From positions 1-42,846 of the forward strand of contig JAUYMO010000020.1 of assembly GCA_030699445.1 (NCBI GenBank): a stretch of DNA of 42,846 nt. The letters are read 5' to 3'. Source of the DNA: Candidatus Giovannonibacteria bacterium. GTDB taxonomy: Bacteria; Patescibacteriota; Minisyncoccia; UBA11713; 2-01-FULL-45-33. Of this stretch, positions 1-42,846 are shown in pieces. Below the pieces are notes generated by a model, which ran no database searches, was not told the DNA's origin, and saw only the letters and a program-made list of their open reading frames with translations. Numbering within the stretch: the stretch's first letter is position 1; each line of letters opens with the position of its first letter. The position numbers and the translations under genes were made by a program.

Positions 1-2
1 CC

Positions 3-728
3 GCGTCGAGTCCGGCGGAGTTCCACGCGATTTTGGGGCAGATTAATCTTTTTTCCAAAATCCGCCTGGTAATTTTTAAAAATATTTTGGAATCTAATCC
101 CAAAATTTTTGAAATTCTTGAAGAAAGCGGCGATTTTTTAAAAAATTCAAAAGACATTTTCGTTTTTTGGGAAAAAGATTTAACGAAGCATAAAGAAGTT
201 TTAGCGTTTTTTAAGAAATTCGCGGAAAAAATGCAGGAAGTAAAAATACTTGGCCCGAAAGAACTGGATTTGTGGCTAGCGAAAAAAGCGCAAATTTTGG
301 GTTTAAAAATCAGCAAAGAGGAGCGCGATGTGATGATATCCGAAGCCGGCGACGGCGCCGAATGGGCGCTGGAAAATGAGCTGGAGAAAAGGGTGCTAGG
401 CGCGCCAGCCTCTTTGAAGTCCGACTTCAAATCCCCAAAGAAGTCGGACTTCTTCCCGGCTAGCGCGGCTTCTCCCTTTCCTTTCATTGAAAAAATGTTT
501 GGCCCGCGCGCGTTAATTGCTTTAAAAGAAATGTCTTTCACCGGCATTGAGCCGCAACAATTTATTTATCCTTTGCTTTGGAAAATAAAACAAAAGCGCA
601 TGGCGGACGCTTATTTCAAAGGCATCCAAGTAGAATCAGCCATGCGAAGAGACCCAAAAAATTCGTACGAAATTCTGGAGCGATTTATTTTTTCCCTGCC
701 CGACCGGCAGGCGGGGCTAAAAGTTTAG
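3..728 (+). CDS. holA: DNA polymerase III delta subunit-like protein, 5' partial (frame open to window start)
   Basis: ORF continues upstream of the annotated TTG at 33 (reads ASSPAEFHAILGQINLFSKIRLV); HolA-like order; contains in-frame palindromic insert APASLKSDFKSPKKSDFFPAS and ends SLPDRQAGLKV. Confidence 0.7.
   Translation, partial: ASSPAEFHAILGQINLFSKIRLVIFKNILESNPKIFEILEESGDFLKNSKDIFVFWEKDLTKHKEVLAFFKKFAEKMQEVKILGPKELDLWLAKKAQILGLKISKEERDVMISEAGDGAEWALENELEKRVLGAPASLKSDFKSPKKSDFFPASAASPFPFIEKMFGPRALIALKEMSFTGIEPQQFIYPLLWKIKQKRMADAYFKGIQVESAMRRDPKNSYEILERFIFSLPDRQAGLKV
403..465. repeat. Family A palindromic element, copy 1 (63 bp, in frame in holA)
   Basis: cgccagcc tctttgaagtccgacttc aaatccccaaa gaagtcggacttcttccc ggctagcg; inner and outer inverted arms; 63 bp = 21 codons. 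Confidence 0.88.
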
Positions 729-945
729 CCAGACGAGATTTCATCCGGGCGGCTTTGTTTTTTTTGATGAGGCCTCTTTTGGCGGATTTGTCTATGGCTT
801 TATAGGCGGCGGAAAGTGAAGCGGGCGACTTTTCAAGAGCCGCCTTTTTTACAGCCTCCTTTAATTTTTCTTTCCATGCCTGATTTCTCTCCCGCCTTTG
901 GCTGGATTGCCTTAAGGCCTTTTTAGCCGATGAAGTTATTGGCAT
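685..945 (-). CDS. rpsT: 30S ribosomal protein S20
   Basis: MPITSSAKKALRQSSQRRERNQAWKEKLKEAVKKA...; S20 size and basic composition. Confidence 0.9.
   Translation of the reverse strand: MPITSSAKKALRQSSQRRERNQAWKEKLKEAVKKAALEKSPASLSAAYKAIDKSAKRGLIKKNKAARMKSRLAKLLAPPAGRAGKK
695..715. repeat. Family C 21-bp palindromic element in the overlap of the holA and rpsT 3' ends
   Basis: cctgcccgaccggcaggcggg. Confidence 0.8.
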
Positions 946-959
946 AAAAAGAGTTTATA

Positions 960-2939
960 TTAGTTTAAACTTTTAATCAAGTCTCTCAATTCGGCGGCTT
1001 TTTCAAAGTCCAGCGCTTTGGCGGCTTCCAGCATCTCTTCTTCCAATTCCTGTTTTAGTTTTTCTTTGGACATTTCTTTAGACATTTTAGTAAGGTCAAA
1101 TTTTATTTTCTTTTCTTCTTCACCAAAGATATTTTCTCCGATTTCCCGCCTGATTGGCTCGGGCGTAATGCCGTTCTTTTTGTTATATTCATCCTGGATT
1201 TTTCTTCTGCGTTCAGTTTCTTCAATCGCGTTTTTCATGGATTCCGTAATTTTATCCGCGTACATAAGGACGGTTCCGTCGGTGTGCCTGGCCGCCCGGC
1301 CGATTGTCTGGATTAAAGTTTGTTTATTTCTCAAAAATCCTTCTTTGTCCGCGTCTAAAATTATAACAAGCGAAACTTCCGGGAGATCGATGCCCTCCCT
1401 TAAAAGATTTATTCCGACGATCACATCAAACGAACCTTTTCTTAAATCTCTCAAAATTTTATGTCGCTCTAAAGTTTTTATGTCGGAATGCAGATATTCG
1501 GCTTTGATTTTCTCTTCTTTTAAAAAATCCGCCAAATCCTCGGCCATGCGTTTTGTAAGCGTCGTCACGATAACGCGCTCATTTTTCGCGACCCGCTTTT
1601 CTATCTCAAAAATTACGTCTTTGATTTGTCCTTCAGTTTTTCTTATCTCAAGTTTCGGATCCAAGAGGCCGGTCGGGCGGATAATTTGTTCCACGACGGC
1701 GTTATTGCTTAATTTTATTTCATATTCAGCCGGCGTCGCCGAAACATAAACCGTCTGGCCGACTTTTTTTAAAAATTCGTCAAATTTTAAAGGCCGGTTG
1801 TCCATAGCCGAGGGGAGTCTGAAGCCGTAATCCACCAAAACCTGTTTTCTAGCGCGGTCGCCCATATACATCCCGCGGATTTGAGGGATGGACATATGCG
1901 ATTCATCAATAATCGTAATAAAATCTTTGGGCAAGTAATCCAAAAGCGTGGCGGGCGGCTCACCTGCTTTTCTAAACGCGAGCTGCCTGGAATAATTTTC
2001 TATTCCGTGCGTATAGCCGGTCTCGCGGAGCATTTTTAAATCAAAATTAACGCGCTGGGAAATTCGTTGGGCTTCCAAAAGCTTTCCCTCTTTTTTTAAT
2101 TCGGCAACTCGGCTTTTTAATTCCAATTCAATATTGGTAAGTGCCAGCTCAAGTTTGTCCTGCGGGGTCACGAAATGTTTCGCCGGGAAAATTTTTGCCT
2201 CGCCAGCCTCCTCGAAGTCCGACTTCAAATCCCCAAAGAAGTCGGACTTCTTCCCGGCTGGCGCGGTTTCCGATATCTTTTCAATTCGGTTTCCGTTCCA
2301 TTCAATTTTAACCACCGAATCTCCGGATGGAGCCGCGATTTCCACCGCTTCTCCGCGCACTTTAAAAATCCCCGCCCTCAAGTCGTAATCATTCCTTTCG
2401 TACTGCATCTCAACCAGTTTTTTTAAAAAAGCGCGCTGGGAAACCGGCATGCCCTCTTTTATTTCAAGCGCCGCTTTTTCGTATTCAACCGGATCGCCGA
2501 TGCCGTAAATACAGGAAACCGACGCGACAATCACAAAATCTCGGCGGGTGAGCGCCGTAGCGGTTGTGGCGTGGCGCATAGCGTCAATAAAATCGTTTAT
2601 TTTGGCATCCTTTTCTATATATGTGTCGGTTTGCGGAATATAGGCTTCCGGCTGGTAATAATCGTAATAAGAAACAAAATAATGCACGGCATTTTCCGGG
2701 AAAAAAGTTTTAAATTCCTGATAAAGCTGGGCGGCCAAAGTTTTATTGTGGGAAATCACCAAAGCCGGGCGGCCCAAATTGGCGATGGCGTTGGCCATAG
2801 TAAAAGTTTTTCCGGAGCCGGTGACACCTAAAAGCGTCTGATTTTTATTTCCTGCTTTCAGCAAACCGGTTAGCTCGGCAATCGCTTTTGGCTGATCTCC
2901 CTCCGGCTTATATGGCTGATGAAGTTTAAATATTGACAT
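960..2939 (-). CDS. uvrB: Excinuclease ABC subunit B
   Basis: LLGVTGSGKTFTMAN Walker A, YYDYYQPEAYIP, DLPEVSLV, C-terminal UVR domain; carries insert APAGKKSDFFGDLKSDFEEAGEA. Confidence 0.98.
   Translation of the reverse strand: MSIFKLHQPYKPEGDQPKAIAELTGLLKAGNKNQTLLGVTGSGKTFTMANAIANLGRPALVISHNKTLAAQLYQEFKTFFPENAVHYFVSYYDYYQPEAYIPQTDTYIEKDAKINDFIDAMRHATTATALTRRDFVIVASVSCIYGIGDPVEYEKAALEIKEGMPVSQRAFLKKLVEMQYERNDYDLRAGIFKVRGEAVEIAAPSGDSVVKIEWNGNRIEKISETAPAGKKSDFFGDLKSDFEEAGEAKIFPAKHFVTPQDKLELALTNIELELKSRVAELKKEGKLLEAQRISQRVNFDLKMLRETGYTHGIENYSRQLAFRKAGEPPATLLDYLPKDFITIIDESHMSIPQIRGMYMGDRARKQVLVDYGFRLPSAMDNRPLKFDEFLKKVGQTVYVSATPAEYEIKLSNNAVVEQIIRPTGLLDPKLEIRKTEGQIKDVIFEIEKRVAKNERVIVTTLTKRMAEDLADFLKEEKIKAEYLHSDIKTLERHKILRDLRKGSFDVIVGINLLREGIDLPEVSLVIILDADKEGFLRNKQTLIQTIGRAARHTDGTVLMYADKITESMKNAIEETERRRKIQDEYNKKNGITPEPIRREIGENIFGEEEKKIKFDLTKMSKEMSKEKLKQELEEEMLEAAKALDFEKAAELRDLIKSLN
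2201..2263. repeat. Family A palindromic element, copy 2 (63 bp, in frame in uvrB)
   Basis: cgccagcc...gaagtccgacttc...gaagtcggacttc...ggctggcg, nearly identical to 403-465, read on the opposite strand by uvrB. Confidence 0.9.
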
Positions 2940-2986
2940 AGTAAAATAAACGCGAACTTAGCTTATCAAAAATTATTTGATTCCAC

Positions 2987-3012
2987 AACTACTATGATAT
3001 ATCATAGTAGTT
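2987..3012. promoter_or_regulatory. 26-bp perfect palindrome, candidate operator of the TrpR-like gene
   Basis: aactactatgatatatcatagtagtt; ends 3 nt before the ATG at 3016. Confidence 0.7.
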
Positions 3013-3015
3013 AAT

Positions 3016-3432
3016 ATGCCGCATGTTTCCAGAAAAAAATTAAAGAAGAAAGTTTTTATAAAAATCGGCGAGCAACTGGCCGATACTATCGCCAAAGCCA
3101 ACTCGGCGCGGGAGTTAAGGTGGATTTTTAAGGAACTAATCACGCCGACTGAACGCGTTATGCTGGCGAAAAGGCTGGCGATAATATTGATGCTTGAGCG
3201 CGGTTATTCTTTCAATATTATTCAAAAAACTCTTAAAGTAACGCCGCAGACCATATTAAGGTTTTGGAAAATTACCAAACAGAGCTCGCATAAAGCAGTT
3301 ATTAAAGAAATTTCTTCCAGCAAAGCCAAAAAAGATTTTTGGCAGGAATTGGAAAAACTTATTTTATTTGGCATGCCGCCTCGTGGCCGGCAATGGCAGC
3401 TCATGCGCCGAGTTGCCGCGAAACACTTATAA
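3016..3432 (+). CDS. TrpR/YerC-like helix-turn-helix transcriptional regulator
   Basis: ELRWIFKELITPTERVMLAKRLAIILMLERGYSFNIIQKTLKVTPQTILRFWK resembles the Trp repressor fold family. Confidence 0.8.
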   Translation: MPHVSRKKLKKKVFIKIGEQLADTIAKANSARELRWIFKELITPTERVMLAKRLAIILMLERGYSFNIIQKTLKVTPQTILRFWKITKQSSHKAVIKEISSSKAKKDFWQELEKLILFGMPPRGRQWQLMRRVAAKHL

Positions 3433-3450
3433 ACACTTATAAACACTTAT
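3421..3450. repeat. 10-bp tandem repeat x3 spanning the stop codon
   Basis: (aaacacttat)x3. Confidence 0.95.
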
Positions 3451-3453
3451 AAC

Positions 3454-3483
3454 CAAACCACTATGATATATCATAGTGGTTTG
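3454..3483. promoter_or_regulatory. 30-bp perfect palindrome
   Basis: caaaccactatgatatatcatagtggtttg. Confidence 0.75.
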
Positions 3484-3515
3484 AAGACTCTTAGATAAGA
3501 TGTTAATATAATCAT

Positions 3516-4301
3516 ATGGCGAAATGGCATTTTTGGGGAGAAAAAGAATTCTCGGATGTTTATGAGAATATTTATATCCGCGCTTTAAACGAGGATTGGT
3601 TTGAAATAGTGTCTATAATGGTTGACGAAATCAATTCTCTAAAAACTCAAGGAAAGAAGTCAATTTTAGATATAGGTTGCGGAGAAGGGCATACTACGAA
3701 ACAAATATTGGATAGGATAAAAGGAGCTTACGCGTGCGATTTATTGGAGCCCAACGAAAATGCTTTGGCCTCAGCCGAAGCTTTTTTGACCCCAGAAAAT
3801 AATATAGGCAAGCGATATCCTAAATCGCTCGCCACTTTTAAGCCAGAAAAGAAATACGACATAGTGTTTACATCCCATACTAATTATTACTGGGCGCTTA
3901 ATCAGAAAGATTATAATGAGCAGTTAAAAAAATTAATTACATTTCTAAAGCCGAATGGTAAATTACTAATTCTCACGTTGCCGTGGGAGAGCGATCATTA
4001 TCAAATAGCACTTAGGCAGATATATCCAGTTTTCAATTACGCGCAGTATATTATTGATTTCTACAAAAAATTCAGCGTTCAAATAAAGGTTAAAAAACTC
4101 AGGATGCGGCTTTTTATAGGAGATATTTTAAACACAAAGAAACTTTTCGATGTAAAGATCTTTTATCGCTTTATACACAACACAGATTCCTATCCGCGCG
4201 AATCAGAAAGTAGGGCTTTTCTTAAAAAAATACAGAAGTATCAAAAAAATAACTATCTTGATTTTAAGGATTACTTAATTGTTGTCAGTAGAAAGGAATA
4301 A
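3516..4301 (+). CDS. Class I SAM-dependent methyltransferase
   Basis: SILDIGCGEGHTTKQIL motif I; YDIVFTSHTNYYW. Confidence 0.85.
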   Translation: MAKWHFWGEKEFSDVYENIYIRALNEDWFEIVSIMVDEINSLKTQGKKSILDIGCGEGHTTKQILDRIKGAYACDLLEPNENALASAEAFLTPENNIGKRYPKSLATFKPEKKYDIVFTSHTNYYWALNQKDYNEQLKKLITFLKPNGKLLILTLPWESDHYQIALRQIYPVFNYAQYIIDFYKKFSVQIKVKKLRMRLFIGDILNTKKLFDVKIFYRFIHNTDSYPRESESRAFLKKIQKYQKNNYLDFKDYLIVVSRKE

Positions 4302-4326
4302 TCAAATGATCAATTTTTACTAACTT

Positions 4327-4356
4327 CAAACCACTATGATATATCATAGTGGTTTG
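4327..4356. promoter_or_regulatory. 30-bp perfect palindrome, identical to 3454-3483
   Basis: caaaccactatgatatatcatagtggtttg. Confidence 0.75.
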
Positions 4357-4405
4357 GATTTGTAATAGAAATATGCGAAATACGCATTTTGCGCGCAATT
4401 TATGT

Positions 4406-4411
4406 TATAAT
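4406..4411 (+). promoter_or_regulatory. -10 box of ruvA, apparently leaderless
   Basis: TATAAT followed by 6 nt then ATG. Confidence 0.55.
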
Positions 4412-4417
4412 TAATAA

Positions 4418-4987
4418 ATGATAGGGCACTTGGAAGGCAAGGTCATATTTAAAGGCGAGCGGCATGTTGTTTTAGATGTGGGCGGAGTCGGATATAAAAT
4501 TTTTGTCTCTGCCTCTTCTAAAAATTTATCCATTGGAGAGAACGCCAAGCTTTGGACGCGCCTGCATGTAAAAGAAGAAGCGCTGGAGCTTTACGGATTT
4601 TCGCATCAGGCGGAATTGGAATTTTTTGAAATGCTGATTTCCATCTCGGGCATCGGCCCAAGGTCGGCCTTGGGCGCGCTTGCTTTAGCGCCAGTTGATT
4701 CTTTAAAGCGCGCGATATCATCCGGCGATACCTCTTATCTCACAAAAATTTCCGGCATCGGCAGAAAAACCGCCGAAAAAATAGTTTTGGAACTGAAAGA
4801 CAAAATGGGCTTCGGAAAAGTTTCATTCGGCGGGGAAGAATTCAAGGAAGACACGGATATTTTGGACGCCCTGATTGCTTTGGGCTATTCCCAAAGAGAG
4901 TCGCGCGAAATGCTCCAAAAAATTCCGTCAAATATCCGCGGCCGCGAAAAAAGATTAAAAGAGGCCTTAAAAACGCGGGAAAAATAA
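4418..4987 (+). CDS. ruvA: Holliday junction branch migration protein RuvA
   Basis: MIGHLEGKVIFKGERHVVLDVGGVGYKIFVS; ISGIGPRSALGAL; ISGIGRKTAEKIVLELKDK. Confidence 0.97.
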   Translation: MIGHLEGKVIFKGERHVVLDVGGVGYKIFVSASSKNLSIGENAKLWTRLHVKEEALELYGFSHQAELEFFEMLISISGIGPRSALGALALAPVDSLKRAISSGDTSYLTKISGIGRKTAEKIVLELKDKMGFGKVSFGGEEFKEDTDILDALIALGYSQRESREMLQKIPSNIRGREKRLKEALKTREK

Positions 4988-4988
4988 T

Positions 4989-6263
4989 ATGCTTGATGAA
5001 ACATTGGCTTCAGTAAAAAAATTTATTCCGAAGCCGATTTTTAATTTTTTCCAGCCATACTATCATTGGTGTTTGGCGTATCTGGCGGCGGCGATTTACG
5101 GATTTCCTTCGCGCAAGTTAAAAATCGTGGGAGTTACAGGCACCAACGGGAAATCAACCGTGGTGCATTTGTTAACTTCCATTTTGGAAGAGGCGGGCGA
5201 GAAAGCCGCGTCGATTTCTTCTCTGCGTTTCCGGATAAATAAAAAAGAAGAAACAAATACTTTAAAAATGACCATGCCGGGCAGGTTTAAGCTCCAAAAA
5301 TTTTTGCGGGAGGCGGTCAAAGCCGGATGCAAATACGGAATTATAGAAATAACATCAGAAGGAATCAAACAGCACCGGCACATAGGCATTGATTTTTACA
5401 TGGCGGTGCTTACCAATGTGACGCCGGAGCATATTGAATCGCACGGGACTTTTGAAAAATACCGCGCGGCAAAAGCGGAGCTTTTTAAAAAAGCGAAAAT
5501 ACATGTTTTAAACGGAGAGGACCCTTCTATTGATTATTTTTTAAAAATTCCTGCCTCGCCGGCAGGCAGGCCCGCCCAGAACCGCATTATTTATTCCAAA
5601 AAAGATTTTCCTCCGAATATACATCTTAAACTTTTGGGCGATTTTAATCTGGAAAATTCAGTCGCGGCGTATCACGCCGCGAAACTTCTGGGAATAGAGT
5701 TTGGCGCAATAAAAAGCGCGTTGGAAAAAACAGAAGGCGTGCCGGGGCGGCTGGAATTTATCCAAAAAGAACCATTTTCCGTGGTGGTGGATTACGCGCA
5801 CACTCCGGACGCGCTGGAGAAAATCTATGAGACTTTGCGTCCACCCGGGAAAACACTCGGTGTTTTTGGGGATTCAACACCGAGTGTTGAGGAGGGTAGA
5901 CGATTGATTTGTGTTTTAGGATCTGCGGGAGGCGGGCGCGACAAATGGAAACGGCCGGAGATGGGGAAAATCGCCGCGAAATTCTGCGATGAAATTATTT
6001 TAACCAATGAAGACCCGTATGACGAGAATCCGGAAGCAATTTTGGCGGAAGTAGAGCGCGGCATCGCGCAAAAAAACAAACTCCGGAAAATTTTGGATAG
6101 AAAAGAAGCGATAGGCGCGGCTTTGAAATCAGCGGAGCCGGGCGACACCGTAATCATCACCGGCAAAGGCGCTGAACCATGGCTCATGGGCCCCAACGGC
6201 TCCAAAATTCCTTGGGATGACAGGGAAGTGGCGAGAGAAGAGCTGGCCAGCGCGCAAAAATAA
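4989..6263 (+). CDS. murE: Mur ligase family protein (MurE-like)
   Basis: VGVTGTNGKSTVVHLL, ICVLGSAGGGRDKWKRPEMG, LTNEDPYDENP, GKGAEPWL. Confidence 0.9.
   Translation: MLDETLASVKKFIPKPIFNFFQPYYHWCLAYLAAAIYGFPSRKLKIVGVTGTNGKSTVVHLLTSILEEAGEKAASISSLRFRINKKEETNTLKMTMPGRFKLQKFLREAVKAGCKYGIIEITSEGIKQHRHIGIDFYMAVLTNVTPEHIESHGTFEKYRAAKAELFKKAKIHVLNGEDPSIDYFLKIPASPAGRPAQNRIIYSKKDFPPNIHLKLLGDFNLENSVAAYHAAKLLGIEFGAIKSALEKTEGVPGRLEFIQKEPFSVVVDYAHTPDALEKIYETLRPPGKTLGVFGDSTPSVEEGRRLICVLGSAGGGRDKWKRPEMGKIAAKFCDEIILTNEDPYDENPEAILAEVERGIAQKNKLRKILDRKEAIGAALKSAEPGDTVIITGKGAEPWLMGPNGSKIPWDDREVAREELASAQK
5550..5570. repeat. Family C 21-bp palindromic element, in frame in the Mur ligase
   Basis: cctgcctcgccggcaggcagg; exact reverse complement of 34017-34037. 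Confidence 0.85.
5847..5896. repeat. Family B palindromic element (~50 bp) in the Mur ligase
   Basis: gggaaaacactcggtgtttttggggattcaacaccgagtgttgaggaggg; reverse complement matches 41159-41208 at 48/50 by eye. Confidence 0.88.
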
Positions 6264-6307
6264 AAAAAGCCCAGCGATTGAGGCGCCGAGCTTTACTGGA
6301 ATTTATT

Positions 6308-6643
6308 TCATAATGGAGGAGGAGGTGATAGCGAAAGCGGTGTTTTTTCATGAATCTCTATCTCATTTAGTTGCCCATCACAGACCCCAATAACAAACAC
6401 GCCGCTTTTCTGATTTAAATCCTTTAACTCCTTCACTTTTATGTCAAAATATTTCTCTTTTCCGTCCTGCTCTCGGAGTGCCTCTTTTACTTTTGGGTCC
6501 TCCGGTGGCAATATTGGCGTGAGCTTTTCTATAACTTGGCTTTCAGAATTAGCCTTTACAATAAATAGATGTGCACGGCTCCATGCTGTCCAGCCATGCA
6601 TACCGAGGCACGGAATAAAAACTTGTGCAAGAAATAAGCTCAT
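6308..6643 (-). CDS. Hypothetical protein (111 aa)
   Basis: ORF with strong SD (aaaggggg) and TTGACT/TATTAT promoter-like sequence upstream. Confidence 0.6.
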   Translation of the reverse strand: MSLFLAQVFIPCLGMHGWTAWSRAHLFIVKANSESQVIEKLTPILPPEDPKVKEALREQDGKEKYFDIKVKELKDLNQKSGVFVIGVCDGQLNEIEIHEKTPLSLSPPPPL

Positions 6644-6716
6644 AAAACACCCCCTTTCTTCTGTGCCTATAATACTCCCGCAATTTAAGAAGTCAAGTGC
6701 CGCGTAGTATTTTTTG

Positions 6717-6756
6717 AATTTGCAATTTACACGCCATAGCGGGTTAATTGCAAATT
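6717..6756. promoter_or_regulatory. Inverted repeat upstream of the hydrolase gene
   Basis: aatttgcaatt (6717-6727) and aattgcaaatt (6746-6756). Confidence 0.5.
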
Positions 6757-6820
6757 TGATTTATTAGAGTTGCAAAAAATATAGAACGATGCTAGAAAAA
6801 ATAAAGAAGGAGAATTCTTT

Positions 6821-7525
6821 ATGGACAAATTTTGGGTTGAAAGGCGTGAAAGCGGTATTGACAACAAAAAAGCGCTTCTAATTTTCCCTCACTGGGGAGC
6901 GTCCGTTTGGCCGTATAAATGGCTTGCGAAATATTTTACGGATTATCGCATAACTATTTATCAATGTCCTAGTTCGCTTTTAAGTTCGGACATTGAAGCC
7001 ACGTTTCGCAATTTTGACCTTTTGGAGTCAGCGGCTTTGAGCGACATTAAACGTTTAAAGAGCGAAGGCGTTCGCGATTTTAGTTTTTACGGGGTTAGCT
7101 TGGGGAGCGTTATGGCTTTTCGTACCGCCAATATTTTAGCGTTTGCAGACGGTAGGGCGAACGGAGTCGTTGTAAATTTAAGCTGCGCTGATTTCCCGTT
7201 CGCGGTTTGGAACGGCAGCGCGACAGAACCAATCAGAGAAGATTGGAGAGAAAGGGGCGTGAGTTACTCAGAAATAGACCAGGCTTGGTCATATCTTTCG
7301 CCCATTAACAATTTACAGCGCCTCAAGGAAACAAAAATATTATTTTTTGCTTCCAAAAAGGACGCAGTCATGAATTCTCCCAATGTAATGGATTTGGCCG
7401 ACACGCTTGCTAGTAGTTTTCCTAAAGCCGAAGTTTACACGAATGTTTTTCTGGGGCATTATTTGGGCGGCGCCAAGAATTTTTTGCGCCTGCGCACTAT
7501 GAGAAAATTTTTAGATAAACCCTGA
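6821..7525 (+). CDS. Alpha/beta hydrolase-like protein
   Basis: LLIFPHWGASVWPYKWLAKYF; FYGVSLGSVMAF nucleophile elbow; LGHYLGG. Confidence 0.75.
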   Translation: MDKFWVERRESGIDNKKALLIFPHWGASVWPYKWLAKYFTDYRITIYQCPSSLLSSDIEATFRNFDLLESAALSDIKRLKSEGVRDFSFYGVSLGSVMAFRTANILAFADGRANGVVVNLSCADFPFAVWNGSATEPIREDWRERGVSYSEIDQAWSYLSPINNLQRLKETKILFFASKKDAVMNSPNVMDLADTLASSFPKAEVYTNVFLGHYLGGAKNFLRLRTMRKFLDKP

Positions 7526-7576
7526 CCATCCGGCGGGTTTTTTTATTTTTAATCTGTCTTGTGATACCATAAATAT

Positions 7577-8347
7577 ATGGATATAAACGAATCAAAATAT
7601 CTGCATATCAGGCCGCCGAAGGAGGCGCTTTGGGCGCTAGTCGTGTTTTTGGCTTTGGCCAGTATTTATATGGCGGTAAAAATCAACGGCGAATGGAACG
7701 GCTACGGCAGAATTATTCCGCCCAACACCATTACGGTTTCGGGCGAGGGAAAAGTTTTGGTAAAGCCAAATATCGCGGTTATTAATATCGGAGTTATAAA
7801 AGAAGACGCTGATTTGGCTAAAGTTCAGCAAAACGCCGCCGATATAATGGGGCAGCTCACAAAATTTTTAAAAGAAAATAAAGTAGATGAAAAAGATATT
7901 AAAACAACCTCTTACAGCATTAGCCCGCGGTATGATTATAAAGAAGGCGAACAAAAACTGCGCGGTTATGAAGTTTTCCAAAATCTGGAAGTGAAAATAA
8001 GGGACTTAGGAAAAGTTGGCGCGATTCTTTCCGGCGCGGCTGCCCGCGGTGCCAACCAAGTCGGCTCTCTGACTTTTTCGGTGGACGATTCCAAAAAAGC
8101 CAAAGATGAAGCGAGAGCCATGGCCATAAAAGACGCTAGAGAAAAAGCAAGCAGGCTTTCGGCGGATTTGGGAGTGAGTTTAAAAAAAATAGTAAGCTAC
8201 GGAGAATCTGGCGGAGATATTCCTCCAATTTACGCGCAAGCAGATTTCGGTTTTGGAAAGGGCGGGGCCATTTCCGCGCCAGTTCCTGCCCCTTCCGGCG
8301 AAAACGAAATCCGAGTTACGGTTAATTTGACTTACGAAATCAAATAG
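7577..8347 (+). CDS. SIMPL (DUF541) domain membrane-anchored protein
   Basis: N-terminal TM; ITVSGEGKVLVKPNIAVINIGV; KDIKTTSYSISPRYDY; AREKASRLSADLGVSLKKIVSYGE. Confidence 0.88.
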   Translation: MDINESKYLHIRPPKEALWALVVFLALASIYMAVKINGEWNGYGRIIPPNTITVSGEGKVLVKPNIAVINIGVIKEDADLAKVQQNAADIMGQLTKFLKENKVDEKDIKTTSYSISPRYDYKEGEQKLRGYEVFQNLEVKIRDLGKVGAILSGAAARGANQVGSLTFSVDDSKKAKDEARAMAIKDAREKASRLSADLGVSLKKIVSYGESGGDIPPIYAQADFGFGKGGAISAPVPAPSGENEIRVTVNLTYEIK

Positions 8348-8350
8348 GGG

Positions 8351-8848
8351 ATGAAAATTTTTCTTATTTTGCACAATGTCCGAAGTTTGCATAATGTCGG
8401 CTCAATTTTCCGGACGGCCGAAGGACTGGGCGTTAAAAAAATATATTTAACTGGATATACGCCGGAGCCATATGATATTTTCGGAAAACTTCGGAAAGAT
8501 TTTCAAAAAACCGCGCTCGGCGCGGAAAAATATTTGGAGTGGAAGCAAGTTAAAAATATTTTCGCTTTAATTAAGCGTCTCAAACAAGACGGCGTTAAAA
8601 TAGTCGCGCTGGAGCAATCAAAATCTTCTATTAATATTAAAAAATTCAAACCGCGCGCAAAATTTGCGTTGATTTTGGGAAACGAAGTCACTGGCATTCC
8701 GAAATCCGTTCTTAAAAAATGCGATAAAATTATAGAAATCCCCATGCGCGGCAAAAAAGAGTCGCTGAATGTTTCAGTAGCGGCAGGAATTGCGCTTTAT
8801 GCTTTGCGCAACTTAGACGTCGGACGTCTAAGTGAGACGTCTAAATGA
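8351..8848 (+). CDS. SpoU/TrmH family RNA 2'-O-methyltransferase
   Basis: LHNVRSLHNVGSIFRTAEGLGV; ALILGNEVTGIP; IEIPMRGKKESLNVSVAAGIALY. Confidence 0.92.
   Translation: MKIFLILHNVRSLHNVGSIFRTAEGLGVKKIYLTGYTPEPYDIFGKLRKDFQKTALGAEKYLEWKQVKNIFALIKRLKQDGVKIVALEQSKSSINIKKFKPRAKFALILGNEVTGIPKSVLKKCDKIIEIPMRGKKESLNVSVAAGIALYALRNLDVGRLSETSK
8811..8845. repeat. Family D palindromic element forming the 3' end of the TrmH-like gene
   Basis: acttagacgtc g gacgtctaagt followed by a third arm gagacgtctaaat. Confidence 0.75.
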
Positions 8849-8940
8849 CCCAAACCAGGTTTAGGTCAGTTGAAATAGGTACTAATTTTTGGAAATAAAA
8901 AGGAACGATATCATTATCGTCCCGATTTCGTTAAGAATTT

Positions 8941-9138
8941 TTACTCGGTTACTAGGATAGTCAGCGACCCGGTTTTGCGGACAGCCTCCAGATGATCATC
9001 TATCCGAACCTTTCCTTTTTCGTTTGAAAGCGCAATGGTCTCGAGGATTCTTTGGTCTTCTGCAGAATCTGCAGTTAGTATGATTTTGTGGCTATACCAA
9101 AGATCCAATTTCTCTCCGACTGTTTGAATTGTTCTCAT
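8941..9138 (-). CDS. Hypothetical protein (65 aa)
   Basis: ORF with consensus SD (aaaggaggtgaaa) and TTGACA-N16-TAGACT promoter. Confidence 0.65.
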   Translation of the reverse strand: MRTIQTVGEKLDLWYSHKIILTADSAEDQRILETIALSNEKGKVRIDDHLEAVRKTGSLTILVTE

Positions 9139-9156
9139 TTTTCACCTCCTTTTTCG

Positions 9157-9184
9157 AGTCTAGCATATATAAAAGCATTGTCAA
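9157..9184 (-). promoter_or_regulatory. Sigma70-like promoter for the 8941-9138 gene
   Basis: minus strand TTGACAatgcttttatatatgcTAGACT. Confidence 0.65.
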
Positions 9185-9233
9185 GCCCCAATCTTGGCTC
9201 TAAAAATTAGCACCGATTATAAAGGGGAGGTAA

Positions 9234-10169
9234 TTAATAACTTGTCTCCGTGATTAATTTTCCAAGCTGGCCAAAAAGCTGGATGTTTTCGTGCCGGTTG
9301 CCCCACATTTCGGCGTTTTTGCCGAGATAAATTCTCCATTCCGGCTGGTTGAAATCGGAATCGTTTTTATGGTCGGCCACGCACCCGGCGTAGCTCGCGT
9401 GCTGCGAAACGAATTCGGCGCAATCATTATTTATTCCGGTGTCGGCGTTGATAGTGGGCGAGACGCAGGAATTCAAGCTCTCAATATAATCTATGCACCT
9501 GTTATTTAAATTTCTCGGCAAAGCCAAGTCCGATATCCTCGGGCAGGAAAAAGACATTGATGGAGAAATATTTTTTCCTTGCGCCATATAACCGGAACAT
9601 TTGTTTATTTTAAAATTTTTACCCAAAGCACTTTCGCCCGTGGCTATAATCGCGCGCTCGCCGTATTTCAAAGAAATATTATTTCCATATTCATCTTTGC
9701 CGATGGTCGCCGAAGCCCTGTCCCTATTTTGGAGCGTGAGGCCCGAAATAACCGCGGTCTGCTTATTTTCATAATCAAAATTGTCCAGAGAAATATATTC
9801 TTGCGAAAAATCTCCGTAAGCAGCTCCGCCGGTGTTAACGCGAAGCGGATTTTTTAAAGGAGCGCTTGTTGCGGGCGCAGGCGGAGCCGGAGCGGGCTGC
9901 GCCGCGCTTTTAATTGGATTTTGTATTGTCGGAGGCGGCGTGGTTATGTTAGGCAAAGTGAAAAAAGAGCTGTTTGTGGATTGGTTTGTCGGCGCAGTTT
10001 CCGGCGCCGTGGGGGAGCCGGAAGTTCCGGCGGCGCCGTGCTCCGGAAATTGTCCCGGGGCTTGCGTTTGCGGGCTTTTGGTGAAAAGATTTAAGTTTTT
10101 TCTTTGAAAACTAAAAACTATGCCGATGATGATAAGCACGAATATCAGCCACATGACATCTTTATTCAT
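9234..10169 (-). CDS. Membrane-anchored surface protein with Pro/Ala-rich linker and lamin-tail-like domain
   Basis: Start refined to MNKDVMWLIFVLIIIGIVFSF; linker PAPAPPAPATSAP; EYISLDNF..ISGLTLQN..YGERAIIATGESALGKNFKINKCSGY..CPR. Confidence 0.6.
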   Translation of the reverse strand: MNKDVMWLIFVLIIIGIVFSFQRKNLNLFTKSPQTQAPGQFPEHGAAGTSGSPTAPETAPTNQSTNSSFFTLPNITTPPPTIQNPIKSAAQPAPAPPAPATSAPLKNPLRVNTGGAAYGDFSQEYISLDNFDYENKQTAVISGLTLQNRDRASATIGKDEYGNNISLKYGERAIIATGESALGKNFKINKCSGYMAQGKNISPSMSFSCPRISDLALPRNLNNRCIDYIESLNSCVSPTINADTGINNDCAEFVSQHASYAGCVADHKNDSDFNQPEWRIYLGKNAEMWGNRHENIQLFGQLGKLITETSY

Positions 10170-10188
10170 ATTTGCTATAATAGCAAGT
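10170..10188. promoter_or_regulatory. Symmetric divergent promoter, both sides apparently leaderless
   Basis: atttgctataatagcaagt: TGC-TATAAT on + and TGC-TATTAT on -, each 7 nt from its ATG. Confidence 0.65.
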
Positions 10189-10350
10189 ATGGGAAAAGAA
10201 GGCGAGCTATTTCCGGTAATAGAAAAAAAGCCGCATGGCATAGAAAAGCTACGCGAATTGGAGAAGGAACTTGAAGCCAAAAAAAAGATAAGAGAACAAA
10301 AAGAGCGCCAAAAAAGAATAGACGAGATTTTAAAAAAAGATAAAAAATAA
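10189..10350 (+). CDS. Small charged hypothetical protein
   Basis: Start refined to MGKEGELFPVIEKKPHGIEKLRELEKELEAKKKIREQKERQKRIDEILKKDKK. Confidence 0.6.
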   Translation: MGKEGELFPVIEKKPHGIEKLRELEKELEAKKKIREQKERQKRIDEILKKDKK

Positions 10351-10353
10351 ATT

Positions 10354-10701
10354 ATGCTAAGCGTATTGCCTCAATTTTTAGATTATAGTTTCTACGCCCC
10401 CACAATTTTGAGGCTTGCCTTGGGGGCAGTTTTTTTAATTCACGGATACCCAAAACTTTTTGAAGCTCGACTGCGGCTCGCGGGTTTGCTGGAATTCATA
10501 GCCGGCGTTTTATTGGCCATCGGGCTTTTTACCCAAGCCGCCGCCTTGGTTCTGGCGGTTGAACTTTTAATTATAATTATTTGGTTTAAACGCGGGCAAA
10601 AATTCGTGGGCGGGTGGGAATTTGATTTTGTTTTACTTATTATGGCGCTCGCGCTTTTGGTTTTGGGCTCCGGCGCCTGGGCTTTTGATTTGCCTTTATA
10701 A
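10354..10701 (+). CDS. DoxX family membrane protein
   Basis: LRLALGAVFLIHGYPKLFEARLRLAGLLEFIAGVLLAIGLFTQAAALVLAVELL. Confidence 0.85.
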   Translation: MLSVLPQFLDYSFYAPTILRLALGAVFLIHGYPKLFEARLRLAGLLEFIAGVLLAIGLFTQAAALVLAVELLIIIIWFKRGQKFVGGWEFDFVLLIMALALLVLGSGAWAFDLPL

Positions 10702-10702
10702 T

Positions 10703-11314
10703 ATGGACGCCGGAGACATTGTTTTTGATATTGAAACCCAGAAATCTTTTGATGAAGTTGGCGGACAAAGCCATTTTGATAAACTTGGCGTGTCCGTGGT
10801 CGGCGCGTATCTTTACGGGGCAGGCTTGCCCGGCCGACAGGCGGGAGAATATTTAACATACGAAGAGCACGAAATTCCGGCTTTTGAAAATCTGCTGAAA
10901 AAAGCCGGACGCGTGGTCGGTTTTAATATCCATCATTTTGACTTGGCGGTTTTACAGCCCTATATTTCCTGGAATTTAAAAAATCTGCCGACGCTGGATT
11001 TGATGGATGACGTAAAAAAATCGCTGGGCTTCCGGCTTCGTTTGGACAGCTTAGCGGACGCGACTTTGGGCGTCCGGAAAAGCGGGGACGGCCTGCAGGC
11101 CTTGAGATGGTATAAAGAAGGCAAAATGGATGAAATAAAAAAATATTGCCTGAAAGACGTGGAGATTACAAAAAATCTTTATGAATTTGGCAAAAAGAAC
11201 GGCCATGTGCTATTTTATTCAAGAGACACGGGCGGCAAGGTGGCGGTACCCGTGGCTTGGGAGAAGCCGGAAAAGCTAAACATGGAAAAAAATGTCCAAC
11301 TCAAAATTTTTTAA
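10703..11314 (+). CDS. Predicted 3'-5' exonuclease, RNase H-like fold (YprB-like)
   Basis: Start refined to MDAGDIVFDIETQKSF; GFNIHHFDLAVLQPY; YCLKDVEITKNLYEFG. Confidence 0.78.
   Translation: MDAGDIVFDIETQKSFDEVGGQSHFDKLGVSVVGAYLYGAGLPGRQAGEYLTYEEHEIPAFENLLKKAGRVVGFNIHHFDLAVLQPYISWNLKNLPTLDLMDDVKKSLGFRLRLDSLADATLGVRKSGDGLQALRWYKEGKMDEIKKYCLKDVEITKNLYEFGKKNGHVLFYSRDTGGKVAVPVAWEKPEKLNMEKNVQLKIF
10825..10845. repeat. Family C 21-bp element in frame in the exonuclease
   Basis: cttgcccggccgacaggcggg. Confidence 0.75.
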
Positions 11315-11774
11315 CATATTGGGCGCGGAATTAAACTTGGACGAAGTAGTCCAGGCGATTTACGATTTTGTTAAATTAAAACCGCAAAGAAAATATAAAA
11401 TAATTATCGGCTCGGATTCTTCAGCGAGAAACGAAGTGGCTTTAATTACCGCAATAACCATTTGGCGCGTTGGAAACGGCGGAATTCATTTTTGGACGAA
11501 ATCCGAAGTTATGAAATTCCACGGCTTGAGGGAAAGAATTTATAAAGAGGCAATCCAATCCATAACTTTGGCGCAGGAATTGCGCGGAAGATTAAAAGAC
11601 GCGCTGGGCGACGAATTTTTCTGGGACGACCAGATTCATATTGATGTCGGCGAGAACGGACCGACAAAAGAATTGATTGATACCGTCGTTGGAATGGCGA
11701 AAGGATACGGCTTTGATGTTCAAATAAAACCAAACGCCTTCGGCGCTTCGACTGTCGCGGATAGACATACTTAA
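11292..11774 (+). CDS. YkuK-like ribonuclease H fold protein (DUF458)
   Basis: KYKIIIGSDSSARNEVALITAITIWRVGNGG; IHIDVGENGPTKELIDTVVGMAKGYGFDVQIKPNAFGASTVADRHT. Confidence 0.85.
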   Translation: MSNSKFFNILGAELNLDEVVQAIYDFVKLKPQRKYKIIIGSDSSARNEVALITAITIWRVGNGGIHFWTKSEVMKFHGLRERIYKEAIQSITLAQELRGRLKDALGDEFFWDDQIHIDVGENGPTKELIDTVVGMAKGYGFDVQIKPNAFGASTVADRHT

Positions 11775-11779
11775 AATTC

Positions 11780-11851
11780 GTCTCCGTCGTCCAACGGATA
11801 GGACGCAAGCCTCCGAAGCTTGAAATCCGAGTTCGAATCTCGGCGGGGACA
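11780..11851 (+). tRNA. tRNA-Arg (anticodon CCG)
   Basis: Cloverleaf: GTCTCCG/CGGGGAC acceptor, GTCC/GGAC D stem, CAAGC-CTCCGAA-GCTTG anticodon arm, CCGAG-TTCGAAT-CTCGG T arm; CCA not encoded. Confidence 0.95.
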
Positions 11852-11901
11852 CAGGTTCGATTTTTACCCGCCTTTGGCGCGGCCTGTCGAGGGCAAAAAA
11901 T

Positions 11902-12678
11902 ATGCCAGAACTTCCGGAAGTGGAGATTACAACAAGAAAATTGAAAACGCTTATTTTAGGAAAGCGGATTTTAAATTTTAATAGGAAAATTTTAAATATT
12001 GAGCGGAAAGGAAAGGCGATTTTGATTTATCTTTCCGGCGGGAAAATTTTGGGATTTCACCAGCGGATGAGCGGGAAGCTTTTGGTTGTAGGGCGCGCCC
12101 GCCTGTCGGACGGGCAGGGCCGGGATGATAAACACATAAGAAAAAGATTTAAACTTTCCGATGGGCGAGATTTAGTTTTTCACGACGTGCGCAAATTTGG
12201 TGTGATTTGGTATGGCACAGCCAAAAAAGTTTTGAAAGACAACTATTTTAAAACTTTGGGCGAAGACGCGCTAACCGCAGGGCTTCAAAGTATTAAGAAT
12301 ATTTTATTAAATCGGAAAGGAAAAATCAAAGCATTCTTATTAAATCAAAAAAATCTTGCTGGAATCGGCAATATTATGGCGGACGAAATTTTATGGAAAG
12401 CGAAAATCCATCCCGAACGAGAGATTAAAACACTTCGATATATCGAAGTAAAAAGATTATGGAAGGCGCTCAAATTTATTTTAAAAAAGAGCATCAAACT
12501 CGGTGGTTCAACGATGCGAGATTGGCTTCATCCGGGCGGGGAGAAAGGCGGATATTTCAAAAAAAGGTATGTTTATGGCAGAGAAGGCCAAAAATGCTTT
12601 CGCTGTCGCGCTAAAATCTCGCGAAAAAAAATCGCCGGCCGCTCCAGCTATTTCTGCCCGCGATGCCAAGTGCTATAA
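11902..12678 (+). CDS. mutM: Formamidopyrimidine-DNA glycosylase
   Basis: MPELPEVEITTRKL start; FHDVRKFG; C-terminal zinc finger CFRCRAKISRKKIAGRSSYFCPRC. Confidence 0.95.
   Translation: MPELPEVEITTRKLKTLILGKRILNFNRKILNIERKGKAILIYLSGGKILGFHQRMSGKLLVVGRARLSDGQGRDDKHIRKRFKLSDGRDLVFHDVRKFGVIWYGTAKKVLKDNYFKTLGEDALTAGLQSIKNILLNRKGKIKAFLLNQKNLAGIGNIMADEILWKAKIHPEREIKTLRYIEVKRLWKALKFILKKSIKLGGSTMRDWLHPGGEKGGYFKKRYVYGREGQKCFRCRAKISRKKIAGRSSYFCPRCQVL
12098..12118. repeat. Family C 21-bp element in frame in mutM
   Basis: cccgcctgtcggacgggcagg (reverse orientation relative to the holA copy). Confidence 0.75.
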
Positions 12679-12715
12679 TCCCAAAGGCGCACCCTTGGTC
12701 CAGCACTAAAATTTT

Positions 12716-12786
12716 CGGACTGTAGTATAGCGGTAGTACGCACCCTTGGGGTGGGTGTAGCCCGAGTTCGACTCTCGGCAGTCCGA
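12716..12786 (+). tRNA. tRNA-Pro (anticodon GGG)
   Basis: CGGACTG/CAGTCCG acceptor; CACCC-TTGGGGT-GGGTG anticodon arm; CCGAG-TTCGACT-CTCGG T arm. Confidence 0.93.
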
Positions 12787-12790
12787 TTTA

Positions 12791-12828
12791 AAATTCAAAA
12801 ATCCTCCCTAAGGAGGATTTTTGAATTT
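12791..12828. terminator. Bidirectional terminator between tRNA-Pro and the DUF1059-like gene
   Basis: aaattcaaaaatcctcc ctaa ggaggatttttgaattt. Confidence 0.85.
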
Positions 12829-12830
12829 GT

Positions 12831-13019
12831 TTAATCGTCTACGTCTTTGAGGCTACTCTGGATTTCTTTTCTTAACTCCGGAGTGTCTGCGTGGCCGTGG
12901 TCGGCTACCGCGTGTTTTATCGCAGTATCCAAAACTTCTTCCGCTGTGCCGGAGATGTAGAGAGAGCAATTTTTCTCGCTCGGCATCAATCTGCAATCCG
13001 CCGCTTTTCTATTTGCCAT
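12831..13019 (-). CDS. DUF1059-like small protein
   Basis: MANRKAADCRLMPSEKNCSLYISGTAEEVLDTAIKHAVADHGHADTPELRKEI. Confidence 0.75.
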   Translation of the reverse strand: MANRKAADCRLMPSEKNCSLYISGTAEEVLDTAIKHAVADHGHADTPELRKEIQSSLKDVDD

Positions 13020-13043
13020 TTGATTAAAATTTTAAATTAATAA

Positions 13044-13265
13044 TTAACGCGACCTTTTTTTCACTGCCTTAATTTTTATTTTTAAATGTTTTCCGGCTTT
13101 CATGCACCTTGTGCAGATTTTTATTCTTCCGCCAGCGGGCAAGCGCGCCCATTGGAGGTTGGGATATTTTCGTGAGCGTTTTGTCGGATTATAATGACCG
13201 CGGAGAAGCCGGCGCGTTCCCATTATTACCGACCCTTTTTTACAAATTGGACATGCTTTTGCCAT
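13044..13265 (-). CDS. rpmB: 50S ribosomal protein L28
   Basis: MAKACPICKKGSVIMGTRRLLRGHYNPTKRSRKYPNLQ..KICTRCMKAGK; Cys4 type. Confidence 0.92.
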   Translation of the reverse strand: MAKACPICKKGSVIMGTRRLLRGHYNPTKRSRKYPNLQWARLPAGGRIKICTRCMKAGKHLKIKIKAVKKRSR

Positions 13266-13303
13266 AAAAAATTATTAAACTTTATGTTATCATAGATACA
13301 ACC

Positions 13304-13942
13304 ATGAATCAAGTTCTGCAATTTATTTTTCAAATCGCCATTTTAATGCTCTCCGTGATAATCCACGAGGTTTCTCATGGCGCGGTGGCTTACGCGCTGG
13401 GAGATTCTACTGCAAAAGATGAAGGCCGGCTCACGCTGAACCCCGTAAACCATCTTGACCCTTTCGGCTCTATTTTACTGCCAATGCTCACTTATTTGGC
13501 AGGAGGATTTATTTTCGGCTGGGCAAAACCCGTGCCTTACAATCCCTATAATTTAAAAAAACCGCGCTGGCTCGGAAAAATTTCGCCGGACGCTTTGGTC
13601 GGCGCGGCGGGCCCATTGAGCAATATTCTTTTGGCGGTTATTTTCGGATTTTTTATCAGGTTCGGCGGCGTTTATGCTTTTTTGCCGCCGGCTTTTTTCC
13701 AAATCGCTTCTTTCATTGTTTTTTTAAATTTGATTCTGGCGATTTTTAATCTGGTGCCGATTCCTCCTTTGGACGGTTCAAAAGTCCTTTTCGCGTTTCT
13801 GCCGGGCCGGACTTATGAAATCCAGCGCTTTATGGAAAGATACGGCATTATTTTGCTTTTGATATTTATTTTTCTTTTATCTGGCATTATAATTCCCATC
13901 GCGGATTTTCTCTTCAGCGCCATCACCGGCTTGGGGATTTGA
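13304..13942 (+). CDS. Site-2 protease / peptidase M50 family membrane protein
   Basis: [17 protein letters not shown] HExx[17 protein letters not shown]. Confidence 0.92.
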
Positions 13943-13977
13943 CCGATGTTTATTTTTTTGTTAGCATAGTCCCTACA

Positions 13978-14394
13978 ATGCCGACCATTAATCAATTGGT
14001 AAAAAGAGGCCGAAAAAAAATTCAATATAAAGCCAAATCGGTTGCTTTGGCTAAAAGTTTTAACGCGCTCCAAAATAGGCCGAAATTTTATCCTTCGCCT
14101 TTCAAGCGCGGGGTATGTCTGGCGGTAAAAACAATGACGCCCAAAAAGCCGAACTCCGCTTTGCGGAAAGTCGCCCGTGTGCGCCTTACCAACGGCATGG
14201 AGGTTACCGCTTATATTCCGGGAGAGAAACATTCTTTGCAGGAGCACTCGGTTGTCGTAATCCGCGGAGGGCGCGTGAAGGATTTGCCCGGGGTGCAGTA
14301 CCATATTGTGCGCGGAGTTTTGGACACGACCGGCGTTGAGGGCAGAAAACAGCAAAGGTCAAAATACGGAGCGAAACGCCCCAAAATATCATGA
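13978..14394 (+). CDS. rpsL: 30S ribosomal protein S12
   Basis: [72 protein letters not shown]. Confidence 0.99.
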
Positions 14395-14861
14395 GGAGAA
14401 AAAAGAAAGAAAAACGCGAATTAGTTTTAGACGCGATTTATGAATCGTCTTTGGTTTCCAAATTGACGAACTATCTGATGTTTTCCGGGAAAAAATCCAC
14501 AGCCCAAAAAGTAATTTGGGGGGCTTTGGAAGAAATAAAAAAGGCAAAGAAAACGGACAATCCGGTGGCGGTTTTGGAAAGCGCGATGAAAAACATAACG
14601 CCGATGGTGGAAATCCGCCCGAGGCGCATCGGCGGAGCGACTTACCAGGTGCCCCGCGAAGTTCAGCCCGACCGCGGATTTTCTCTAGCTTCCAGATGGC
14701 TTATCGGCGCGGCGCGCGCCAAAAAAGGCAAGCCTATGGCGCAGAAACTTGCCGAGGAGATTTTACTTGCCACAAAAAATGAAGGCGCCGCCATCAAGAA
14801 AAAACTGGACACGCATAGAATGGCCGAAGCCAACCGCGCCTTCGCGCACTTCGCGTGGTAA
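14391..14861 (+). CDS. rpsG: 30S ribosomal protein S7
   Basis: [45 protein letters not shown]. Confidence 0.98.
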
Positions 14862-14873
14862 TTTGAAAATTTT

Positions 14874-15281
14874 ATGGAAGGAGGCAAGGAGCAGTTAGAT
14901 AAAAAAGAAAAAACAAGAGAGGCAATTGACGATTTTCTGAATAATTATGGAGAATATCCGGATACTTGGCTTAGCGACGACGAGAAAGAAAATTACGGAG
15001 AAAAAGTCAAGGCCGAACCAAAAAGCGAGTTCGCTAAACGCGTTTACGAATGGAGCCACAATAAGTACTCCGTTACTTGGTGGATATTCCCGGCTTTAGT
15101 AAAAGTTGAGGAAGCCGTTTTTTTTGAAGCATTGATAAAAGACGAAGCAAAACAAAACGAGATAATACAAAAGTGGGAAGCTTTGCACAAGCGCGTTAAG
15201 GAAGAACAAGCGAATAAAATTTCTGAAGAAACTATAAAGCAAATTGAAGCCTTGCTTCGCGAAGTGAGAGAAGCTCTCTAG
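14874..15281 (+). CDS. Hypothetical protein (135 aa)
   Basis: ORF in the rpsG-fusA gap; MEGGKEQLDKKEKTREAIDDFLNNYGEYPDTW. Confidence 0.6.
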   Translation: MEGGKEQLDKKEKTREAIDDFLNNYGEYPDTWLSDDEKENYGEKVKAEPKSEFAKRVYEWSHNKYSVTWWIFPALVKVEEAVFFEALIKDEAKQNEIIQKWEALHKRVKEEQANKISEETIKQIEALLREVREAL

Positions 15282-15325
15282 GCTTGCAGGTTTTTATTTT
15301 TTTAAGAATGTGCTAGAATGGCTAT

Positions 15326-15535
15326 ATGTCCACAATTACTATAGAAATTCCAAAAGAAGTCTTAAAACGCGCTAACGGCCGCAAGCTTTTGGTGGTTGAC
15401 CCAAAAGAATTTGAGAAAGAGTTGAGAAGAAGTTGGGAAACAGACGACGCGCTTAAAGCCAGCAGATTGGGGAGACGAGAACATGGGCTAGGCAAAACTA
15501 AAACTTTAAAAAGCCTGAGCCAGCTTATTAAATGA
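15326..15535 (+). CDS. Putative antitoxin (RelB-like)
   Basis: MSTITIEIPKEVLKRANGRKLLVVDPKEFEKELRR; overlaps the downstream toxin by ATGA. Confidence 0.7.
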   Translation: MSTITIEIPKEVLKRANGRKLLVVDPKEFEKELRRSWETDDALKASRLGRREHGLGKTKTLKSLSQLIK

Positions 15536-15810
15536 CGCTACGGAGGATTTCTAAAGTAGAATATGCTTCTCTTTTTGAGAAAAATTTTGAGAATTTGCCC
15601 GAACATATTAAAAAATTGGCGGCAAAAAAAGATAAGCTTTTTCAGCAAAACGCTTTTCATCCGTCTTTAGAAACCCATAAACTCGGCGGCAAACTAAAAA
15701 ACGACTGGGCTTATTCGGTAAATAGGGATTATCGAATTCATTTTTATTTTGTAAACGATAATACGGTAGTTTATTTAAACATCGGCACGCACGAGATTTA
15801 CAAGAAATAA
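15532..15810 (+). CDS. RelE/ParE superfamily (YafQ-like) toxin
   Basis: HIKKLAAKKDKLFQQNAFHPSLETHKLGGKLKNDWAYSVNRDYRIHFYFVNDNTVVYLNIGTHEIYKK. Confidence 0.85.
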   Translation: MTLRRISKVEYASLFEKNFENLPEHIKKLAAKKDKLFQQNAFHPSLETHKLGGKLKNDWAYSVNRDYRIHFYFVNDNTVVYLNIGTHEIYKK

Positions 15811-15820
15811 ATAATTTTTT

Positions 15821-17923
15821 ATGGCGCGTGAATATCCATTGGAAAGAGTTCGCGATATCGGAATTATCGCCCACATAGACGCCGGTAAAACCACCGTTAG
15901 CGAACGGGTTCTTTTTTATACCGGAGTTTCGCATAAAATCGGCGAGGTGCACGAAGGCGAAGCGATTATGGACTGGATGGAACAGGAGCAGGAGCGCGGA
16001 ATTACCATTACCGCCGCCGCCACAACCTGTTTTTGGACTCCGTCTTATCTTCCGAAAGAAAAATCAAACGAGTACCGCATAAATATTATAGACACTCCGG
16101 GCCATGTTGATTTCACGGTGGAAGTGGAGAGGTCTTTGCGGGTTTTGGACGGAGGCGTGGTGGTTTTTGACGGCGTGGCCGGAGTTGAGCCGCAGTCGGA
16201 AACCGTCTGGCGCCAAGCTGATAAATATAATGTCCCAAGAATTTGTTTTATAAATAAACTGGACAGAATGGGTGCCTCCTTTGAAAATAGTTTCAAATCA
16301 ATTTTAGACCGCTTGACCCCGAACGCCGTGGCTTTAAATATTCCGGTGGGATTGGAAGCGGCGTTTTCCGGAGTGGTTGACCTTATGCGGATGAAATTTA
16401 TAAAATTTGAGGGAGAGCACGGCGAAAAAATGGTCGTAGAAGAAATTCCGGCGGAGCGCAAAAAAGAAGCCGAGGACTGGCGCCACAAGCTTGTTGAGAA
16501 AATCGCCGAGCAAGATGATGCTCTCACCGAAAAATATTTGGAGGGAAAAGAAATTTCACAGGAAGAACTAAAAAAAGTTTTGCGCAAGGCCTCCCTTTCC
16601 TACGCTTTGGTGCCGGTTTTTTGCGGTTCGGCTTTAAAAAATAAAGGAGTCCAGCTGATGCTGGACGGCGTGGTTGATTATCTGCCGAGCCCGCAGGACC
16701 TTCCTCCGGTAAAAGGCACGGACCCCAAAACCGGCGCGGAAATTTCCAGAGAATCCAAGGATGACGCTCCTTTGGCCGCTTTGGCTTTCAAGCTTCAGAC
16801 CGACCCATACGTCGGCCAGCTTACTTATTTCAGAGTTTATTCCGGCACGCTGTCTTCCGGCTCGTATGTTTTTAATTCCACAAAAAATGAAAAAGAAAGA
16901 GTCGGAAGAATTTTGCGGATGCACGCCAACCACAGGGAGGAAGCGAAAGAAATGCAGGCCGGTGAAATCGGCGCGATCGTCGGCCTTAAAAGCACCAAAA
17001 CCGGAGACACGCTTTGCGATCCGGAGAAGCCGATTATTTTAGAAAATATTATTTTTCCCGAGCCGGTGGTGTCTTTGCGGATTGAGCCCAAAACCAAAGC
17101 CGACCAGGAGCGCATGGGCTTGGCTTTGCACCGCCTTTCGGAAGAGGACCCGACTTTCAGAATCAAAGGAGACGAAGAAACAATGGAGACGATTATTTCA
17201 GGAATGGGCGAGCTCCATTTGGAAATTATCGTGGACAGGATGAAGCGCGAGTTTAAAGTCGGCGCGAATGTCGGTCGCCCGCAGGTTGCATACAAAGAAA
17301 CCATTAAAAAAACGGCGGAGGCCGAAGGAAAATACATCAAGCAGTCCGGCGGGCACGGGCAATATGGCCACGTCTGGTTGAGAGTTGAACCGCAGGAGCG
17401 CGGAAAAGGATTTGAATTTGAAAGCGAAATCAGAGGCGGAGTAATTCCGCAGGAATTTATTCCGGCTGTTGAAAAAGGGGTGAAAGAAGCGGTTGAAAAA
17501 GGAGTGGTAGCGGGGTTCCCCTTGGTAGATATAAAAGTCGCGCTCTATGACGGCTCTTACCACGATGTGGATTCTTCCGAATCCGCTTTTAAAATCGCGG
17601 GCTCCATCGCTTTGCAGGAAGCCGTGAAGCGCGCGAGCGCTGTGCTTTTAGAGCCGGTTATGAAAGTAGAAGTGGTGACGCCGGAACAATTTTTGGGGGA
17701 CGTGACCGGCGACCTTTCTTCCAAACGCGGAAAGATTGAAAAAATGTTTGAGCGCGGAACCGCGAAAGTCGTTGACGCTAAAGTCCCGCTTTCCGAAATG
17801 TTCGGATATGTCACAAAACTGCGGTCTATGACCGAAGGCCGCGCCTCCTACACAATGGAATTTGACCATTATGAGGAAGTTCCCGCCAACATCGCCGAGC
17901 TGATTAAAGAAGGAAAGAAATAA
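15821..17923 (+). CDS. fusA: Elongation factor G
   Basis: [45 protein letters not shown]. Confidence 0.99.
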
Positions 17924-18030
17924 TGGAAAACGAAAATATAGAAATAGAGAAAGAGGAAAAACTATTATCAGACGAATTGCTCGCCGAGGATTTGGATTCA
18001 GAGCCGTCGCTTGACGATTTGCCGGTGTAG
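17923..18030 (+). CDS. Small acidic protein (35 aa), TAATG-coupled to fusA
   Basis: [35 protein letters not shown]; start overlaps the fusA stop; absent from the ORF track. Confidence 0.45.
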   Translation: MENENIEIEKEEKLLSDELLAEDLDSEPSLDDLPV

Positions 18031-18042
18031 AAAATGGCGGGG

Positions 18043-18069
18043 TTGACAGGATTTCCGGCATCATATAAC
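18043..18069 (+). promoter_or_regulatory. Possible promoter of tuf
   Basis: TTGACA-N15-TATAAC (spacing short). Confidence 0.45.
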
Positions 18070-18128
18070 ATACCCTTATACGCTAAATGGCGTTTTTTAT
18101 TAGCTTTTAGTATTAAATAAAACAATTT

Positions 18129-19322
18129 ATGGCGGAAAAATTTGAGAGGACAAAACCCCACTTAAATGTGGGCACAATCGGCCACGTTGACCACGGCAAG
18201 ACCACTTTAACGGCGGCTATTTTACACGTGCTTAATTTGGCGGGCAAAAAGGTGCGCATTGAAAAAATTGAGGACATTGACAACGCTCCCGAAGAGAGGA
18301 AGCGCGGAATTACCATCGCCTTGCATCATTCCGAATACGAAACCGACAAGCGCCACTACGCGCACATTGATGCTCCCGGGCACGCCGACTACATTAAAAA
18401 TATGATAACCGGAGCCGCGCAGATGGACGGCGCGATTTTGGTGGTTTCGGCCGCGGACGGCCCGATGCCCCAGACCAGAGAGCACATTCTTTTGGCGCGC
18501 CAAGTAGGCGTTCCGGCGGTTATTGTTTTTCTGAATAAAGTTGACACGGTTGACGACAAAGAATTGGTTGATTTGGTTGAAACGGAAATCAGGGAGCTCT
18601 TAACCAAATATGAATACCCGGGCGACAAAACTCCGATTATCCGCGGTTCGGCTTTGAAGGCCTTGGCGGCGAAATCCGCCGATGACGAATGGGCCAAGCC
18701 GATTTTGGAACTTGCAAAACAATTAGATGAATATATTCCGGAACCTGTTCGCGACATTGACATGCCTTTTCTTATGCCGGCTGAAGATGTTTTTTCAATT
18801 GAAGGAAGAGGCACCGTGGTTACCGGAAGAATTGAGCGCGGAAAAGTTAAATTAAACGACGAAGTTGAAATCGTGGGATTGAAAGACACCCAAAAAACTG
18901 TGGTGACGGGCATTGAAATGTTCAATAAGCAATTGGACGAAGGCATGGCGGGAGACAACGCCGGGATTTTGCTCCGCGGAGTTAAAAAGGAAGACGTGGA
19001 AAGGGGCCAGGTAATCGCCAAGCCCGGGTCTATTACTCCGCACACCGATTTTGAATCGGAAGTTTATATTCTCACCAAAGAAGAAGGCGGACGGCACACG
19101 CCGTTTTTCACCGGCTATAAGCCGCAATTTTACATCAGGACAACCGATGTGACCGGCGATGTGACGTTGCCGACTGGGACTGAAATGGTGATGCCAGGAG
19201 ACACGATTAAATTCACTGTGAAGCTCATCGCGCCGGTTGCCATGGAAGAAAAATTGCGCTTCGCGATTCGCGAAGGAGGCAAAACTGTCGGTGCGGGAGT
19301 TGTCACCAAAATTGTTAAATAA
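18129..19322 (+). CDS. tuf: Elongation factor Tu
   Basis: [68 protein letters not shown]. Confidence 0.99.
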
Positions 19323-19338
19323 AGCTAAAAATTAAGCG

Positions 19339-19698
19339 ATGCCGAAGAGCCCATTAAAAACCAAAGAGAAAGAAAAAGAAAAGGAAGCGGAAGAAAAGCA
19401 AAGGCTTAGAATCCGCGTGCGAGCTTACGACCATAAAATTTTGGACTCCTCGGTAAAACAAATCGTGGACACGGCTTTGAGGTACGGCTCGGAAATACAG
19501 GGGCCGGTGCCTTTGCCCACGGAAATAAAAAAATACACCGTCAACCGCTCATCTTTCGTGCACAAAAACGCGCGGGAGCAGTTTGAAATGCGCGTGCACC
19601 GGCGCCTAATTGATATTTTAAACCCCACGGCGAAAGTTATTGAAGCCATGACCAATCTCAATCTTCCGGCAGGCGTGGATATTGAGATAAAAATGTAA
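19339..19698 (+). CDS. rpsJ: 30S ribosomal protein S10 with Lys/Glu-rich N-terminal extension
   Basis: [71 protein letters not shown]. Confidence 0.97.
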
Positions 19699-19708
19699 TA
19701 ATATTAAA

Positions 19709-19894
19709 TTGATGGCACAAGAAATTACAATTGACGATTTGGCCGGAATGGTAAAACGCAGGTTTGATAAGGTTGACGAAACCTTAGACAGAATCGAAAA
19801 CTTTATTTTAAAGAAACACGAAAGAGAAATCGGAGATTTGAAATTGCGCATGCAAAACCTTGAAGATATGCTGGCAATGCCAACGAAGAAATAA
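19709..19894 (+). CDS. Small coiled-coil hypothetical protein
   Basis: MAQEITIDDLAGMVKRRFDKVDETLDRIENFILKKHEREIGDLKLRMQNLEDML. Confidence 0.65.
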   Translation: MMAQEITIDDLAGMVKRRFDKVDETLDRIENFILKKHEREIGDLKLRMQNLEDMLAMPTKK

Positions 19895-19982
19895 AAAAAG
19901 TTGTGGGTGCATATTACCACACGCTATTGACATAGGTCTATCTTAGGTCTATGCTCAAACACAGAAGAAGAAAGGAGCTTTT

Positions 19983-20360
19983 ATGACTAAGAGAGATTGG
20001 GAGTTTTTGGAAAAAATGCCTGGTCGCCTTGACTCTGTTATTAAAAGTCTCGAACTAGTTTCTTTCCTAAAAGACAGAGAGAATCAGATTGGGGGCGAAG
20101 AAATGCTTTGCCGGGCTCGTTTCGAGTTTGGCACCAATTACGGTCAAGAAGACGCCGATTGGTTTATTGAGCATCAAGAAAAGATTCCCAAAGAATTCCG
20201 TCCATTCTTTCTCGTTTTTGCTGGTTCTGACTGTATGACCTCATGGGGTTGGCGTCATGTTGCGTGTCTAAGCTTTGAAAGTGGGCTGTGGGTTCTCGGC
20301 TTAAAGGGGCTCAACGAGTATTTCTATTCCCCTTGCCGACTGGTTCGTAATCGTAGATAG
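19983..20360 (+). CDS. Hypothetical protein (125 aa)
   Basis: TTGACA-N17-TATGCT promoter, AAAGGAG SD and downstream terminator form a complete single-gene unit. Confidence 0.7.
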   Translation: MTKRDWEFLEKMPGRLDSVIKSLELVSFLKDRENQIGGEEMLCRARFEFGTNYGQEDADWFIEHQEKIPKEFRPFFLVFAGSDCMTSWGWRHVACLSFESGLWVLGLKGLNEYFYSPCRLVRNRR

Positions 20361-20394
20361 TTCTTTGAAGCTTGGGATCTTGTTTTTTTAACTT

Positions 20395-20428
20395 TCAGCT
20401 CTGCGCGCACGCAGAGCTGATTTTTTTT
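20395..20428 (+). terminator. Rho-independent terminator
   Basis: tcagctctgcg cgca cgcagagctga tttttttt. Confidence 0.92.
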
Positions 20429-20469
20429 ATGCTATTGAAATTTAAATCTTTGTTTGCTACACTAAGCCA

Positions 20470-21072
20470 ATGAAATTCATACTTGCTAAAAAAATAGAAA
20501 TGTCGCAGATTTTTGACGACAAAGGTAGGGTGCATCCGGTAACCTGGCTTTTGGCCGGGCCTATTTTTGTGACCCAGAAAAAATCGGCGGAAAAAGACGG
20601 ATATGTTTCCGTGCAAGTCGGCTTTGGGACGAAAAAAGAAAAAAATATAAAAAAACCGCAGAAAAAATTGGGAAATTTTGAGGGATTTAAAGAATTCAGA
20701 CCTCTAACTTCCGACGCCTCGCTTCCGGAAGTGGGGGACAAAATTGATGTTTCGGTTTTTAAAGAAGGAGACGCTGTTAATGTTTCAGGAACTTCCAAAG
20801 GCAAGGGCTTTCAGGGCGTTGTGAAAAGGCACGGCTTCGCCGGCGGCTCGCGGACTCACGGCCAGAAGCATTCGGAAAGAGAGCCGGGGTCAATCGGAGC
20901 AACTTGGCCGCAAAGAGTTTTGAAAGGCAAGCGCATGCCCGGGCGGATGGGCAGCGAGCGCGTCACGGTGCGGAATCTTAAAGTAATCAAAATAATTCCG
21001 GAAAAAAATCTTCTGGCCATTTTAGGAGCTGTTCCTGGTCATCGTGGCAGTCTCGTGGAGGTTAGGGGGTGA
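20470..21072 (+). CDS. rplC: 50S ribosomal protein L3
   Basis: GKGFQGVVKRHGFAGGSRTHGQKHSEREPGSIGATWPQRVLKGKRMPGRMGSERVTVRNLKV; ends GAVPGHRGSLVEVRG. Confidence 0.98.
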   Translation: MKFILAKKIEMSQIFDDKGRVHPVTWLLAGPIFVTQKKSAEKDGYVSVQVGFGTKKEKNIKKPQKKLGNFEGFKEFRPLTSDASLPEVGDKIDVSVFKEGDAVNVSGTSKGKGFQGVVKRHGFAGGSRTHGQKHSEREPGSIGATWPQRVLKGKRMPGRMGSERVTVRNLKVIKIIPEKNLLAILGAVPGHRGSLVEVRG

Positions 21073-21075
21073 ATT

Positions 21076-21156
21076 TATAGTTATCTCCGGCGCCCTGCCT
21101 GCCGGCAGGCAGGCATCCCCGGCAACCGCGGAAGCTTGGTGGAAATCAGAGGATAA
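21076..21156 (+). pseudogene. Vestigial second rplC 3' end, interrupted by a 20-bp palindrome
   Basis: Removing 21094-21113 restores FIVISGAIPGNRGSLVEIRG*, homologous to the L3 C-terminus directly upstream. Confidence 0.82.
21094..21113. repeat. Family C 20-bp perfect palindrome (noncoding copy)
   Basis: cctgcctgccggcaggcagg. Confidence 0.92.
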
Positions 21157-21174
21157 AAGGGTTATAATTAGCAT

Positions 21175-21435
21175 ATGTCAAAAACACAAGAAGAAAACAT
21201 CATAAAAATGCCCGATTTAAGCTCAATTCTTAAGCCATATGAAAATAAATGGGTGGCGCTTTCTCCTGATAGAAAAAAAGTTGTGGCCAGTGGCGAAACC
21301 CTTAAAGAGGCCGCTTCTAAAATAGACAGCAAGTTTAAAAATCAAGTTGCTTTTTCGAAAGTGCTGTCGCTCGGCATAAATTTAGCGCCTTCTATAAGAA
21401 ATAATATATATGAGGCCTACAACAGAAGAACTTAA
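21175..21435 (+). CDS. Hypothetical protein, possibly DUF5678-like
   Basis: LKPYENKWVALSPDRKKVVASGETLKEAASK. Confidence 0.6.
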   Translation: MSKTQEENIIKMPDLSSILKPYENKWVALSPDRKKVVASGETLKEAASKIDSKFKNQVAFSKVLSLGINLAPSIRNNIYEAYNRRT

Positions 21436-21736
21436 TAAGAAAATTTGGTACCGGATATTTAAAGTTGTCGCTGTTTTGGTTTTTATTGGAGCATTTATCG
21501 CGCCATGGATAGTACACGAACCCAATATTTTGCTATTGATCGATAGTGCTGTCAACGCACTTATATGGTTGATATTACTTTTTATTATCCGAGCGGTGAT
21601 TTTGTATACAATATATGGAAAAAGAGAGACAACACCGGAAGAAAGAAAAAGAATATGGGAATGGATAATTTGGGGGACTGCCAGTTTGATACTAATAGTC
21701 GGCTTTTTATCCGTCGTTATTTATTTTGCTTTCTAA
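21410..21736 (+). CDS. Small integral membrane protein
   Basis: Three hydrophobic segments; overlaps the upstream gene. Confidence 0.6.
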   Translation: MRPTTEELNKKIWYRIFKVVAVLVFIGAFIAPWIVHEPNILLLIDSAVNALIWLILLFIIRAVILYTIYGKRETTPEERKRIWEWIIWGTASLILIVGFLSVVIYFAF

Positions 21737-21888
21737 GCGATATTCACACAGTAGTTGAGGTGTATGCTATTATAAGAGTATAGTAAAATTGGTTTATATC
21801 TACGACAAACGACGTGTCTTTTTTGGTTTTGTCTTGACAAATGTTTAATAACGCTTTATATTAAGAACATAAGAAAACATACAAACAA

Positions 21889-22425
21889 ATGAATATACCA
21901 CTCCCAAAATTGAAGGCCATCATACTCTATTTTTGCACTTACACCGACAGTAAGTTTCTTGGGAAAGTAAAGCTAATGAAGCTATTTTACTTTCTAGATT
22001 TTATGCATATAAAAAAATATGGCGCGCCAGTTACTTATGATCATTATGTGAATCTAGAACATGGGCCTATACCTTCCTCTATAAAAAACTTAATTGATAA
22101 TGCCTCCGATGACGTAGATAATTCTGTGTTATCTGACATAGTTTCATTTGAGACGCCGGAAGGAACTGGTATGTACCGCGTTATTCCCTCTAGAAAGTTT
22201 ACAGAGAAAGACGAAAAATATTTTTCACGCACAGAATTAGACATTCTAAACGCCGTTTGTAGGAGATTTGGTGATAAAAACACCAAATATATAGAAGACA
22301 TATCTCATGCAGAGGCACCATGGAAAGAAACAAAATTTTTGGAGGAAATTCCATACACACTTGCTACAAAGGACACTGATTGCTTGGTAAGCGAGGAAGA
22401 AATAAAATTATTACTTAGCCTTTAA
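21889..22425 (+). CDS. Panacea/SocA-like (DUF4065) domain protein, putative antitoxin
   Basis: KLKAIILYFCTYTDSKFLGKVKLMKLFYFLDFMHIKKYGAPVTYDHYVNLEHGPIPSSIKNLID. Confidence 0.85.
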   Translation: MNIPLPKLKAIILYFCTYTDSKFLGKVKLMKLFYFLDFMHIKKYGAPVTYDHYVNLEHGPIPSSIKNLIDNASDDVDNSVLSDIVSFETPEGTGMYRVIPSRKFTEKDEKYFSRTELDILNAVCRRFGDKNTKYIEDISHAEAPWKETKFLEEIPYTLATKDTDCLVSEEEIKLLLSL

Positions 22426-22433
22426 AAAACGTT

Positions 22434-22826
22434 ATGGCCGAAACCATTAAATTCGGTGACGTATTTAAATACAAAGAAAAAGAATACGTATACCTAGTAA
22501 AAACAGACGAAATACTTTACGTTGCCGCAATACTGAATAAAGAAGACACATCTAGGGTTAACACGCGATATGAGAATTTGGAGCGTAACGGCAAAATTGA
22601 TCAATATAAAGACCACCCACTTTATTGTTTTGTAATGTTAACGACAGAGGAATTTAAAGATAGAATGGCTAACTTTTATCGGCCCGGACATGACGAGAGC
22701 AACCTAAATTTTGGTGGCATATTATGTTCCTTAAATGTTAGAGATTTAAAGGATATAAAATCCGAAATATTAAAAGGGCCTGTACCCAAAGAGCTTCAGG
22801 AATTAGTAAAAAATATCAATATATAA
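22434..22826 (+). CDS. Uncharacterized protein paired with the Panacea-like gene, candidate toxin
   Basis: Starts 8 nt after the upstream stop; no recognised family. Confidence 0.6.
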   Translation: MAETIKFGDVFKYKEKEYVYLVKTDEILYVAAILNKEDTSRVNTRYENLERNGKIDQYKDHPLYCFVMLTTEEFKDRMANFYRPGHDESNLNFGGILCSLNVRDLKDIKSEILKGPVPKELQELVKNINI

Positions 22827-22837
22827 GCTATGTCCAG

Positions 22838-22857
22838 CCCCCTTGCGGGGGGTTTTT
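22838..22857 (+). terminator. Rho-independent terminator
   Basis: ccccc ttgc ggggggttttt. Confidence 0.85.
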
Positions 22858-22878
22858 GATGATGATATTATTAAATTG

Positions 22879-23061
22879 ATGGCAAAAAAGAAAATTAAAA
22901 AAGACATACTTACTTTTAACGCTGTTTTTTCCGAAGAAGACGCTGGCGGATATAGTGTGAGCGTACCGGCTTTGCCGGGATGTTTTTCGCAGGGGGATGA
23001 TTTTGAGGAGGCGGCGAAGAATATCGCAGAAGCAATTGAACTTTATAAGGTAGCCACATGA
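22879..23061 (+). CDS. hicB: HicB family antitoxin
   Basis: [44 protein letters not shown]; start refined from 22843. Confidence 0.82.
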
Positions 23062-23198
23062 AATTTATTCGTATGGGTTCTGAGGGCGCAAAAGAATCCA
23101 TTGTTGTTCCAAATCACAAAGTTTTAAAGAAAGGAATGTTGCATGATATTTTAAAAAAGCTCGGACTTAATATTGAAAAATTTAAAGAGCTTGGTTGA
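23058..23198 (+). pseudogene. N-terminally truncated HicA-like toxin remnant (46 aa)
   Basis: [46 protein letters not shown] aligns to the HicA C-terminal half; GSE in place of GSH; in-frame stop at 23046. Confidence 0.65.
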
Positions 23199-23235
23199 GG
23201 CGAGAGGATAAATAGCTATATTTTGAAGCTCAAAA

Positions 23236-23257
23236 GCCACCCTTGCGGGGGGTTTTT
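23236..23257 (+). terminator. Terminator-like hairpin sharing 18 bp with the 22838 terminator
   Basis: gccacccttgcggggggttttt. Confidence 0.65.
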
Positions 23258-23347
23258 GGTTGTGCTAATATCTAAATCACTTGTGGGAAGAGAACCAAAA
23301 TACGGTTTAGGAGGATAAAAAGGCGCAAAATCCCGGGTTTTTAACCG

Positions 23348-23424
23348 AGGAGGTTCTGCCTCCTTGTTTTTCGTTGCTTTAGCAACGATCCCGCCATCGG
23401 CGGGATGAAAGCTAAAGCTTTCAT
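23348..23424. promoter_or_regulatory. Four consecutive hairpins abutting the rplD start
   Basis: aggagg-ttctg-cctcct(tgttttt); cgttgct-tt-agcaacg; atcccgcc-atc-ggcgggat; atgaaagct-aa-agctttcat. Confidence 0.75.
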
Positions 23425-24075
23425 ATGAAAATAACAACTTATAACACAAAAGGAGAAAAGGCGGGAACTGCGGAATTGCCGGAGGGGATTTTTGGGGTGG
23501 CTTGGAAACCGGCGTTGGTAAAACAGGTTTTTGACGGGGAAATGGCCAACAAGCGCCGCCCCTGGGCGCATACCAAAACCAGAGGCGAGGTAAGGGGAGG
23601 CGGCAGAAAGCCGTGGCGGCAAAAAGGGACGGGACGAGCGCGCCATGGGTCAACACGCTCTCCTTTGTGGGTTGGCGGTGGAGTCGCCCATGGGCCGAGA
23701 AACGAAAGGGATTACAGCGTAAAAATAAATAAAAAAATGAGGCGGGGAGCGCTGATTTCTTTGCTTTCCAGAAAATTAAAAGAAAAAGAAATTATTTTGA
23801 TTGATAATTTTGAAATGGCTAAACCCAAAACAAAAGAAGCTTTTAATATTTTTAAAAATTTAAGGACAGCAGGAGATATTTATAATTTGGGAGTAAAAGG
23901 CGGGAAAGCGCTTTTGGCTTTAGTGAAAGGCGACGCCAAAAAAGCGGTCCATAATCTGCCTTTCGTGAATTTTATAGAGCCGAGAAATTTGAATGTTTCG
24001 GCGCTTTTAAAAAATAAATATTTAATTTTGGATAAGGCCAGCATTAAAGAATTAGAAAAAACTTATGCCGTTTAA
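23425..24075 (+). CDS. rplD: 50S ribosomal protein L4
   Basis: RPWAHTKTRGEVRGGGRKPWRQKGTGRARHGSTRSPLWVGGGVAHGP. Confidence 0.98.
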   Translation: MKITTYNTKGEKAGTAELPEGIFGVAWKPALVKQVFDGEMANKRRPWAHTKTRGEVRGGGRKPWRQKGTGRARHGSTRSPLWVGGGVAHGPRNERDYSVKINKKMRRGALISLLSRKLKEKEIILIDNFEMAKPKTKEAFNIFKNLRTAGDIYNLGVKGGKALLALVKGDAKKAVHNLPFVNFIEPRNLNVSALLKNKYLILDKASIKELEKTYAV

Positions 24076-24529
24076 TTTATCGCAAATATTCGGAGGATGG
24101 AGGAGGAAAGAAAGCAAAGGGCGCAGCAAGGCCCGAGGCACAGCGGATGAAATTTCTAGGCGTGGGCGCGCGCCCGAAGCCGCGAAAGCGGCTGAGGGCA
24201 GGGTTAAGGAAATTTCAGATGCTACGCCTCGGGTCGCTTCCGTCAAAAATAAAAGCGAATTGGCGTGGAAATTAATTATCGCGCCGCATATTTCCGAAAA
24301 ATCAACTATGCTCGGCGATGGCAGGTATGTTTTTAAAGTCTCCGGCTCCGCCAACAAGCCTTCCCTTAGGCAGGCCATAGAAGGCAGGTATGGCGTCGCG
24401 GTTCAGTCTATCAACATTCTCGCGGCAAGAAATAAAAAACGGAGACGAGGCGTGATTTTGGGAATTAAGCCGGGATTTAAAAAAGCAATTGTGGCGTTAA
24501 AAGCAGGGCAAACTATTTCTGAATTTTAA
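24065..24529 (+). CDS. rplW: 50S ribosomal protein L23 with long N-terminal extension
   Basis: IIAPHISEKSTMLGDGRYVFKVSGSANKPSLRQAIEGRYGVAVQSINIL. Confidence 0.95.
   Translation: MPFNLSQIFGGWRRKESKGRSKARGTADEISRRGRAPEAAKAAEGRVKEISDATPRVASVKNKSELAWKLIIAPHISEKSTMLGDGRYVFKVSGSANKPSLRQAIEGRYGVAVQSINILAARNKKRRRGVILGIKPGFKKAIVALKAGQTISEF
24132..24233. repeat. Imperfect composite inverted repeat inside the L23 N-terminal extension
   Basis: cccgaggc..gaaatttc / gaaatttc..gcctcggg arms around gggcgcgcgccc and gccgc-gaaa-gcggc. Confidence 0.7.
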
Positions 24530-24532
24530 TTT

Positions 24533-25363
24533 ATGAAAACTTTCGCTCCAACATCTCCATCCAGAAGGCAAATGACCGGAATAAATTACAGGGAGTTTTT
24601 GACGCGCCATGAGCCCGAAAAATCTTTGGTCTTTGGAAAGCATCGAGCAGTCGGCAGAAATAATTTAGGCCGCATTACCACGCGCCACAAGGGAGGCGGA
24701 GCAAAACGGCTTTTGCGCATCGTTGATTTTCTATTTGATAAAAAAGATATTCCCGGGCGCGTGGAATCGGTTGAATACGACCCAAACCGCACGGCTTTTA
24801 TCGGGCTGGTTGTTTATAAAGACGGCGAGAAGCGCTACATGGTTTTGCCGAAAGATGTCCGCCCCGGGCGCGAAATTTTAATATCCGAAAAAGCCCCAAT
24901 CATAGCCGGCAACCGCTTGCCGTTGGGCGCTTTGCCGCCTGGCACTTTGGTTTACAACATTGCTCTTGCTCCGGAAGGTAAAGCCGCTTTAGTGCGTTCA
25001 GCCGGAAGTTTCGCGGAGGTAGTGGCGCATGACGGCGGATATGCCACAATAAAACTTCCTTCGGGAGAGGTCAGAAAAATAAAAGACAACGCCTGGGCTT
25101 CCGTTGGCCAGGTTTCAAATGAAGAAAATAATCTTGTGGTAATCGGCAAAGCCGGCCGGTCGCGCCTGATGGGCATCCGGCCTACGGTTCGCGGTTCAGC
25201 GATGAATCCGGTGGACCATCCTTACGGAGGCGGCGAAGGGCGCACCATGCGCGGGACAAGGCGCCCGAAAAACAAATGGGGCAAGGGAACCCGGGGCGTT
25301 AAAACCAGAAACCGCAATAAATATTCTTCCCAATTTATAATTAGCCGGAGAACCAAAAATTAA
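24533..25363 (+). CDS. rplB: 50S ribosomal protein L2
   Basis: GRNNLGRITTRHKGGGAKRLLRIVDF; VRGSAMNPVDHPYGGGEGRT. Confidence 0.99.
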   Translation: MKTFAPTSPSRRQMTGINYREFLTRHEPEKSLVFGKHRAVGRNNLGRITTRHKGGGAKRLLRIVDFLFDKKDIPGRVESVEYDPNRTAFIGLVVYKDGEKRYMVLPKDVRPGREILISEKAPIIAGNRLPLGALPPGTLVYNIALAPEGKAALVRSAGSFAEVVAHDGGYATIKLPSGEVRKIKDNAWASVGQVSNEENNLVVIGKAGRSRLMGIRPTVRGSAMNPVDHPYGGGEGRTMRGTRRPKNKWGKGTRGVKTRNRNKYSSQFIISRRTKN

Positions 25364-25372
25364 TTTAAAATT

Positions 25373-25723
25373 ATGTCGCGAAGCTTAAAAAAAGGCCCGT
25401 ATACAGACCCAAAATTGCTCAAGAAATTAAGCAAGTTTAAATCCGGCGGGCGGGATATAATCAAAACCTGGTCCCGGAGGTCGCAAATCGCTCCGGAGAT
25501 GATAGGATACACTTTCGGGGTGCATAACGGCAAGGATTTTATTACGGTAAATATCTCCGAAGAAATGGTCGGGCACCGCTTGGGCGAATTTTCGCCTACG
25601 CGAAAATTCGTGAAGCACGGCGGGAAAATGCAGAAAGAACTGGAAATGCAGGCCAAGGAAGCAGAAAAAACCAAAGCTGCCGCTTCAACCGCGCCAGCAT
25701 CAGCGGCTCCGGCTAAAAAATAA
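25373..25723 (+). CDS. rpsS: 30S ribosomal protein S19
   Basis: [57 protein letters not shown]. Confidence 0.99.
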
Positions 25724-25728
25724 AAATT

Positions 25729-26064
25729 ATGAAAGAAATAAAAGCACATTTGAGATATTTGAGAATGGCGCCGAGAAAAGTAAGATTGGCGGCCGATTTA
25801 ATTCGCGGAAAATCGGCGGAAGAAGCCGAGGCGGCTTTGGGATTTTTAGCGCGCCGGTCCGCCGAGCCCCTAAAAAAACTTCTTCATTCCGCGGTCGCCA
25901 ACGCCAAACATAATTTTAATATTGAAAAAGAAAATCTGTTTGTGAAAAGCATCAGTGTTGACAAAGGGCCGACTTTAAAACGCTTTATGCCGCGCGCGAG
26001 AGGAGTAGCTTCGCCGATCAGGAAGCATTCCAGCCACATTACAATTATACTTTTAGGAAAATAA
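25729..26064 (+). CDS. rplV: 50S ribosomal protein L22
   Basis: RYLRMAPRKVRLAADLIRGKSAEEA; KRFMPRARGVASPIRKHSSHITI. Confidence 0.98.
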   Translation: MKEIKAHLRYLRMAPRKVRLAADLIRGKSAEEAEAALGFLARRSAEPLKKLLHSAVANAKHNFNIEKENLFVKSISVDKGPTLKRFMPRARGVASPIRKHSSHITIILLGK

Positions 26065-26065
26065 C

Positions 26066-26758
26066 ATGACGCACACATCACATCCATATTCAATGAGGTT
26101 GGGAATCATCAGGCCGTGGAAATCGCGCTGGTTTTCCGTTAAGGATTACCAAAAATTCCTGAAAGAAGATGTTTTATTGAGGGAGCATCTTGAAAAAAAA
26201 CTTAAAGGCATGCTGGTAGACGCGATTGATATTGAAAGATCCCCATCAACGCTGAATGTAATCATAAAAACGGCGAGGCCCGGGCTTTTGATCGGCCGAG
26301 GGGGCGAGGGCGTGGAAAAATTAAAAAAAGAAGTGGAGATATTTTTGAAAAAATTAAGAAAAACATCCGTAAAAAAAACAAGCCTTAAGCTCACGGTTGA
26401 AGAAATAAAATCTCCCGAACAGCACGCGAGAGTGATGGCTGAAACAATAGCGCAGGATTTGGAAAAACGCCTGCCTTTCAGAAGGGTTCTCAAACACACC
26501 ATGAGCAAAATAATGTCATCCAAAGGCGTTAAGGGCGTAAAAATCACGCTTTCGGGCAGATTGGACGGCGCGGAAATGGCGCGCTACGAATGGCTGAAAG
26601 AGGGTCAGGTTCCACTGCAGACGCTGCGCGCTGATATTGATTTTGCCAGAGGCCGGGCGCATTTGCCTTACGGTGACTTGGGAATAAAGGTCTGGATTTA
26701 CAAGGGAGAAATTTTTAACAAAGAAAAAGATGTTGTTACCCAAAAGAGTAAAATTTAG
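26066..26758 (+). CDS. rpsC: 30S ribosomal protein S3
   Basis: [56 protein letters not shown]. Confidence 0.98.
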
Positions 26759-27140
26759 GAAGTGGCAGAGATTGGCGACCAAAAGAAACCTCAAAGAAAC
26801 CAGAGGCGTGTCTTTGGCTTTCGGCTCATTCGGCCTCAAAGCTGAAGAAGCCCTTTGGGTAAAATCAAAACAATTAGAAGCCGCCAGAAAAGCCATGACC
26901 AATTATATCCAAAGAGGCGGAAAAATTTGGATTCGCATTTTTCCGGACAAGCCGATTACCCAAAAACCGCCGGAGGTGACCATGGGCTCCGGAAAAGGCG
27001 ACGTGGCCGGATATGTTTTTCCGGTGCTTCCGGGAAGAATAATTTTTGAAATGGACGGCGTGACCAAAGAAGTCGCCAAAGAGGCTTTAAGGCGCGCCGG
27101 AGCAAAACTCCCGATTAGAACTAAATTTGTTTCAAGATAA
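26730..27140 (+). CDS. rplP: 50S ribosomal protein L16 (overlaps rpsC)
   Basis: [47 protein letters not shown]. Confidence 0.98.
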
Positions 27141-27144
27141 TTTT

Positions 27145-27339
27145 ATGGCAAAAATTAAAATAAAAGATTTAAAAAATAAAGGCGGGGCGGAGTTGGCGGA
27201 GCTTTTATCCGAAGAGCGTGAAAAATTGCTTACGCTTAAAATGCGCGCGGGAGAATCCAAGATAAAAAACGTGAAAGAAACCAAAGAAATCAGAAAAAAT
27301 ATCGCCCGCATGCTTACAATTCTAAAAATAAATAAATAA
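27145..27339 (+). CDS. rpmC: 50S ribosomal protein L29
   Basis: MAKIKIKDLKNKGGAELAELLSEEREKLLTLKMRAGESKIKNVKETKEIRKNIARMLTIL. Confidence 0.93.
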   Translation: MAKIKIKDLKNKGGAELAELLSEEREKLLTLKMRAGESKIKNVKETKEIRKNIARMLTILKINK

Positions 27340-27340
27340 T

Positions 27341-27568
27341 ATGGCGCAAGAATTAAAAGGGAAAATAGTTTCAAATAAAATGGCCAAAACCGCGGTCGTG
27401 GAAGTTTCGCGCCTGAAAAAGCACCGCCTCTACGGCAAATTTATGAAAATTTCCAAAAAATACAAGGCGCACACGGAAGAGCAAATTCCGGAAGGAACCA
27501 CGGTTATCATAAAATCCGCCAAGCCGATTTCCAAAGATAAAAAGTGGAAGATAATTAAAATTTTATGA
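27341..27568 (+). CDS. rpsQ: 30S ribosomal protein S17
   Basis: [43 protein letters not shown]. Confidence 0.97.
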
Positions 27569-27930
27569 TTCAACACCGCACCATGCTCAATGTGGCAGAC
27601 AATTCCGGGGCGAAACTCGTCCAGTGTATTAAGGTTTTGGGAGGAACCCGCCGCAGATACGCAGGCATCGGGGATATTGTTGTTGTCACGGTAAAAATCG
27701 CTGAACCCAGAAAACAGGTTAAAAGAAAAGAGGTGCATAAGGCCTTGGTTGTCAGGCAAAAAAACGCGCTAAGGCGCCCGGACGGGTCTTATATCCGATT
27801 TGACGACAACGCTGTGGTTATTTTGGACGGCAAGGAGCCGAAAGGCGGAAGGATTTTCGGGCCGATTCCCAGAGAAATCAAAGAAAAAGGTTTTAATAAA
27901 ATAGTTTCGCTCGCGGAAGAAATTGTATAA
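27565..27930 (+). CDS. rplN: 50S ribosomal protein L14
   Basis: [44 protein letters not shown]. Confidence 0.99.
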
Positions 27931-27934
27931 ATAT

Positions 27935-28240
27935 ATGAAAATAAAAAAAGGCGATAATATAATAATAATTTCCGGAAAAGACCGCGGCAAGCAGGGCAAG
28001 GTTCTTAAAGTTTTTCCAAAAAGCGAAAAAATATTGGTGGAAGGCGTGTCCCTTAGAAAAAAACATCAGCGCCCGAGAAAGCAGGGCCAAAAAGGCGAAG
28101 TGGTTACTTTGCCGACGCTGTTTCATGCTTCCAACGCAATGCTTTTTTGCAAAAACTGCGGAAAAGGTTCGCGCGTTGGGTATAAATTTTCCGGAGATAT
28201 TAAAACCAGAATTTGTAAAAAATGTAAAAACGAAATTTAA
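27935..28240 (+). CDS. rplX: 50S ribosomal protein L24
   Basis: MKIKKGDNIIIISGKDRGKQGKVLKVFPKSEKILVEGV; start refined. Confidence 0.97.
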   Translation: MKIKKGDNIIIISGKDRGKQGKVLKVFPKSEKILVEGVSLRKKHQRPRKQGQKGEVVTLPTLFHASNAMLFCKNCGKGSRVGYKFSGDIKTRICKKCKNEI

Positions 28241-28245
28241 ATTTT

Positions 28246-28785
28246 ATGCAATCAATTAAAGAAAAATATAAGGAAGCAGTGCCAAAAATAATGAAAGAAT
28301 TCGGATTTAAATCGCCGATGGCTGTTCCGCGTGTCTTGAAAGTCGTGGTGAACGTCGGCACGGGCAGGATGCGCGATAAAAAAGAAGCCGTGGAAACCGT
28401 GGAAAAACATCTAGCGCTGATTACCGGCCAAAAGGTTTCTCCTCGCCCGGCGCGGGTCGCCATTGCTTCCTATAAAACCAGGGAAGGCATGATTATCGGA
28501 TACAAGGTAACTTTACGCGGAGAGAGAATGTATGATTTTCTGGACCGCTTGGTTAACTTTGCTATTCCAAGAACCAGGGATTTCCGCGGGATTCCGTTAA
28601 AATCGCTGGACCAGGGAGGCAATTTGACAGTGGGCATAAAAGAGCATATTATATTTCCTGAAATGATCGGCGAAGACGTAAGGAATATTTTCGGGCTGGA
28701 GGCGACAATTGTGACCAGCGCGAAAAAAAGAGAAGAGGCTTTGGCGCTTTTTAAATTATTGGGTGTGCCTTTTGAGAAAAAATAA
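28246..28785 (+). CDS. rplE: 50S ribosomal protein L5
   Basis: [61 protein letters not shown]. Confidence 0.98.
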
Positions 28786-28786
28786 A

Positions 28787-28972
28787 ATGGCCAAAACTTC
28801 AACATACGTAAGGTCGCTAAAACCGCCGAAATTCAAAAGCCGGGTGGTCAGGCGCTGTTTCAGATGCTGGAGAAAGCGCGGATATATGCGCGATTTTGAC
28901 CTTTGCCGGATTTGTTTCAGAGAATTGGCCAACGACGGATTAATTCCAGGCATTAAAAAAAGCAGCTGGTAA
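28787..28972 (+). CDS. rpsN: 30S ribosomal protein S14, zinc-binding type
   Basis: [42 protein letters not shown]; start refined. Confidence 0.96.
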
Positions 28973-28979
28973 AAAAAAT

Positions 28980-29372
28980 ATGACCGACCCAATCGCGGAT
29001 ATGTTAGTGAGAATAAAAAACGCCCAAGCGGCAAAAAAAGAAGCCGCGTCTTTTGAGCACTCAAATATTAAAATGGAAATCGCCAAGGTTTTAGAGCGCG
29101 CGGGATACTTGGGAAGCATAGAGCGGAAAGGCAGAAAAGGCGGCAAACAAATAGAAGTCAAGCTTTTATACGACGAATCGGGAGACCCGAAAATTTCGGG
29201 CGGCAAAAGAGTATCCAAGCCTTCGCAGAGAATCTACCGCGGGTACCGCGAAATTTACGCTTTAAAAAATGGATTCGGAATCGCGATCTACTCAACGCCC
29301 AAAGGAATTATGACGGACCGCGAGGCAAGAAAATATAAATTAGGAGGGGAAGTTTTAATGGAATTATGGTAA
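28980..29372 (+). CDS. rpsH: 30S ribosomal protein S8
   Basis: MTDPIADMLVRIKNAQAAKK; YSTPKGIMTDREARKYKLGGEVLMELW. Confidence 0.98.
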   Translation: MTDPIADMLVRIKNAQAAKKEAASFEHSNIKMEIAKVLERAGYLGSIERKGRKGGKQIEVKLLYDESGDPKISGGKRVSKPSQRIYRGYREIYALKNGFGIAIYSTPKGIMTDREARKYKLGGEVLMELW

Positions 29373-29493
29373 CCCCGTTAGAAATCGCGGACACATAAAC
29401 AAAAATATGATATATAATAAAAAGTCGCAATTTATAAGCAATAATCTAGCACGCAACGCATTTTTTGCGTCTGCGTACTATTTCTAACGGGGT
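29372..29493. mobile_element. 122-bp MITE-like element with 14-bp terminal inverted repeats
   Basis: ACCCCGTTAGAAAT ... ATTTCTAACGGGGT; begins in the rpsH stop codon and ends in the rplF start codon. Confidence 0.6.
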
Positions 29494-30037
29494 GAGCCGA
29501 CTAGCAAAAAAACCAATAACTCCGCCGGCGGGGGTGACAATAAAAAAAGAAGGAAGCTTCTGGATTTTTAAGGGGCCAAAAGGGGAGCTTAAAAAATCTT
29601 TTTCTGATTACGTTAATATTGAAGAGCGTGACGGCGCTTTTCTGATTTCTCTGAAAAACGATTCAATCAAAGACGCTTACGCCATGCTTGGCACGACCGC
29701 AGCGCTTTTTAAAAATTGCGTTGAAGGCGCGCAAAACGGATTTGAAAAGAAATTGGAAATTGAAGGAGTGGGCTACCGCGCGCAAATTGACGGCAATGAC
29801 CTGGTTTTATCCATAGGATTTTCGCATCCCGTAAAAATTCCGGCTCCGGAAGGCATAACTTTTAAAGTTGAAAAAAATGTTATTACCATAAATGGCGTAG
29901 ATAAAGAGCAAACCGGTCAGGTAGCCGCTAAAATCCGCGCGGAGAAAAAACCGGAGCCCTACAAAGGCAAAGGCATACATTATCAAGGCGAGGTTATAAG
30001 GAGAAAGGCCGGCAAGAAAGCAGTTTCAACAGCATAA
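29492..30037 (+). CDS. rplF: 50S ribosomal protein L6 (GTG start)
   Basis: VSRLAKKPITPPAGVTIKK; IEGVGYRAQIDGNDLVLSIGFSHPVKIPAPEGI; KPEPYKGKGIHYQGEVIRRKAGK. Confidence 0.96.
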   Translation: MSRLAKKPITPPAGVTIKKEGSFWIFKGPKGELKKSFSDYVNIEERDGAFLISLKNDSIKDAYAMLGTTAALFKNCVEGAQNGFEKKLEIEGVGYRAQIDGNDLVLSIGFSHPVKIPAPEGITFKVEKNVITINGVDKEQTGQVAAKIRAEKKPEPYKGKGIHYQGEVIRRKAGKKAVSTA

Positions 30038-30041
30038 TTTT

Positions 30042-30386
30042 ATGGCTCAAAGAAGAAAAATTAGGCATAAACGGGTAAGGGCAAAAATTTCCGGGACTAT
30101 ACAGAAGCCGCGCCTTTCGGTTTACCGCTCAAACAAGCATTTATTTTTACAATTGATTGACGACGAAAAAAATAAAACCTTGCTTTCCATTTCCGACCGT
30201 GAGCTTAAATTAAAGAAAAAAGGCGTTAAAAAATCTGATTTGGCTTACGAAGCGGGAAAACTTTTAGCAAAAAAAGCCAAAGAAAAAAATATAAAAAAAA
30301 TTGTTTTTGACAGAGGCGGTTACCAATACCACGGCAGAGTGCGGAAAGTAGCCGAAGGCGCGAGAGAGGGCGGATTAGAATTTTAA
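30042..30386 (+). CDS. rplR: 50S ribosomal protein L18
   Basis: RRKIRHKRVRAKISGTIQKPRLSVYRSNKHLFLQLIDD; VFDRGGYQYHGRVRKVAEGAREGGLEF. Confidence 0.98.
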   Translation: MAQRRKIRHKRVRAKISGTIQKPRLSVYRSNKHLFLQLIDDEKNKTLLSISDRELKLKKKGVKKSDLAYEAGKLLAKKAKEKNIKKIVFDRGGYQYHGRVRKVAEGAREGGLEF

Positions 30387-30396
30387 AAAAATATTT

Positions 30397-30858
30397 ATGG
30401 CAAGACCTCAAAAACCAAAAAGTGAATACGAACAGAAATTAATTGACCTCCGGCGCGTGGCGCGGGTGATGGCCGGAGGCAGGCGCTTTACTTTCCGGGC
30501 GGCGATGGTAATCGGCGACCAAAGAGGGCGTGTGGGCTTTGGCTTGGGGAAAGCCGCCGATACTTCGCAGGCAATTGAAAAAGCAGTGCGCCGGGCGAGG
30601 CAAAATATGATTTCGGTGCCTTTGACCAAAGACCAGTCCATCCCGCACGAGATTTACGCGAAATTCGGCAGCGCCAGGGTTATTTTAAAACCCGCCAAGG
30701 CGGGCAAGGGCTTGGTGGCCGGGGGTTCGGCTCGCACTGTGCTCGCCATGGCTGGAGTGAAAAATGTCAGCGCCAAAATTTTATCGCACACAAAAAACAA
30801 ACTGACCAACGCTTTGGCGACTCTGGAGGCGCTGAAAAAATTAAAAAGCCCAAAATAA
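30397..30858 (+). CDS. rpsE: 30S ribosomal protein S5
   Basis: VARVMAGGRRFTFRAAMVIGDQRGRVGFGLGKAADTSQAIEKA. Confidence 0.98.
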   Translation: MARPQKPKSEYEQKLIDLRRVARVMAGGRRFTFRAAMVIGDQRGRVGFGLGKAADTSQAIEKAVRRARQNMISVPLTKDQSIPHEIYAKFGSARVILKPAKAGKGLVAGGSARTVLAMAGVKNVSAKILSHTKNKLTNALATLEALKKLKSPK

Positions 30859-30924
30859 ATCTCAGAAAATTTGAAAAAGAAAAAGCGCCGTACCCATAGG
30901 TCGTGCGCCTGTTGTTGTCGCCTA

Positions 30925-31200
30925 TCAAAAGATACTAAATTCTAGCCTTTTTTTCGCCCTTTTTCGTCCTTCCTTGCGAAGATCGGCTTGTACGCCGAGA
31001 TCCCCATCATCGGATTGCCAGTGAATTTCCTGTAGTCGCTTTTTCCATGCCGCGATGATTTTATAATGCCCCTTCTGAAGCTTGGTTGCTTTAATGAGCT
31101 TTGCCAATAACTTCATTTCCGAATCGGAAGCCTCGCTGATCACATAGCTGATCGACTTATAGAAAGGATACTTCTTTCCAGTATAGTAGGCCTTTTTCAT
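30925..31200 (-). CDS. Hypothetical basic protein (91 aa) on the opposite strand inside the spc operon
   Basis: AAAGGAG SD and minus-strand TTGACA-N17-TAGCTT promoter upstream. Confidence 0.7.
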   Translation of the reverse strand: MKKAYYTGKKYPFYKSISYVISEASDSEMKLLAKLIKATKLQKGHYKIIAAWKKRLQEIHWQSDDGDLGVQADLRKEGRKRAKKRLEFSIF

Positions 31201-31276
31201 ATGCCCCTTCTCCTTTCAAGGAATTTGAATTTTGTTGGGCACGCCAATAATTTGAACTTAATTTACATCTTATTTA

Positions 31277-31305
31277 AAGCTAGCATATCTATTTATATAT
31301 GTCAA
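31277..31305 (-). promoter_or_regulatory. Promoter of the 30925-31200 gene
   Basis: minus strand TTGACAtatataaatagatatgcTAGCTT. Confidence 0.65.
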
Positions 31306-31309
31306 GCGC

Positions 31310-31338
31310 TTGCATACTGGCGTTTTTTAAGCTAGCAT
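31310..31338 (+). promoter_or_regulatory. Promoter of rplO
   Basis: TTGCAT-N17-TAGCAT. Confidence 0.6.
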
Positions 31339-31348
31339 AATTGTCATT

Positions 31349-31777
31349 ATGCAGGTTCATAATTTAACAAAATCAACCAATAAAAAACAGAAGAGAATCG
31401 GGCGCGGTGGGAAGCGCGGGTCATTTTCGGGCAGGGGAATTAAGGGACAAAAAGCCCGTGCCGGCAGGCGTGTTCGTCCGCAAATCCGTGATATCATAAA
31501 GAAGCTCCACAAGCGCCGCGGCTACGGCAGAAGCCGGGCACAGTCGGTGAACGCTAATAAAGCCAAAATAGCGGTGGTAAATTTGGGCGCGCTGGACAAA
31601 GCATTTAAGGATGGCGACAAAATTACTCCCAAAGAATTAGTAGCGGCGCGGTTGGTAAAAATGCAGGGAAACAAAATGCCAAAGATTAAAATTTTGGGCG
31701 ACGGCAAACTTACAAAAAAATTGGTTTTTGATAAAAATCTTTTAATGTCCAAATCAGCCAAAGAAAAAATCGGCTAA
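31349..31777 (+). CDS. rplO: 50S ribosomal protein L15
   Basis: KRIGRGGKRGSFSGRGIKGQKARAGRRVRPQIRD. Confidence 0.97.
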   Translation: MQVHNLTKSTNKKQKRIGRGGKRGSFSGRGIKGQKARAGRRVRPQIRDIIKKLHKRRGYGRSRAQSVNANKAKIAVVNLGALDKAFKDGDKITPKELVAARLVKMQGNKMPKIKILGDGKLTKKLVFDKNLLMSKSAKEKIG

Positions 31778-31778
31778 C

Positions 31779-33044
31779 ATGTGGGAAAAATTTAAACTTA
31801 TTTTAAGAGATACAGACCTCCGGAGAAAATTTCTTTATCTTTTGGGTTTTTTGGCGGTGTTCCGCCTAATTTCTTCCATTCCGATTCCGGGGATTGACGC
31901 GCTGCGGCTCCGCCAATTTTTTGAGGCAAACCAATTTTTCGGCTTGCTCAATCTTTTTTCGGGAGGCGCTTTGGGAAATCTTTCCATTATGATGCTGGGA
32001 GTCGGGCCGTATATTACCGGCTCAATTATCATGCAGCTTTTAACTATGATTTTTCCCTCTTTAAAAGAATTGGCGCAGGAAGAGGGCGAAGCCGGCAGGC
32101 AAAGATTCAACCAGTATTCGCGCATGCTCACCGTGCCTTTAGCGTTTGTACAGGGATTCGGGCTCTTAACCATTTTGGAACGGCAGGGGATTTTGCAGTT
32201 CCTGACTTTTTACGAAAAGTTCGCCAATGTGATAATTGTCGCGGCCGGCTCTATTTTGCTTATGTGGATAGGCGAGCTGATTTCCGAATACGCTTTGGGC
32301 AACGGCGTATCTCTGCTTATTTTCGCGGGTATTGTGGCAAGTTTTCCCTCCGACCTCCGGCAAACCTTTTTGGCGTATGACGCGTCGCAGCTGCCGACGC
32401 TTATTGCTTTTACGGTAATCGCGGTCATAACCGTGGCGGCGGTTGTCTATATATCGGAAGGAGACCGGCCGGTTCCGGTTTATTATGCTAAAAGAATCCG
32501 CGGCATGCGCATGTATGGCGGCACAACCACTTATCTTCCCTTGAAAGTAAACCAAGCAGGAGTCATTCCGATAATTTTCGCGCTTTCCATTTTGCTTCTG
32601 CCGCAGATGGTCGCCAGTTTTTTTGCCGGTTCAGCCAATGCTGTTTTAAAAATTGTTTCGTCATTCATAATTAATTTTTTCGCGAGCCCCTGGGTTTACG
32701 CCGCCGCTTATTTTCTTTTGGTTTTCCTTTTCACTTATTTTTACACCGCCGTCACATTTGACCCGCAGTCGGTTTCCAAAAATCTCCAGCAAAGCGGGGC
32801 TTTTTTGCCGGGAATCCGCCCGGGAAATTCCACGGCGGAATTTTTAAGCAAAATCGTCACGCGCATAACTTTTGTCGGGGCTTTGTTTTTGGGCGCGGTG
32901 GCGGTTTTGCCGCTTATTTTGCGCGCTCTGACCGGCATCTCAACCCTTGCCATCGGCGGGACGGCTTTGCTGATTGTGGTCTCGGTGGTTTTAGAAACCG
33001 CCAAGCAGGTTGAAGGCCAGCTCTCATTGCGAAGTTATGATTAA
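31779..33044 (+). CDS. secY: Preprotein translocase subunit SecY
   Basis: FRLISSIPIPGID; LGVGPYITGSIIMQLLTMIFPSLKELAQEEGEAGRQRFNQYSRMLT; GIRPGNSTAEFL. Confidence 0.98.
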   Translation: MWEKFKLILRDTDLRRKFLYLLGFLAVFRLISSIPIPGIDALRLRQFFEANQFFGLLNLFSGGALGNLSIMMLGVGPYITGSIIMQLLTMIFPSLKELAQEEGEAGRQRFNQYSRMLTVPLAFVQGFGLLTILERQGILQFLTFYEKFANVIIVAAGSILLMWIGELISEYALGNGVSLLIFAGIVASFPSDLRQTFLAYDASQLPTLIAFTVIAVITVAAVVYISEGDRPVPVYYAKRIRGMRMYGGTTTYLPLKVNQAGVIPIIFALSILLLPQMVASFFAGSANAVLKIVSSFIINFFASPWVYAAAYFLLVFLFTYFYTAVTFDPQSVSKNLQQSGAFLPGIRPGNSTAEFLSKIVTRITFVGALFLGAVAVLPLILRALTGISTLAIGGTALLIVVSVVLETAKQVEGQLSLRSYD

Positions 33045-33052
33045 AAATAGTT

Positions 33053-33655
33053 ATGAAAAATCAGCCTTATAATTTTACTTTTATCGGACGGTCCGGTTGC
33101 GGCAAAGGCACGCAGGCGGATCTTCTCAAAAAATTATTGGAAGAAAAAAGCGGAACTGACAGTGCACTCTATGTTTATACCGGCGCGCGCTTGAGGGAAC
33201 TTGCCGGTCACTCGGAGTTTTTTACGGCAAGATTGTTAGATGAAAAAAGTTTAAAATCCGGCAAGCTAACACCGAACTCTTTAGCTATTTGGGCCTACGC
33301 AACCGAATTTATTCATGGAGTCACCGAAAGCAACCATATTATTATAGACGGCTCACCGCGCCAGGCGCTGGAAGCGGAAGCGTTGGATGAAATGTTTGAT
33401 TTTTATGGCAGAGAAAATGTTTTTCATATTTGGCTGAATGTAAGCGAGGAATGGGCAACCGCGCGTATGAAAGAAAGGGGGCGGTCAGATGACAGCCCGG
33501 AGAGCATTAAGCACCGTTTTGCCTATTACGAAAGAGAGGTTGTGCCGACAATTGAATTTTATAAAAAAGATAAAAAACACAAATTTATAGAAATCAATGG
33601 CGAGCAGACGATGGAAAAAGTTCACGAGGATATCGTGAAAGCGATTGAGTTATGA
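33053..33655 (+). CDS. adk: Adenylate kinase-like nucleoside monophosphate kinase
   Basis: FIGRSGCGKGTQADLLKKLL P-loop; IIDGSPRQALEAEALDEM; located secY-map. Confidence 0.88.
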   Translation: MKNQPYNFTFIGRSGCGKGTQADLLKKLLEEKSGTDSALYVYTGARLRELAGHSEFFTARLLDEKSLKSGKLTPNSLAIWAYATEFIHGVTESNHIIIDGSPRQALEAEALDEMFDFYGRENVFHIWLNVSEEWATARMKERGRSDDSPESIKHRFAYYEREVVPTIEFYKKDKKHKFIEINGEQTMEKVHEDIVKAIEL

Positions 33656-34425
33656 TTATTAAAAATAAAAAAGAGCTGGAAATTTTGCGGGAAGGCGGCA
33701 AGAGACTTGCCGCTGTTTTGGCTGAAGCCGCGTGCCACGCGATTGCCGGAATTTCCACAAAGGAACTTGACGCGCTCGCGGAAAATTTGATTTTAAAATC
33801 CGGAGGCGCGCCGTCTTTTAAAGGATATAAAGTGCGGGGCGTGCCGCGTCCCTACCCGGGTTCGCTTTGCGTTTCAATAAACGAAGAAGTGGTGCATGGG
33901 TTGCCGTCCGACCGCGAATTAAAAAACGGCGATATCGTCGGCTTGGATATCGGGATGTGGTTTGAAGGCCTATGCACTGATACGGCGATGACTGTTTTAA
34001 TTGGCGGAGGGAAAAACCTGCCTGCCGGCGAGGCAGGTAAATTAATTGACGCGACAAAAAAATCTTTGGAAATCGGCATCGCCGAAGTCCGTGCCGGAGC
34101 GCGTGTTGGCGATATTGGCTTTGCTATTCAAAAATATTTAGAAACAGAAGGATTCGGTGTGGTGCGCGAACTTGTTGGGCACGGCGTTGGGCGGGCAGTG
34201 CATGAAGACCCCGAAATTCCGAATTGGGGCCATCGCGGCGATGGTCCCGAGCTCCGCGAGGGAATGGCAATCGCTTTAGAACCAATGGCGACCGACGGCA
34301 GCCCGAAAGTAAAACTTTCCAAAGACGGCTGGACATGGCTTACGCGCGACTGCTCCCGCGCCGCGCATTTTGAGCATACTTTGGTGGTGAAAAAAAACGG
34401 GGCGGAAGTGTTGACAAGGATTTAA
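33652..34425 (+). CDS. map: Methionine aminopeptidase type I
   Basis: SINEEVVHGLPSDRELKNGDIVGLDIG; VRELVGHGVGRAVHEDPEIPNWG. Confidence 0.98.
   Translation: MIIKNKKELEILREGGKRLAAVLAEAACHAIAGISTKELDALAENLILKSGGAPSFKGYKVRGVPRPYPGSLCVSINEEVVHGLPSDRELKNGDIVGLDIGMWFEGLCTDTAMTVLIGGGKNLPAGEAGKLIDATKKSLEIGIAEVRAGARVGDIGFAIQKYLETEGFGVVRELVGHGVGRAVHEDPEIPNWGHRGDGPELREGMAIALEPMATDGSPKVKLSKDGWTWLTRDCSRAAHFEHTLVVKKNGAEVLTRI
34017..34037. repeat. Family C 21-bp element in frame in map
   Basis: cctgcctgccggcgaggcagg; exact reverse complement of 5550-5570. Confidence 0.85.
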
Positions 34426-34445
34426 ATTTAGAATAATATAAACTT

Positions 34446-34664
34446 ATGCGTAAAATAGATTTACAAAATGTGGTTTGGAAAGAGGGCAAGTATTATGTTG
34501 CCCAGTGTTTGAATGTTGACGTTTCTAGTTTCGGTAAAACCAAAAAGGACGCTTTGACCAACCTGCAAGAAGCCCTGGAACTTTATTTTGACGGAGCCAA
34601 AATATCGGATTTGCTGAAAGTGGAGCAACCGACTATCGTGAAGCGCCAACTTCAGTATGCCTAA
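34446..34664 (+). CDS. hicB: HicB family antitoxin
   Basis: VVWKEGKYYVAQCLNVDVSSFGKTKKDALTNLQEALELYFD. Confidence 0.87.
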   Translation: MRKIDLQNVVWKEGKYYVAQCLNVDVSSFGKTKKDALTNLQEALELYFDGAKISDLLKVEQPTIVKRQLQYA

Positions 34665-34866
34665 ATTTTATTCTTCGGATTACATCATCAAAGTCCTTCG
34701 CAGGAAAGGCTTTGTTTTTGTTTCTCAAAAAGGAAGCCATATGAAATTTCAAAGAGCAAATCCGCCGTTGACCGTGATTATTCCGGCTGGCCGCAAAGAA
34801 ATTCCTATCGGCACTTTCCGCTCGATTTTACGGCAGTCACATCTTAAACAAGAAGATTTCGATTAA
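34657..34866 (+). CDS. hicA: HicA family toxin
   Basis: VLRRKGFVFVSQKGSHMKFQRANPPLTVIIPAGRKEIPIGTFRSILRQSHLKQEDF. Confidence 0.92.
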   Translation: MPKFYSSDYIIKVLRRKGFVFVSQKGSHMKFQRANPPLTVIIPAGRKEIPIGTFRSILRQSHLKQEDFD

Positions 34867-34885
34867 AATGTGCTAAAATAAATCT

Positions 34886-35623
34886 ATGCCAAAACCGGAT
34901 ATCTACTTATCTGTAATAATCCCCGCGTATAATGAAGCCGAGCGGTTGCCTAAAACTTTGAGAAGATTTCAGGAATATTTTGCAACGCAGGCGCATAGCT
35001 ATGAAATTTTAGTTGTAAGCGACGGCTCCAGAGATGGCACTGCGGAGGTCGCGGAAAAAATGGCGGGCGAAATTAAAAACCTGCGCGTGATTGGCCGCAA
35101 AAAAAATATGGGCAAGGGCTATTCTGTCCGCGAAGGGATGCTGGCGGCCTACGGCAGAATCCGCCTTTTTGCTGATGCCGACAACGCCACCGACATTTCC
35201 CATTTTGATAAAATGCGCCCGTTTTTTGACGGCGGATACGATGTTGTGATTTGTTCCAGAGATTCCAAAGATGCTCCGGGCGCCAAACAATCCGTGGCTC
35301 AAGTTTGGTGGAAACGCGCGCTGGGGAACATGGGCAATCTGTATATTCAATGGATGGCGGTTCCGGGAATTTGGGATACCCAATGCGGTTTTAAGGCGTT
35401 TCGCGATTACGCCGCCGAAAAAATTTTTTCCGCGGCAAAAATAAATCGCTGGGCTTTTGATGTGGAAACTCTGGCGCTGGCCAAGCGTTTCGGATATAAA
35501 ATTGGAATTATTCCCGCCAATTGGGTCAACGATCCGCGCTCTTCAGTAAACTTTACGGCGTATTTCCGCACCCTTTGGGAAGTTTTTAAAATCATGAGGT
35601 CTTTAAATAAATTAAAATTTTAA
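34886..35623 (+). CDS. Family 2 glycosyltransferase (dolichyl-phosphate glucosyltransferase-like)
   Basis: LSVIIPAYNEAERLPKTL; VVSDGSRDGTAEVA; LFADADNATDISHFDKM; DTQCGFKAF. Confidence 0.92.
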   Translation: MPKPDIYLSVIIPAYNEAERLPKTLRRFQEYFATQAHSYEILVVSDGSRDGTAEVAEKMAGEIKNLRVIGRKKNMGKGYSVREGMLAAYGRIRLFADADNATDISHFDKMRPFFDGGYDVVICSRDSKDAPGAKQSVAQVWWKRALGNMGNLYIQWMAVPGIWDTQCGFKAFRDYAAEKIFSAAKINRWAFDVETLALAKRFGYKIGIIPANWVNDPRSSVNFTAYFRTLWEVFKIMRSLNKLKF

Positions 35624-35627
35624 TTTT

Positions 35628-36575
35628 ATGAAGCCAACAATAGAATTTCGCAAAGATATTGTTTCCGGGGACTGGGTTTTGATTTCCACGGACATTCAAA
35701 AAAAACCCGTGTTTTTTAAACGCATTAAAACAAAACCGTTTCCCAAATCAAGATGTCCATTTGAAACAATTCAACAATCCAAAGACCGATGGGTTCATGT
35801 TTTCCCTAATAAATATCCGGTTGTCGCGCGCTCCAATATCTGCCCGCCATTGGAAAAATGCGGCATACACGAAAAAAAAATCGGCGTCGGGTTTCAGGAG
35901 GTAGTCGTGACCAGGTCCCACGAAAGGCATTTCGCGCTTATGACTCGGGATGAAATATGTTTGGTTTTGGAGGCCTACCAATCAAGATACCAGGCGCTGG
36001 CTAGCGAGCCATGCGTGGATTACATTTTAATAATTCACAATCACGGCTCGCGCGCCGGAGCCACCGTGCCCCATCCGCATTCCCAAGTTTTCGCGATTCC
36101 AATAATCCCACCGGACGTGAAAAGAAGCTTGGAGGGTTCGCATAATTATTTTCGCGCGCACAGGCGCTGCGTCCATTGTGATATTTTAAAGGATGAGCTT
36201 AAGGAAAAAGAGCGCACTATTTATCAAAACAAGCGTTTTGTGGTTTTGGCGCCTTATGCTTCGCGGGTCTCGTATGAAGTCAGGATATTCCCGAAATTCC
36301 ACGAGTCGCGTTTTGAAGTTATAGACCAGGCGCAAAGAAAAGATTTATCGGACGCGATGAGCTTTGTTTTCCAGAGAATTTTTAAAAAAAATAAAAATCC
36401 CGATTATAATTTTTTTATCCACACCGCTCCGCCGAAAGAGCGCCACGCCGAGCATTACCATTGGCACATGGAGATTTTGCCGAGGGCCGCAATTTGGGGC
36501 GGGTTGGAATTGGGCGCGGGGATTGACGTCGTCAAAATTTCTCCCGAAGAAACAGCTAAACTTTTAAGAAGATGA
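35628..36575 (+). CDS. galT: Galactose-1-phosphate uridylyltransferase-like HIT superfamily protein
   Basis: RKDIVSGDWVLIS; NHGSRAGATVPHPHSQVFAIP; HYHWHMEILPR. Confidence 0.85.
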   Translation: MKPTIEFRKDIVSGDWVLISTDIQKKPVFFKRIKTKPFPKSRCPFETIQQSKDRWVHVFPNKYPVVARSNICPPLEKCGIHEKKIGVGFQEVVVTRSHERHFALMTRDEICLVLEAYQSRYQALASEPCVDYILIIHNHGSRAGATVPHPHSQVFAIPIIPPDVKRSLEGSHNYFRAHRRCVHCDILKDELKEKERTIYQNKRFVVLAPYASRVSYEVRIFPKFHESRFEVIDQAQRKDLSDAMSFVFQRIFKKNKNPDYNFFIHTAPPKERHAEHYHWHMEILPRAAIWGGLELGAGIDVVKISPEETAKLLRR

Positions 36576-37309
36576 AAAAAATAATTATTGCCAACTGGAA
36601 AATGAATCCGAAAACTCCGCGGGACGCTTCGCGTCTAGCCGACAAGATTGGGCGCGGAGTTAAAAATATCAAGAGTGTTGAGGTTGTTTTTGCCCCGCCA
36701 TTCATTCATATTCCCGCAATTTATAAATTTAAAACAGGAGCACAGGATTGTTTTTATGAAAAATCAGGAGCATACACGGGCGAGGTATCCCCTTTACAGC
36801 TTAAAGCTTGCGGCGTACGGCTTGTTATCGTTGGCCATTCGGAAAGAAGGGCGTTGGGAGAAACAAATGAAATCGTAAATAAAAAATTGAAAGCGGTTTT
36901 AGGAACGGGTATGCGGGCAATACTTTGCGTTGGGGAAGCGGAAAGGCAAAAGGAAATAGCGTTCCCAAAAATTATACGGGATGAACTTCATGAAGGGCTC
37001 TCGCGCATTAAAAAATCATTCTTCAGGAATTTGATTATTGCTTATGAGCCGATTTGGGCAATTGGAACGGGGCGGGCTGACACGCCAAAAAATGTTTATG
37101 AAATTACGACAATAATACGCAGGGAACTTTACCGCATGGTTGGAAAAAGAATCGCTTCCAAAATCCCGGTGCTCTACGGCGGTTCGGTGGATGACAAAAA
37201 TTCCTACGCTTTCGTAAAAGACGGCGCGGTTGACGGCTTGTTGGTCGGCGGAGCGAGCCTCAACGCGAATAAATTTGTAAAATTGGTTAAAGCGGTTGCC
37301 GGCTTATGA
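36572..37309 (+). CDS. tpiA: Triosephosphate isomerase
   Basis: IIIANWKMNPKT; IVGHSERRALGETNEIVNKK; AYEPIWAIGTG; LYGGSVD. Confidence 0.98.
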   Translation: MKKIIIANWKMNPKTPRDASRLADKIGRGVKNIKSVEVVFAPPFIHIPAIYKFKTGAQDCFYEKSGAYTGEVSPLQLKACGVRLVIVGHSERRALGETNEIVNKKLKAVLGTGMRAILCVGEAERQKEIAFPKIIRDELHEGLSRIKKSFFRNLIIAYEPIWAIGTGRADTPKNVYEITTIIRRELYRMVGKRIASKIPVLYGGSVDDKNSYAFVKDGAVDGLLVGGASLNANKFVKLVKAVAGL

Positions 37310-38340
37310 AACGAGTTCTTTTACGCGCCGATTTCAATGTTCCTCTCAAAAAAGGCAGAGTGGCCGACGATTTTAAAATACAAAAAACGATTCCAACCAT
37401 AAAAAAACTTTTGGCGGGAAATAATCAAATTTTTATTATTACCCACTTGGAAATTGACGGCAAAACGCCCAATTTAAATCCGGTAAAAATTGCGCTGGAG
37501 AAATTGCTTGGATTTAAAATAGGTTTCGCGCGAGGCAAGTTGCCGTTAAAACCAAAAAAGTTTTCCGAGCGCGTAGTGCTTTTGGATAATATCCGCTTAA
37601 ATCTAGGAGAGAAAAAAAACGATTTAGCTTTTGCCAAGCGTTTGGCTTTTTGGGGCGACTCTTATATCAATGACGCTTTTGCCGAATCCCACCGCAAGTA
37701 CGCTTCAATTGTTTTACTGCCCAAGTTTTTGCCTTATGAAGCCGGGCCGCTTTTAAAAAAAGAAATTAAACATCTTTCCAGATTTTTCAAGCCAAAGCAT
37801 CCATTTTTGGCGGTTATCGCCGGAAAAAAATTCGCGACCAAAGAACCGCTAATTTCAAGATTTTTAAAATCCGCCGACGCGGTGTTTGTCGGGGGCGCCA
37901 TCGGCAATACTTTTTTGGCCAGGCGCGGAATCGGTGTGGAAAAATCAAAAGTTGAGAACATAAAAATTCCAAAAAGCGTTGTTTGGAGCAATAAAATTTT
38001 ATTGCCGGGGGATTGGACGATGAAGCAAGGTTTGATTTTAGACGCGGGGCCGAAAACAGTAAAAACTTTGGGCGAGCTTGCCCAGGCGTCCAAATTTGTT
38101 TTATGGAACGGAACTCTAGGCATTTGTGAAAAAGGATTTATTTATGGGACAAAAACTTTTGCCAAAGAGCTTGGAAAATCCAAGGCGTATAAAGTTGTTG
38201 GCGGAGGAGATACGGTTGCCGCCATCCGGAAATTCAAACTGGAAAAAAACTTTGATTTTATTTCAACCGGCGGCGGCGCCATGCTGGAATTTCTGGCGAA
38301 AGGAACTCTTCCGGGGATTGAGGCATTGAAGAAAAAATAA
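37306..38340 (+). CDS. pgk: Phosphoglycerate kinase
   Basis: LLRADFNVPLKKG; YINDAFAESHRKYAS; VLWNGTLGICEKGFIYGT; VVGGGDTVAAI; STGGGAMLEFLAKGTLPGIEAL. Confidence 0.97.
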   Translation: MKRVLLRADFNVPLKKGRVADDFKIQKTIPTIKKLLAGNNQIFIITHLEIDGKTPNLNPVKIALEKLLGFKIGFARGKLPLKPKKFSERVVLLDNIRLNLGEKKNDLAFAKRLAFWGDSYINDAFAESHRKYASIVLLPKFLPYEAGPLLKKEIKHLSRFFKPKHPFLAVIAGKKFATKEPLISRFLKSADAVFVGGAIGNTFLARRGIGVEKSKVENIKIPKSVVWSNKILLPGDWTMKQGLILDAGPKTVKTLGELAQASKFVLWNGTLGICEKGFIYGTKTFAKELGKSKAYKVVGGGDTVAAIRKFKLEKNFDFISTGGGAMLEFLAKGTLPGIEALKKK

Positions 38341-38362
38341 AGTGCTATACTGACTTAATCTT

Positions 38363-39157
38363 ATGCGCTACGATAATGCGGAACATTTTAAAAAAGAAAA
38401 CGGCTACGAGGTGGACGGGGCGTGGTATCCGAGGGTTACCAGAATTTTGGAAGTGAAAGCCAAACCGGGGCTACAAGTTTTTTTTAAAGAAATGGGAAGC
38501 TTTGACGCCGCCGAAGACGTAAAAAATAAATCGGCAGAGGAGGGTTCCGCGGTTCACGAAGCGATTCAGAAGTTGCTTACCGGAAAAAAAGTTTCCGTGT
38601 CTCGCGATATTGAACCCGCCGTGAATAAATTTTTGGAATTTAACCAATTAAGGCAGATTTATTTTCACCCCGAGTATGTGGAGCGCCGGATTTGGTCGGG
38701 GCTCCATAAATACGCGGGAACGGTTGACGCGCTCGCCACCATAGACGGGAAATTCGGCGTTTTGGACATTAAAACCTCAACCGGATTTTTTCCGGAATAT
38801 AATCTCCAGACCGCGGCTTATATCCAGGCGCTTCAAGAATTGGAAATTAAAAAATCGCTGGCATTGCCGAAAGAAATCCAAACAAGATGGATTTTGCGGA
38901 TTAACCAGCACAAGGTTTGCAAAAAATGCAATTCAACGCTCCGCGAAAAAGGAGGGAGGAGCAAAGTCAGGAATGGTAGATCAAACGGCATGCCGCATTG
39001 TATAGAAGCAGAGCATGATTGGGGCGAGGCGGAGGGCGACGTGGAGCTCAAAGAATTTCCGTATTATTTCAGGGACGTCCGCGCGTTTTTAGCCGCCAAA
39101 ATTCTCTGGGAATGGGACAATGATTACTGGCTCCGCCAAATCGGATATTCAAGATGA
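38363..39157 (+). CDS. PD-(D/E)XK nuclease superfamily protein
   Basis: GSAVHEAIQKLL; GTVDALATIDGKFGVLDIKTSTGFFPEYNLQTAAYIQAL. Confidence 0.85.
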   Translation: MRYDNAEHFKKENGYEVDGAWYPRVTRILEVKAKPGLQVFFKEMGSFDAAEDVKNKSAEEGSAVHEAIQKLLTGKKVSVSRDIEPAVNKFLEFNQLRQIYFHPEYVERRIWSGLHKYAGTVDALATIDGKFGVLDIKTSTGFFPEYNLQTAAYIQALQELEIKKSLALPKEIQTRWILRINQHKVCKKCNSTLREKGGRSKVRNGRSNGMPHCIEAEHDWGEAEGDVELKEFPYYFRDVRAFLAAKILWEWDNDYWLRQIGYSR

Positions 39158-39999
39158 ACAAAAATAAAAACATCGTGGTTTTGTATCATAAAGGGTGCGA
39201 GGACGGCTTTGGCGCGGCCTGGGCGGCGTGGAAAAAATTTGGCGCGCGCGCGGAGTATATTGGAGTAAATCATGGCGATAAATTGCCCGCGGACTTAGCG
39301 CGAAAAGATATTTATATGGTTGATTTTACGTATCCCGCTAAGGAAATGCGGCGGCTTCTTAAGATTTGCAAAAAAGTTGTAGCTCTAGACCATCATGTTA
39401 GCTCAATGGCTGCTACAATGTTGGCGCATGATTATCGTTATAATATTAATCATTCCGGAGCCGGACTCGCTTGGAAATATTTTCATCCTAAAAAACCAAT
39501 TCCAAAGCTACTCAAATATATTGAGAATGTGGATATTTGGAAAATGTCTTTGCCCTATGTTTACGAAATCGCTGCATCGCTGGGCACTTATGAATTTGAA
39601 TTTTATTTATGGAATAAAATTGCCAAAGATTTTGAAAATACTAGAAGTTTAAATAAATATATTGAAGAGGGCAAGGCAATTTTGAAGTACAAAAATGTTC
39701 TTATAAAAAAAGCTTTAAAAGACGCGGAAGAAGTGAGATTTTTTGGCAAGCGCGCGCTCGCGGTTAATTTTGCGCTGGCTCTCAATTCCGATATTGGCGA
39801 CGCAATGCGCAAAAGGGGGTTTCAACTCGGAATTATTTGGCAAAAAAAGGGAGATAAATTGGTAGTAAGTTTACGTTCCACAAATAAAGTTGATTCGTCA
39901 AAAATTGCTATGAAGTTTGGCGGAGGCGGGCACAAAAAAGCGGCTGCATTTAGATTGCCAATTAACCAAAAATTCCCATGGAAAAAAATAAAAAAATAG
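39154..39999 (+). CDS. DHH family phosphoesterase
   Basis: VLYHKGCEDGFGAAWAAWK; VALDHH; FGGGGHKKAAAFRL. Confidence 0.92.
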   Translation: MNKNKNIVVLYHKGCEDGFGAAWAAWKKFGARAEYIGVNHGDKLPADLARKDIYMVDFTYPAKEMRRLLKICKKVVALDHHVSSMAATMLAHDYRYNINHSGAGLAWKYFHPKKPIPKLLKYIENVDIWKMSLPYVYEIAASLGTYEFEFYLWNKIAKDFENTRSLNKYIEEGKAILKYKNVLIKKALKDAEEVRFFGKRALAVNFALALNSDIGDAMRKRGFQLGIIWQKKGDKLVVSLRSTNKVDSSKIAMKFGGGGHKKAAAFRLPINQKFPWKKIKK

Positions 40000-40565
40000 T
40001 TTTTATAATCCACGGTTGGTGGGGCTACCAGAAAGAAGGATGGTTTCCTTGGCTTAAAAAAGAGCTTGAAAAAAGAGGGTTTAGGGTTTTTGTTCCAAAA
40101 ATGCCGGAAACCGGCAAGCCAAAAATAAGCAGATGGGTTGGAAAACTCGCCAAAATTGTTAGGATGCAGTATAAAAATACTTATTTTGTCGGGCATAGCA
40201 TCGGCGCGCAGGCGATTATGAGATATTTGGAGAAATTGCCGAAAAGTAAAAAAATCGGTGGGGCTGTTTTCGTGGCCGGTTGGGTGAGTTTAACAAATCA
40301 AACTCCCGAAGAAAAACCGATTGCGAAACCTTGGTTGCGAACGCCATTAAATTTTAAAAAAATAAAAAATTCCGGCAATAAATTTGTCGCCATATTTTCA
40401 GATGGCGATCCTTATGTGCATTTTTCTAAAAATTCAAAAGTATTCAGACAAAAACTCGGCGCAAAAATTATTGTTCAGCATAAAAAAGGCCATTTTTCCG
40501 GAAGCGACGGCGTTAAAAAATTACCGGTAGTTTTGAATGAGTTGTTAAAAATAGTGAAGAAATAA
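39978..40565 (+). CDS. Alpha/beta hydrolase (RBBP9/YdeN-like)
   Basis: IVFIIHGWWGYQKEGWFPWLKKELEKRGFRVFVPKMPETGKP; FVGHSIGAQAIMRYL. Confidence 0.88.
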   Translation: MEKNKKIVFIIHGWWGYQKEGWFPWLKKELEKRGFRVFVPKMPETGKPKISRWVGKLAKIVRMQYKNTYFVGHSIGAQAIMRYLEKLPKSKKIGGAVFVAGWVSLTNQTPEEKPIAKPWLRTPLNFKKIKNSGNKFVAIFSDGDPYVHFSKNSKVFRQKLGAKIIVQHKKGHFSGSDGVKKLPVVLNELLKIVKK

Positions 40566-40568
40566 ATT

Positions 40569-41021
40569 ATGCCAAAAAAAGAAGCCGAAAAACTTATTGT
40601 CTATACTGACGGAGGGTCAAGGGGGAATCCGGGGCCGGCGGCGCTGGGAGTGGTGATTTTGGACGAAAAAGGGCGTGTGGTTAAAGAATACGGAGAAAAA
40701 CTTGGCGTAAAAACCAACAACGAGGCCGAATACGCCGCGGTGATATTCGCTTTAAAAAAAATCAAAGCGCTATTGGGAAAAGAAAAAACAAAAAAGATGG
40801 AAATTGCTTTTCGGATGGACAGCGAATTTGTGATGAAGCAGTTAAACGGAGAATATAAAATTGAAGAAGAAAGAATGTTTCCGCTTTTTGTTGCCGTGTG
40901 GAATTTAAAATTTGATTTTGGCAAAATAACTTTCAGCCATGTGCCCCGCGAAAAAAATCGCGAAGCCGACCGCTTGGTTAACGAAGCGCTGGATAAGGAA
41001 CAGGGCAGATTATGGCAGTAA
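40569..41021 (+). CDS. rnhA: Ribonuclease HI family protein
   Basis: IVYTDGGSRGNPGPAALGVV; TNNEAEYAAVIFALKKI; RMDSEFVMKQLNGEYK; VPREKNREADRLVNEALD. Confidence 0.95.
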   Translation: MPKKEAEKLIVYTDGGSRGNPGPAALGVVILDEKGRVVKEYGEKLGVKTNNEAEYAAVIFALKKIKALLGKEKTKKMEIAFRMDSEFVMKQLNGEYKIEEERMFPLFVAVWNLKFDFGKITFSHVPREKNREADRLVNEALDKEQGRLWQ

Positions 41022-42409
41022 AGCACGTTCCGTATTTGCTGGTCGCGTTTTTATGCGGAGTTATGCTCCGCTCATTTTTTAATATTCCGCAAAATTGGAT
41101 TTTGGGAGTGTTGGGATTAACGGTGGGGATCGTAATTATTTTATATTTTTTTGCCGCGCCCTCCTCAACACTCGGTGTTGAATCTCAAAAAACACCGAGT
41201 GTTTTCCCGTGCGCGGCTTTGTTTATTATTTTATTTTTCCTCCTTGGCATATTCCGCTTTTCTATTTTTGAAAATAAAATTACGGCTGACCGGCTTCACG
41301 ATTATTACGGCCAAACACTTACTTTACAAGGTAAAGTATTATCGAGCGTTCTTAAACCGAATAGTTCCCGCATCATTTTAGAAACCAATCTGGGCAGGAT
41401 TTTAATAGTGAAAAGAATTTATCCGGAATATAAATACGGAGATGTTTTGGAAATTTCCGGAAAAGTAGCCGAGCCGGAGCCTTACGCCGGCTTTGACACG
41501 GCTAAATTTCTTGCAAAACAGCAGATTTATTCCCAGATGATTTTTCCGGAAATTAAAAAAATCGGCTACTCTCCCAATAAATTTTTAAATTCGCTATTTT
41601 TTATAAAAAATAAATTTGAAGAAAGCTTAAAAAATATTTTACCGGAACCGGAGGCCTCACTGGCTTCGGGAATGCTTTTGGGGATTGAGGGCGTAATCCC
41701 GCAAAATATTTTGGATAATTTCAGGAAAGCAGGCGTTATCCATATTTTGGTGCTTTCTGGCTACAATATCACGGTCGTGGGAGCGTTTATTATGGCTTTT
41801 TTGGGATTTATTTTGCCGGATTTTCTGGCTTGGGCCGGCTCGCTTTTGGGGATTTTAGCTTTTACTTTGATGACCGGAGGCGAGCCAGCCGCGGTACGCG
41901 CGGCGATTATGGCCGTAATCGGACTCGTGGCCCTGCGCACGGGCAGAAGCTACCTCGCGATACTCGGCCTTTTGTGGGCGGCCTTTTTCATGGCTTTTTG
42001 GAATCCGATGTATGTCCGGTTTGACAGGGGTTTCCGGCTTTCTTTTTTGGCGACTTTGGGGCTGATACTTTTTTCTTCCTGGTTTATTAAAAAACTTTGG
42101 TTTCTGCCGAAATTTTTGGGCATCCGCGAAGCGGCCGCATCCACGCTTTCAGCCCAAATTTTCGTGACGCCGCTTCTGCTTTCCTGGGGGAATCTGGTTT
42201 CTTATCTAAGCCCCTTAGCCAATGTTGTGATAGTCGGTTTTGTGCCGACAATTATGTTTTTTAGTTTTGTAGCCGGAATTTTGGGATTTTTTTCCAGTTT
42301 TTTGGGGACAACGCTGGCTTTGGTCCCTTATTTTTTGATAAAATTTCAGATTTTGGCCGCCCAATTTTTCGCTAGCATTGATTGGGCCATGATTTATTTT
42401 AATTTTTGA
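41012..42409 (+). CDS. comEC: ComEC/Rec2-like competence domain membrane protein
   Basis: ASLASGMLLGIEGVIPQNILDNFRKAGVIHILVLSGYNITVV; PAAVRAAIMAVI. Confidence 0.92.
   Translation: MAVKHVPYLLVAFLCGVMLRSFFNIPQNWILGVLGLTVGIVIILYFFAAPSSTLGVESQKTPSVFPCAALFIILFFLLGIFRFSIFENKITADRLHDYYGQTLTLQGKVLSSVLKPNSSRIILETNLGRILIVKRIYPEYKYGDVLEISGKVAEPEPYAGFDTAKFLAKQQIYSQMIFPEIKKIGYSPNKFLNSLFFIKNKFEESLKNILPEPEASLASGMLLGIEGVIPQNILDNFRKAGVIHILVLSGYNITVVGAFIMAFLGFILPDFLAWAGSLLGILAFTLMTGGEPAAVRAAIMAVIGLVALRTGRSYLAILGLLWAAFFMAFWNPMYVRFDRGFRLSFLATLGLILFSSWFIKKLWFLPKFLGIREAAASTLSAQIFVTPLLLSWGNLVSYLSPLANVVIVGFVPTIMFFSFVAGILGFFSSFLGTTLALVPYFLIKFQILAAQFFASIDWAMIYFNF
41159..41208. repeat. Family B palindromic element (~50 bp) in comEC
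   Basis: ccctcctcaacactcggtgttgaatctcaaaaaacaccgagtgttttccc. Confidence 0.88.
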
Positions 42410-42411
42410 AG

Positions 42412-42846
42412 ATGAAAAACTTTTTAAAGCTTCATAAAAATAAAATTTTATCCGGCGGGCTCTTATTTTTGGCGGCGCTCATGATGCTCGCCGGATTATA
42501 TATTTGGAGTTTGAAAAATAAACCGGAACTTCAAGTTTATTTTTTTGACGTGGGGCAGGGCGATTCTATTTTTATTGAAGCCAAGGATGGGACGCAGATT
42601 TTAATTGACGGCGGGCCCACAAATAAAATTCTCCCGCTTTTGGGCGGCGTTATGCCTTTTTATGACCACTCCATAGACGCCGTTGTTTCAACCCATCCGC
42701 ACGCCGACCATGTTTCTGGGCTGATTGATGTTTTAAAAAAATACAGCGTGGGAGAAGTGATAGAAAGCGGGGCAAGCTATAGCACGGCGGAAGCCAAAGA
42801 ATTTGAAAATCTGGTTTCGGAAAAACATATCAAAAAAATAATTATA
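42412..42846 (+). CDS. ComEC/Rec2-type metallo-beta-lactamase domain protein, 3' partial
   Basis: LQVYFFDVGQGDSIFIEAKDGTQILIDGGP; STHPHADHVSGLIDVL; runs off the window. Confidence 0.9.
   Translation, partial: MKNFLKLHKNKILSGGLLFLAALMMLAGLYIWSLKNKPELQVYFFDVGQGDSIFIEAKDGTQILIDGGPTNKILPLLGGVMPFYDHSIDAVVSTHPHADHVSGLIDVLKKYSVGEVIESGASYSTAEAKEFENLVSEKHIKKIII

Follow-up and report, generated by a model that had tools for sequence, protein, structure and literature searches.

A hairpin element spread through dozens of essential genes of Ca. Giovannonibacteria, nearly always in the same reading frame

Palindromes that sit in frame inside protein genes, namely the Rickettsia palindromic elements (RPE), and intragenic REPs are already known. 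To our knowledge, the enzyme that mobilises RPE has not been identified, and how in-frame palindromic elements move is still open. RPE are palindromic and dispersed, lie in frame in conserved protein genes and are tolerated there as extra peptide (PMC2229807); they have been described as losing repeat identity over time (PMC6649704). A REPIN is an inverted doublet of REPs in which compensatory changes are common and whose palindrome type matches a particular transposase (PMC3116915). REPINs are extragenic, REPs carry a 5' GTAG-type tag, and TnpA-REP recognises tag and hairpin in single-stranded DNA (PMC8266576). Most of the REPs and REPINs known so far lie between genes (PMC3116915, PMC3733652). 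The second source also describes intragenic dimers of GTAG/CGTC REPs, which lie in ORFs, encode 20-30 amino acids and often occur in repair genes, including uvrA and uvrB; the CGTC families have no transposase association, and their intragenic Rickettsia conorii members correspond to RPE-4 and RPE-6 (PMC3733652).

The element described here was found in a 42,846-nt stretch of DNA (the window) from Ca. Giovannonibacteria, ultra-small bacteria of groundwater. Like RPE, it is a palindromic repeat, dispersed and in frame inside conserved genes, with the reservation that its translation was not observed. It differs from RPE in size (63-73 nt against 105-146 bp, PMC2229807) and in location (RPE are also intergenic and found in RNA genes, whereas 106 of our 108 scored copies lie in long ORFs), and it shows one phase, compensated stems and arms with RAYT cores. 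The resemblance to RPE proposed in the first-pass annotation thus stands as an analogy, while size and location speak against membership. With REPINs the element shares two inverted palindromes that form one hairpin with a spacer, and a palindrome core in common with RAYT loci; unlike REPINs, it is intragenic and has a copy-specific outer stem, and unlike REPs, it has no GTAG-type tetranucleotide 5' of the palindrome, where GGGAA and GGGGATT are found. The GTAG/CGTC repeats are similar in being REP-type dimers inside ORFs with uvrA and uvrB among their hosts, but their intragenic copies are a minority of mostly intergenic families, and, as far as we could find, PMC3733652 does not mention a fixed phase, nesting or arm swapping. 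Coding palindromes of Nematomorpha mitochondria are likewise stable inverted repeats inside translated genes; both their arms, however, encode conserved host residues and they are not dispersed copies (PMC6649704). Our literature search found no paper on such elements in Patescibacteria. What is new is a variant that is confined to genes, fixed in phase and nested, and whose arms match RAYT cores.

Copies, hosts and hairpin architecture

The window holds four copies. Two had already been noticed as near-identical elements at 403-465 and 2201-2263, and indeed they are real (94% identity over 70 nt); two more, with a different arm, had been missed (5834-5906 and 41149-41221). The copies and their hosts are as follows.

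3..728, plus strand: host ORF, HolA-like; start outside the window; no Pfam match
398..470, plus strand: first copy of the element, with the KSDF arm; lies in frame in the HolA-like ORF; outer stem 401-410/458-467, internal loop 411-415/453-457, arms 416-428/440-452, loop 429-439
960..2939, minus strand: host gene uvrB; UvrB identity confirmed
2196..2268, plus strand: second copy, also with the KSDF arm; lies in frame in uvrB, which reads it on the minus strand; arms 2214-2226/2238-2250; site empty in the relatives G002, G006 and G007
4989..6263, plus strand: host gene, Mur ligase (murE-like)
5834..5906, minus strand: third copy, with the AACACTCGGTGTT arm; lies in frame in the murE-like gene and encodes GKTLGVFGDSTPSVEE; arms 5852-5864/5876-5888; murE-like site empty in G002
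41012..42409, plus strand: host gene, ComEC-type competence protein
41149..41221, plus strand: fourth copy, also with the AACACTCGGTGTT arm; lies in frame in the comEC-like gene and encodes SSTLGVESQKTPSVFP; arms 41167-41179/41191-41203; G001 and G002 without an element there

The first-pass annotation took the unit to be 63 bp, or 21 codons. The symmetric unit is larger (73 nt, 398-470 and 2196-2268), and the net insertion in UvrB against the empty relatives is 66 nt (22 codons). The in-frame position in both host genes was correctly seen, as was the identity of UvrB; the holA label lacks such support, as a Pfam search of the first ORF (3-728, plus strand) gave no match and the label rests on reading only. 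An Rfam search of the window returned two tRNAs only and no family for the element.

Seen from the outside, the 73-nt unit starts with an outer stem of roughly 10 bp; a 5/5 internal loop separates this from an inner stem of 13 bp, which ends in a loop of 11 nt. Across copies, the hairpin is about 60-75 nt long. In the internal loop TCCTC stands opposite TTCCC (GGGAA/GAGGA on the other strand), and these tags are conserved and unpaired. The 11-nt loop is a conserved spacer, which reads AAATCCCCAAA in the KSDF-arm copies of the window, and the inner arms are themselves palindromes of 5 bases, a 3-base loop and 5 complementary bases. The folds of copies 1 and 2 are much better than those of shuffled sequences (z about -6 to -7), and when the copies are folded as RNA or as DNA, both stems form, the inner one with its 13 bp, and the internal loops stay open.

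Reading of the whole source genome (657,832 bp, the window being its contig 52) yielded 17 full copies, whose scores stand clearly apart from the background, and one further copy with a single arm (own contig position C58:394). In the 17 copies both sides have changed in 20 of the 23 pairs (15.1 in shuffles), and standard pairs fill 92.8% of pair cells versus 68.3% in shuffles, none of 500 shuffles being as good. The arms change as sets (GAAGT, AACAC, GAAAC, AACAT, AAAAC, AAGGT). The outer stem, on the other hand, is specific to each copy: 8.63 of 10 positions pair within a copy versus 5.65 of 10 between copies, and 101 copies carry 71 distinct 8-mers. Given the near-identical copies and the compensatory structure, a chance repeat can be rejected. 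That the outer stem is a pre-existing hairpin of the target gene was also rejected, no clear inverted repeat having been seen in the empty sites. In single cases (SOD, comEC) there is a hint that the outer stem may have one original and one copied side, but the divergence is too high to settle this. A covariance model finds the element in all ten family genomes, each of which has 2-56 model hits (in some cases a copy is hit on both strands). Of 377 further genomes of the class, 28 have hits, most strongly in three other families. Hence the search for further copies in this genome and its relatives, which had been suggested as a check, came out in favour of a dispersed element.

Reading frame, empty sites and turnover

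The 108 scored copies come from this genome, its relatives and a few members of the class, and the open frames that contain 106 of them have at least 120 codons; for comparison, the coding fraction has an upper bound of 0.915. The copy on own contig C39, counted as in-frame, is probably in non-coding flank; with it, three copies are probably intergenic. One phase is used by 101 of the 106 ORF copies, in either orientation, where 56 would be expected if the open phases were equally used; this sample is overstated because copies at shared sites are not independent. The earlier claim that both directions lack stops is true of the phases used but not of all six. Peptides in this phase would be, for instance, PSS-KSDF-KSPK-KSDF-FPG or GK-TLGV-FGDS-TPSV-EE, and the hosts include LeuS, a second class I tRNA synthetase, UvrA, UvrB, UvrC, IF-2, Fe-SOD, MurE, ComEC and PrgI. 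At each site compared, the net insertion is a multiple of 3.

The byp elements of yeast mitochondria are skipped by the ribosome or removed from the RNA. A stable hairpin inside coding sequence could suggest that the present element is similarly left untranslated, but skipping would not require that the frame is kept, that stops are avoided and that the net insertion is a multiple of 3, and we give this idea hardly any credence.

The UvrB site, between IEKIS and KIFPAKHF, illustrates the turnover. Among the three genomes in which it is empty, G002 belongs to the same genus. The site is occupied by the KSDF element in G000 and G001; in G004 the KSDF element found there has the other orientation, G008 and G009 have AACAC-arm elements in opposite orientations, and elements are also present in G063 and G083, two genomes of another family. 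Relatives that retained the residues without the DNA repeat would have refuted an insertion; those without the repeat at this site are also without the residues. The insert lies in the UvrA-interaction domain and, when mapped as had been proposed, falls in a predicted low-confidence, presumably disordered loop between two strands (residues 228-240). The murE, comEC and SOD sites are empty or element-free in same-genus genomes, and at own C18:330 G002 keeps only the outer stem and one end, the footprint of an internal deletion.

We distinguished 57 sites (the clustering merges a few paralogous host proteins), 24 of which are common to at least two genomes, and at most of these the arms or the orientation differ. 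Nesting in an older copy is seen for at least 14 copies (0.37 expected from shuffled flanks), the second tag pair being found exactly 10 or 13 bp further out, on a half-arm of the older copy. Of the two marks of a MITE, terminal inverted repeats and a target-site duplication, inverted ends are present, and no duplication could be defined against the diverged empty sites. Insertion borders and duplications could not be set because UvrB of family relatives is 73-86% identical and MAG assemblies break at repeats.

Could the element have been domesticated, with an mRNA hairpin or a peptide loop under selection for a role in regulation, in translational pausing or in protein interaction? The strong phase bias, the avoidance of stops and the pairing preserved across copies are in line with this. 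However, presence in the same gene varies within a genus, the host genes are unrelated, the peptides at one site differ by arm type and orientation, and the UvrB insert is predicted to be disordered. In our opinion such a function is very unlikely; of the "selfish or domesticated" element that the first-pass annotation inferred, only the selfish half finds support.

The same loops also receive other sequences. In uvrB of G003 (L095) the UvrB loop holds an unrelated long foreign stretch, and in murE of G001 (L221) the MurE loop holds an unrelated CACGCTT tandem repeat. In G009 (L128) an element lies in an Mfd-like protein, apparently at the position homologous to the UvrB site.

RAYT-like transposases and the origin of the element

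Y1 transposases are present in all ten family genomes; most are flanked by palindromes of their own, and several of the ORFs contain a copy of their own palindrome. At 12 of 56 Y1/RAYT-like loci the palindrome core is identical to an element arm, with at least two spaced copies each, while the controls gave 3 of 256 own-genome windows and 0 in 2000 shuffled-arm sets. A stricter test, which missed one-mismatch palindromes, gave only 2 of 25 loci (P 0.015). The four RAYT-like proteins whose loci have the GAAGT core fall into a single clade, and the palindromes of these loci have the 13-nt core exactly and differ outside it. The matching transposases match NCBIfam REP_Tyr_transpos with scores below the curated cut-off. 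The match between arms and RAYT-palindrome cores thus points to an element of REP/REPIN type. Nevertheless, mobilisation by RAYT is inferred and not demonstrated, because the GGGAA/GAGGA tags are absent from the RAYT-flanking palindromes, where the 11-nt spacer was not found either. The RAYT loci of the source genome itself were rejected as the direct source: their palindromes have other cores, and the matching ones were found only in relatives.

We believe, with a probability of roughly 0.6, that this is a selfish element resembling RPE, with the build of a REPIN, which RAYT-like enzymes probably mobilise and which is tolerated as protein loops. What was observed is that it is dispersed, keeps a compensated structure, codes in frame and in a fixed phase, is missing from sites in relatives, nests, and has arm cores identical to those at RAYT loci. 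One copy consists of two inverted REP-like hairpins (13-nt arms, 5-bp/3-nt mini-hairpins) around the conserved 11-nt spacer, a doublet flanked by the conserved unpaired tags and the copy-specific outer stem. We infer that insertion takes place in single-stranded form and is most likely the work of RAYT-like Y1 (HUH) transposases, which would recognise the arm core, their binding, cleavage and catalysis being inferences as well; different arm types match different RAYT-like loci. Insertions may survive in tolerant surface loops because one phase is open in both orientations and gives a short hydrophilic peptide, so that selection is the inferred cause of the phase bias. Younger insertions nest in older copies, and footprints remain after deletions. 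It has to be said against this explanation that the outer stem is not accounted for by known RAYT action and that no transposition event was observed.

A coding-adapted REPIN mobilised by RAYT, with arms swapped between transposase specificities, constant tags and spacer, one phase readable in both orientations and copies that nest, is an idea that we can put forward only tentatively, at somewhat less than even odds. If true, it gives in-frame palindromic elements, and with them the RPE problem, a candidate mobilising enzyme. Since the cores found in the arms belong to transposase loci that can be identified, the movement of in-frame palindromes is directly testable.

Alternatively, insertions were seeded anciently and there is no active transposase, arms, orientation and outer stems having changed through repair templated on the hairpin, through inversions inside the outer stem and through conversion among copies. 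The many sites common to several genera (the 24 of 57 above) agree with this, as does the outer stem GCATTGYGC at own C18:330, common to G000, G002, G004 and G008, so that this copy is inherited; further, at MurE a similar outer stem encloses the element in either orientation, and template switching predicts compensatory changes. Yet copying between places is still needed for the empty sites within one genus, for near-identical copies in unrelated genes 1.8 kb apart and for arm cores that match RAYT loci. Moreover, template switching should repair the 5/5 internal loop, which remains unpaired in the great majority of copies. It therefore seems to us an unlikely scenario, if one that deserves to be kept in mind.

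A selfish element that is tolerated as protein loops and probably moved by RAYT would mean selfish DNA living in genes and not in the gaps that separate them, in a genome where non-coding sequence is scarce. The elements explain the recurrent extra loops in UvrA, UvrB, UvrC, IF-2, tRNA synthetases and MurE of this lineage, loops which could mislead alignments and structure work.

Several other repeats deserve mention. RAYT-like genes with clade-specific flanking palindromes, of which one copy often lies within the transposase ORF, are found at own C45:2911-3641, C9:4265-4991, C53:3205-3899 and C17:727-1233, and at L211, L210 and L256. GAAGT-core REP-like palindromes (typically ..GGAAGTCCGACTTCC..) without the TCCTC/TTCCC tags occur at own C1:122, C3:10845, C10:122, C20:19 and 239, C21:8571, C22:8 and C42:23687, some at contig ends, singly or in close pairs, and by appearance only they look intergenic. 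In the window, three exact copies of ACTATGATATATCATAGT (2991-3008, 3460-3477 and 4333-4350) surround a small ORF (3016-3432) that looks like a TrpR-type regulator; they are likely its operator sites. Finally, a shorter in-frame palindrome, CTGCC..GGCAG, with peptides of PAG/RQAG type, has four matches in the window (696-710, 5551-5565, 12103-12117 and 34022-34036; 0.01 expected), and at own C34:2893-2986 a larger element has one such palindrome in its loop.
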